Part shown: piece by piece, positions 1 through 39,708 of the stretch
Position numbering within the stretch: the stretch's first letter is position 1
Layout: the number at the start of each line of letters is the position of its first letter
Source: Bacteroidota bacterium
Lineage (GTDB): Bacteria; Bacteroidota; Bacteroidia; Bacteroidales; ML635J-15
Direction of reading: 5' to 3'
DNA: 39,708 nt
Assembly: GCA_029558535.1 (NCBI GenBank)
Contig: JAKQEK010000153.1
Span: 1-39,708 of the forward strand
Translations under genes and position numbers: made by a program
The notes under the pieces: generated by a model
What the model was told of the DNA's origin: nothing
Database searches by the model: none
What the model saw: the letters and a program-made list of their open reading frames with translations, nothing else

Positions 1-141
1 ATGTAACTTGGGTGGCACTTGTAGTTTTGTCGCCATTAAAATAGTACTCTAATGCAGTAACATCATAGACAAGACCTGTCCCTGACCATGATGCACCACC
101 TGTTTTTAAGTATGGTGGTATATATGATGAACCTCCACCAC
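1..141. repeat. Terminal direct repeat, left copy (circular overlap)
   Basis: These 141 bases are identical to bases 39568-39708. The tail-fibre reading frame continues through the join without a stop or shift, so the repeat is the overlap of an opened circle rather than two biological copies. The length 141 equals a common assembler k-mer size (inference). Physical circularity or circular permutation by headful packaging would both give this picture. Confidence 0.93.
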
Positions 142-823
142 TTGAATAACCCTCTTCACATAAATTATCTCCTAAAGTGAAATAGATAACCATTCCTTGA
201 CTTGCACCACAAGCATTAAGTACATTAGCTCTATGAACTTCAACACCTATACCAATATTATAATCAGAAAGTTTACTATTTGCAAAATCAAAGTCTTCAA
301 CATAAATACTATATACATCTTCATTAAAGAATTTAAACCCAGCTAATGTTGGTTGTAAAGTGATGTTTGGAATGTCTATATTAGCTTTAATACTTACATC
401 AGCAGTTTTATTATTTAAAACTCCGCTTATCTCTATATTTTCATCTTCAATGAAATTAATTTTTTCAACTGCTCCAATTAATTGACCATTTACACTTACA
501 TTAAATTCTTTAGCTGAAATGATTATTTGATTATTAATATCATCTGTTTCAATATTTATATTAGTTCCTGCTGTAATATTTACATCTTCTTTAAGATTGT
601 TTATTTTTGATACTCCATTACTAATAGGTTCTGCATATTCAAACCCTGTTTTGTCTGATTTTAAAACTGGTACTTTTCCTACATCAGTATTTCCACTTGC
701 TGGAGTTGGAAACAAATCCATTATCTTTTGCCAGTTGCTATCTACTTCAGTACTTGAAAGAACTTTAGTAGGGTCTGTGTAACTGCCTTTGTCGATTCTC
801 TTGAGTAAATTTAATAATCCCAT
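1..823 (-). CDS. Tail fibre/receptor-binding protein, N-terminal part (gene crosses the join)
   Basis: This is the 5' part of the long fibre gene. An ATG at 823 (protein begins MGLLNLLKRIDKGSYTDP) opens a frame that runs to base 1 and continues at 39567 without a stop, giving 1087 residues. Residues 1-60 resemble a virion-attachment segment. They are followed by beta-rich, Asn/Thr/Ile-rich sequence and a glycine-rich stretch near residue 245. The gene lies 14 bp downstream of the 94-residue structural gene and is probably in the late operon. The C-terminal part is described at 37127-39708. Membership of a particular fibre family is not established. Confidence 0.85.
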   Translation of the reverse strand, partial: MGLLNLLKRIDKGSYTDPTKVLSSTEVDSNWQKIMDLFPTPASGNTDVGKVPVLKSDKTGFEYAEPISNGVSKINNLKEDVNITAGTNINIETDDINNQIIISAKEFNVSVNGQLIGAVEKINFIEDENIEISGVLNNKTADVSIKANIDIPNITLQPTLAGFKFFNEDVYSIYVEDFDFANSKLSDYNIGIGVEVHRANVLNACGASQGMVIYFTLGDNLCEEGYSSGGGSSYIPPYLKTGGASWSGTGLVYDVTALEYYFNGDKTTSATQVT

Positions 824-836
824 TTTATATTAATTT

Positions 837-1121
837 TTAAATTGAATAATCGTGTTCCCAATAACCACACTCGACATATAGCTGTGTGCAATCTTGTGGA
901 GGTTCTATAATTGCTGTGCAATTTGCCAAACCAAAAGTTAGCTTCTGAAACGATGTACCATTGCGTTCAAAACTTACAATCGCATAACCGCAGTCTGGTG
1001 CTGAAGCTGCACCATTGCGATTAAGAATAGCATCGAGCACAGCTTCATCTGCCTGGCTTTCTGGCTTCAACACAATCTGTGGTACTGGACTATTTAATAT
1101 CGTTTGTATTTTAACTTTCAT
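837..1121 (-). CDS. Small structural protein of unknown role
   Basis: 94 residues with no signal peptide or membrane segment; it has several Cys residues (PDCGYA, LANCTA, QDCTQLYVECGYW). Its start overlaps the stop of the upstream adaptor gene by 4 bp, which suggests coupled translation. It sits between the adaptor and the tail fibre, so a small virion, fibre-attachment or connector role is possible, but I do not recognise the family. Confidence 0.7.
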   Translation of the reverse strand: MKVKIQTILNSPVPQIVLKPESQADEAVLDAILNRNGAASAPDCGYAIVSFERNGTSFQKLTFGLANCTAIIEPPQDCTQLYVECGYWEHDYSI

Positions 1122-1660
1122 CCTATGCTATCTATTTTAACTTTTTTTCTACCATTTGTTTTAGCTCCATCACAACCGCAACCATCTATACATTCTTTCC
1201 ACTTAGGGAATAACTCAATTTTTTCATTGAGATATGTTTCGCACTCTTTCCAATATATCATTGCGTCTTGTCTACTTGATGTTCTTATATCCCTCTTCTC
1301 CTCTTTTGATATTGGTTCTGAAAATTCATTTGTTTTTTGAACAACACCAAAGCCAGCATCTGTTACACTACCTTTGAAAACATATCTTCCATAAGCAAAA
1401 TAAACTAGTACAGCCTTTATACCCTTGTACTCAATTTCATTTCCATCTTTATCTATATATGTTTCTCCATGTATTAATTTTTGATAATCTACTTCTTGAA
1501 AGTTTTTTAGGATATCAAAGAAAAAAGGACGACAAATAATTTCTTTTAAATCAAAGTCTTGCGCTTCTTGTATAAATGTTTCAATGCGGTCTACATCAAC
1601 ACCTCTCGATATTGTTTTAAAATCTGAAAAATCATTTTTATTAATTAACAGTACCGCCAT
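1118..1660 (-). CDS. Probable head-tail adaptor (DUF6712-like)
   Basis: 180 residues. The N-terminus (LLINKNDFSDFKTIS, then IETFIQEAQDFDLKEII) and the YFAYGRYVFKGSVTDAGFG segment resemble a conserved Bacteroidota phage structural family placed next to the portal. By analogy with gp6-like adaptors it would be a helical ring protein under the portal. It overlaps the portal gene by 20 bp. The family name is from memory of the motif layout, and the adaptor role is inferred from position. Confidence 0.55.
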   Translation of the reverse strand: MAVLLINKNDFSDFKTISRGVDVDRIETFIQEAQDFDLKEIICRPFFFDILKNFQEVDYQKLIHGETYIDKDGNEIEYKGIKAVLVYFAYGRYVFKGSVTDAGFGVVQKTNEFSEPISKEEKRDIRTSSRQDAMIYWKECETYLNEKIELFPKWKECIDGCGCDGAKTNGRKKVKIDSIG

Positions 1661-2957
1661 TGTCTAATTGTTTAGGTTGTCCTAATAATTTTCTTGCATC
1701 TTCTTCATCATATCCGTATAAATCTTTTAATATCGAAAGTCCAGAATCGTAAGAAATTTTATTCTCAGAAATTGCGGATATGATTTTTAAAATATCATCT
1801 ATTGATATTGATGCTTCTTGTTTTAAAAGAGTTAACTCTTTAATGCTCCAATCTCCAGTTGGGTTTATGTTTTCTCTGTATGCAGAAAATATTTCTTTCA
1901 TTGCCATTTCCACACTTAGCCTTTCTTCTTCTGTCATGGAATTGTAAAATTTTTGTGCAGCAATAAAACTTTCTCCACTTGTATTGCCTAATTTTCCTTG
2001 CTCATAATCAATTAGAACTACTGGAATATTTTTATAGCATTTACGAATATTATTAGCAGCTGTAGTTGTTGAGAACTCAAATATTTTATCATTATAATCA
2101 ACCGCCAGTTTATCTATTCTAAGATTGCCGTCTTTGTTATCTGATGTAAATTCATCTTCTAACATCATTATAGTTTCTGCATTCTCTGCGCCTTGAAACT
2201 CTTTAATTTTTTCTTTAAATTTTTCCTCATCTTTTGTACTTTCAAATGGGGAGTGCCTAAGAATAGTGCTTATAAAAAAACCTTTTTTAATTGTGCGATT
2301 TCTAAACACAGCAAAGTTATATTCACTTTCTGCATCTTCCATTGCAACATCAATGGGCGACAATGGATAAGTGGACGTATTGTCTAATGTCAAATAATAT
2401 ATTTGTCCAAGATATTTATCAAAGCCACCTGCCTTTTCTACTTGATATTTTACAACTGCTGGATTAGAATTAAATACATCTAATGATTTAAATTTTGTTT
2501 TGTCAAACTTTTGAGAATAGCGTTTATCCCAGTTATTATAAACAACTATTTTACCGCTATAATTGTCGTTATCTTCCTCGCCAAAACGACAGTAACTGTA
2601 AGGTATAACAGCTACCGTTGATATTTTGAAATTTGCATTATAATTTACATGAATAAAACAAGCTGCATGATTCTTTATCTCATTTGCTATTGCTTGTAAA
2701 AGCTTGTTTGGTGTAAGCTTTCTATTTTTTGTGCGACCTATAGTGTAGTCTTCCATGTCAACTGTAAAACCTGCACCCATTATGAATTTACCATACATGG
2801 AAGCTGCCGATTTTGCAGTTACTGAGCTGTTGATTATGCGTTCTGTTCGTGTTGGATAAATATTGTCTTCGCCATTTCGGATAATTCCAAGTGACTTATC
2901 GTACAGGCTTATGTTTCTGTCCGCAATATCTGATGCTATTACTCTTAATCCAGCCAC
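1641..2957 (-). CDS. Portal protein
   Basis: 438 residues. The portal is the dodecameric ring through which DNA enters and leaves the capsid. Bacteroidota-type portal features are visible: an N-terminal IRNGEDNIYPTRTERIINSS region, AACFIHVNYNANFKISTV near residue 100, IYYLTLDNTSTYPLSPIDVA near 190, and a long C-terminal helical part with NNIRKCYKNIPVVLID and YEQGKLGNTSGE near 310-330, followed by an amphipathic helix (MTEEERLSVEMAMKEIF). The length fits the family. Unusually, it lies after the capsid gene in transcription order instead of straight after the terminase. Confidence 0.8.
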   Translation of the reverse strand: MAGLRVIASDIADRNISLYDKSLGIIRNGEDNIYPTRTERIINSSVTAKSAASMYGKFIMGAGFTVDMEDYTIGRTKNRKLTPNKLLQAIANEIKNHAACFIHVNYNANFKISTVAVIPYSYCRFGEEDNDNYSGKIVVYNNWDKRYSQKFDKTKFKSLDVFNSNPAVVKYQVEKAGGFDKYLGQIYYLTLDNTSTYPLSPIDVAMEDAESEYNFAVFRNRTIKKGFFISTILRHSPFESTKDEEKFKEKIKEFQGAENAETIMMLEDEFTSDNKDGNLRIDKLAVDYNDKIFEFSTTTAANNIRKCYKNIPVVLIDYEQGKLGNTSGESFIAAQKFYNSMTEEERLSVEMAMKEIFSAYRENINPTGDWSIKELTLLKQEASISIDDILKIISAISENKISYDSGLSILKDLYGYDEEDARKLLGQPKQLDNGGTVN

Positions 2958-2965
2958 GCACAGCT

Positions 2966-3505
2966 TTATTTTTTATTTGATTTTTTAGATGTTTTTTCCT
3001 CTACCTTAGGTTCTGATTCTTGTATGTCTAATTCATTATTCTCATTATAAACAGCTGTATTGTCATCAGTTTTTTCCTCTACCTTAGATTCTGATTCTTG
3101 TATGTCATTGCCTTTAAAAGCATTAACTAAATCTTCCCAATTTTCTGGTTTTTGTTTAAAGCATTTTATTCTTTCTGGATTATTCGCCAAAAACTCCAAA
3201 GCCAATTCATCAGTAAGATTTGCATTAGAAATATGTTTCCCACCAAATTTTATTTGTCCAATATAATTGTCTTTAAATTCAAATTGTCTATTGATTTTAT
3301 TTGATAAAATTTCCATTCCTTTTTGTTTTAATTTTTTAAAAATATTGCTAAAATCATCATTACATCCAGAACATCCTGTTTCGCCGAAAATATACATCGC
3401 ATATTGTAGACATTTACCTTTAAGCCTTCTGTCTTTTACTATTTCTGATAAATTTGTATTAATCAAAAATTCAAGCTCAGAAGTAGTAAAATCTATACTG
3501 CCCAT
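2966..3505 (-). CDS. Conserved hypothetical structural-region protein with acidic repeat tail
   Basis: 179 residues. The N-terminal half is globular, with a CLQYAMYIFGETGCSGC segment (three Cys). The middle has LTDELALEFLANNPERIKCF. The C-terminus is acidic and disordered and contains a duplicated element, DIQESE(S/P)KVEEKT, also clear in the DNA at about 2992-3030 and 3069-3108, before a Lys-rich end (SKKSNKK). It lies between the portal and tail-tube candidate genes and overlaps the latter by 13 bp. The family is not recognised; a head-completion or assembly role is possible. Confidence 0.6.
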   Translation of the reverse strand: MGSIDFTTSELEFLINTNLSEIVKDRRLKGKCLQYAMYIFGETGCSGCNDDFSNIFKKLKQKGMEILSNKINRQFEFKDNYIGQIKFGGKHISNANLTDELALEFLANNPERIKCFKQKPENWEDLVNAFKGNDIQESESKVEEKTDDNTAVYNENNELDIQESEPKVEEKTSKKSNKK

Positions 3506-4077
3506 GCGTCAAATACTGATTTTGTGTCTGCATAAGTACCCTCATTCCATGTGTAAGGTACTCGTGGCTCTTGCTCATCTGCTGGTGTTTTTAAAACAAT
3601 AACATGAGAGCCAGAATCTGCGTAATATTTCATTGTAGAAGTTCCTGTCATACCTACATCGTAGCCTAAAACTTCAAATGCATCTGCATTTGCTGTACCT
3701 TTCCACTTGCGTTCTACTACCACTACGCATCTTGTTCCACTAAGTAGTGCATTAATAAATTCTTTTGCAGAAGAATCATTTTTTGGGGACACAAATGAAA
3801 AACTATGTGTCGTACCGTCTGGCGCATCTGGATTTTCTTTTGGGTCATACCCACCATCTTTGTATCTTTTAAATGCCTGTACCTTTATTTTTTGAGCAGT
3901 AGCTTTTAAAACCGCTTCGGTCATAATTGTACCTGCCGCATTTATTAAAGTAGCAGCTCTATCCCAATCGTCATAAGGTATAATAAATGCGTTCTCTTCT
4001 AAACCAATTACAGGTGGTATTTTACAATCTTTAGTAAAGTTTCCAGACAAATTGGTTATGCAAGTTGGAAATGCCAT
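3493..4077 (-). CDS. Probable major tail tube protein
   Basis: 194 residues, no membrane segments, beta-rich with an AFKRYKDGGYDPKENPDAPDG loop and a GTRCVVVVERKWKG...FEVLGYDVGM core. A protein of this size directly behind the capsid gene, in a phage with a 925-residue tape measure, is best explained as the tail tube subunit. The assignment rests on position and composition; a decoration or other head protein is the alternative. Confidence 0.5.
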   Translation of the reverse strand: MAFPTCITNLSGNFTKDCKIPPVIGLEENAFIIPYDDWDRAATLINAAGTIMTEAVLKATAQKIKVQAFKRYKDGGYDPKENPDAPDGTTHSFSFVSPKNDSSAKEFINALLSGTRCVVVVERKWKGTANADAFEVLGYDVGMTGTSTMKYYADSGSHVIVLKTPADEQEPRVPYTWNEGTYADTKSVFDAWAV

Positions 4078-4098
4078 ATTTTTTTTTTTAAAAAGTTA

Positions 4099-5163
4099 TT
4101 AATAAGCTACAGAAATCAAGTCTTCCAATAATACATTTGTATCTAAAGAGAAAGCTATATCTACATAGTTAGCTTTATCTTTTTTCCAATAGAAAGAATC
4201 TAGGTTTGATAATGAATTTTCATCTTCTGTGCCAATTGGCATATTAGAAGTAGCACTTAATATCACACGATTAGGTAAGTTTAATTTTGTGCCATTATTG
4301 AAAAACTTTTTAATTGACGTGTCCCAATAGTTAATTACTTTAATAGGAATACCTCTATATTGTCTAACTGAAGACAATGCTTTTTCTGGTCCTTCACAAC
4401 AAACGTCAAAGCCTTTACTTTCTCTAAAGTCTACCCAGTTATTGAACATACTGCGAGTCATAAAGAAAGCAACGCCTGGCATTTCTAATATCGCTGGATT
4501 TGACTTGTTGTATAAATCTCGCATTACTTTCCACGCACGTTGTTCATCCAATGTATTCTGCGCATTGTATGTAGCACCAGCATTCTCTGCTATTTCAACT
4601 CTTGTAATTTTTCCAGCCGTAACGCCTTGAAATATTTGTTTCCAAACACCATCAATACAGTTGAATTTACTCACATCTAATCCAGCAGTTAAATCATCTA
4701 CAGTAATGTCTGTATCGCCCCATTGTGAGTATCTAAGTACCATTTTTTTAAGTGCTTGTAATACTCTTTCTTCAATAAAAGCTACTTCTTCACTACCTGT
4801 ACCATCCCATGATTCTAAGTGATTTAGTTTTTTCTTAAATACCTTAAAAAGTGGATTTGTCGTTTTCATGCAGTGTTTCAAACGAGTACCAATTGATTTA
4901 GGATGCCATTTTTTTTGAGAAAAAACAATAGAAGCTTCTTCTTCAGGAACATTGCAACCAAGTCCTTCGAGACATTGACCAAGTTCTTCTGATATTTCTC
5001 CAACTATTGGAATAAAAGTTTCTCTTTCTATTCCTGTTTGAATATCATGTAAATCTCTAATTTCTGGCAATTGTTCAAATTCTCGAATAATCATTTCGGA
5101 AGACGATCTTGCTTCTTCTGGATTAAGTGTAAGTTCTTCTAAGTCTAAAATTATTTCTGGCAT
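4099..5163 (-). CDS. Major capsid protein
   Basis: 354 residues, the expected size for an HK97-fold capsid subunit. The N-terminal about 100 residues are acidic and helical (delta-domain-like) and include CLEGLGCNVPEEE. The body has FFMTRSMFNNWVDF and YRGIPIKVINYWD segments that fit A- and P-domain strands, then NRVILSATSNMPIGTED and a C-terminal KKDKANYVDIAFSLDTNVL. The gene follows the protease/scaffold gene after 23 bp, which is the usual pairing. Confidence comes mainly from size, neighbours and these patterns. Confidence 0.75.
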   Translation of the reverse strand: MPEIILDLEELTLNPEEARSSSEMIIREFEQLPEIRDLHDIQTGIERETFIPIVGEISEELGQCLEGLGCNVPEEEASIVFSQKKWHPKSIGTRLKHCMKTTNPLFKVFKKKLNHLESWDGTGSEEVAFIEERVLQALKKMVLRYSQWGDTDITVDDLTAGLDVSKFNCIDGVWKQIFQGVTAGKITRVEIAENAGATYNAQNTLDEQRAWKVMRDLYNKSNPAILEMPGVAFFMTRSMFNNWVDFRESKGFDVCCEGPEKALSSVRQYRGIPIKVINYWDTSIKKFFNNGTKLNLPNRVILSATSNMPIGTEDENSLSNLDSFYWKKDKANYVDIAFSLDTNVLLEDLISVAY

Positions 5164-5186
5164 AATATAAATTTTTAAATGTTTAA

Positions 5187-6311
5187 TTATTTTTTGTTTG
5201 TTTCCATGCTTTTAAAGCCTGTTCTATTTGTTTTAGTTTTTGGTTTTTTGTTTTCAGCACCAGCACCTTGTTGTTCTGCTTCATCTGGTACATATCCACT
5301 TGATACTTGATCTGCTAACCACTCTACAGTTTTTTTAAGTTCTCCTATTTCTTTAGTATGTTTAGCTTCCAATGTTTTAAATTTTGCATCGTATGCTTTT
5401 TTCATCTCATTGATAGATTTTTGTTGTGCATCTGGTGTAGGATTGACTTTTGATTCTGCACCTTCTGTATCAACAGAATCACCCTTAGGCTTAATCTCTG
5501 AAATCACACCATCTTTTACAATAATCGTGCTTTCATCGCTCATGATGTATTCGCCATCAGCAGCAGGTTGTCCATCAATAGTAACTGCATCACCAACAGC
5601 AGGTGTTTCATTATCTGTTTCTACTGTGATTTTTGCACCACTTGCATCTGTTAACTCGATGGATTTTTTTCCTTCACCGAATTTTGCTTTTATTTTATCT
5701 AAAAAATTCATACCTTTTTGTTTAATTATATTTAATAAATTTTCTTCATCGTTAATTGATTTGAACAAACCCATGTTTACTGCTGGAGTATCCACGAAGT
5801 CACAACCAATAATATCTTTTAAATCATAGCCAAGTATTGTGCCTTGTGTGCCATCTTCAGCTGTTGCTAAAAGTTCTTTAAAAGCAAATAAATAATGTAT
5901 TGATAAACCAAAATCATCAGGATGATTCTTAGCCATTTCTACAATAAAATCAAAGTTGTTACCATTAGGAGAAATCTTAGCTACTGGAGATATGTGTACA
6001 TCTGCAATAACAACACTCTTACCTTCCTTTTCGATTGTTCTATGATTTTTTATATTGCCTAAAAAATTCGGTAATTGGTCTTTACCATCCCAAGATGGAT
6101 GTCCTAATCTGCACTTAACGCCATTTGATTTAGCGTTAGCCATTTCTACATAATTAGATAAAAAATCTTTATCAAAATAATCTCCTACTTTATCATAGCC
6201 CTCTTGTAGTATCTGTACATCTTGAATAATAGCACCTTGTTCGGTTACTACTACATCTTTTCTGCCTGTAAAAGAGGTTGTAATTGATTTTTTATTTTCT
6301 TGAATTGGCAT
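5187..6311 (-). CDS. Capsid maturation protease fused to scaffold
   Basis: 374 residues. Residues 1-190 look like a phage prohead protease: a CRLGHPSWDG segment (candidate His), DDFGLSIHY (candidate Ser) and the typical CDFVDTPAVN strand. Residues about 210-290 hold a small beta domain (PAVGDAVTIDGQPAADGEY) found in phage head proteins. The rest is a coiled-coil scaffold (MKKAYDAKFKTLEAKHTKEIGELKK) with a basic tail. Protease and scaffold in one chain, directly before the capsid gene, is a common arrangement. Catalytic residues are inferred. Confidence 0.7.
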   Translation of the reverse strand: MPIQENKKSITTSFTGRKDVVVTEQGAIIQDVQILQEGYDKVGDYFDKDFLSNYVEMANAKSNGVKCRLGHPSWDGKDQLPNFLGNIKNHRTIEKEGKSVVIADVHISPVAKISPNGNNFDFIVEMAKNHPDDFGLSIHYLFAFKELLATAEDGTQGTILGYDLKDIIGCDFVDTPAVNMGLFKSINDEENLLNIIKQKGMNFLDKIKAKFGEGKKSIELTDASGAKITVETDNETPAVGDAVTIDGQPAADGEYIMSDESTIIVKDGVISEIKPKGDSVDTEGAESKVNPTPDAQQKSINEMKKAYDAKFKTLEAKHTKEIGELKKTVEWLADQVSSGYVPDEAEQQGAGAENKKPKTKTNRTGFKSMETNKK

Positions 6312-6339
6312 TGCAATACAATATTATTATATAACTTTG
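6311..6339 (+). promoter_or_regulatory. Moron promoter (TTG, 18-bp spacer, TAACTTTG)
   Basis: A Bacteroidota-type promoter: TTG at 6311-6313, then TAACTTTG at 6332-6339, matching TAnnTTTG. It faces the three plus-strand genes and starts RNA about 15 bp before the first of them. It sits in the only divergent gap of the structural region. Confidence 0.6.
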
Positions 6340-6361
6340 CATATATCTTGTTGGTATAATT

Positions 6362-6610
6362 TTGGATAAACTCAAATACATATTAGAAGGCTGGACGAAC
6401 TACACATTTAAAAGTGAGACAGTAGAATTGTTAGCAAAAGATAAAGCAACAATATGTGCTACTTGCGAGAACGCACGTATAAGTATTTGGGACGATGTTC
6501 TTCCAGATGCTACACTTAAAGAGGTTGAAGGAATGGTGTGTGGTATATGCAATTGTCCTCTAAGTACATTGCTTCGTTCTGCAAAACCTTGTAAACTTGG
6601 AAAATTTTAA
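6362..6610 (+). CDS. Small zinc-ribbon phage protein
   Basis: 82 residues starting at TTG, since no ATG lies upstream in frame before the promoter. Two Cys pairs (CATC and CGIC) plus a following CNCPL give a likely zinc ribbon. The ending CKLGKF resembles the CPLGKW ending of small zinc proteins common in Bacteroidota phages. It is the first gene of a plus-strand trio inside the minus-strand late region. Function unknown; metal binding is inferred from the Cys pattern. Confidence 0.65.
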   Translation: MDKLKYILEGWTNYTFKSETVELLAKDKATICATCENARISIWDDVLPDATLKEVEGMVCGICNCPLSTLLRSAKPCKLGKF

Positions 6611-6627
6611 TTAAATTAGTTATTGTA

Positions 6628-7101
6628 ATGGAATTCTACCAACAAAAAAGAACTATAAAAATAACTGATTTACGAATTGGTAGCATAGTACTATATGGTA
6701 CAGTTCAAGACCATATAATTGTTGGAATAAATTATGAAAATCTATCTGTAATCATTAGACCAGATAAATATCGTACTACTGGACAGGTAAAAGAAAATTC
6801 ACTCTTAACTAAAATTAGTAATTTAAAAGAAAAAGTTGTTGATATTTCAAAAATATATAGTTATCCAATAATATTAAGTAAGCTGAATGACTATGGATTT
6901 ATTTGGGAAAACAAATACACAGTTTATTATTTAATTGAATCCTATAAATTCATTGTTCAAGCAATTGGACTTAATGAAGCAAAAATAATTTATGATTCTA
7001 ATAAATACGCAATTAGAACTACTGTTTACTCTTTACATGAGTTGCAGAATGTATTTAAAAATGTAAGTGGAATTGATTTTATTGACATTGAAAAATTTTA
7101 A
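6628..7101 (+). CDS. Hypothetical protein (second moron gene)
   Basis: 157 residues, soluble, basic and beta-rich at the N-terminus (ITDLRIGSIVLYGTVQDHIIVGI). It follows the zinc-ribbon gene by 17 bp and precedes a lipoprotein gene by 3 bp, so the three are probably co-transcribed. I do not recognise a family. Confidence 0.65.
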   Translation: MEFYQQKRTIKITDLRIGSIVLYGTVQDHIIVGINYENLSVIIRPDKYRTTGQVKENSLLTKISNLKEKVVDISKIYSYPIILSKLNDYGFIWENKYTVYYLIESYKFIVQAIGLNEAKIIYDSNKYAIRTTVYSLHELQNVFKNVSGIDFIDIEKF

Positions 7102-7104
7102 TTT

Positions 7105-7503
7105 ATGAAAAATTTTATAATTATTTTGTTGGCTATTTTATTTTTTGTTTCTTGTAAAAAAGAAAAATTAGTAAATGACTTATCAGGTTCATCTTATTTG
7201 GTTAGGTTGGAAGCGGATAGAAATGAGATGTATAATAATTATGTTTTTGACAGTTCTGTTTGGTATTTTAGAAACAATACCGTAGAAATTAAAACAGTCG
7301 GATATGCAGAGCCAGACGGTAGTGGTAGAATTTATAATACTTCTGAATCAAGTTACACTACTATTAAAAGAAAATTCATAGTAAATGGTAATTATGAATA
7401 TTCAATAAAATCAATTTCTAATAATGATTTTATTGCTACCTTAAAAGTAATTAATGTGGCTAATTTACCAACTGCTACAGCAAGATTTTATAGGTTAAAT
7501 TAA
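7105..7503 (+). CDS. Predicted lipoprotein (moron)
   Basis: 132 residues with a type II signal peptide: short basic start, hydrophobic run (IIILLAILFFV) and lipobox FVSC, so Cys is near residue 18 of the precursor. The mature part is beta-rich and could be a small lipocalin-like barrel (inference). A phage lipoprotein with its own promoter, opposite to the structural genes, is a classic moron layout and could alter the host surface or block superinfection. Its stop overlaps the stop of the converging gene at 7500. Confidence 0.7.
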   Translation: MKNFIIILLAILFFVSCKKEKLVNDLSGSSYLVRLEADRNEMYNNYVFDSSVWYFRNNTVEIKTVGYAEPDGSGRIYNTSESSYTTIKRKFIVNGNYEYSIKSISNNDFIATLKVINVANLPTATARFYRLN

Positions 7504-7766
7504 ACAAAACTTTCCATTTTATTGATTGCATCATAGATGGTTTTTTTGTTCTTTATTCTAAATTCATACATTATTTTTTTTACGACACTTCCTTTATTTT
7601 TCTTCTCTATGTCCTCTTGCAATTCTTTTGGAATTAAGGTTCGGTATTGTCGCCAGATTTGATAATCTCGAATTATTAAGTGTGACATTACACCACAGCC
7701 AACAAGTCTGTCGCCAATATCATGTTTAAATAACAAGTCTTCTATTATTTCTCCAACTATCTTCAT
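7500..7766 (-). CDS. Small protein after the tape measure
   Basis: 88 residues, helical, basic at the C-terminus (KKIMYEFRIKNKKTIYDAINKM). It starts 1 bp into the tape-measure stop, so translation is probably coupled. It ends the minus-strand tail block against the converging moron. Unknown family; a tail-assembly accessory role is suggested only by position. Confidence 0.6.
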   Translation of the reverse strand: MKIVGEIIEDLLFKHDIGDRLVGCGVMSHLIIRDYQIWRQYRTLIPKELQEDIEKKNKGSVVKKIMYEFRIKNKKTIYDAINKMESFV

Positions 7767-10543
7767 TATCCTATATTTGCTCCATCTACTAAAGAATTGT
7801 ATTTGCCTGTCTCGCCAATAATATCAGTAACTTTAGTAACGATTGTTGTGTTTCTAAATGCTTCTCCAACAGCACTTACTATTGTTGAGCTAATATCTAA
7901 TTCATCAATCAGTCTTCTTTGATAATAGCCGCCATCAACTATACCACCACTTGCAAATCCTGGTACTCCGATTCTTCTAAATGTGTCGGCTCCACCAAGA
8001 GCTTGTTGTTGTTGTTCATTCAACACCACCTCGCCACTTCTTACTGTTGCAAGTATGTTATCTCCATTTGATTGCGTTGGTATGTTTGACCGATTTGTTA
8101 TTCTGCTTCCAGATATGTAATAAGGAACAACTCCACCGTCTGCAAATTTATCATTAACAGCAACTATTTTAGCAACATTAGCGATACCCGTTCCAATTGT
8201 AGTTGCAATAGATACAGCTTTAATTATCGTATTCATAGGTTCTGGACCAGATGGCGGTGCAGCCAAAATCTGCGAAACTCCTAAATAGGTATTAATAGTC
8301 GCTTGTGCAATTGCAGCTGCTTTTCCAGCCGCTGTATTTTCGCCTAACAAACTTGCAATTTGACCAAGTGCATCACCAGCCATTTTAACCTGTCCCTCGT
8401 AGGCTATTTTTTCAATTTTTTTACGCTGCAATGAATACTTTTCAGCAATCTTATTGGTATCTGCTCCTATTCGTTCAGCAGAAGCAATTTCTGCTAAATA
8501 TTCTTGCTCTAATTGTTCTAATTGTAAGGTATATTCACTTTCTCCTTTCAGCCTTCTAATTTCTAAATCATTAGAAATATTAATGGATTTTGCTTCATTT
8601 AGCTGTTCTGTTTTTTCTAAATATAGTGCGTTTTGTGCTTCTAAAAATTCAGCTTCACTTTGTAATTGCCATGCTTCAAATTCTTTAGCAGTTATTTTAC
8701 CTGCCTCAAATCTTTGGCGCTGTATAGCCTCTTCAGCATCTTTAATTTTAATAATTCTGTCAACTTCTTGTTGTATTAATTCGTCTGTAAGGAGTTGACC
8801 GTCTTGTATTTTTTTCTCGTGTGTTAATTTTAAAATAGCAAGTTCTTCCTCTGCGGATTTTATTGCTCTGTCTGCTAATTTTGATAGCCTGTCTTCAGTT
8901 TGTTCATAGAAATTGTCTTGCAATTTTGCAATTTCTGTTTGGTATTTTGTTTCTGAAATTAATTTATACTCAAGTTGTTTGTCTAATATTTCTAATTGTT
9001 TATTATATTCTTCTGTAAGTTGACTTGTGGATTTTATTTCCTTTCCTGCGATAGCCTGTATAAGTTCCAGCTCTTCCTGCATAGCCTTAATATTTTCTTC
9101 TTGTGATTTTTTTTGTGCATCTAATTTTTTTTGGCGTTCTTGCTCTGCTTTCTCTAAGGCTTTTTCTCTTTTCTCCTGCGCTTTCTCTGCGTCTTGTTCT
9201 GCTTTTTCAACAATTTTATTATTTGCATTTACTTGTTTTTCTGTAAATTTATTGTGGTCGTTTACAAGTCCGTAATAGTTAGTCATTGATTTTTGAAACG
9301 ATTCAAATAAATCATCTACATTAGTTGTTCGGCTTTCTGCTAACTCCTTGAATTTGTTAAAAAAATCAGAATCATTCGCATATCTTTTTCTTAATTCATT
9401 TAATTCTGCTTTTGTTATATTTGCCTTAGATGTAATTAATTGTGTGTCTATTAACAATTGCTTTGCAGCAATAGCTTTATTTTGAGCATAGTTTTCTGCT
9501 TCTAATTTTTCTGCTTCTTTTATAAATTCTAATCGTTCTTTTTCACTTCTTGTTCTATCTTTTGATTTTATTATCAATGCATCAATTTGACCTTGTATTT
9601 TAGTATTTTGTATCGATTGACCTTGCATAGCATCTTCCAAGTCTTGCTGTGCTTTTTTTAATTCAGCAGCTGCTTTTGCTGCATCTCTCATGCGACCACC
9701 TAACCCACTAAAAGTTTCTCCTAAAGACTTCGCACCAGTTATTAATGAAACAATACTACCAACAACGACATCAACTACTGCTTTAATTGCTGCCAATCCT
9801 TGTTCAAATTTATCTACGAAAGGAGTAATCTTAGATAATATACTTATTAATCCTGCAAGTGCAATTAATAGCAAGCCTATTCCAGTTGCTGCGATTGCAT
9901 TTCGCAACATTCCTAATACTTTAATAAACCTACTCGTATTCCCAGATACAGCACCAGTTGCACTTCCTAAATTGGTAGTAGCCGATGATGCAGAACTGTA
10001 TTGCTCCTTTATGGCTTGAAGTCCATTTTTTAATGACACAAGCCCATTTAAAGGTCCACTAAATGAGTTTCCAAAAATACCCATTCCATTAGCCGCTTCT
10101 AATATAGAATCTGTATAATTACCAACATTTCTTCTTGTGTCGCCTGTAGCTTTTTCCTCTTCTTTTAATCTTTCTGTAAGTAATAGTTTTGCTTCAGATA
10201 ATTTTTTTGCGGCTTCTGTATTTTCTCCATTTATTTTTGCTTCTTCAGCCCACATTACAGATATTGCAACAAGTTGATTTCTTGCTTCCTTTACTGATAG
10301 TGTGTTTAAATCGTTTGTTTCTGTATACTTAGCTAATACATTAGAAGATTCACGATAAATTTGATTTGCATTTTTTAATTGCGCAGATAGCCTTTCTATT
10401 TCTTCTGCGTTTTGAATTGGCTCTTTTTTTAAAAGAGATAATTCAGTTTTTAAACCTTCAACATTTTTCTTAGCCAATGTTGCACTCTTTACCAATTGAT
10501 TTACATCAATATCCAACTCAAGTAATTTTATTTTCTCTGCCAT
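7766..10543 (-). CDS. Tail tape measure protein
   Basis: 925 residues, the longest single uninterrupted gene apart from the fibre. It has long coiled-coil segments (Lys/Glu/Gln-rich, about residues 290-690), hydrophobic stretches near 210-275 (ATGIGLLLIALAGLISIL, VVVGSIVSLITGA), and a C-terminal GDNILATVRSGEVVLNEQQQ segment typical of tape-measure C-termini. The protein sets tail length inside the tube; at this size a long tail (sipho- or myovirus-like) is expected. It follows the hub gene, whereas most long-tailed phages place the tape measure before distal tail genes. Confidence 0.85.
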   Translation of the reverse strand: MAEKIKLLELDIDVNQLVKSATLAKKNVEGLKTELSLLKKEPIQNAEEIERLSAQLKNANQIYRESSNVLAKYTETNDLNTLSVKEARNQLVAISVMWAEEAKINGENTEAAKKLSEAKLLLTERLKEEEKATGDTRRNVGNYTDSILEAANGMGIFGNSFSGPLNGLVSLKNGLQAIKEQYSSASSATTNLGSATGAVSGNTSRFIKVLGMLRNAIAATGIGLLLIALAGLISILSKITPFVDKFEQGLAAIKAVVDVVVGSIVSLITGAKSLGETFSGLGGRMRDAAKAAAELKKAQQDLEDAMQGQSIQNTKIQGQIDALIIKSKDRTRSEKERLEFIKEAEKLEAENYAQNKAIAAKQLLIDTQLITSKANITKAELNELRKRYANDSDFFNKFKELAESRTTNVDDLFESFQKSMTNYYGLVNDHNKFTEKQVNANNKIVEKAEQDAEKAQEKREKALEKAEQERQKKLDAQKKSQEENIKAMQEELELIQAIAGKEIKSTSQLTEEYNKQLEILDKQLEYKLISETKYQTEIAKLQDNFYEQTEDRLSKLADRAIKSAEEELAILKLTHEKKIQDGQLLTDELIQQEVDRIIKIKDAEEAIQRQRFEAGKITAKEFEAWQLQSEAEFLEAQNALYLEKTEQLNEAKSINISNDLEIRRLKGESEYTLQLEQLEQEYLAEIASAERIGADTNKIAEKYSLQRKKIEKIAYEGQVKMAGDALGQIASLLGENTAAGKAAAIAQATINTYLGVSQILAAPPSGPEPMNTIIKAVSIATTIGTGIANVAKIVAVNDKFADGGVVPYYISGSRITNRSNIPTQSNGDNILATVRSGEVVLNEQQQQALGGADTFRRIGVPGFASGGIVDGGYYQRRLIDELDISSTIVSAVGEAFRNTTIVTKVTDIIGETGKYNSLVDGANIG

Positions 10544-12499
10544 TTAATTTACTTTTATTATTTCACAATCTGTAAGTTTTCCTGCAACGAAATTGCTTAC
10601 CTTATTTAGGTAAAAGAAAGATTGATACTGTCTTAGATATATCAATTTAAACATATCTAAAAAGTAAATATCTATAGGTGTTAACCAAATCTTTACTGTT
10701 TTTACTAATGGTTTTTGAACTAACTTTATGTATTTACCATAATTCTCTTCAATTAGTTTATTCCAATGAAATTCACTAAATTTTGCTATTGCTTGAGTTT
10801 CATTAAAATCAAAACCAAGATATTCGCTGTCATTTCCATAAGTCATATATTCTACATTGTGCACTAATTTCTGTGCAACTATCATTTTGTTTACCTCTTG
10901 CAACTCATATTTTGGAGGCAAACTTGCATCAGAAACTGTGTTTTTATAGGCATGAACTGAAGCAATTGTATTCCAATTGTCATAAATCATATAATCTCCA
11001 CAAGCTTCTATTATTGATGATATGGTTTCTCCGCTAAGAGGTAAGTCATCTATCGATATGCCATAACTACCATCTGCGTAATTATTACCCAGTAAGTCTT
11101 TGTCGTTATAGTTATATGTAAATAAATTATCTTTGCTAAAATTACCTATCCTATATACTTCTGATGATTCAGAATCTAATTTATCGGACCAGTCGTAAAA
11201 TCCTTGTTTTTTATTTAATAATTCGTCAATTTTAATAAATTGATACTTACCTTCGTTATCAACTCTGTACATTAGACCATATTGCTGCATAATTGCTATT
11301 AAAAAATCAATCTGCTTTATTTTAGGTAATAGTTTTGAAAAATCAATTGTCGTATTGAATAAAAATAACTTAGTGTTTAATTGTTGAATCTTATAATCAA
11401 CATTAGTAATCATGCCCCATGGGTATGAAGGGTGTGAATCATTACTATTGTCACACACTAAGGATACTGTAACTACATCGCCTTGTTGTAGTGTAACTAC
11501 AGATGTTGCAGTAACTGTTTTAGCCGTTGGAAATGGATAGCTTCTAATTTGAGGTTCTGTAATAATTTGAGTGTTTATGGTTCCATTTTTTTTTATCACA
11601 ACAATTACTTCCCATAAAAATCGAGCATAACAGTCTATTGTAAAAGTAAATTGATATTCTCCGCCAAATGGTGCTGTATATTCATTTGTAGCACTATTGT
11701 AGTTTGGGCTTGACAATGGTTCTGAATCAACTTCTAAATTAAAAGTAACAGGATTGTCGTTACAGTTATCACAACCAAACTCATAATTCTCATCACGAAC
11801 TCCGTTATAGTTGTCAAATTCAAAGACTAAATCTTTAGTGTAATCTCTTGCAGCCAACATAATTTGGCTGTCAAATTTTAAATCAGAAAAGACATCTCCA
11901 TAATATTCCAAACCAGCTTCATTAAAAATCCTTTGCCAAACTGTCTTAACAAAAACCCAAGGGAATTGCTTCCCTAAATCTATCCTAATTGAATTTGCTG
12001 GTGCACCATATCCAAAAGATGATAATCTTCCATCTAATGTTTCAGCCAAGGCATATACATACCCTTGAGTATTCAACCAGGAGCTTTTCCAATTTGCCAC
12101 ATTAAAAGTATGTACAAGATCGCTCCAATCTAAGTCTGTAATATATTTATCAAGAATTTTACTATATAAATCATAATTACCTGCATAAATTATATATTCA
12201 TACTGCTTTTGATTTTTTGTTTCCACTAACAATGCAGTACCATTTAAAACAATTGTAATACCATCACTAACCACTTTAGCTGTAGCATATTTATAAGGTC
12301 GTGTTGATACATTGCCAGTTATGTTCAACATCTCTGCTATTGCTATGTTGTTAGGTGTTCTCTCACAAATAATCCTATTCGTATAATCTGCATTTATTTT
12401 TTGAATGGAAGCAATATCATTTATCTGCTTTGTTAAAGCAATTACATCTTTCTCCTTTAGGTCTAACTTTTGACCTGCTATGTAAACTTCTGCACTCAT
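10544..12499 (-). CDS. Distal tail hub-like protein with C1q-like insert
   Basis: 651 residues. The C-terminal half (TIDFSKLLPKIKQIDFLIAIMQQYGLMYRVDNEGKYQFI) matches the style of tail hub/baseplate proteins of Bacteroidota phages. Residues about 250-345 look like a C1q/TNF-type jelly-roll insert (NEYTAPFGGEYQFTFT, VTLQQGDVVTVSL), which may bind the host surface. It overlaps the preceding tail gene by 4 bp and abuts the tape-measure gene. Assignment is from fold-like patterns, not a named family hit. Confidence 0.6.
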   Translation of the reverse strand: MSAEVYIAGQKLDLKEKDVIALTKQINDIASIQKINADYTNRIICERTPNNIAIAEMLNITGNVSTRPYKYATAKVVSDGITIVLNGTALLVETKNQKQYEYIIYAGNYDLYSKILDKYITDLDWSDLVHTFNVANWKSSWLNTQGYVYALAETLDGRLSSFGYGAPANSIRIDLGKQFPWVFVKTVWQRIFNEAGLEYYGDVFSDLKFDSQIMLAARDYTKDLVFEFDNYNGVRDENYEFGCDNCNDNPVTFNLEVDSEPLSSPNYNSATNEYTAPFGGEYQFTFTIDCYARFLWEVIVVIKKNGTINTQIITEPQIRSYPFPTAKTVTATSVVTLQQGDVVTVSLVCDNSNDSHPSYPWGMITNVDYKIQQLNTKLFLFNTTIDFSKLLPKIKQIDFLIAIMQQYGLMYRVDNEGKYQFIKIDELLNKKQGFYDWSDKLDSESSEVYRIGNFSKDNLFTYNYNDKDLLGNNYADGSYGISIDDLPLSGETISSIIEACGDYMIYDNWNTIASVHAYKNTVSDASLPPKYELQEVNKMIVAQKLVHNVEYMTYGNDSEYLGFDFNETQAIAKFSEFHWNKLIEENYGKYIKLVQKPLVKTVKIWLTPIDIYFLDMFKLIYLRQYQSFFYLNKVSNFVAGKLTDCEIIKVN

Positions 12500-14139
12500 A
12501 ATGTTTGTGTGAATATCTTAGGTAACTGTAGGTCAAAAGAAACTTTATGTTTTCTTGTGAAAGAATCTTCTACATATTTAAAATTATTAACTTCAACAAT
12601 CTTCAACCATGCATCCGCAATGTTATAACAAAGTGTTCCTTTAGGTTTGTTATATATATAAATGCAAGGAGAAGTGCCTATGTCTAATAATTGTTCTAAG
12701 TACCAATTTTCTAAATTTTGTGCTGTTAATTTTAGTTTTTTTTCTGCATCAACTCCGATATTTATCTCGTCTGATTGATAGTCTAATTGTCCTGCATTTT
12801 GCAGAACGGTGCCAATTGATTTTGAAGTGTGTGTTATTTCGTGTTGTGAATTAAATAACCAATAAGACCAACCACCACAACCATTTATCCATTTAAGATA
12901 GATACCACACTCATTTACCAATTCCAATTCAAATAAATAGGAGCTATCTTTTGTTGTAGTATCTGAACCTGAATTTATACCCATCAATCCTTTTTTAAAT
13001 AAAGGAAGTGGAGTAAATACGCCATGCAAACTTTGACCATCGCTGATAATTACACGCTGTAAATATTTATCAGCAGGTGTTACAACTGGATTGATTTGGT
13101 AATTTAAAAAATTTCCACTCATATCAAAAAGTGTAAGTATAGAATTTGTATTAGTAGGGTCTGCAATAATTGACACATCAAAAGGAAATCCTTTAAATAC
13201 TTTTAAATACTGTCTTTCTTCACTTGAATTTGTTTTACTTTTACCTGTTCTAATTAATGCTAATGTTCTAAGAACACCGCTTCCTGCATTAAATATTCTA
13301 TTTGGCTCGTAAAAGAACATAGATGTTTTAAAAATATCTGAATGTTGCCTAACTGCACGTGTAACAAATGTGTTTATATCTACCTCTTCGTTAGTTTCTT
13401 CGGTTTCGTCTGTAAATTTAATTATTAATTTTATGTCTAATTTTTTAAATAGATTATCATCTACTTTTATGAAATTTGAAATATTGTAATATGTGTTGTC
13501 GTCAAATTTTCCAAAAATAGACTTTACCACCTCTTTAATATCAAATTCAAATATGTTGTCAACTGATTTTAAATTGACAAACTTAAAATTATTAATCCAA
13601 ATTTCAGCGTACATTTCAGTCTGAACGTCTTCAGCTCCTTCTTGAATTGTTGTGTTTGTGAATACAAATGAACCACTAATTAAAGTTGCAATCAAATAAG
13701 CATCATCATTAACTATTGATTCAAATCTCATTCTTAGTAATCCAGGTGGAGATATAGACCAGTACCAGCCGTAAGTTGTAAAGATTGCAGAGACAACAGA
13801 ATGGGTGTCCAATACTGATTTTAAATAATATGCGTATGTTGTCACAGTGCCATAAAAAGAATATGGTCTTATTTCGTTCTCATTAGTAGGCACTAATACG
13901 ACATTAAAAGTAACAATTGTACCATTACAATTCAAAGTAAATTGGTCGCCTACAGAAATTAAAGTCATATCATTAATACTAATTTCAACTTTACTTTTCT
14001 GCCCTGTAATTATAGGTGGTGCTGTGTCACTTGTCCATTTTATGATATTAGAATTATAACCTGCAATAAATTTTGATGTATAATTTACTGAATTGTAGTT
14101 GATAGAGTATTCGAGAGGTTTGATAATTTGTATTGCCAT
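12496..14139 (-). CDS. Distal tail protein (Dit-like, Bacteroidota type)
   Basis: 547 residues, beta-rich. The segment GIYLKWINGCGGWSYWLF (about residue 415) is a motif I associate with Bacteroidota phage structural proteins that precede the hub. The C-terminus (WLKIVEVNNFKYVEDSFTRKHKVSFDLQLP) has the look of a tail-tip domain. It sits between tail-completion genes and the hub gene. Role inferred as the ring at the tail end. Confidence 0.55.
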   Translation of the reverse strand: MAIQIIKPLEYSINYNSVNYTSKFIAGYNSNIIKWTSDTAPPIITGQKSKVEISINDMTLISVGDQFTLNCNGTIVTFNVVLVPTNENEIRPYSFYGTVTTYAYYLKSVLDTHSVVSAIFTTYGWYWSISPPGLLRMRFESIVNDDAYLIATLISGSFVFTNTTIQEGAEDVQTEMYAEIWINNFKFVNLKSVDNIFEFDIKEVVKSIFGKFDDNTYYNISNFIKVDDNLFKKLDIKLIIKFTDETEETNEEVDINTFVTRAVRQHSDIFKTSMFFYEPNRIFNAGSGVLRTLALIRTGKSKTNSSEERQYLKVFKGFPFDVSIIADPTNTNSILTLFDMSGNFLNYQINPVVTPADKYLQRVIISDGQSLHGVFTPLPLFKKGLMGINSGSDTTTKDSSYLFELELVNECGIYLKWINGCGGWSYWLFNSQHEITHTSKSIGTVLQNAGQLDYQSDEINIGVDAEKKLKLTAQNLENWYLEQLLDIGTSPCIYIYNKPKGTLCYNIADAWLKIVEVNNFKYVEDSFTRKHKVSFDLQLPKIFTQTL

Positions 14140-14140
14140 T

Positions 14141-14626
14141 TTATGCTGCCTGTAAAAGATTAATAATATCTGTAGAAATTTGATTCACTTCAATAAATTC
14201 TAATTGCTGTAAAAGTTTTTCTATTCTTTCATCTGTTATCACATTGCTAATCACACCACCTTCATTATATTTATTAGGAACTTTAATGCCTTCTCTGTGT
14301 ATTTTTCGAGTTATCAGAAACGCTAAAGTCTTTTTACTTATACCGCCTCGTGGTGTTATTTTTTTATCATCAATCCATTTTAATATAATTTCTGAAAGTT
14401 TGCCTTTACCTTTCTCTGGTCCTTTCTCTGTTTTACTTCTACCAGATTGCATAAATTGAGAATGGTAAGCACCATACATCTCAATCTTTTTTCCACTTAT
14501 CATATATTCAAGTTCTTTTTCATAACTACCAGATGCACGAAGTCCTAATCGTTCATATTCACGAATTAAATCTGCTTTCAAATTAGAAAGCCAAAGAAGA
14601 TAAATTGATTCTCGTGTAAAAGCCAT
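14141..14626 (-). CDS. Probable tail-completion/neck protein
   Basis: 161 residues. The middle shows YGAYHSQFMQSGR, then WIDDKKITPRGGISKKTLAFLITRKIHREG, a layout common to HK97 gp10-like and related neck proteins of Bacteroidota phages. The start shares one base with the preceding stop. It precedes the distal tail protein. Position and motif style support a tail-completion role; the exact family is uncertain. Confidence 0.5.
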   Translation of the reverse strand: MAFTRESIYLLWLSNLKADLIREYERLGLRASGSYEKELEYMISGKKIEMYGAYHSQFMQSGRSKTEKGPEKGKGKLSEIILKWIDDKKITPRGGISKKTLAFLITRKIHREGIKVPNKYNEGGVISNVITDERIEKLLQQLEFIEVNQISTDIINLLQAA

Positions 14627-14889
14627 TATTTTACCTTATTTTCTGTGTTAATTTCAATTTTATATAATTCTTTTAGTGCTTTTTTTTGTTCATCTGTAAG
14701 TGTAGAAAGTAGTTCTTTTGCTTCTTCTTCTTTTGTGTAATTTCTTACGCAATCTAAATACACTTTACCTTCATAATTTACCAATTCATAATGCGTACAA
14801 CCTTTTTCTATTGCAATATTAATTTCTGCACCCAAAGACGTTAGTTCTTTTTCAATGCTTACGTCAATTTTTATTAAACTCTTTTTCAT
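14626..14889 (-). CDS. Small hypothetical tail-region protein
   Basis: 87 residues, acidic in the middle, with ELLSTLTDEQKKALKELYKI near the C-terminus. No signal peptide or membrane segment. It lies between a connector candidate and the tail-completion gene. Function unknown. Confidence 0.6.
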   Translation of the reverse strand: MKKSLIKIDVSIEKELTSLGAEINIAIEKGCTHYELVNYEGKVYLDCVRNYTKEEEAKELLSTLTDEQKKALKELYKIEINTENKVK

Positions 14890-14906
14890 AGTCTATTTTT
14901 TAAATG

Positions 14907-15341
14907 TTAAATAAAATCTTCTTTTATTTCAAATTCAACCAAATATCCATCAACATTAGTGTCAAAAACATTTATTATTTCAGTTAGCTTCCATCGAATA
15001 ATTGTGTATTCACTGCATGAACCTATGTGATTATTAATTAAATTATCTAATTCTGTTTTTAGTGGCTTTATATTTTTTGTAAATTTTTCGTCTTTATACT
15101 TTTGGTCAAGGTGTGATTTTACACAAAAGAAAAAAGCACCAGAATATCTTGTATCTTCAACGGTATTGGTGTTATCATTTCTCGTATCAGTAATTACTAC
15201 TGGGTCGCACAAAAAGTATATATTGTCAGGCAACTCGTTATCTACAGGTAAATCATTTAAATTCAAATAAGAACGAGTACCATAATCAAAAGACCATTGG
15301 TATAATTCGCATATTTCTTTAAAAAAATCAACTATGTGCAT
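14907..15341 (-). CDS. Hypothetical connector/tail-terminator candidate
   Basis: 144 residues. Contains DNIYFLCDPVVITDTRNDN, FFFCVKSHLDQKY and a long KFTKNIKPLKTELDNLINN helix, ending in a strand-rich YLVEFEIKEDF. Size and position between terminase and tail genes fit a tail terminator or head-tail joining protein, but this is inference. It overlaps the previous gene by 14 bp. Confidence 0.5.
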   Translation of the reverse strand: MHIVDFFKEICELYQWSFDYGTRSYLNLNDLPVDNELPDNIYFLCDPVVITDTRNDNTNTVEDTRYSGAFFFCVKSHLDQKYKDEKFTKNIKPLKTELDNLINNHIGSCSEYTIIRWKLTEIINVFDTNVDGYLVEFEIKEDFI

Positions 15342-15891
15342 TTGTCGTATTTTTATTTTTTATTATTTCTAAATAATTTTCTTGAATCTGCGCCTTATCT
15401 TTATCCATACATAATTTTGTAAATACTATTTGCCATGGCAGCAGCTCTATCTGTTGCCATCTCAGAATATCTCCACCTGCTAACGCATCTATTGTAGCAA
15501 TATCTCCATATTGATTTAATAATTCAACACCAGCCATAATCAAATCATCTTTAGCTGTTGAACTTAATCTTATGTGTTCCATCTCAATTATTTCTTCTAT
15601 GCCATTAATAACAAAATTTAATAGAGGAAAATATTCTGTTAACTTCATTTCTCTTTGTTGTTTTAGTGGTATTTCAAAAACACCTTCTATTATTGCTATT
15701 ATATTTATTGGAGTTTGAATCGTACATAATTGTTTTAATTGTACAACATCTTTGTATGATAACAATTGAATAGACTGTATATGTCTTCCATCTGATTTGA
15801 TTAATCTTAGAATCCTATATAGCTCAAGTAGTTTATTTTCTTCTAAAGAAAAAAACTCTTTGATTGTTATATTTTCAATTTCTTCAATCAT
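15328..15891 (-). CDS. Hypothetical structural-region protein
   Basis: 187 residues, mostly helical. The segment GDIATIDALAGGDILRWQQIELLPWQIVFTKL is typical of a conserved Bacteroidota phage protein placed after the large terminase. The start overlaps the terminase stop by one base. Function unknown; a tail-assembly or connector role is possible. Confidence 0.6.
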   Translation of the reverse strand: MIEEIENITIKEFFSLEENKLLELYRILRLIKSDGRHIQSIQLLSYKDVVQLKQLCTIQTPINIIAIIEGVFEIPLKQQREMKLTEYFPLLNFVINGIEEIIEMEHIRLSSTAKDDLIMAGVELLNQYGDIATIDALAGGDILRWQQIELLPWQIVFTKLCMDKDKAQIQENYLEIIKNKNTTNAHS

Positions 15892-17057
15892 TATATTACT
15901 CGTAGTCCTTTCGGTTTTGGTTTAGCTGTAATATGCATTACTCCGTATCTGATACTGTCCATAGAGTGGTTATTATCATCTACTGGCTCGTCAATAAATT
16001 TTCCTAATTTTCTATCATATATTCGCACATAGTTTTTTATTTCATTTTTTGTATTCACAGAACGAACGGTTATATTGATATTATACTTTTTAACCGCTTC
16101 AATGCCACTAATCACACTACCTTTTGGTTTATCTACAGCAACTGCGTTATATCCTAATCGCTTTAATTCCTTAATACTTTCTGGTCGTGCATTATCGCAG
16201 ACTAATATTATCTTCTTATCTATATTAATCAATTTATCCATTTCTGCAACTGTTCTAAAGCTTTCGTAAAAGATTTCATCGACAAATAAATTATTATCGT
16301 TTATTCTCAAATGATTTAATGACATAGGGTCTGTGTAGCCAAAATCTAGAGTATAAATTTCTTTCTCAAAATCACTTGGCATATCCAACACCAAGTTGTA
16401 ATTTGGATAAATCAGACCATCTAACTTACCAGTTTTCCCAAGTCCATATATATTATACTTTCTTTCATCTGTCTTTTTCCAGCTCTTTATATCTTCCAAT
16501 ATAGATTCTGGAATAAATAGATTGTGTTTAAAATTAGAATAGAAAGTAATGCACCTTTCGTCTATTTTTATTTTTTCATGATACCAAAACTCGCTGTCTG
16601 GATTCCAGTCAAAAAATATTCTTTTCTTAGTTCTGCTAATTAATTGTTCAGCTACCGTATAAGGAATACCATTTGCCTCATTTATGAATAGATAATCACG
16701 TTTTCCATTTTTAGCATCTTGAAAATCTGAAAAGCTCGTAAATTCAATTATGCTCCCATTTGGTAGCGTGTAAATCCTATCAGATTTATTGTAATTTTTA
16801 AATGAATTAATAAAACTTTTATGCATACTTGGTAATATCAGCGTTTGGAAATCACGTAAAGAGCCTTTCTTTAGGTTAGGTATGTCTTGACCAACAACCG
16901 TAATAATGCATTTTTCACTAAGTGCAATATGACAAAGAACTTGTAAGATGCTTATTGTTTTACTTGAGCTTGTTCCACCTTGATTGCCAACAAATCGGTG
17001 GTTGGCTTTTAAGTTCCAATAAAAAACATCCGTATATTTATCAAATAACTCATCCAC
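15891..17057 (-). CDS. terL: Terminase large subunit
   Basis: 388 residues. The packaging motor ATPase and nuclease cuts concatemers and pumps DNA into the prohead. Walker A is GNQGGTSSSKT at residues 24-34. Walker B is LFINEAN at about 123-129 with the catalytic Glu at 127. The RNase H-like nuclease domain follows, with acidic sites in LDFGYTDP (about 240), VCDNARPES (about 290) and DDNNHSMDSIRYG (about 360). Length and motifs resemble the PBSX/phage_terminase_3 group. It starts 4 bp after the small subunit gene. Confidence 0.93.
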   Translation of the reverse strand: MDELFDKYTDVFYWNLKANHRFVGNQGGTSSSKTISILQVLCHIALSEKCIITVVGQDIPNLKKGSLRDFQTLILPSMHKSFINSFKNYNKSDRIYTLPNGSIIEFTSFSDFQDAKNGKRDYLFINEANGIPYTVAEQLISRTKKRIFFDWNPDSEFWYHEKIKIDERCITFYSNFKHNLFIPESILEDIKSWKKTDERKYNIYGLGKTGKLDGLIYPNYNLVLDMPSDFEKEIYTLDFGYTDPMSLNHLRINDNNLFVDEIFYESFRTVAEMDKLINIDKKIILVCDNARPESIKELKRLGYNAVAVDKPKGSVISGIEAVKKYNINITVRSVNTKNEIKNYVRIYDRKLGKFIDEPVDDNNHSMDSIRYGVMHITAKPKPKGLRVI

Positions 17058-17061
17058 ATCT

Positions 17062-17610
17062 TCAATCAGTTATATCTATTTCATCTGTTACTGGCTCATG
17101 CATTGGTTTTCCATTTATGACAATAGTAGCATTAGTTATCAACGGACTTCCATCTTTTCCTGTTATTTCTGTTTTGGCTGGAGCATAGCTTCCGTCCATC
17201 TTGCTTAATTCAATATGAATATTTTTTATTTCTGTGGGCGTCAATGGACGCATTGCTCTGATAACCTTTCCAATTTTTACATCTACACCAACTATTTCCT
17301 CTACTTTAAAATTAGGCTCTAACATATTTTGTAGATCTAGCTGTCTCTCCAATTTTGATTTTAAACCTTTTTTTAAGGCTTCTTTTGTATTCTCAACTGT
17401 TTGGTCATGTTGTGCCTTTTCTTGTGTAATTTGCCACTTCTCTATCGTTGAATTAAATGTATCATAAAACCTTTTAACTTGAATTTTATATTTTCTTCCT
17501 AAAATTTCCCTACACTTCCCTTTATCTGTATTTTGGCTATTAAATAATTTAATCAACTCAGATTTGAGTTGTGCATTTGAAATTGATATTCTTTCTTTTA
17601 TCTTAGGCAT
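17062..17610 (-). CDS. terS: Terminase small subunit
   Basis: 182 residues directly before the large subunit. The N-terminal 60 residues are a likely helical DNA-binding domain (ISNAQLKSELIKLFNSQNT). The centre is Lys/Gln-rich coiled coil. It would recognise the packaging site and recruit the large subunit. No conserved catalytic motif is expected. It overlaps the radical SAM gene by 8 bp, tying that enzyme to the late transcript. Confidence 0.75.
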   Translation of the reverse strand: MPKIKERISISNAQLKSELIKLFNSQNTDKGKCREILGRKYKIQVKRFYDTFNSTIEKWQITQEKAQHDQTVENTKEALKKGLKSKLERQLDLQNMLEPNFKVEEIVGVDVKIGKVIRAMRPLTPTEIKNIHIELSKMDGSYAPAKTEITGKDGSPLITNATIVINGKPMHEPVTDEIDITD

Positions 17611-18421
17611 ATATATTTATACTGTTTTTTAAAGATAAATAATCCATATCTCTTTCTTTTGGTAACAAAAAAGTTTGCTCATTGGACCATTCAGCTAAAT
17701 CATTCTTTATATAAAAATCCTTATTATTTTTTCTCATAATATTTATACTCGAGTTTAAAAAGTCTGTCCAATTAAATTTATCTTCATGTTTTTTAAAATG
17801 ATTTAACTTTCCAATTTTATAAGCATCAACATAGTCTTTAGTAATTTCCATTATTTCCAAAGACTGTTCTGGTATTATTACTGGTTCTATACTTGCCCAT
17901 GTTTTTATTCCAGATTCATGTATTATTTTTAAAGTTTCAAATCTATCATTTGGTATAGAACTATTTTTTTCCCACTTAATACTATCTTCTAAATTAGTAA
18001 ACGTTAGACTTCCACCTATTTGAATATTATCTCCAAATTTTTTAAATAAGTCCAAATCTTGTAATAAATTTTTTCCACCTTTACTTAAAATAGATACTGG
18101 AATATTGTATTCTAATAATATTTCAAGAACTCGTCTTGTTAGTTTGGTCTCATTGTTAAAGTGGGAATAAGGGTCTGTTAAAAAAGAGAGAAAAACCTGT
18201 TTTGAGGAATTTTTAAATTTTTTAGCAGAAGAAACAATCTCTTTTATTAGTTTACTTTCTTCTTTTATATACACCTCCGAATGTATGTAGTTGGAATTAA
18301 ATCTTTTCATCATCTTAGGAACATAACAGTACGCACAACCGTGGTCACATCCTTTGATATAATTCAATGCAAGTGGAGAGTATTCTCTTGCTGCTCCTTT
18401 TGGTTCATAAATTGCTGCCAT
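17603..18421 (-). CDS. Radical SAM protein (SPL/COG1533-like)
   Basis: 272 residues from ATG 18421 (MAAIYEP). An upstream in-frame ATG at 18451 would add ten poorly conserved-looking residues. Cys25, Cys29 and Cys32 (CDHGCAYC) form the CxxxCxxC site for a 4Fe-4S cluster that cleaves S-adenosylmethionine. LSFLTDPYSHF and KLTRRVLEILLEYNIPVSILSKGG match the DNA-repair-photolyase-like radical SAM group (COG1533). The substrate is unknown; DNA or nucleotide modification or repair is possible. It is the first gene after the probable late promoter and overlaps the small terminase gene, so it is co-expressed with packaging. Confidence 0.8.
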   Translation of the reverse strand: MAAIYEPKGAAREYSPLALNYIKGCDHGCAYCYVPKMMKRFNSNYIHSEVYIKEESKLIKEIVSSAKKFKNSSKQVFLSFLTDPYSHFNNETKLTRRVLEILLEYNIPVSILSKGGKNLLQDLDLFKKFGDNIQIGGSLTFTNLEDSIKWEKNSSIPNDRFETLKIIHESGIKTWASIEPVIIPEQSLEIMEITKDYVDAYKIGKLNHFKKHEDKFNWTDFLNSSINIMRKNNKDFYIKNDLAEWSNEQTFLLPKERDMDYLSLKNSINIYA

Positions 18422-18539
18422 AGTATTTTTTTTAATTGTGAATAATAACACAATTTATTCATTTTCAACTGATTATGCAAATCAAACCATAAATAATTCT
18501 TATTTTTTTTTGAAACTTTTCATTATTTGATAATAAATT

Positions 18540-18572
18540 CAAAAGTAATAATTTTTTTAATAAAAAAACAAA
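18540..18572 (-). promoter_or_regulatory. Probable late promoter
   Basis: On the minus strand TTTG (plus-strand CAAA at 18569-18572) is followed after 21 bp by TACTTTTG (18540-18547), a match to the Bacteroidota -33/-7 consensus. It lies in the very AT-rich 188-bp gap before the radical SAM and terminase genes and would drive the late operon. Confidence 0.6.
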
Positions 18573-18609
18573 CATAACGTCAATTTTATTAATTCCATAT
18601 TTATTATTT

Positions 18610-18999
18610 TTATCTTTCTAAAATTTCAATTTTGTAAATATTTTTAATCCACTTCTTTTTACGCTTGTAATCTCGTGTTCTGAAGCCTTTGGTATCTTCA
18701 ACGATGTAATTTCCTTTGTCGTCAATATATGTGAAGTCAGCAATGTATTTTTCAATCAACTTTCCATTAACGATTAATTCAAAAGGTACTTGCAATTTCA
18801 ATTCTGTGATGTGATTGTACTTTAACAGAAGTTGTAATTCTTTGTACCTTTTGCACTCTTTTATTGAATGAAATTTAACACCATCATATTCAATTATTGT
18901 AGAATTGTATTTGCTTTTTTTACATTGTTTAGCAACTACAATCTGTTCTTGAATGTGCTTAGGTAGTTTTGATATGTCTGATATTTTGAATCGCATCAA
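18610..18999 (-). CDS. DUF1064-family nuclease-like protein
   Basis: 129 residues. The layout FHSIKECKRYKELQLLLKYNHITELKLQVPFELIVNGK...YIADFTYIDDKGNYIVEDTKGF matches DUF1064 (PF06356), a phage PD-(D/E)XK-type fold: Glu in KECKRYKEL, Asp in YIADF, then E-D-x-K in VEDTKG. Such proteins are thought to act as endonucleases or Holliday-junction resolvases. It starts inside the stop of the upstream small gene and ends the early block just before the late promoter. Confidence 0.75.
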   Translation of the reverse strand: MMRFKISDISKLPKHIQEQIVVAKQCKKSKYNSTIIEYDGVKFHSIKECKRYKELQLLLKYNHITELKLQVPFELIVNGKLIEKYIADFTYIDDKGNYIVEDTKGFRTRDYKRKKKWIKNIYKIEILER

Positions 19000-19199
19000 A
19001 AAGGGCAGTATTTTTTATTTTCGTTAATTTTTTCTTGTGCTATTAATTTAGGCAAATCACGTTCTATTTTTTCTCGAAAAGCTTTACGCATAAATGTTGT
19101 AGGTTTAACTCTTAGTTTTTTAAGTTCCTTCAAAAGCAATAAATCATCATCGCTCAAACGTATTCTATATGAGTTACTTAGCTTCATTTGTGCGTACAT
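18996..19199 (-). CDS. Small helical/RHH-like protein
   Basis: 67 residues from ATG 19199 (MYAQMKLSN). The in-frame extension to 19331 would run through the edge of the cassette array and into the methyltransferase gene, so I reject it. SYRIRLSDDDLLLLKELKKLRVKPTTFMRKAFREKIERDL has the strand-helix-helix pattern of ribbon-helix-helix DNA-binding proteins. It lies at the downstream edge of the array. Confidence 0.6.
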   Translation of the reverse strand: MYAQMKLSNSYRIRLSDDDLLLLKELKKLRVKPTTFMRKAFREKIERDLPKLIAQEKINENKKYCPF

Positions 19200-19227
19200 T
19201 TTGTTCGCATATATTGGAGTTATAGGC
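19156..19227 (-). repeat. attC-like site S0 (array end, weak)
   Basis: The clear half is GTTATAGGC at 19219-19227, the exact complement of GCCTATAAC at 20442. A possible partner arm is AAC at 19157 with a 6-bp inner match (CTATATG against CATATAT). It overlaps the 5' end of the 67-residue gene. Probably a truncated or inactive terminal site. Confidence 0.4.
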
Positions 19228-19312
19228 AAGCGGGCGGACGTGCTTCGATTGAGCATTTGGGTAGAAAAAAGGTTTAAAAAATTTCCCTCCCTCTTTGTCT
19301 GCTCCGCAGCCA

Positions 19313-20383
19313 TTAAAGTTTTGCTAACCATTGTTCATATACTTGTTTTGCAATTTGTGCAGTCATTACAGGTGGCACACTCATTCCAACCAAATAAACC
19401 ACTTTGTTTGTTTTAAAATCATAGTCCATTGGATAGCTTCCAGCCATTTTAGTTTCATCATCAAATAAAGTCCTTTCAATCTCATAATCATAAGGCAATC
19501 CATTTGCTCTAATTGTTGGCAATACTTTATCAGGTGCAGTTTTTACTTCATTAAAATAGCTTCCTTTTGGGTGGTTTTCACTCATTGCATTTCCGGGCGT
19601 TGTTAGCTTCCAATAATGGCTTATCATTTTACTCAATCCAATAGCACTTTCATTGCCTTGTGTTTGCCTTATTTCTTTGTATGGTATTTCAGGCTCATTA
19701 AATTCTAAATTCAATTCAGGTGCTATTGTAAATAAATCAACACTTTTCAAAAAGGGTGTTGCAATATCTTTTCTCATTGCTATAAAAAACACTCTTTCTC
19801 TTTTTTGTGGCACTCCCATTTTTGAAGCATCTAACAACCAATGTTGCACATAATATCCTGCAAGGTCAAATTCTCTGTAAATTTTCCTTACATATTCCTT
19901 TGCTTCTCCTACCAATAAGCCTTTCACATTTTCAGCTATTACTACTTTTGGTTGCAGTTTTTTAGCCAAGTCTATAAAATCAAAGAAAAGATTATCCAGT
20001 ATTTGTTCTGCTTGTCCTTCTCTAAATTTCTTTTCTTTGCCCCAGTCCTTTTCCCTGTTACCAGCCATTGAAAAACTACTGCAAGGTGGTGAACCATCCA
20101 AAATATCCAATTCATACAATTCTTGAGGCAAGTCATCACGAAGTTTGAAAGTTTGTATCGGCTCTAAATAGGCGTATTTAGGGTTGTGATTTGCCTTGTA
20201 TGCTTCAATCATTTTAGGGTCAATCTCGTTGCATCCTAATACATCAAATCCAGCTAATTTGTAGCCCATTGTTGAACCACCACCACAAGCAAAACAGGAA
20301 AATACTTTGCCTTTGTCTTTGGTAAATACTGCATCTTTTAAAGTCCATTTGTATGGAAAATTATGTTTTTTGCCCTCGCTCAT
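19313..20383 (-). CDS. DNA (cytosine-5) methyltransferase
   Basis: 356 residues. Motif I is FACGGGSTMGYKLAGFD (about 31-47). Motif IV is GSPPCSSFS with the catalytic Cys at 101 (PCSSFS replaces the usual PCQSFS). Motif VI is ENVKG (about 150), motif VIII is QKRERVFFIA (about 195), and motif X is near the C-terminus (PPVMTAQIAKQVYEQW). It transfers a methyl group to C5 of cytosine, probably to hide phage DNA from restriction; no cognate endonuclease is nearby. It is the last cassette of the array; its stop lies 86 bp from the site edge, further than in its neighbours. Confidence 0.92.
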   Translation of the reverse strand: MSEGKKHNFPYKWTLKDAVFTKDKGKVFSCFACGGGSTMGYKLAGFDVLGCNEIDPKMIEAYKANHNPKYAYLEPIQTFKLRDDLPQELYELDILDGSPPCSSFSMAGNREKDWGKEKKFREGQAEQILDNLFFDFIDLAKKLQPKVVIAENVKGLLVGEAKEYVRKIYREFDLAGYYVQHWLLDASKMGVPQKRERVFFIAMRKDIATPFLKSVDLFTIAPELNLEFNEPEIPYKEIRQTQGNESAIGLSKMISHYWKLTTPGNAMSENHPKGSYFNEVKTAPDKVLPTIRANGLPYDYEIERTLFDDETKMAGSYPMDYDFKTNKVVYLVGMSVPPVMTAQIAKQVYEQWLAKL

Positions 20384-20441
20384 TTTTTAAAACTTTTTTT
20401 GTTCGTATTTCTATTTAACTTTTGTACTGAAAATCCCGCCA

Positions 20442-20578
20442 GCCTATAACACGTGTTTTGTGCTATGTGGGCAGACGTGGTAATATCAGAGTTTGTACCT
20501 CTAATTGGCTTTTGTGCAAGGTTGAAAGCGTAGTGCATTAAATCCCACACAGCACAAAGCACCTTAACGTTATATGAT
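20442..20578 (-). repeat. attC-like site S1
   Basis: Ends GCCTATAAC (20442) and GTTATATGAT (20569). The inner arms TGTTTTGTGCTATGTGGG and CCCACACAGCACAAAGCA pair with few mismatches. The loop shares GGGCAGACGTG with S14 and, more loosely, with S5 and the S0 flank. Confidence 0.8.
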
Positions 20579-20581
20579 AGC

Positions 20582-20806
20582 TTAGCCAACGATTACGATT
20601 GGAGAAACAGAGCGACCATCTTCTGCTAATTTTAATTTTCCGCTTGATAAAAAAGAAACAAGCGTTTCAATATTATCAAATTCCTTTATTATTTCTTCAT
20701 CCCAAAACTCTCTTAATATACCAGAGCCATCTGCATTTATTTCTAATGTTGTAGATATGTTATTTCTCTCTTCAAATTCATTCATTAATTTTAAAGTATT
20801 TTCCAT
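20582..20806 (-). CDS. Cassette protein of unknown function
   Basis: 74 residues from the ATG giving MENTLKLMNEF. A TTG-initiated extension to 20836 would run into site S2, so I reject it. Acidic, with LEINADGSGILREFWDEEIIKEF. The stop is 3 bp from the edge of S1. One gene, one site, about 380 bp in total: a typical small cassette. Function unknown. Confidence 0.65.
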   Translation of the reverse strand: MENTLKLMNEFEERNNISTTLEINADGSGILREFWDEEIIKEFDNIETLVSFLSSGKLKLAEDGRSVSPIVIVG

Positions 20807-20824
20807 TTTTCTAAATTTAAAGCC

Positions 20825-20961
20825 ATCATATAACAACGGTTATACAATAGTTGGGTTAATTGTTTAATTTAAAATCTTTTTTGTACTTTTAAAATCTGTG
20901 ATTAATCGAAAGTAAAGGAGTACTAACCCCAACCATCGTATAGCCGTCAAACGTTATAAGC
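20825..20961 (-). repeat. attC-like site S2
   Basis: Ends ATCATATAAC (20825) and GTTATAAGC (20953). The arms ACGGTTATACAATAGTTGGG and CCCCAACCATCGTATAGCCG pair with G-T-type differences. AAC-side spacers are about 1 and 5 bases, the same asymmetry as the other sites. Confidence 0.8.
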
Positions 20962-20967
20962 AAGCTG

Positions 20968-21792
20968 CTACGTTCCTGCTTCACTTGACAATTCCGTTTC
21001 AAAAGAATTAAAAAAAAGCCCACCGCACTCTTTAATACGAGTTTCGATAATCTTACAATACTCTTCTGAAATTTCACTGCCTATATAATTTCTGTTTGTT
21101 TGAACACATATTTTTGCTACTGTTCCACTTCCCATAAAGCAATCATAAACCAAATCACCTTCATTGCTCCAAGTCGTTATGTGGTCATTTGCCAATGCTT
21201 CTGGAAACGGTGCAGGATGTCCAGTTTTTTCACGTCCAAGTGTGTAAGCAAAAATATTTGGTGCAATCTTATTTTCTTTGGTTGCTTTAAATTCGGTTTC
21301 GTCATACAATCTCATAGCGTGTTTTGAGCCGTGATTTTGTCTGCGTTCTAATCCATATTTTTCAACCTTTCCAGCTTGTTTGCAAGGTATCATTATTGGA
21401 TTAAATGTTTTCGGCTTTCCTTTGCTTAAAATAAACATAAACTCAAATGATTGCTCATATCGGTTATGTGTCAATGGCACATAGTTTACTTTTTGGTAAA
21501 TCATTGTATCGTGCAAATTAAATCCTATCTCTTTAAAAAATAATGCTTGCTTAAATGATGTTCCGCTTTCACTTCCATTCATTGTGGCATCTCCAACAAC
21601 CCAAACAACTACACCGCCTTGTTTAGTAATTCTAAATAACTCTTTAGCAATTTCTTCAAATGCAAATGAATAACCTTTGTATTCTCGTAAGTTATCATAA
21701 GGCGGTGAAGTAACCGTTAAGTCAATGAAATTATCGGGCATTTTAGCCATCGTATCAAGGCAATTCTCGTTATATATTTTATTTATTTCCAT
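20968..21792 (-). CDS. DNA methyltransferase, N4/N6 beta-type (TSPPY)
   Basis: 274 residues. The catalytic motif IV is TSPPY at residues 28-32. Motif I lies near the C-terminus (DLVYDCFMGSGTVAKICVQTNRNYIGSEI, about 215-245), the order of the beta class; the PxPFPEAL segment is also typical. It methylates an exocyclic amino group of adenine or cytosine. No restriction partner is seen. The stop is 6 bp from site S2 and the gene is alone in its cassette. Confidence 0.9.
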   Translation of the reverse strand: MEINKIYNENCLDTMAKMPDNFIDLTVTSPPYDNLREYKGYSFAFEEIAKELFRITKQGGVVVWVVGDATMNGSESGTSFKQALFFKEIGFNLHDTMIYQKVNYVPLTHNRYEQSFEFMFILSKGKPKTFNPIMIPCKQAGKVEKYGLERRQNHGSKHAMRLYDETEFKATKENKIAPNIFAYTLGREKTGHPAPFPEALANDHITTWSNEGDLVYDCFMGSGTVAKICVQTNRNYIGSEISEEYCKIIETRIKECGGLFFNSFETELSSEAGT

Positions 21793-21859
21793 CCCTCTTT
21801 TTTTTTAATTCTTTTGTTTAGTGCTTCGATTTAAGTTTTTCGGTAATCAACCGCAGCCA

Positions 21860-21947
21860 GCTTATAACACGGGTTTGGCAAAATGGCTTTCCGACACACA
21901 AGCCAACGCACAAAAGCCACTTCGCCAAGCCCCAAACTGTTATAAGC
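21860..21947 (-). repeat. attC-like site S3
   Basis: Ends GCTTATAAC (21860) and GTTATAAGC (21939). Arms AACACGGGTTTGGC and GCCAAGCCCCAAACTGTT. At 88 bp it is the shortest site. The arms are nearly the same as in S5 and S6, suggesting one source array. Confidence 0.82.
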
Positions 21948-21952
21948 AAGTG

Positions 21953-22756
21953 CTACATTTCGTTTCCAAAGAGAGTTACTACCTGTAAATCTTTTTCTTT
22001 TCTTTTTTCTTCCCACGCTTTTTTAATGCGTTCTTCGGAAATTTTATAATAATTTTCATCAAGTTCAAACCCAATAAAGTTTCTGTTTAAATTAACAGCA
22101 GCAACACCACAAGCACCAGCACCCATTGTAAAATCTAATACTGTATCGCCTTCATTTGAATAGGTTTTAATTAAATACTCATTTAACTCAATAGGCTTTT
22201 GTGTTGGGTGCAAACCGCTTTTATCTTTAGTTAAGTTATTTATTACCTTTATGTCGGTTAAAAGCATTTTTGGGTAACCATATTCACTACTATTATCATT
22301 CCAAGTTAATTGACTTCCGCCTGTTGTGTCTGTTGAGTGCGTCTTACCTTTGTTTTTTTCGGATAGAACACCTTTTGTGTTTTTACGAGTTGGTTGTGGG
22401 TTGTAAGTCGGCGATTGTTTATAAAACACACTTATAATTTCGTAATTCTTTAAGGGCATTTTCTTTGCCATCATTGGGTTGCTTACTCTTTTTTTATCCC
22501 AAATCCAATCATACTTAAACTCATTCATATTACTCATTCGCAAGTTGCTACTAAATGGTTCGCTCCCAAATAAAAGTATAGCACCATTGTCTTTTCTAAT
22601 TCGTTTAAGTTGTTCCCACATTAAATCAAATGGAATAACACTATCCCATTTACAAGCTGTTGTTCCATAAGGAATATCACACAAAACAAAATCAACACTT
22701 CCATTTGGTATTTCTTTCATTAACTCTAAGCAGTTGCCTTGTTTTAAATTTATCAT
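21953..22756 (-). CDS. DNA methyltransferase, beta-type (DIPY), adenine-N6 likely
   Basis: 267 residues. Motif IV is DIPY at residues 27-30. The AdoMet-binding motif is near the C-terminus (TVLDFTMGAGACGVAAVNLNRNFIGFEL), with HPTQKPIEL before it, as in phage and plasmid orphan adenine methyltransferases. TMGAGAC departs slightly from the usual GxGT form. The stop is 5 bp from site S3. With its two neighbours it gives the phage three unlike methyltransferases in adjacent cassettes (with one small unknown between). Confidence 0.88.
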   Translation of the reverse strand: MINLKQGNCLELMKEIPNGSVDFVLCDIPYGTTACKWDSVIPFDLMWEQLKRIRKDNGAILLFGSEPFSSNLRMSNMNEFKYDWIWDKKRVSNPMMAKKMPLKNYEIISVFYKQSPTYNPQPTRKNTKGVLSEKNKGKTHSTDTTGGSQLTWNDNSSEYGYPKMLLTDIKVINNLTKDKSGLHPTQKPIELNEYLIKTYSNEGDTVLDFTMGAGACGVAAVNLNRNFIGFELDENYYKISEERIKKAWEEKRKEKDLQVVTLFGNEM

Positions 22757-22856
22757 ATTCTGTTTTTAATTTATTTTTTATTTTCCCCACCGCACAAAAA
22801 AGAAAAGAAAAAGGTTTTGTCTTTCAAATCAAGTCCTGTGCTATAATACCGCACCA

Positions 22857-22993
22857 GCTTATAACAGCGTGTATATGCAAGTGGCGGTATTGTGGTTTAT
22901 TCAACATTTGTTCTTCTAACTTACATTTGTGGTATATTCAAGTTTTATGTTTCAAATCGCCACCTGACATATACACGCAAAACGTTATGCGTA
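22857..22993 (-). repeat. attC-like site S4
   Basis: Ends GCTTATAAC (22857) and GTTATGCGTA (22984). Arms GCGTGTATATGCAAGTGGCG and CGCCACCTGACATATACACG; the second carries two extra, bulged bases. One of the best stems of the set. Confidence 0.85.
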
Positions 22994-22996
22994 ATT

Positions 22997-23524
22997 TTAG
23001 GACAGACCTCGTAAATGTTCGGCATCTTGTGGAGTTCCTGCGAAATTGATATATCGAAACCAATTGATTTTATCTTCATCAGTAAATTTATTTCCATAAT
23101 CTTCATTTACGATGTAGTAAGGAAACATAAAACCTGCAATTACTCTTTGATAATCTTCGGGCAAATCTTTGTAAAAATAATTTATAGTATCAATTATCAA
23201 CCCAAATTCACCTTTGTAAAAACCAATCATTGCAGATAGCCTTTGTTTGCCATCTATTACTTGGTAAGTTCCTTTTATATCTTCTTTTTCAGAAACTACA
23301 TTTAACATTGCCATTCTTGGTATGTGTCTATTCATTAAAATAGACCATATCAACTCTCTTTTTTGGTCAATAGTCCAAACGTAATCTCTTTGTAAATTTC
23401 TTCCTTTAGTTGGCAAATAAACATCAAAGTCAATATTGCAATTTTCAGCAAAAAACTTAATGCTACTATTTATTTCCTGTGGATGAAATCTTAAAACTGT
23501 TCTTAACTCTCTTATTGTTTTCAT
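22997..23524 (-). CDS. DUF262 (GmrSD N-terminal-like) protein
   Basis: 175 residues, a single DUF262 domain: LQRDYVWTIDQKRELIWSIL at 44-63 and the hallmark DGKQRL at 91-96, related to the DGQQR nucleotide site of the ParB/Srx fold. In full-length GmrSD and similar defence proteins this domain is joined to a nuclease; here the nuclease half is absent. It could be a regulator, a decoy against such systems, or a nucleotide-dependent modifier. The stop is 3 bp from site S4. Confidence 0.8.
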   Translation of the reverse strand: MKTIRELRTVLRFHPQEINSSIKFFAENCNIDFDVYLPTKGRNLQRDYVWTIDQKRELIWSILMNRHIPRMAMLNVVSEKEDIKGTYQVIDGKQRLSAMIGFYKGEFGLIIDTINYFYKDLPEDYQRVIAGFMFPYYIVNEDYGNKFTDEDKINWFRYINFAGTPQDAEHLRGLS

Positions 23525-23555
23525 TGTTATTAATTTAAAATTCGTGATAAAAAAC

Positions 23556-23653
23556 TACGCATAACACGGGTTTGGCAAAAGTGGGCAGACACATCCTGCT
23601 AAAATTGAGCATCCTACAAGCCCACCTTCGCCAAGCCCGAAACCGTTATGGGA
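23556..23653 (-). repeat. attC-like site S5
   Basis: Ends TACGCATAAC (23556) and GTTATGGGA (23645). Arms CGGGTTTGGCAAAAGTGGGC and GCCCACCTTCGCCAAGCCCG; the second has one extra base that would bulge out, as in true attC extrahelical bases. Confidence 0.85.
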
Positions 23654-23683
23654 AATTTTAAAAACCTTTTCCCAACGCACTGT

Positions 23684-24229
23684 TTAACGGACATAAGCAA
23701 CAAATTCAGAACCTCTATTGCAAAATGATTTTACCATTGAGCAAACCAAACCGAAAGACATACCTGAATGCCCTTGTCCTTCAATTATTTCTTTTGCTTT
23801 GTCCAATTCGCAACCTGCATTTAATTCTTTTACAATATCAAGTGTTGCTCCAAGTTCCATTCCTTGATACAAATCATCTAAGCGAATTGGAACGCATTTA
23901 GCCCATTTTTCGTGATATTGTTCATCAAGTATTGCATTGCCCTTTTCAATCCAGTCCTTTGCTAATTCAGGTATGGCTTCTTTGTGCTTTTTTTGTTCCT
24001 CTTTGTATTTGTCATTTTCGGCTTTACGTTCAGCATCAAATTCGGATTTTGTTTTACCTGTAATCTTTTTGTAAGCACTATCCACATTGTCAATATCAGA
24101 GTATAACTTTTGTCCGTTAAACTCACCATAAACTAATTCACCACGTTCTTTAAATCGTGCTAAATCTTGCATTGCTCTTTCGATGCTATCTCCTGCACCA
24201 AATTCAATTTTTCTGTAATTCGTTTCCAT
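23684..24229 (-). CDS. Cassette protein of unknown function
   Basis: 181 residues, helical and charged in the middle (DAERKAENDKYKEEQKKHKEA), with a C-terminal domain containing LYQGMELGATLDIVKELNAG and SGMSFGLVCSMVKSF. No catalytic motif recognised. It is the only gene between S5 and S6, and its stop lies 30 bp from S5. Confidence 0.65.
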   Translation of the reverse strand: METNYRKIEFGAGDSIERAMQDLARFKERGELVYGEFNGQKLYSDIDNVDSAYKKITGKTKSEFDAERKAENDKYKEEQKKHKEAIPELAKDWIEKGNAILDEQYHEKWAKCVPIRLDDLYQGMELGATLDIVKELNAGCELDKAKEIIEGQGHSGMSFGLVCSMVKSFCNRGSEFVAYVR

Positions 24230-24277
24230 TTTTTTAATTTGTCTTTAAATGCCTACCCTAAAAGGTTTTTAAAACTA

Positions 24278-24380
24278 TCCCATAACACGGGTTTGGCGTA
24301 ATGCCGCCAGATAGTTTAGTGCTAAAATTTAAAGTTCGAGCAAGGTGGCACTAACGCCAAGCCCGAAACCGTTAGGTGCA
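24278..24380 (-). repeat. attC-like site S6
   Basis: Ends TCCCATAAC (24278) and GTTAGGTGCA (24371). GTTAGGT fits the classical GTTRRRY consensus exactly. Arms AACACGGGTTTGGCGT and ACGCCAAGCCCGAAACCGTT. Confidence 0.87.
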
Positions 24381-24384
24381 ATGC

Positions 24385-24645
24385 CTAAACCAGCCTTTCG
24401 ATACTTTTATAGCATTCCTTAATTTCGCTTATATGCTCTTCCAAGTATTTATCAAATGAACCTTCACCACCAAATATTTCATCAAGCCTTTCAGATACTT
24501 TGCCTGTAAATGAAGTCCACATATCTTCCTTGCTGCTTTCAGGTTCATAAATAACTACAAGGTGGTTGCTTTGATTATAGTGTAGAACCATAGTAGCATA
24601 AGCGGTTAATTTGTTGGCCGCATATAAGCGAAATTTGCTACTCAT
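24385..24645 (-). CDS. Cassette protein of unknown function
   Basis: 86 residues from ATG 24645 (MSSKFRLYAANKLTAYATM). The frame is open up to an ATG at 24726, but that part lies in the body of site S7, and the cassette itself would start near 24675. The C-terminus is helical and acidic (FDKYLEEHISEIKECYKSIERL). The stop is 4 bp from S6. Whether the 27-residue N-terminal extension is translated is uncertain. Confidence 0.6.
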   Translation of the reverse strand: MSSKFRLYAANKLTAYATMVLHYNQSNHLVVIYEPESSKEDMWTSFTGKVSERLDEIFGGEGSFDKYLEEHISEIKECYKSIERLV

Positions 24646-24666
24646 AGCACCATATTCGTATGGCAC

Positions 24667-24805
24667 TGCACCTAACACAGTATTTGCGTCAGTGGCGGTT
24701 TTGTTCTTCGATTTAACTTTTGTCATAATATTTAATTTTAGTGTTTCAATTTAACTTTAGTGGTTCAATGCGCCACCGAACGCAAATACTCGGCACGTTA
24801 TAAAC
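24667..24805 (-). repeat. attC-like site S7
   Basis: Ends TGCACCTAAC (24667; complement of S6's GTTAGGTGCA) and GTTATAAAC (24797). Arms CAGTATTTGCGTCAGTGGCG and CGCCACCGAACGCAAATACT. The loop contains the possible upstream start of the preceding gene. Confidence 0.82.
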
Positions 24806-24980
24806 AAGTGGTGGAACGATGAGCAACTTCGTTAACATCTACTCTCTCACAGAGAAGCTACCTCTCCGTCTAAGTATCTGCTACTTCCACCACCAGGTGT
24901 TAATGAATTGAGTTGTACACCTCGCATCAAAACCGTTAGCCAAATTCCCCTACTTCTCATACACAAGTACCGTTGTATGC
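24797..24980 (-). repeat. Scrambled attC remnants (S8 zone)
   Basis: Three GTT cores (24797 GTTATAAAC, 24935 GTTAGCC, 24972 GTTGTATGC) occur within 184 bp with no gene between them. GTTGTATGC is the exact complement of GCATACAAC at 26113, so it bounds the next cassette. Short inverted pieces remain (AGTGGTGGAA with TTCCACCAC). This is probably the product of cassette loss or fusion of site halves. I see no coding region in 24646-25017. Confidence 0.55.
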
Positions 24981-25017
24981 AAGTGCTACGAAAGTACTAA
25001 CATTGAATATTTCGTTT

Positions 25018-25305
25018 TTAAATATTATCGTAAATCGGCTCATATAAATCTGGTTGCTTTAAATAATAATTATCTGTATAAATTGTAGCAAGTTCGTGAT
25101 TCCCTCTCCAATCAATAGAACCAGTTTTTTTATTTCTAAATGCTTTAATTTTTAAATCTAACCATCCTATTGAGTTGCTAAATTCAGGAAACCTATGTAC
25201 CCCATTTTCGTCTTTTATTACCTTTGATTTTACAATATTGCCATTTTTTAATACTGCAATAAATTCAAAACCTTCTTTATTTGGAAGTAATGATAAATTT
25301 TTCAT
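25018..25305 (-). CDS. Cassette protein of unknown function
   Basis: 95 residues, beta-rich (FEFIAVLKNGNIVKSKVIKDENG), with GWLDLKIKAF and IDWRGNHELATIYTDNYYL. Last gene of a three-gene cassette (25018-26061) between the S8 zone and S9. No family recognised. Confidence 0.6.
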   Translation of the reverse strand: MKNLSLLPNKEGFEFIAVLKNGNIVKSKVIKDENGVHRFPEFSNSIGWLDLKIKAFRNKKTGSIDWRGNHELATIYTDNYYLKQPDLYEPIYDNI

Positions 25306-25334
25306 AAATTTTCTATTTCTTTTTTAACTGCTTT

Positions 25335-25538
25335 TCAAAAATTCTTACGCAAATGACAATCATATAAATCAAAACTATCACATTCCGATATAATGTCATT
25401 GAGATAAACTAAAGTGCATTGTTTGGCTAAATAAATTTCATCTTCCTGAACTAAATGATTATATACATCTGCTTTTCTTATATGCGTTCTGTATTTGTTC
25501 AGCAACTCCTCTGCTTTTTCTTTTGTTGGGTTTTTCAT
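25335..25538 (-). CDS. Small cassette protein of unknown function
   Basis: 67 residues, helical, with three Cys near the C-terminus (KQCTLVY, SECDSFDLYDC). It starts 1 bp after the stop of the 173-residue gene, implying coupled translation. Function unknown. Confidence 0.6.
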   Translation of the reverse strand: MKNPTKEKAEELLNKYRTHIRKADVYNHLVQEDEIYLAKQCTLVYLNDIISECDSFDLYDCHLRKNF

Positions 25539-25539
25539 T

Positions 25540-26061
25540 TTAATTTATTTTTGATTCTACAATATTTTTTAGTTTTTTGGTTAATATATCAAGGTCTATA
25601 TAAGTAGTATTATTACACTCTCCTATAATTATGGCAATTTCTCTAATACTCAAACAACTTTTATTTAAAACAATATATTCTTCCGCTTTTTCTAAAGTTG
25701 AAAAAAATATTCTTCGTGGATATAGTTCTGTTATATTGTCAGAAACAGTTAGGCACATTATTGTGTCTATTAAAGAAGGAGAATTTTCAACTGAAAAGAC
25801 TTTATCGTCTATGAACTTACTTACACCATCAACTGTGGTTAATACAAATCTGTTCTCTTCTTCATATGTTATTATCTTTAATTGACCAATAAATTCATTA
25901 ATGCTATTTAATTTATCTTGATATTCCTTTGCTATGCTATACTCTTGTTTTTGCAAGTAAGGTTTGATAATAGTAATTAACTTTTGTCTTTCTTTTTCAT
26001 AAAGTTCTATCAGAAAATTTATCTTTTCATTTATGCTTAACTTTTTTATTTCTTTCCCCAT
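25540..26061 (-). CDS. Cassette protein of unknown function
   Basis: 173 residues, mostly helical N-terminal half (KINFLIELYEKERQKLITIIKPYL) and a C-terminal part with CLSIREIAIIIGECNNTTY, possibly helix-turn-helix-like. First gene of the only multi-gene unit with fully matching cassette ends (GTTGTATGC/GCATACAAC). Function unknown. Confidence 0.6.
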   Translation of the reverse strand: MGKEIKKLSINEKINFLIELYEKERQKLITIIKPYLQKQEYSIAKEYQDKLNSINEFIGQLKIITYEEENRFVLTTVDGVSKFIDDKVFSVENSPSLIDTIMCLTVSDNITELYPRRIFFSTLEKAEEYIVLNKSCLSIREIAIIIGECNNTTYIDLDILTKKLKNIVESKIN

Positions 26062-26112
26062 TGTTTTAATATTTAGTTATTAATTTAAAATTAGTGTTTC
26101 AAAACAGCACCA

Positions 26113-26247
26113 GCATACAACATTGTATATAAGAAATGGGGGTGTAGCGGTATATCGTAGTCCCCAGCTACTGTCGGACTTTCGGTAGCGACCCGAGCTT
26201 ATGTGCTTTCTAATCCCCCACTTCTCATACTGCAAACCGTTAGTGGC
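26113..26247 (-). repeat. attC-like site S9
   Basis: Ends GCATACAAC (26113) and GTTAGTGGC (26239). Arms TGTATATAAGAAATGGGGG and CCCCCACTTCTCATACTGC. The second arm is nearly the same as 24946-24964 in the scrambled zone. Confidence 0.82.
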
Positions 26248-26252
26248 AATCG

Positions 26253-26534
26253 TTAAGACAGCTCCGAAGGTCTCCAACGACTTCCTCTTGTTAACCAATG
26301 CGGATTATCTCCAGACTTACCAAATGACTTTTGAAATTCAATAGGCTTTCCTGTGTTGCTTTCAAAATAAGCATCTAACATATGTGGTGCTTCTTTGGTG
26401 TAAACCCATCCTTCTTCATCAATAATGTCTTTAACCATATCCCAGTACTGAGCGTAAGCCGATTGAAAACGACTGCCACTAACAGCACCTATACCCAATT
26501 GGGCGGTTTCGTTGTTTTTTGAAGTTTCTTCCAT
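26253..26534 (-). CDS. Cassette protein of unknown function
   Basis: 93 residues from ATG 26534, but residues 1-17 or so lie in site S10. The first ATG inside the cassette is at 26438 (MVKDIIDEEGWVYTKEAP), giving 61 residues. The C-terminus is basic and Trp-rich (NPHWLTRGSRWRPSE). The stop is 5 bp from S9. Function unknown; start uncertain. Confidence 0.55.
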   Translation of the reverse strand: MEETSKNNETAQLGIGAVSGSRFQSAYAQYWDMVKDIIDEEGWVYTKEAPHMLDAYFESNTGKPIEFQKSFGKSGDNPHWLTRGSRWRPSELS

Positions 26535-26610
26535 TCTATTAAGTTTTATCTGTTTTGAAATTTTGTTTATTTAATTGCCCAACTGGGCATAGCTGCGCAA
26601 CCTTACGACA
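26475..26610 (-). repeat. attC-like site S10 (right core mutated)
   Basis: Left end GCCACTAAC (26475) is the exact complement of S9's GTTAGTGGC. Arms GCACCTATACCCAATTGGGC and GCCCAACTGGGCATAGCTGC pair well. The right core reads CTTACGACAG where GTT is expected, so one crossover end seems lost. The next stop codon lies within it. Confidence 0.65.
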
Positions 26611-26914
26611 GTACTCCGTAGTCATATTGCTTTGTGGTTTCATTCCATTTGACAAAATACTCATAGCTTTCATCCCCAGCCTTATTGTAACCAATGCAAG
26701 GTTCGTAATGCTGAATACGTTTATTTTTGTCAAAGTGCATTCCTAAAAATGCTGATACTAATTGTCCTAATTCTGCACCACTCCAACGACCTTTACACAA
26801 ATCAACGGCTTCTTTAATATCTGCTAAAATGTTTTCAGGAAATCCATCGTGGCTTCGGTCAATATGAATAAAGTCATTACCGTCTTGAAATTTAATATTT
26901 GCTCTTGTACTCAT
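26603..26914 (-). CDS. MSTRA-type small conserved protein
   Basis: 103 residues. The N-terminus MSTRANIKFQDG followed by HIDRSHDGFPENILADIKEAV resembles a widespread phage and plasmid family with an MSTRA start and an H-x-DG-(Y/F)-P motif, of unknown function. The stop lies at the mutated core of S10. Cassette-borne. Confidence 0.65.
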   Translation of the reverse strand: MSTRANIKFQDGNDFIHIDRSHDGFPENILADIKEAVDLCKGRWSGAELGQLVSAFLGMHFDKNKRIQHYEPCIGYNKAGDESYEYFVKWNETTKQYDYGVLS

Positions 26915-26954
26915 TTTTATTTGTTTTTTAGTTAATAATTCACTTAAAAAGGCT

Positions 26955-27062
26955 GCTTATAACTGTGGTTTTGTGCTATTTGCCCCATTAAGTTTGTCGT
27001 TAAATTGAAGCCTTGTGCAAGGGCAAACTGACACAAAGCCGCAAACCGTTGGTGGTAATGCC
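26955..27062 (-). repeat. attC-like site S11
   Basis: Ends GCTTATAAC (26955) and GTTGGTGGTA (27048). Arms TGGTTTTGTGCTATTTGCCC and GGGCAAACTGACACAAAGCC, sharing AACTGTGGTTTTG with S12. Its right end does not match the next left end exactly. Confidence 0.78.
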
Positions 27063-27072
27063 ACGAGACACC

Positions 27073-27399
27073 CTAAAATGGCAAGTCATCAGAACCTTTT
27101 TGATTTCTATTCTTAAAAAATCTTCTGACTTTTGCAGGGAATTGATACCTTACATATCGCCAAAAAACATTTCTACACCAGTATATTTTCCAAATAAACC
27201 ATATTTGTAATTTTGCATACCAATTATATTCAAAGTCTGAAATTTTACAGCAAAAAATGGAACTTGACAATGGTCCTTCAACTACTTTTACTTCAAAAGC
27301 ATTATGATACATAAAGAAAACAGGGTTCAATACAACATCCCATTTCATTAATTTATCTTTTGCTTTAATCCTAATATTTAAGTGCAAATGGCTTTTCAT
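27073..27399 (-). CDS. Hypothetical protein with SSB-like DDLPF tail
   Basis: 108 residues, rich in Trp, Tyr and Phe and basic, with KVRRFFKNRNQKGSDDLPF at the end. DDLPF at an extreme C-terminus is the form of the acidic tip by which single-stranded DNA-binding proteins recruit repair and replication partners. The phage SSB-like protein at 32343 has the same ending. It may compete for host SSB partners or act as a second SSB; the body does not show a clear OB fold to me. It begins the multi-gene stretch between S11 and S12. Confidence 0.6.
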   Translation of the reverse strand: MKSHLHLNIRIKAKDKLMKWDVVLNPVFFMYHNAFEVKVVEGPLSSSIFCCKISDFEYNWYAKLQIWFIWKIYWCRNVFWRYVRYQFPAKVRRFFKNRNQKGSDDLPF

Positions 27400-27400
27400 T

Positions 27401-27569
27401 TTAATTTTTATTTTCGGTTAAATAATCATATAATTTGCCAGCATCAGACAAATCAATTATGCTATTGTCTTGTCTAAATGCTTGTAATTCTTTATTCTTT
27501 TTGCCAAAATCTAATTCCCATAAAAAATACTCTATCCAGGCTTAAAGAATACTTTTTGTTATGTCGCAT
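27401..27569 (-). pseudogene. Frameshifted small gene
   Basis: ATG at 27569 (MRHNKKYSLS) overlaps the previous stop, but the frame soon diverges. One base later in phase the sequence reads WIEYFLWELDFGKKNKELQA through to a stop at 27401, clearly protein-like. A +1 shift near CTTTAAGCC would join them into about 55 residues. It could be a real mutation, a programmed shift or an assembly error. Confidence 0.45.
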
Positions 27570-27732
27570 TTTTTCCTTTATTTTTTTTCCCACCCACCGC
27601 TACGGATTGAGATTTTTCGATAAACATAACCTCAATATAATTAGTGAGCGAGCGATGTTCTTTTTCTGCGAGTTGCTGAATTTTAGAAACCAATTCTTCT
27701 TCAAGTTTCCAAGTATAATTTTTCTTTGCCAT
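27559..27732 (-). CDS. Small ribbon-helix-helix-like protein
   Basis: 57 residues: MAKKNYTWKLEEELVSKIQQ, then LAEKEHRSLTNYIEVMFIEK and a Gly/Lys tail. The strand, helix, turn (HRSLTNYI), helix pattern is that of Arc/CopG-type regulators. It starts 2 bp after the stop of the upstream gene. It may regulate its local operon (inference). Confidence 0.65.
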   Translation of the reverse strand: MAKKNYTWKLEEELVSKIQQLAEKEHRSLTNYIEVMFIEKSQSVAVGGKKNKGKNAT

Positions 27733-27734
27733 AA

Positions 27735-27965
27735 TTAATTTTCGCTTTCAATTTCAAAATAATTGTCACCAGCTCTAACGCTTTCGTCTCCTTTTTCAGC
27801 AACTACTTTACCATCAACTTCGTGATAAATTGTTTCTGCTTCATTGTCATAAATGTAGCCGTTTGAAAAATCTTCTACTGTTGTAAATAGCTTTTCAATT
27901 GCTTGCTCTTTAGTAAGCCCAGTTACTAAATCTCTCCCGTTTTTTGTGATTTTAAATGTTTGCAT
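27735..27965 (-). CDS. Hypothetical acidic protein
   Basis: 76 residues, strongly acidic in the second half (DNEAETIYHEVDGKVVAEKGDES). The N-terminus MQTFKITKNGRDLVTGLTKEQAIEKL resembles small proteins that fold as a short beta sheet plus helix. Middle gene of the 27.1-28.2 kb operon. The charge could suggest DNA mimicry, but that is speculation. Confidence 0.55.
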   Translation of the reverse strand: MQTFKITKNGRDLVTGLTKEQAIEKLFTTVEDFSNGYIYDNEAETIYHEVDGKVVAEKGDESVRAGDNYFEIESEN

Positions 27966-27983
27966 CTTTTTATATTTAATTGA

Positions 27984-28244
27984 TTAATAAATTACATCTC
28001 CCATTATTGGATTAAAACGACCAAATGCCTCACGTACTTTTTTAGTAAACCAATCAGCAACTACTCCTTCAGCATCAATTACTGACTTAGGAAACCAGCA
28101 CTCAACTAAATAGCCTGTACTTAAATTTTCGTTTCCATTTACGCCATAAACTATTGATGGTCGATTTTCGTTAAATTTAAAACCAACTACATAAAGTATT
28201 GCTTTTTCTGTCTCTTTTACTATTGTGAAATTTGAAGTTGTCAT
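27984..28244 (-). CDS. Hypothetical protein, first gene of an internal operon
   Basis: 86 residues from ATG 28244 (MTTSNFTIVKETEKAILY). A longer frame to 28298 would include the promoter and is rejected. Beta-rich, with LVECWFPKSVID and EGVVADWFTKKVREAF. A well-formed promoter lies just upstream, so this and the next genes are transcribed independently within the array. Confidence 0.65.
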   Translation of the reverse strand: MTTSNFTIVKETEKAILYVVGFKFNENRPSIVYGVNGNENLSTGYLVECWFPKSVIDAEGVVADWFTKKVREAFGRFNPIMGDVIY

Positions 28245-28267
28245 TTTATTATCTCTTTTTGTTGACA

Positions 28268-28298
28268 CAAAGATAAGTAAATTACAATTACTATGCAA
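28268..28298 (-). promoter_or_regulatory. Promoter inside the array
   Basis: On the minus strand TTG (plus CAA at 28296-28298) is followed after 20 bp by TATCTTTG (28268-28275), matching TAnnTTTG. RNA would start about 17 bp before ATG 28244. Just upstream, AAGTATTTTTA is repeated in tandem (about 28298-28325), possibly an UP element or operator. I saw no such match in the gaps before the cassette genes I checked. Confidence 0.6.
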
Positions 28299-28401
28299 GT
28301 ATTTTTAAAGTATTTTTAAAGTATTTTGTTAAAATATCTTAATTCATTGAAAATCAATCAAAAAAAATACACCACCCGCACAAAAAATAAAGAATAAAAC
28401 G

Positions 28402-28538
28402 ACCACATAACTGTGGTTTTGCAATAGTGGGGCTTTTGTGCTTTACTGGTCATTTGTACTTCTATTTAAGTTTAGTTGTGGGTTGAACATTTGTGCCTTG
28501 AAGCCCCACCATCGCAAAGCCCCGATACGTTGGCTGCT
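28402..28538 (-). repeat. attC-like site S12
   Basis: Ends ACCACATAAC (28402) and GTTGGCTGCT (28529). Arms TTTTGCAATAGTGGGGCTT and AAGCCCCACCATCGCAAAG. The stop codon of the next gene falls inside the right end. Confidence 0.82.
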
Positions 28539-28752
28539 ACTTTTTGACACACCCCAATTCTTTAAAGTAGCTGTAAACAGCTTTTCTTTCTTTGCTACAT
28601 TTACACTCTGACACCTGTTGAATAATTACATTGAAACAATCGAACAAATCCATCATTTGTTGTCTTGTAAATGACATTTTTTGATTTGGGCTATTTCTTG
28701 TATTGTAAGTAAATTTTACAATAGGTTGAATGTTTTCGATAATCTTACTCAT
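28537..28752 (-). CDS. Small cassette protein of unknown function
   Basis: 71 residues, helical, with CKCSKERKAVYSYFKELGC near the C-terminus. Its start overlaps the stop of the DUF3820-like gene by 4 bp, and its stop lies within S12. The two genes form one cassette bounded by GTTGGCTGCT/AGCAGCCAAC. Function unknown. Confidence 0.6.
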   Translation of the reverse strand: MSKIIENIQPIVKFTYNTRNSPNQKMSFTRQQMMDLFDCFNVIIQQVSECKCSKERKAVYSYFKELGCVKK

Positions 28753-28967
28753 TTATTTGATTTTTTAATTCTCATTTCAACTGGAATATTTGCTGTTATT
28801 GCTCGTTTAAGGCTTTTACTAAATTGACTATACCATGTTGTTTTATACTTTAACCACACCAAATAATGTTTTGGTATTTCTGAAAGTGGTATTCCTTTAT
28901 GCTTCCCAAACCAGAGAGTTGTATTACTCTGATAGTATTCAGTAGCTTCTCTAAAATCGTTTGACAT
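28749..28967 (-). CDS. DUF3820-like protein
   Basis: 72 residues. The core FGKHKGIPLSEIPKHYLVWL matches the (F/M)GKYKG-x-x-(L/I)-x-x-(I/V)P-x-x-Y(L/V)xWL signature of DUF3820, small proteins found alone or next to nuclease domains and in phages. Their molecular role is not settled. Cassette gene between S12 and S13. Confidence 0.7.
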   Translation of the reverse strand: MSNDFREATEYYQSNTTLWFGKHKGIPLSEIPKHYLVWLKYKTTWYSQFSKSLKRAITANIPVEMRIKKSNK

Positions 28968-28993
28968 AAAATAATTTTAAGTTTCTAATTAGC

Positions 28994-29086
28994 AGCAGCC
29001 AACAAAGCGTTTTATGCTATGGCTGGACAAAGTTTTTCAGGTTGAAGTCTACGCTTGCCACAGCATAAAGCGCAAACGTTAGCGGT
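28994..29086 (-). repeat. attC-like site S13
   Basis: Ends AGCAGCCAAC (28994, complement of S12's GTTGGCTGCT) and GTTAGCGGT (29078). Arms GCGTTTTATGCTATGGC and GCCACAGCATAAAGCGC; compact, 93 bp. Confidence 0.85.
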
Positions 29087-29090
29087 CAGG

Positions 29091-29324
29091 CTAATCGACA
29101 ACAACCTCACGCTTGATTGTATCAGGTTTTAATCTACCCATTATTTGCTCCCTAACTTCCAAAGCGATGAAGTCAGCAACTCCAATTAATTCTAATGGAT
29201 TAAAACCATCATTTTTGCGATACATTCCTTGAGTTCCGTCTTCATAATGTTGTACAGTTACTGTATATGTTTTGGTTGTAACTACTTTCTTTTCTCGCTT
29301 TTCAGCTACTTTTTTATTTGACAT
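29091..29324 (-). CDS. Small cassette protein of unknown function
   Basis: 77 residues from ATG 29324 (MSNKKVAEKREKKVV). A longer frame to 29408 would read through site S14. Lys-rich start, then TYTVTVQHYEDGTQGMYRKNDGF and FIALEVREQIMGRL. The stop is 4 bp from S13. Function unknown. Confidence 0.6.
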   Translation of the reverse strand: MSNKKVAEKREKKVVTTKTYTVTVQHYEDGTQGMYRKNDGFNPLELIGVADFIALEVREQIMGRLKPDTIKREVVVD

Positions 29325-29357
29325 TTTTAAAAATTTAATTATTAAACAAAAGCCCGA

Positions 29358-29490
29358 ACCGCTAACAATGTATTGCCAAAAGTGGGGCAGACGTGCCAAA
29401 TTCAGCAATTGAACTACTAATTTACTTTTGTGCTATCGTGAGGCAGTAGTTCTTTTAATCCCCACCTGACAGCAATACTTTACCATTATG
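29358..29490 (-). repeat. attC-like site S14 (first site, right core mutated)
   Basis: Left end ACCGCTAAC (29358) is the exact complement of S13's GTTAGCGGT. Arms TGTATTGCCAAAAGTGGGG and CCCCACCTGACAGCAATAC. The right core reads ATTATGTGAG in place of GTT. It is the upstream edge of the array. Confidence 0.72.
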
Positions 29491-29764
29491 TGAGATGCGA
29501 CTTCGCACCGTCCACAACTTCCGATTTTATATAATCAATTAAGGTTTTTATTTTGATTTCAGTTTGATTTTTCACGGGCTCATTATGAACTAAAAACGCT
29601 TCCAAAGTTCTTACAACGTCCATCATTGTAACTAACTGACCTTTATAGGCTAATTCTTTGTAAGTTTCTTTGTTAAGTAACTCAACCATTCGACTAAAAG
29701 TCATTTGTCCTGCCTGGACTTGACTAAGCATTTTTTTTATTTGTGCTTCTTTAAAAATTCCCAT
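29486..29764 (-). CDS. Hypothetical protein at the array's upstream edge
   Basis: 92 residues, helical (MGIFKEAQIKKMLSQVQAGQMTFSRMVELLNKETYKELA). The stop codon lies in the mutated core of S14, so the gene is either the first cassette or the last backbone gene; no further attC-like site lies upstream. Function unknown. Confidence 0.6.
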   Translation of the reverse strand: MGIFKEAQIKKMLSQVQAGQMTFSRMVELLNKETYKELAYKGQLVTMMDVVRTLEAFLVHNEPVKNQTEIKIKTLIDYIKSEVVDGAKSHLT

Positions 29765-29766
29765 AA

Positions 29767-29843
29767 TTAATTGTTTTGTATTATTTCGTAATCAATCATT
29801 TTATTCCAATCAGGTTCTAATGTTCCCGGCTTTCTTTTTTCAT
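29767..29843 (-). pseudogene. Possible tiny gene with a poly-A frameshift
   Basis: ATG at 29843 opens into a run of six A. Adding one A would give a frame of about 25 residues reading KRKPGTLEPDWNKMIDYEII before TAA at 29767. The present frame stops after eight codons. A homopolymer error or a decayed gene are both possible. Confidence 0.25.
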
Positions 29844-29874
29844 TTGTAATAATTTAAAGTTTAGTAATTTTATT

Positions 29875-30594
29875 TTATTTTAATTTTCTTATTAAAAATA
29901 TATTAAACCATATTAATTTTTCTTCATCAGTTGCGTCTTGTTGTTTAAGCCAATCTTGACAAAAGACATTGTCCTTGTGAAACTGTTTTGTTTTTGCTGC
30001 ATTCTCGTAAACTTTATCAGATTTTATTTTTTCTTTATCTGCTATCTGTTTTGCTAAATCAGCAAAACGTGTGTCTTTAAAAGTATCAGTATTACCAAGT
30101 AATTTCTGTCCACTTGCTCCAAGCATTAACCGTTCTTCTTTTGTGCCATATACTGCTTTGCTTATTTCGTTCTTATGCCATATCTCACGAGCAATAGATT
30201 TATTTTCTTCGTAAACTGCTGTTAATTCCATTAGTTTAATTGGACTTATTTTGTTGCCAAAAATCTTATTCTCTGGCAAATCTTGACGTTGACGAATAAA
30301 CTTGAAAAAATTAAGAATATCCATAATATTCCAATCTGGTCGTAAATCAATTATGTCAACTGCAAACTGCAAGGAAATATCAACTGCATTTACTTCTGGG
30401 AAGTTTACTTTAATAAATCGCTGTGTTATTTTCATAACGTTTTCAAGTAAATTTTTTTCATCAATTACATTACCAAAAGATTCAAATTTTGTTGAAAATA
30501 TCAAATCAAAACCGATAGCCTTTTCTGCTTTCATTAATGAAAGCAAATCACCATCTGTCAAGTATTGATTCAGCTGTTGTGTTACTAATTGCAT
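29875..30594 (-). CDS. Replication-associated protein (helicase-loader candidate)
   Basis: 239 residues, helical. It overlaps the end of the initiator gene by 47 bp, a position like that of lambda P behind lambda O. Segments DISLQFAVDIIDLRPDWNIMDILNFFKFI and PIKLMELTAVYEENKSIAREIW are visible; no Walker motif is seen, so it is not a DnaC-type ATPase. Helicase recruitment is inferred from position only. Confidence 0.5.
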   Translation of the reverse strand: MQLVTQQLNQYLTDGDLLSLMKAEKAIGFDLIFSTKFESFGNVIDEKNLLENVMKITQRFIKVNFPEVNAVDISLQFAVDIIDLRPDWNIMDILNFFKFIRQRQDLPENKIFGNKISPIKLMELTAVYEENKSIAREIWHKNEISKAVYGTKEERLMLGASGQKLLGNTDTFKDTRFADLAKQIADKEKIKSDKVYENAAKTKQFHKDNVFCQDWLKQQDATDEEKLIWFNIFLIRKLK

Positions 30595-31384
30595 TGGTTG
30601 TTTTTAAAGCTTTAATAATGATTAAATCAAATTTGCTGTCAAGAATTGCTAATTGAAAATTCTCTTTTAGCCATTTATCCGAATATGCTATTTCCAGAAA
30701 TTGATTAAATGATTCTCCAGCACTTTCTAAATTCCAATCCATCTGAAATTCTTCGCATTTCGATTTTAATTTTTTCAGTATCGATTTAATTTTATTTCCT
30801 TCAGCCGCACCGAATGTTGGTTTCAGCGAAAATTGTTTTTGGTAAAATTCAAACCAAACGGAAACAAATTTTTTATAAAATAAATCTTCAGGCGGTTTAG
30901 GAATTTCAGTTTTTAAATTTTCATTTTTTTCAATTACCGAAAATTCATTTTCGGAATGAGATTTAGAATTTTTAGTTTGGTTTGGTTTAGTATAGTTTAG
31001 TTTACTAATAGTTACCGTTTGCGTACCGTTTGTGTTACCACTTGTGTTACCACTTGTGTTACCACTTGCGTTACCGTTTGTGTCCATATTATGCACACAA
31101 AAGAATACTAACTCATACTCGGCACTAAGATTTCCACCCCTTGGCTTCCATTTAAGCCTACATTTTTGCTCTAATATATTTCGAGCCTTAAACAGTTCTG
31201 ACCTTTTAAATCCTGTTTTGGATTCAATGGTGGATATAGCTACTGTGAATTGCTGTTCCCATCCTGCTTTATTCGCTATGTGCATCAATGTATGCCATAA
31301 TGCGATTGCTGATTTTGGAATCTGATTCGTTTCGAGCCAATCGTAGAACATATTAATCTCAATTATGTAATTAGGTCTTTCCAT
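30548..31384 (-). CDS. DnaD/lambda-O-like replication initiator
   Basis: 278 residues. Residues 1-95 form a winged-helix-like domain (FYDWLETNQIPKSAIALWHTLMHIANKAGW, then TIESKTGFKRSELFKARNIL). Residues about 98-120 are a low-complexity linker of four-residue repeats (GNASGNTSGNTSGNTN). The C-terminal domain (about 175-275) resembles DnaD-type domains. This two-domain layout with repeats in the middle of the gene is typical of phage initiators that bind an origin within their own gene. Confidence 0.7.
   Translation of the reverse strand: MERPNYIIEINMFYDWLETNQIPKSAIALWHTLMHIANKAGWEQQFTVAISTIESKTGFKRSELFKARNILEQKCRLKWKPRGGNLSAEYELVFFCVHNMDTNGNASGNTSGNTSGNTNGTQTVTISKLNYTKPNQTKNSKSHSENEFSVIEKNENLKTEIPKPPEDLFYKKFVSVWFEFYQKQFSLKPTFGAAEGNKIKSILKKLKSKCEEFQMDWNLESAGESFNQFLEIAYSDKWLKENFQLAILDSKFDLIIIKALKTTNAISNTTAESILDRW
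30970..31081. other. Probable replication origin: iterons plus AT-rich stretch
   Basis: From 31011 to 31081 six direct repeats of GTTACC(A/G)(C/T)TTGT occur at a 12-bp step (one unit is 11 bp). Next to them, 30970-31010 is a T-rich run of TAGTTT/GGTTTA-like words suited to unwinding. As in lambdoid phages, this lies within the initiator gene. The repeats also encode the protein linker, so coding constraint is the alternative reason for them. Confidence 0.5.
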
Positions 31385-31390
31385 TAGTAA

Positions 31391-31486
31391 TTAATATTTG
31401 TTAGATTTATCACTATTGCATTTACTACACAATACAGTTAGATTAGTTACATAGTCTCTAAAAAATTCTTTGTCTTTATTTTTCAT
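31391..31486 (-). CDS. Tiny HNH-like peptide or HNH remnant
   Basis: 31 residues. The part NLTVLCSKCNSDKSNK is the second half of an HNH nuclease motif (zinc CxxC, Asn, Lys). The start overlaps the exonuclease stop (ATGA), suggesting coupled translation. The first half of an HNH domain is missing, so this is either a degraded HNH gene or a very small zinc peptide. Confidence 0.45.
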   Translation of the reverse strand: MKNKDKEFFRDYVTNLTVLCSKCNSDKSNKY

Positions 31487-32319
31487 AGTGTTAATGAATT
31501 ATAGTATTTTTTTGCAGCTTCAATGGTTTGATACAGCCTGGATATATCATCAGGATTATAATCAAACTCGAATACCTTGATACGTTTTTCTAATGGCAGG
31601 TGAGAAAATGTGTGGTTTTGTTTTATCTGATTAGCTATCTTTTCTTTATCAAAATAACCATCCGTAACAGCAAATGTTAGCTTTGCCATCTGCCAATTTA
31701 ATTCTTTAGTAACTATTTCTGGCGGAGTGTCGCAAAGAACATAAGTAAGTTTATATTTTTTCTTTCCTGTCAAATCCATATAACCTTGACCTTGCCAATA
31801 ATTATCATTTGAGATTTCGGCGTTAAAAAATGTTTTTAGTGTCCAAGAATTTTTTACATCTTCAATGATTTCTGATAGTATCACATCAGGCTCTCCATGG
31901 ATGTATTCATTTTTGAAACTCTGTGTGTTTTTCTCTCTATACTCTGAATCGTTTTCTATCAATAACTCAATAGATTCTTTTTCACATACAATTCCTTTAA
32001 TCAATTCATGCGTAATCACAGTTTCTTTGTAATTGAAATTTCTTCTTAGCCAAATATCTTCTATGTGTGATTTTGCTGTTTCTGATAAAACAATATCATC
32101 TTTAATTTGCTCAAGTTCTTTTACTTCGTGTTCTAATGATTCTATTTTATTGAATAGTTTCTTTGCGGTTGCAGTTTCTTTATTAATTGTTTCTGCGTAT
32201 TTTGTCTTAGAAGTTGATAGTAAATCCACAGCATCATTATACTTGTCAAGGTTTGATTTGCCTTTTGCTGGTGTCATTAATTTTCCTAATGAATGACAGC
32301 TAAATGTTAGTGTTTCCAT
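31483..32319 (-). CDS. YqaJ/lambda-type recombination exonuclease
   Basis: 278 residues. A PD-(D/E)XK core is visible: GEPDVI (about 143) and EIIEDVKNSW (about 150), giving D...E-x-VK, then NAEISNDNYWQGQGYMDLTG, typical of YqaJ-like exonucleases in which Gln contacts DNA. The N-terminal half has a long coiled coil (NKIESLEHEVKELEQIKDDI). The enzyme would resect double-stranded ends for single-strand annealing together with the SSB-like protein encoded just upstream. Confidence 0.75.
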   Translation of the reverse strand: METLTFSCHSLGKLMTPAKGKSNLDKYNDAVDLLSTSKTKYAETINKETATAKKLFNKIESLEHEVKELEQIKDDIVLSETAKSHIEDIWLRRNFNYKETVITHELIKGIVCEKESIELLIENDSEYREKNTQSFKNEYIHGEPDVILSEIIEDVKNSWTLKTFFNAEISNDNYWQGQGYMDLTGKKKYKLTYVLCDTPPEIVTKELNWQMAKLTFAVTDGYFDKEKIANQIKQNHTFSHLPLEKRIKVFEFDYNPDDISRLYQTIEAAKKYYNSLTL

Positions 32320-32342
32320 TATTTAGTTTTTAGATTTAAAAA

Positions 32343-32969
32343 TTAAAATGGTAAGTCATCATATATCTCATCTATAGATGAATGGTGTATTTCTTTATGA
32401 TTTGGGTTTTGAATATTAGTAAATTCCATACTTGTTTGCATTTTATTTCTAATAAAATCAGGTAGTGTATTAAACTTATTTATATCAAAATCATCATAAG
32501 AAAGTATAAAAGTGTTGTTTATTTGTTCTGGACAATTTACACCTTTAGGCATTGGTGTTATACCTGATATTTCTTCATAATGTCTTGTTCCATCTTTTGA
32601 TGGTTTATGTATGATGTTTAACATACACGGAACTCCCATTAGTTTTGTTATATCAAAACTTTTAGCTTCTTCTTCTGTAAAATCTTTACCACGCCATGAT
32701 TTTAAAGCAATTCTAAGGTTTGCTTTATCAGCCATAGATAAAGTAAATTCTTTACTTATGACTAATGGTTGTTCTCCATTTTCTTCTTTAAATACTTTTA
32801 GTTCAGTAGGCAGTTCCCAGCCTATTCTTACTTTAGGCAGAATTTTTTCTTTACCAAGTATAGTTTCTTTAACGGTGCCGATTTCTATCATTTGATAGCA
32901 TCTTGCGATGTAGTTTCCTGCTGGAATTAACTCTCTATGAGCTTGTGTGTTTGTTGCATTAATTGCCAT
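32343..32969 (-). CDS. Phage single-stranded DNA-binding-like protein
   Basis: 208 residues. The N-terminal 130 residues are strand-rich (YIARCYQMIEIGTVKE, VRIGWELP, PLVISKEFTLSM) as in phage OB-fold or DUF669-like recombination proteins. A disordered linker ends in IDEIYDDLPF, the acidic tip typical of SSB proteins. It lies 23 bp before the exonuclease gene, forming a recombination pair. A probable antisense-oriented small RNA begins just outside its start codon. Confidence 0.65.
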   Translation of the reverse strand: MAINATNTQAHRELIPAGNYIARCYQMIEIGTVKETILGKEKILPKVRIGWELPTELKVFKEENGEQPLVISKEFTLSMADKANLRIALKSWRGKDFTEEEAKSFDITKLMGVPCMLNIIHKPSKDGTRHYEEISGITPMPKGVNCPEQINNTFILSYDDFDINKFNTLPDFIRNKMQTSMEFTNIQNPNHKEIHHSSIDEIYDDLPF

Positions 32970-32971
32970 GA

Positions 32972-33003
32972 TTTGTGTTTTTAATGATGAATAATTACTT
33001 TTG
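32972..33003 (+). promoter_or_regulatory. Plus-strand promoter for a small RNA
   Basis: TTTG at 32972-32975, a 20-bp spacer, then TACTTTTG at 32996-33003: a full match to the Bacteroidota consensus, pointing away from any protein gene. Confidence 0.6.
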
Positions 33004-33009
33004 CACTAT

Positions 33010-33070
33010 GCTGCATTGTCATGCAGTTTGTGTTTTTAAGCCAGACGGTGTGAACGTTTGGCTTTTTTTT
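33010..33070 (+). ncRNA. Candidate small regulatory RNA
   Basis: About 60 nt between a good plus-strand promoter and a strong terminator. It contains a perfect 6-bp hairpin (CTGCAT, loop TGTC, ATGCAG, 33011-33026), a short T-rich single strand, then the terminator stem. No open frame is present. It lies opposite the leader of the SSB/exonuclease mRNA, so antisense control is possible (inference). Confidence 0.5.
33038..33070 (+). terminator. Rho-independent terminator of the small RNA
   Basis: Stem AAGCCAGACG with CGTTTGGCTT (one G-T pair), a 7-base loop, then a run of eight T overlapping the stem end. It works on the plus strand only; the minus strand has A-rich sequence after the stem. Confidence 0.7.
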
Positions 33071-33147
33071 AAATAAAGGCTGGTGGACACCCTTGAACTA
33101 AATTGTTGTTAATTGTTGTTGTTAATGATACCTTACCACCATCGGTT

Positions 33148-33213
33148 TTATTTTAAATATTTATAATTAAATTGTAATACACCAAGCCATTCCGTTATCT
33201 TTTCTATGTTCAT
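33148..33213 (-). CDS. Possible 21-residue peptide
   Basis: Starts at an ATG overlapping the stop of the membrane-protein gene (TAATG) and reads MNIEKITEWLGVLQFNYKYL before its stop. It could be a real peptide or the remains of a longer gene. Between it and the small RNA (33071-33147) I see only TTGTTGTTAA-type repeats. Confidence 0.25.
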   Translation of the reverse strand: MNIEKITEWLGVLQFNYKYLK

Positions 33214-33626
33214 TATTTTATGATTAAAAAAAATAATATTGCACAGAGAATGAATAATACAATATTGAACGCACAGCCTTTTGTGTAGGCATCAATCTCT
33301 TGAAGGAATTGCTCTACATCTTCACTTTCTTCTAATTCATAGTAGTTAATTCCTTTATCTTCTGAATTATCACTATTTTCTGTTCCATTGTTTCCATCGG
33401 TAGCTTCATTACCATCGCATACCACTTTATAATATCGTTGTATTTCATCTTTTGTAATTTGATATGGACAGATATTGTCCAATATTATTATGTCATTTTT
33501 TTTACTGTCAACATGAAAAAATCCATCAATAGGAAAGAACCGTTTAAAGTCTTCCGTTGCTAAAAGTTCTCCATTTTCTCCTACGAACAAAGAAGTATTC
33601 TTTATAACTATAGCTTGTGCTTTCAT
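33213..33626 (-). CDS. Early membrane protein with C-terminal anchor
   Basis: 137 residues from ATG 33626, which lies 1 bp after the upstream stop; a longer frame to 33644 would overlap that gene. The N-terminal part is soluble (MKAQAIVIKNTSLFVGENGE) and a central Asn/Asp/Gly-rich linker follows. The C-terminus is a single membrane helix (FNIVLFILCAILFFLIIK). Probably tail-anchored with the body in the cytoplasm. Function unknown. Confidence 0.6.
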   Translation of the reverse strand: MKAQAIVIKNTSLFVGENGELLATEDFKRFFPIDGFFHVDSKKNDIIILDNICPYQITKDEIQRYYKVVCDGNEATDGNNGTENSDNSEDKGINYYELEESEDVEQFLQEIDAYTKGCAFNIVLFILCAILFFLIIK

Positions 33627-33627
33627 T

Positions 33628-33855
33628 TTACTTTCTTTTTGCAATTGCTGGTTTTCCTGGTTTTATTTCAAAAGATATTATGTCTTGCATAATTTTATTT
33701 TTGTTTCTTTTTCTTGCAACTGCTCGAGAGGAAAGCTGTTTATTTTTTTCTAAAACAGCCTCCACCTTTTCGAGCCTTGAAAGATTTGCGCAAAGCATAT
33801 CAATCGTATTTTTTGTGATGTTTTTCAGACTTTGTATTTCTTTTAAATAATCCAT
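33628..33855 (-). CDS. Small basic early protein
   Basis: 75 residues with a helical N-terminus (MDYLKEIQSLKNITKNTIDML) and a Lys/Arg-rich C-terminal half (SSRAVARKRNKNK, KPGKPAIAKRK), which suggests nucleic-acid binding. Part of a run of short, closely spaced early genes. No family recognised. Confidence 0.55.
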   Translation of the reverse strand: MDYLKEIQSLKNITKNTIDMLCANLSRLEKVEAVLEKNKQLSSRAVARKRNKNKIMQDIISFEIKPGKPAIAKRK

Positions 33856-33864
33856 GACCGTTAA

Positions 33865-34059
33865 TTATGCCGCAATACTTACTTTTGCTAATTCTCTCTC
33901 CAATTCTGCTATCTCGCCTTTCTTGGTTGAAATGCGTTCCATTAGTACGGTTTGCATTTCAAAGTTTACTAATCTATTGGCAATATTTCCAACTTCATAC
34001 AGTTCAGAAAGCTGAGCCATTAGCTCAAGTTTTTTTCTCATTAATTCTAATTTTTCCAT
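33865..34059 (-). CDS. Small coiled-coil early protein
   Basis: 64 residues, almost wholly helical with heptad-like Leu spacing (MEKLELMRKKLELMAQLSEL, and KKGEIAELERELAKV). Probably an oligomeric coiled coil. Function unknown. Confidence 0.55.
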   Translation of the reverse strand: MEKLELMRKKLELMAQLSELYEVGNIANRLVNFEMQTVLMERISTKKGEIAELERELAKVSIAA

Positions 34060-34061
34060 AC

Positions 34062-34277
34062 TTAAAGATTTTCGTTTTTATAAATTTCGATGCAAGTCAG
34101 ACAATAGTTCAGTTCTTTGCCATCATTCACATCATGCATTTTAAATAACTTTACTTCATTTTCTTCCACTTCATCACTACAACCAGCGCACTTTACCAAT
34201 TCTATAGCATCTGGCTTAGACAGCTTTTGCTGGTAATCTTGGTATTGCTCCTCACGATATGTATTTATGTCCAACAT
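34062..34277 (-). CDS. Small zinc-finger-like early protein
   Basis: 71 residues with CAGC and CLTC, about 25 residues apart, forming a likely zinc finger (CAGCSDEVEENE ... YCLTCIEIY). It overlaps the gene before it by 13 bp. Function unknown; small zinc proteins of this kind are common in early phage regions. Confidence 0.6.
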   Translation of the reverse strand: MLDINTYREEQYQDYQQKLSKPDAIELVKCAGCSDEVEENEVKLFKMHDVNDGKELNYCLTCIEIYKNENL

Positions 34278-34441
34278 TTTACAGCTTTTAAATTTTTAAA
34301 CATTGGTAATTTTCTAATCTTACTTTCTGCACCTTCTTTTGTAATAAATTTTGTTGCTAAATCTATTCTTGTCGTAAATGAATAATCATTAAAATTTATC
34401 TGCACCAAATACAATTTGTTTTCATTAATTATTGCGTACAT
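34265..34441 (-). CDS. Small early protein
   Basis: 58 residues (MYAIINENKLYLVQINFNDY ... KLPMFKNLKAVKCWT). It starts at an ATG overlapping the regulator's stop (TAATG) and ends 13 bp inside the zinc-finger gene, so it fills the gap exactly. The N-terminal strands and LATKFITKEGAESKIRKL suggest a small alpha-beta fold. Function unknown. Confidence 0.6.
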   Translation of the reverse strand: MYAIINENKLYLVQINFNDYSFTTRIDLATKFITKEGAESKIRKLPMFKNLKAVKCWT

Positions 34442-34659
34442 TATACTTTAGTAGTTTCGGTTTCTAAAATTTGTTCTTCTCTTAATTCAAATTCTGATTG
34501 AATTACATCAAGAGCAACCGCAGTTGTTAGCATAATATCATTATCATCTAAATACCGCTGAATTGTAGGTGCTGATTTATCTAAAGCTATTTGCAATCTT
34601 GCTTTACAGATTTTTGAATTTCTAATTAAATCCAATACATTATTATTTATTCTTGCCAT
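34441..34659 (-). CDS. Small DNA-binding regulator
   Basis: 72 residues. VLDLIRNSKICKARLQIALDKSAPTIQRYLDDND has helix-turn-helix character (helix, turn around KICKARLQ, and recognition helix SAPTIQRYL). It is the first gene behind the early promoter and palindromic operator, the usual place for a Cro-like self-regulator. Confidence 0.6.
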   Translation of the reverse strand: MARINNNVLDLIRNSKICKARLQIALDKSAPTIQRYLDDNDIMLTTAVALDVIQSEFELREEQILETETTKV

Positions 34660-34683
34660 TGTTGTAATTGTTTATTAACTTAG

Positions 34684-34733
34684 TTATCAATTTTGATAAT
34701 ACAAATGTAAATACAAGTATCAATATATTGTCA
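34684..34733. promoter_or_regulatory. Palindromic operators around the early promoter
   Basis: TTATCAATTTTGATAA (34684-34699) is a perfect 16-bp palindrome at the expected RNA start. A second, imperfect one with the same TATCAA half-site, TATCAATATATTGTCA, lies at 34718-34733 over the -33 region. They are likely binding sites for the regulator encoded at 34441 or a host factor. Confidence 0.5.
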
Positions 34734-34734
34734 A
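34702..34734 (-). promoter_or_regulatory. Early promoter
   Basis: On the minus strand TTG (plus 34732-34734) is followed after 22 bp by TACATTTG (34702-34709), matching TAnnTTTG, with slightly long spacing. It precedes the whole early operon. In the rest of 34735-34952 I see only a short plus-strand frame from a TTG (34763-34861, 32 codons), which I do not call. Confidence 0.5.
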
Positions 34735-34952
34735 TATTATATGTTAAATTAAAGTTAATAATTTGAATGAAGTAAATTTATATAAGATTGTTGAAGACTT
34801 AAAGTCTAAAAGGATTATCTCTCTGCAAAAAGTGTCTATAAGACACAGAAGTTCTTTATAATCAAACACTTCCACAGTTCGAATTTATAAACAGTACAGT
34901 TTGTATTGCAAAATTATAAAAAAATAAACCTATAAGTTTACTTTTTTATAAT

Positions 34953-34977
34953 AAAAAAGCCCTGCATTGCGCAGAGC
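34953..34977 (-). terminator. Terminator of the late/lysis operon
   Basis: On the minus strand GCTCTGC, loop GCAAT, GCAGGGC (one mismatch), then TTTTTT. It lies after the lysis genes and the 30-residue secreted peptide and before the early promoter, closing the late transcript. Confidence 0.65.
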
Positions 34978-35035
34978 TCTTAACGTAACTAACTAACTTT
35001 ATGAAAAAACTCAACATCTCTGTTCAGCGAAATTA

Positions 35036-35128
35036 TTAATTGACTTTAGGAATTGTTTCCTGTGCCATACTAACGCTTACTGTAGCAAACAAACAAGCTG
35101 CTAAGAGTAAGAATGCGTAACGCTTCAT
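35036..35128 (-). CDS. 30-residue secreted peptide
   Basis: Starts MKRYAFLLLAACLFATVSVS with a signal-peptide profile (two basic residues, hydrophobic core, AxA-like end SMA/Q), leaving a mature part of about eight residues (QETIPKVN). It lies 31 bp after the endolysin stop and before the terminator. It may be a lysis accessory peptide or a leftover signal sequence. Confidence 0.5.
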   Translation of the reverse strand: MKRYAFLLLAACLFATVSVSMAQETIPKVN

Positions 35129-35159
35129 GTGTGAAAGAATATTTATCATTTTTATTTTT

Positions 35160-35609
35160 TTATTTTGCTTTTACAAAAATTGCATTACCAAAATTCCTAA
35201 CTCGCAACATCACTTCGCCACCATTGCTTTGGTTTTTTAATGATGTATTTCCTTCTACTGTTGAAAATGTTTTTGAGTCTATTTTTTTTACAAATATTCC
35301 TGTGTGGTCATATCGACCATCTCCGTTCCAATCAAAGAATACAATATCTCCAGGCTCTGGAGTAGTTGTGATTTTATTATTTTTCTTAAAATAAGCAACT
35401 GCAGTCTGGCAACCTGCAAAACCTTTTTGAAATCCAATATTTTCAAGTACGTAACCAGCTTGGTCATAACACCAACACACGAATATTCCACACCAAGCCA
35501 CACCATCTAACCCAAACCACTTACCATATTTAGTTTTGTTGCTATTTCTTGGATTTTCTTTAGTTCCAATTTCTTGTTTAGCAATATCTACAATTAATTG
35601 TTTATTCAT
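35160..35609 (-). CDS. CHAP-domain endolysin
   Basis: 149 residues, no signal peptide. A CHAP cysteine peptidase/amidase: catalytic Cys40 in VAWCGIFVCWC, His102 in YDHTGIF, and Glu119/Asn121 in VEGN, with PEPGDIVFFDWNGDG before the His. It would cut peptidoglycan peptide or amide bonds at lysis. It needs the holin for release. The 4-bp overlap with the spanin gene and the holin upstream make a full lysis module. Confidence 0.85.
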   Translation of the reverse strand: MNKQLIVDIAKQEIGTKENPRNSNKTKYGKWFGLDGVAWCGIFVCWCYDQAGYVLENIGFQKGFAGCQTAVAYFKKNNKITTTPEPGDIVFFDWNGDGRYDHTGIFVKKIDSKTFSTVEGNTSLKNQSNGGEVMLRVRNFGNAIFVKAK

Positions 35610-36100
35610 GGCAAAAATTTAAAAATTGGAAAATATGTTTTTAAAATTCTAAATAAAATATTCTGAATTATACAGAATGTTGACATACCTGCAACAAATA
35701 TCCACCACCAATTATATTTCTTGGTAGTTATTTTATTTCCATCGCCAATAGCACTACTTTTCTTAGCTACATTCTTGACAGAATTATCTACTTTGTTTAC
35801 TTGTCGTAATGGAGCTGGTTGCACAATTATTACATCACGATATACAGTATCAGACTTTTTAAGATACCTTACAGAAATCTGTTTATCTATCACTTTTACA
35901 AAGACTGTATCTTTATCAATACTTGTAATAATTTTCTCAAACTCATCACAAGGTATTGTATCATACTTCGTAGATACAGCAGTAATTGTATCAACGTGCG
36001 ATACAATTTTATCTTGATAGATAATCTGTGACGCTCTGCGATTGCAACTTGACAAAGCAATTATAATTAATAAGCCTATATATACTGTTTTAAATTTCAT
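35606..36100 (-). CDS. Single-protein spanin candidate (u-spanin)
   Basis: 164 residues. The N-terminus is a lipoprotein signal with lipobox ALSSC (Cys at about 19). The C-terminal region has a membrane helix (WWWIFVAGMSTFCIIQNILF). The periplasmic part between them is beta-rich and polar. An outer-membrane lipid anchor plus an inner-membrane C-terminal helix is the topology of T1 gp11-like u-spanins, which disrupt the outer membrane. It sits between holin and endolysin. Assigned by topology, not by sequence family. Confidence 0.6.
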   Translation of the reverse strand: MKFKTVYIGLLIIIALSSCNRRASQIIYQDKIVSHVDTITAVSTKYDTIPCDEFEKIITSIDKDTVFVKVIDKQISVRYLKKSDTVYRDVIIVQPAPLRQVNKVDNSVKNVAKKSSAIGDGNKITTKKYNWWWIFVAGMSTFCIIQNILFRILKTYFPIFKFLP

Positions 36101-36617
36101 TTTCTTCTTGTGTTAATTCAGCAATCTTTTGGTCTTTATAGTTGTCTATATTTTCCATGATTTTTAAAAATAAACCTTGAGGTAAAATGTTTAATAAACT
36201 TGCATTTTTAAGTATGCTAATTAATTGAAATAGCATAATTGGCAATACAACAGCACCTGTAAGAAAAGAAGCATCTGGAAAGGCTTTTTGAATTGTTAGT
36301 ACTGTTGCGACAATAACAGAATAACCAACTAAATACCATACACCTTTAAGAGCTTTTCGTGTTTCCCATGCAGAAACTAATTTTCCATTAGGACTTTTTA
36401 CTTTAGTTTTAAATCCTATAATTTGACCTAATAGATTATCTACAAAAACAACAATAAATATTGCCTTGAATACATCTATGTTGTCAAAAAAAAGCAAATT
36501 AAAGTGCGATAAAATTCCACCAAGAATTATAAATATAAAATTCGCAATGGCTTCATAGATATTGCGCAAGTGCAGTATTGAAGCCATGTATTCGTATGTT
36601 ATGTTTTTATATTTCAT
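36090..36617 (-). CDS. Holin (phage_holin_4-like)
   Basis: 175 residues with three or four hydrophobic segments (ANFIFIILGGILSHFNLLFF, FKAIFIVVFVDNLLGQIIG, VWYLVGYSVIVATVLTIQ, LTGAVVLPIMLFQLISIL). VDNLLG, the conserved WETRKALKG and ISILKNAS are typical of the holin 4 / toxin-secretion holin family (PF05105). It forms inner-membrane holes at lysis. It overlaps the spanin gene by 11 bp. Confidence 0.75.
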   Translation of the reverse strand: MKYKNITYEYMASILHLRNIYEAIANFIFIILGGILSHFNLLFFDNIDVFKAIFIVVFVDNLLGQIIGFKTKVKSPNGKLVSAWETRKALKGVWYLVGYSVIVATVLTIQKAFPDASFLTGAVVLPIMLFQLISILKNASLLNILPQGLFLKIMENIDNYKDQKIAELTQEENEI

Positions 36618-36640
36618 ATAGACAATAATTTATACCATTA

Positions 36641-36730
36641 TTACCCCAATACCCCTGCAATAATAGCTGCTATTGCTAAGGCTGCAAAAAATACAGTCCA
36701 AATTGCTATTCTTTTTTTAGAAATACTCAT
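36641..36730 (-). CDS. 29-residue membrane peptide
   Basis: MSISKKRIAIWTVFFAALAI, then AAIIAGVLG: a short basic start and one membrane helix. The ATG overlaps the stop of the upstream membrane-protein gene (ATGA), so translation is probably coupled. Placed just before the holin, it may be a holin partner or antiholin (inference). Confidence 0.55.
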   Translation of the reverse strand: MSISKKRIAIWTVFFAALAIAAIIAGVLG

Positions 36731-37113
36731 TTTCGTAAGATTTTATATGTGTGAAAAATATGGAATACAAGTGCAAAGAATGCGTATGCAGGTATTGCTA
36801 AAAGCGGTAGCAATGGATTGTATAAAGCAAGAGAGCCAATAGCCAAGAATGCAATAGCATAAGATATTCTGAATACAAAACCAAACACATGCCATGCATC
36901 AGTAAGTGATACAAACCAACGTGAAGAACCAAAGAACTTCTCACCTTTTCTTGGGTCTCCGTCTTTCCATTTGTTAGGAGAAGACATAGCTTTTATCCAG
37001 TATCTTGATGGTTTGAACTTAATCTTACCCTCCGCTGATAAATCCATCACGGCTTTAGCAAATCCACTGATAAACAGTAGTATCGGTATAAATATGTAGT
37101 ATACTATAATCAT
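36727..37113 (-). CDS. Membrane protein between fibre and lysis genes
   Basis: 128 residues with three hydrophobic segments (YYIFIPILLFISGFAKAV at 5-22, ISYAIAFLAIGSLALY near 85-100, LPLLAIPAYAFFALVFHIF near 103-121) and a polar middle (PSRYWIKAMSSPNKWKDGDPRKGEKFF). It is linked to the lysis genes by a 4-bp overlap with the following peptide gene. Role unknown; membrane lysis accessory or fibre-related. Confidence 0.6.
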   Translation of the reverse strand: MIIVYYIFIPILLFISGFAKAVMDLSAEGKIKFKPSRYWIKAMSSPNKWKDGDPRKGEKFFGSSRWFVSLTDAWHVFGFVFRISYAIAFLAIGSLALYNPLLPLLAIPAYAFFALVFHIFHTYKILRK

Positions 37114-37126
37114 GGTATTTTACAAA

Positions 37127-39708
37127 TTAATCATCAATATCCGCTATTACCAATGCATCGGAGTTGTCATAATATCTAATCTTCAATGCGTTGTCAGGGC
37201 GTTGGTAGACCTCTTTGACGTTGCCATCAAAAATCAGGGTTGCGGAGGATAAATCTGGAACTGTTACATTTTTTGTGTTGAAAGTAATATACTGCATGTT
37301 GGAGCTAATTACCTGTGAGTTGTAGTCTAACTGTGAACCACTTCCAAATGTGAGATTGCCTTGATATGAATTACTCCCAAATGTGAGATTGTTTTGACTT
37401 GAATTATTCTCAAATGTGAGGTTATATTGACTTGAATTATTCCCAAATGTGAGATTCCCTTGATTTGAATTACTCCCAAATGTGAGATTGTTTTGATATG
37501 AGTTAATTCCAAATGTGAGATTATATTGACCTGAGCCACTTCCAAATGTAAGGTAGGATTGATATGAGCCACTCCCAAATGTGAGATTGAATTGAGCTGA
37601 ATTATTCTCAAATGTGAGGTAGTCTTGATATGAACCACTCCCAAATGTGATATTGCCTTGACCTGAACCACTCCCAAACGTAAGGTTTCTCTGATTTGCA
37701 TCACTTCCAAACGTAAGGTTGGCTTGATGTGCATTACTTCCAAACGTAAGGTTGTACTGATATGCATTACTCCCAAACGTTAGGTTGGCTTGATATGCAT
37801 CACTTCCAAACGTAAGGTTTCTCTGATATGTACTACCTCCAAACGTTAGGTTGTCTTGATTTGCATTACTCCCAAACGTTAGGTTGGCTTGATTTGCATT
37901 ACTCCCAAACGTAAGGTTTCTCTGATATGAACCAATGAAATTTATACTTTCATTGTATCCGTTGTTACATAATATATTTATCTGACCTTTAAATGATGAA
38001 GTATTAAATACATTACCAAACTGCTGAACCGATATAGAATGATAAGGGAATCCACTGCCCACAAAAAAGTCATACTGTGCCTTACTACACTTCACATCCA
38101 CATTGCTCTCTTTCTCAAACCTGCGGATAATCATGTCATTCGCATAGTCATATTCGATTAAATCATAAGCGATATTGTAGTTAGTCGTGTCGTACACATT
38201 CTTAGTCCACTCCGCATCCAAGTTCAGCACGTCAACACTTGCACCGACATTCCCATTTGCGTTTGTCCATGAATAGCCACCCCATATCACTTTATCACCC
38301 ACTCCGTAAGATGGACTTACAAAATCTGCAACATCTGCCGTTGCACCACTAACATCGCCTGTAATGGAAGTCGCTGTACTCCAATCACCTGACACCCACT
38401 GTATCATTCCATCCGCTAAAATGATACCTGTTGCGGCATTGTTTGCTGTAACAGCTTCTTTGTTTTGGTAATCAAAAACGCCTACAATATTAGAAAATGT
38501 GCCATACATCTTATTCTCCCAGATACCAAATCCATCAACTGCCTGATTGTATTTCGGGTTGTAGAATTTCCCTGTACCTTGAACTTCAAGTGTATTTTCT
38601 GTAATAGCTTTTAAATAAATAGTAGTACCACTATTAGTTCCATCGTTATATAGCGTTGGGTGTACACCCGTAATCTCATACATAGCACCTGCTACAAGGT
38701 CATTACCTGCTATAAGTGTGTCAATCTCTGCTTTCGTTTTAGTGAACGCAATCTGACCGCCACCACCTATAACCTCGACATCTATCTTATTGTTGATGGG
38801 GTCATTGGTAACAGTCACAGGCGCACCCTTGAAGTTCAATGAAGAAGATTGCCCAACTAATGCTCCGTCTTTAAGTACATTGAATGCTTGTTCATTAATG
38901 ACAGGAACAGAATTATCGATCAATGAAATCAGGTCTATATCCCATTGACGTACTTGACCTACTGTACCACCTGCCATGATAACTTTGAGTCCTTTTACAG
39001 TTGCAGGTAATGCACCGAATGCTGTAATAGGAATTACCACTAACTGCCAAACATTCAGCAAATTTCTCTGTAACCCAAAATTGAAAAGGTTAATAGTATT
39101 AGCCACCAATGCACCTGCACCATTCTCAAACCTTACATTTAAAGACTTATTTGTCGCTACATTTGAGCCAGTAAATCTAACCCACATAGACAGCATGGTG
39201 TATTGATAAGGGTCAAATGAAGTAGTCCTAACAAACCTTGCTCCTAACCGTGCGTCTGCATTTGCAGATATACACTTCACTCCTTGTTTAGGGGAAACAG
39301 CATTGTCAAAATCAATAGAACCTGTTGCTGTGCCTGTCGTATAAGTAGATGTAGTCCACTCTACATTTTCTAAATAGATATCTTCTTTGGCAATAGTTGG
39401 CTGCGTTGAACCTGCTTCTACAAGGATGTATTGTACGAGGATATGTGATTCATCCACAGATGGCGAAATAGGGCTTGCAGAAGCATCCCCTTTTATAACA
39501 CTTACTACTCCTGCCTCATCCACCACAATCGCATCCAATCTGTTATTAACAGGGTCGGAAGCATCTAATGTAACTTGGGTGGCACTTGTAGTTTTGTCGC
39601 CATTAAAATAGTACTCTAATGCAGTAACATCATAGACAAGACCTGTCCCTGACCATGATGCACCACCTGTTTTTAAGTATGGTGGTATATATGATGAACC
39701 TCCACCAC
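37127..39708 (-). CDS. Tail fibre/receptor-binding protein, C-terminal part with 11-residue repeats
   Basis: Continuation of the gene that starts at 823, from about residue 275 to the stop at 37127 (1087 residues in all). Residues about 330-495 look like a beta-sandwich carbohydrate-binding module (aromatic-rich, WVRFTGS and WQLVVIPI segments); this is inference from appearance. A Trp/Gly-rich domain follows. Residues about 822-1023 are 18 units of 11 residues, consensus NLTFGSNxxQx, likely a beta-solenoid or fibrous shaft. The protein ends with a short acidic domain (DALVIADIDD). Its position after the portal and adaptor genes and before the lysis genes fits a tail fibre. A TTG at 39538 could be mistaken for the start; it is an internal Leu codon. 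Confidence 0.85.
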   Translation of the reverse strand, partial: GGGSSYIPPYLKTGGASWSGTGLVYDVTALEYYFNGDKTTSATQVTLDASDPVNNRLDAIVVDEAGVVSVIKGDASASPISPSVDESHILVQYILVEAGSTQPTIAKEDIYLENVEWTTSTYTTGTATGSIDFDNAVSPKQGVKCISANADARLGARFVRTTSFDPYQYTMLSMWVRFTGSNVATNKSLNVRFENGAGALVANTINLFNFGLQRNLLNVWQLVVIPITAFGALPATVKGLKVIMAGGTVGQVRQWDIDLISLIDNSVPVINEQAFNVLKDGALVGQSSSLNFKGAPVTVTNDPINNKIDVEVIGGGGQIAFTKTKAEIDTLIAGNDLVAGAMYEITGVHPTLYNDGTNSGTTIYLKAITENTLEVQGTGKFYNPKYNQAVDGFGIWENKMYGTFSNIVGVFDYQNKEAVTANNAATGIILADGMIQWVSGDWSTATSITGDVSGATADVADFVSPSYGVGDKVIWGGYSWTNANGNVGASVDVLNLDAEWTKNVYDTTNYNIAYDLIEYDYANDMIIRRFEKESNVDVKCSKAQYDFFVGSGFPYHSISVQQFGNVFNTSSFKGQINILCNNGYNESINFIGSYQRNLTFGSNANQANLTFGSNANQDNLTFGGSTYQRNLTFGSDAYQANLTFGSNAYQYNLTFGSNAHQANLTFGSDANQRNLTFGSGSGQGNITFGSGSYQDYLTFENNSAQFNLTFGSGSYQSYLTFGSGSGQYNLTFGINSYQNNLTFGSNSNQGNLTFGNNSSQYNLTFENNSSQNNLTFGSNSYQGNLTFGSGSQLDYNSQVISSNMQYITFNTKNVTVPDLSSATLIFDGNVKEVYQRPDNALKIRYYDNSDALVIADIDD
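37328..37930 (-). repeat. 18 tandem 33-bp repeats inside the fibre gene
   Basis: The conserved NLTF codons recur at exactly 33-bp steps from 37346 to 37907 (17 steps, 18 units). The ten units at low coordinates use ACA for the Thr codon (aaatgtgag on the plus strand). The eight at high coordinates use ACG (aaacgtaagg). The two DNA subfamilies suggest separate rounds of local duplication. Copy number could vary by slippage or recombination. Confidence 0.95.
39568..39708. repeat. Terminal direct repeat, right copy (circular overlap)
   Basis: Exact second copy of bases 1-141. Removing it gives a circle of 39,567 bp in which the fibre gene is a single frame of 3264 nt. Confidence 0.93.

Follow-up and report, generated by a model that had tools for sequence, protein, structure and literature searches.

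The stretch of DNA analyzed here (the window, 39,708 nucleotides) is a complete phage genome in which about 13 small gene units, most of them with a hairpin joint, follow one another in a row. We consider it likely that this row is an integron-like cassette array. A tyrosine recombinase of a XerA-like, non-IntI family is predicted to cut out the units, each with a hairpin site upstream of a gene, and to join them at a G|TT box; as no such enzyme is encoded by the phage, it would need to be supplied in trans. The completeness of the genome, already asserted in the preliminary description, was confirmed by a direct terminal repeat of 141 bp and by matches to portal, TerL, tape-measure, endolysin, holin and exonuclease genes.

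The sites were detected using a covariance model (R1), which was trained on 21 sites of other phages and on no site of the window. The limits of the 13 units (364–1481 bp) were drawn by us. The left boundary and the units are as follows:

19207–19225, + strand: attI-like left boundary, CATATATTGGAGTTATAGG; crossover expected at the G|TT of 19219–19221.
19220–20569, − strand: unit 1, C5 DNA methyltransferase 19313–20383 (Pfam PF00145, 6.7e-45), site 20444–20575 (R1, 44.3 bits).
20570–20953, − strand: unit 2, 84-aa ORF 20582–20836 (no Pfam match), site 20828–20959 (R1, 63.9 bits).
20954–21939, − strand: unit 3, N6/N4 methyltransferase 20968–21792 (Pfam PF01555, 1.2e-42), site 21862–21945 (R1, 50.6 bits).
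21940–22984, − strand: unit 4, N6/N4 methyltransferase 21953–22756 (Pfam PF01555, 3.9e-28), site 22859–22990 (R1, 69.4 bits).
22985–23645, − strand: unit 5, GmrSD_N-type protein 22997–23524 (Pfam PF03235, 4e-15), site 23559–23651 (R1, 64.6 bits).
23646–24371, − strand: unit 6, 181-aa ORF 23684–24229, site 24280–24377 (R1, 70.8 bits).
24372–24797, − strand: unit 7, 113-aa ORF 24385–24726 (from the ORF list), starting within its own site 24670–24803 (R1, 46.8 bits).
24798–26238, − strand: unit 8, long, ORFs 25018–25305, 25540–26061 and others; degenerate palindrome at about 26115–26245, read from the sequence (no R1 match).
26239–26602, − strand: unit 9, 93-aa ORF 26253–26534, starting within its own site 26477–26608 (R1, 29.7 bits); right box decayed (CTTACG).
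26603–27048, − strand: unit 10, 103-aa ORF 26603–26914, site 26957–27054 (R1, 60.6 bits).
27049–28529, − strand: unit 11, ORFs 27073–27399, 27984–28298 and others, site 28405–28535 (R1, 45.1 bits).
28530–29078, − strand: unit 12, two short ORFs (71 and 72 aa), site 28997–29084 (R1, 25.7 bits).
29079–29485, − strand: unit 13, 105-aa ORF 29091–29408, site 29360–29491 (R1, 20.2 bits, E 0.047); right box decayed (ATTATG).

The unit sizes agree with the earlier estimate of about 0.36–1.35 kb, and stop codons were found in the sequence at the site edges, as claimed. The statement that each unit holds one gene did not stand, since 24798–26238 and 27049–28529 are long and contain several ORFs. The two ends of unit 4 show 79% and 85% DNA identity to the boundary-proximal unit of phage contig L082, and 26955–27050 (unit 10) is 94.8% identical to a site in cultured Flavobacterium phages. 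The left boundary had been taken for a weak terminal site at 19219; it resembles an attI and not an attC, and 19207–19225 matches boundaries located beside phage and Flavobacterium recombinases. The attI-like motif (at 19209), which was defined after inspection and has no adjacent integrase, has a single + strand occurrence in the window and two further ones on the − strand.

A hairpin scan (threshold 34) identified 10 palindromes in the window, none of them outside the array, compared to a total of one in 12 block-shuffled windows. R1 found 12 sites, all on the + strand and all within 20444–29491, with E-values from 3.7e-13 to 0.047 (nine at ≤2.5e-7). Thus 12 of the 13 imperfect palindromes with AAC...GTT ends of the preliminary description were recovered (20.4–29.5 kb), while the remaining one is the degenerate palindrome of unit 8; the predicted site size of about 90–140 bp corresponds to 84–134 bp measured over the 12 sites. 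In the R1 alignment, 20 of the 25 pairs had changed on both sides, and there were 107 such cells compared to a shuffled mean of 35.6, a level of pairing that is partly built in because the training sites were chosen by the hairpin scan. Alignment A1 was excluded from model building because of its unequal spacer lengths; in alignment A2 the site sequences were diverse, with a mean column identity of 50%. A single covarying hairpin design accommodates all 12 sites, and it recurs in other phages and in chromosomes of Bacteroidota.

Of 395 genomes sampled from the class Bacteroidia, 200 contain the site-bearing cassette system, and the bin containing the window has 23 R1 matches on other contigs, although the contig may not belong to the host of this bin. 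R1 does not score the sites of Polaribacter phage Freya, and at E 1 it gave no match in Polaribacter phage P12002L or Tetrasphaera phage TJE1. Phages Leef and Ingeline encode a related integrase, yet no R1 match was obtained in the 17.5–18 kb analyzed. When relatives of the window phage were sought by means of TerL, three loci were obtained, the closest of which (L064, 74% TerL) has no R1 match and just a methyltransferase at the expected position of the array; this comparison therefore reflects the absence of the array at wide divergence, not swaps of units.

The preliminary description gave the sites the same polarity as the genes, and the opposite was found. The sites were assigned to the + strand because of the crossover point in relatives, the R1 orientation and the asymmetry of the spacers, while 18 of the 19 array ORFs counted lie on the − strand. 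Over 21 phage loci, 133 genes run against their sites and 13 with them; these are the loci, out of 30, that have more than one site, with Lillamyvirus represented by one of eight isolates (L072) and L098, a near-copy of L097, by one of its six sites. Mixed site orientation occurs in two of the 21 (L089 and L103). In a first chromosomal set, from which two of 109 matches were omitted (the partial L140 697–806 and the + strand duplicate L142 9880–10010), 176 genes run with their sites and 35 against them; the corresponding numbers for chromosomal recombinase loci, representing the best 80 of at least 502 relatives, are 244 and 38. The gene-to-site polarity of the phages is therefore the mirror image of the chromosomal one. 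In canonical cassettes, the genes face with their attC sites, an arrangement that prevails in the chromosomes and not in the phage loci. Despite the opposite gene polarity, better folding was obtained for the bottom strand in 10 of 12 sites of the window, 101 of 118 other phage sites and 139 of 203 Flavobacterium-set sites (23 of 30 for IntI sites), so that, with respect to the site, the bias concerns the same strand in phages and chromosomes.

Cultured relatives gain, lose and move whole units, with breakpoints at the G|TT box. Isolates of Flavobacterium phages carry an identical 439-bp unit in different places; in Lillamyvirus an identical block is located at 5637–6080 in lillamy9-1 and at 2037–2480 in lillamy9-7. 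Of the Lillamyvirus breakpoints, 35 of 44 distinct contexts and 238 of 297 alignment ends fall in G|TT box zones, which make up 4% of the bases, and at most breakpoints only about 5–12 letters are shared. In five isolates of phage Freya, a constant AACACCCC next to the integrase adjoins five different unit ends; at this junction, located beside a recombinase of their own, the isolates have from no unit (one isolate) to several units. Crossover at the G|TT of the R' box was thus seen in relatives, while no unit of the window's own array was seen to move. The suggestion that a phage carries an integron-like cassette array is well supported, and the stable operon with fixed palindromes, named in the preliminary description as the observation that would speak against it, was not found in related phages. 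An integron-like recombinase other than the known integron enzyme is likely to drive this gain, loss and movement.

The candidate enzyme was found through its linkage to the sites. Among chromosomal recombinase loci (the best 80 of at least 502 relatives, mostly Flavobacterium), 51 have sites, all 203 of which lie 3' of a XerA-like recombinase; among the 47 of these loci with at least 2.5 kb 3' of the recombinase, sites are present in 41 and absent from 6. In phage contigs L260, L263 and L265 the recombinase is likewise located at the boundary (attI) end of the array. These are the three with sites among nine viral recombinase loci, five of which have less than 230 bases on the site side; one locus (L268, 26% identity) has no site. 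Neither the window nor lillamy9-1 has such a recombinase at its attI end, and their 330 ORFs gave no match to three profiles at E 1. The bin of the window encodes an enzyme (C113) 61% identical to an array recombinase (with the same reservation about the host of the contig), with no R1 match in the surrounding 6 kb. Two chromosomal array enzymes scored 225.5 and 222.9 with the XerA-like family NCBIfam NF040815 (cut-off 220), and two phage enzymes 179.6 and 188.5. The aligned array-linked recombinases lack the IntI-specific insert and fall outside the IntI group, which has a support of 100/100. In this tree, built from ORFs chosen by profile, L157 joins IntI weakly (82/46), L138 and L265 form a pair with long branches, apart from their respective groups, and L156 and L158 of the window's own genome were left out (no ORF in their stretch). 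The substrate of XerA proper is a single dif site, while the array enzymes described here are tied to hairpin-site arrays; their family label is an annotation. For the Xer group, the accessible text of PMC8138268 names dimer resolution.

In reverse integrons of Treponema, the integrase reads towards the array and the gene-to-attC polarity is canonical; the recombinase of the chromosomal loci described here also reads towards the array. Several further features are shared with IntI integrons (class 1 and sedentary chromosomal): arrays of small gene units, attI beside a tyrosine recombinase (in chromosomes and some phages), RYYYAAC/GTTRRRY-like site ends, a short left and a long right spacer, the G|TT crossover and better folding of the bottom strand. 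Unlike in IntI integrons, the phage genes run against the sites, the inner loop has its extra base in the opposite arm, the recombinases lack the specific insert, and the sites barely score in a model (R2) built from 21 IntI-adjacent attCs. Beside IntI, R2 gave 66 matches of 31–109 bits, training sites included; in the window it matched two sites alone (21.8 and 16.7 bits, E 0.007 and 0.13). On phages it gave 17 weak matches from 11 sources (15–22 bits), on one strand per array, 16 of them on R1 sites and one on a hairpin-scan site, and none of 12 Flavobacterium-set loci matched at E 0.1. IntI with its specific insert was not found in the window, and nothing in its own genome exceeded the cut-off of TIGR02249; in a phylum sample of 296 genomes 85 matched, one of which belongs to the same class as the window. 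An IntI origin is thus supported neither by TIGR02249 in these genomes nor by the IntI-attC model. The sites of the window, initially read as matching attC cassettes, are probably not ordinary IntI attCs but part of a Bacteroidia cassette system.

These results bear on the proposal that the array is an ordinary CALIN, i.e., an IntI attC cluster without integrase that was captured from a bacterial integron and is recombined by a host IntI. The claim that such a resident array is not a described system was wrong as stated, since phage attC clusters have been published: the accessible text of Qi et al. 2023 (PMC9892861) reports 17 phage CALINs, virulent phages included, defined by at least two attC sites (three in the example of Tetrasphaera phage TJE1), and recombination of five of six sites by IntI1. 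As in the window, those of P12002L and TJE1 are cassette-like arrays with methyltransferases and no integrase in cis; that portion of the text describes no XerA-like recombinase, no movement between isolates and no site-against-gene polarity. With its 12 attC-like sites and no IntI the window resembles a CALIN, only marginally so with the IntI-attC model, and the weak but strand-consistent R2 matches and the bottom-strand bias, which resembles that of IntI attCs, point in the same direction. Given the low R2 scores, the scarcity of IntI matches from the class in the phylum sample, the linked enzymes and the inverted genes, we regard this origin as improbable.

An array built by a recombinase of a phage ancestor and now frozen would explain the lack of a recombinase in the window, the decayed boxes at 26602 and 29485 and the two long units with several ORFs. 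We consider this unlikely, since the attI-like boundary and most other boxes are intact, and Lillamyvirus is also devoid of a matching recombinase, yet its units move between near-identical isolates. A third possibility, with palindromes acting as transcription terminators or RNA elements and units spreading via ordinary homologous recombination between repeats, is very improbable. The hairpins do sit between same-strand genes, phage genomes are mosaic, and the breakpoints share few bases; however, no Rfam match was obtained for the palindromes at the gathering threshold, the site sequences differ widely and share only the few letters mentioned at most Lillamyvirus breakpoints, the folding bias follows the site and not the gene, and the sites are linked to one recombinase family.

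Under the favored model of cassettes recombined in trans, an enzyme supplied by the host or by a co-infecting phage would act on the array of the window, excising and joining each unit at the G|TT box by cutting a folded single strand, most likely the bottom strand of the site. The attI-like boundary near 19219 would be the entry point for new units. Expression of the units may depend on phage transcription that arrives from the right and runs leftward, and this would account for the inverted polarity of the genes. The three DNA methyltransferase units probably serve against host restriction: they would shield the phage DNA, and their swapping would permit a quick change of protection.

IntI is treated as the one enzyme family of integrons. 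According to the accessible text of PMC9024848 (IntegronFinder 2.0), complete integrons of the Bacteroidetes/Chlorobi group occur only in Chlorobi, Ignavibacteriae and Salinibacter, and among the open-licence papers listed in our searches there was no report of a Bacteroidia integron-like system without IntI, nor of inverted cassette genes. We lean towards the view that a second integron lineage, based on a XerA-like enzyme without the IntI domain, extends across Bacteroidia and their phages, and that the phages invert genes and recombinase, while keeping the same sites and the same attI end, and use the system as a swappable anti-restriction kit with their own or a host recombinase. The same logic with another enzyme would reveal the parts of IntI that hairpin recombination cannot do without, and it would account for the Flavobacterium gene arrays (51 loci among the best 80 of at least 502 relatives). 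In the cultured phages Freya and Lillamyvirus, cassette gain and loss can be followed directly. The system may also bear on how phages re-equip themselves against restriction: the isolate set of PMC7077304 includes isolates that have one methyltransferase unit and others that lack it, and the accessible text of this study associates a missing methyltransferase with poor plating on strain LMO6.

The window, a whole contig of its metagenome bin, carries a 141-bp direct repeat at its termini, which identifies it as a complete phage genome, with genes for portal, terminase and tape-measure proteins, lysis and replication. Its array extends over approximately 19219-29491, and the following features are located at the left end:

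18610-18999: Holliday-junction-resolvase-like ORF (phrog_190, E 3.9e-29), immediately left of the array boundary, the position of the recombinase in other phages
19207-19225: attI-like boundary, reading CATATATTGGAGTTATAGG

A profile search of the ORFs of the window identified no matching tyrosine recombinase. The units (a gene plus a hairpin site) were scanned against Pfam, which revealed one C5 methyltransferase, two N6/N4 methyltransferases and one GmrSD_N-type protein, while the remaining cassette ORFs scanned had no Pfam match.

Palindromes with AAC and GTT ends, as reported in the preliminary description, were recovered within the array by two methods. A hairpin scan, which requires these ends and hence selects for pairing, identified 10 sites, all within the array, compared to one in 12 block-shuffled windows together. 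A cleaner check came from a covariance model (R1) trained on 21 sites of other phages and none from the window, which detected 12 sites, all on the + strand, with none outside 20444-29491. The same description had placed genes and sites in the same polarity, and this has to be reversed: 18 of the 19 ORFs counted inside the array occupy the - strand and oppose the sites.

Both-sided changes were found in 20 of 25 pairs of the R1 training alignment (107 such cells versus a shuffled mean of 35.6), the level of pairing being partly built in through the choice of sites. Within the R box, the four innermost base pairs were invariant (AAC and GTT were demanded by the scan itself), and the outer three were broken in 12, 11 and 8 of the 21 rows, a pattern expected if units swapped their outer letters. 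The fifth pair of the stem was T.G (A.C on the opposite strand) in 18 of the 21 sites. This pair, which represents 77 of all 83 G.T pairs in phage sites and 136 of 150 in sites of chromosomal recombinase loci (mostly Flavobacterium), is possibly a recognition mark.

Sites of the same kind are present in Lillamyvirus, a genus of cultured Flavobacterium phages, in which near-identical isolates differ by whole units. One 439-bp unit, 100% identical, is found in lillamy9-1 (5637-6080) and in lillamy9-7 (2037-2480), and is absent from snork9-1, snork6-1, snork6-2 and sniff9-2. The junctions lie within the GTT box that closes a site on its right (+ strand) side, and a unit therefore consists of a hairpin site upstream of a gene reading away from it. 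Of the 297 alignment ends from all ordered pairs of eight isolates, 238 fell into box zones, which make up 4% of bases; so did 35 of the 44 distinct breakpoint contexts, which are not independent events. Of the other nine contexts, seven were right of the last site and two within a site, by 18 nt. The gene borders fit this unit: among 108 phage genes counted, 32 begin within their own site, and the TTA of the box serves as the stop codon in 36 of 115 cases. The window sites 24670-24803 and 26477-26608 each hold the start of their gene, the left arm coding for its first residues.

Whole-unit differences, from an empty junction upwards, were also seen next to an annotated integrase in the Freya isolates (L307-L313), one Polaribacter phage group. 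Freya_1 has the empty junction TTTACAAC-ACCCC next to its integrase, and in Freya_5, 6, 9 and 10 different unit ends are fused to an identical AACACCCC. Compared with Freya_10, the left breaks of Freya_1 and Freya_5 coincide to the base with hairpin-site boxes of that isolate; the break in Freya_9 likewise ends in AAC, with no hairpin site called there. Judging from record lengths and gene tables, Freya_8 may lack one internal unit. Freya shows a cassette system at work. Since R1 gives no score to the Freya sites, they form a further subtype. The available text of the isolation paper takes the integrase as potential for temperate life, and the words "integron" and "cassette" do not occur in its main text (PMC8776804).

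In phage contigs L082/L260, L104/L265 and L263, the recombinase gene adjoins the array boundary and reads leftwards, as the cassette genes do, with the sites pointing right. In total, 133 ORFs were against the sites and 13 with them in 21 phage loci, 19 of which had uniform site orientation. Read relative to the sites, the phages are the mirror image of the chromosomes, where 20 fetched regions gave 176 ORFs with the sites and 35 against.

At E 1e-3, R1 matched 200 of 395 genomes of the class Bacteroidia (up to eight candidates scored per genome). A scan of named genomes with four array recombinases yielded at least 502 relatives, of which the best 80, mostly from Flavobacterium, were analyzed. 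All 203 R1 matches in these 80 loci were located downstream of the recombinase gene and on the same strand as it, with none across 717 kb upstream. A site was present in 51 loci; among the 47 whose downstream side extended for 2.5 kb or more, 41 had one. The sites shared their direction with 244 ORFs and opposed 38, and a median of 10 bp separated the stop codon from the site. One recombinase with two R1 sites downstream is in Flavobacterium psychrophilum DSM 3660, the type strain of a fish-associated species. ORFs of ∼384 and ∼432 codons recur as neighbours within array units of loci L136, L138 and L154, from three genomes.

The attI-like boundary of the window has counterparts beside Flavobacterium recombinases, such as CATATAAACAAGTTAGC. 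The motif ATATA-N4/5-AGTTR, written after looking, occurs in 37 of 78 loci at 220 nt or less from the recombinase, versus 2 of 1505 control stretches, and among five phage boundaries shown it matches those of the window and L082 and not the other three. The bin of the window contains 32 R1 matches, 23 of them outside the window's contig and nine on it. In polarity, most of its other arrays are chromosome-like, as are 13 of the 17 genes that lie immediately left of a site; contig C316 carries a second, phage-like array with genes against sites. The bin also encodes an enzyme that shares 61% identity with a chromosomal array recombinase, with no R1 match in the 6 kb fetched around its gene.

That the window array is integron-like is close to certain; its membership in the IntI (known integron integrase) system is not supported. 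In 20 regions fetched from the wider phylum, IntI-adjacent sites have the short left spacer, long right spacer and GTT end of the phage sites, and R1 gave six weak matches in IntI regions (E 0.13-0.39), all within IntI arrays and in attC orientation. R2, a model built from 21 IntI-adjacent attC sites, produced 70 matches across 37 sources at E 0.1: 67 in IntI loci (66 at 31-109 bits including training sites, one at 21.0) and three on R1 sites of Bacteroidia genomes (20.7-22.2 bits), with none in 12 loci of the mostly Flavobacterium set. In 11 phage sources R2 had 17 matches of 15-22 bits, all in one orientation within each array; 16 coincided with R1 sites and the other with a hairpin-scan site, and two were in the window. 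The two site types are alike but distinct. The enzymes were compared as well. The insert that marks IntI is missing in five array recombinases aligned with four IntI (one of the five cut by the stretch end), and the two chromosomal array enzymes tested fall under NCBIfam NF040815, XerA-like. In a tree of 36 proteins, the 10 IntI made up one whole side of a 100/100 branch; 16 chromosomal enzymes grouped together at 99/100, as did six of the seven from phages at 97/90, with L138 and L265 pairing separately on long branches.

Cassette arrays carried by phages are already known as such, which removes the earlier claim of an undescribed system. As far as the literature searched shows, the enzyme family, the site type, its distribution across Bacteroidia and, in phages, the inversion of gene polarity are new. 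For the window phage array, we infer the identity of the acting enzyme, a single-strand mechanism, the direction of expression and present activity.

According to the available text of Nilsson et al. (PMC7077304), LMO9 phages with poor plating on LMO6 lacked one methyltransferase, and lillamy9-1 and morran9-1 were re-grown on LMO6 to study the effect. An 843-bp methyltransferase gene between sites is present in five of the eight Lillamyvirus isolates compared (three snork, two sniff) and absent from lillamy9-1, lillamy9-7 and morran9-1. It is presumably the methyltransferase missing in the poorly plating phages of that text, and this five-to-three split may lie behind the plating difference on LMO6 described there.
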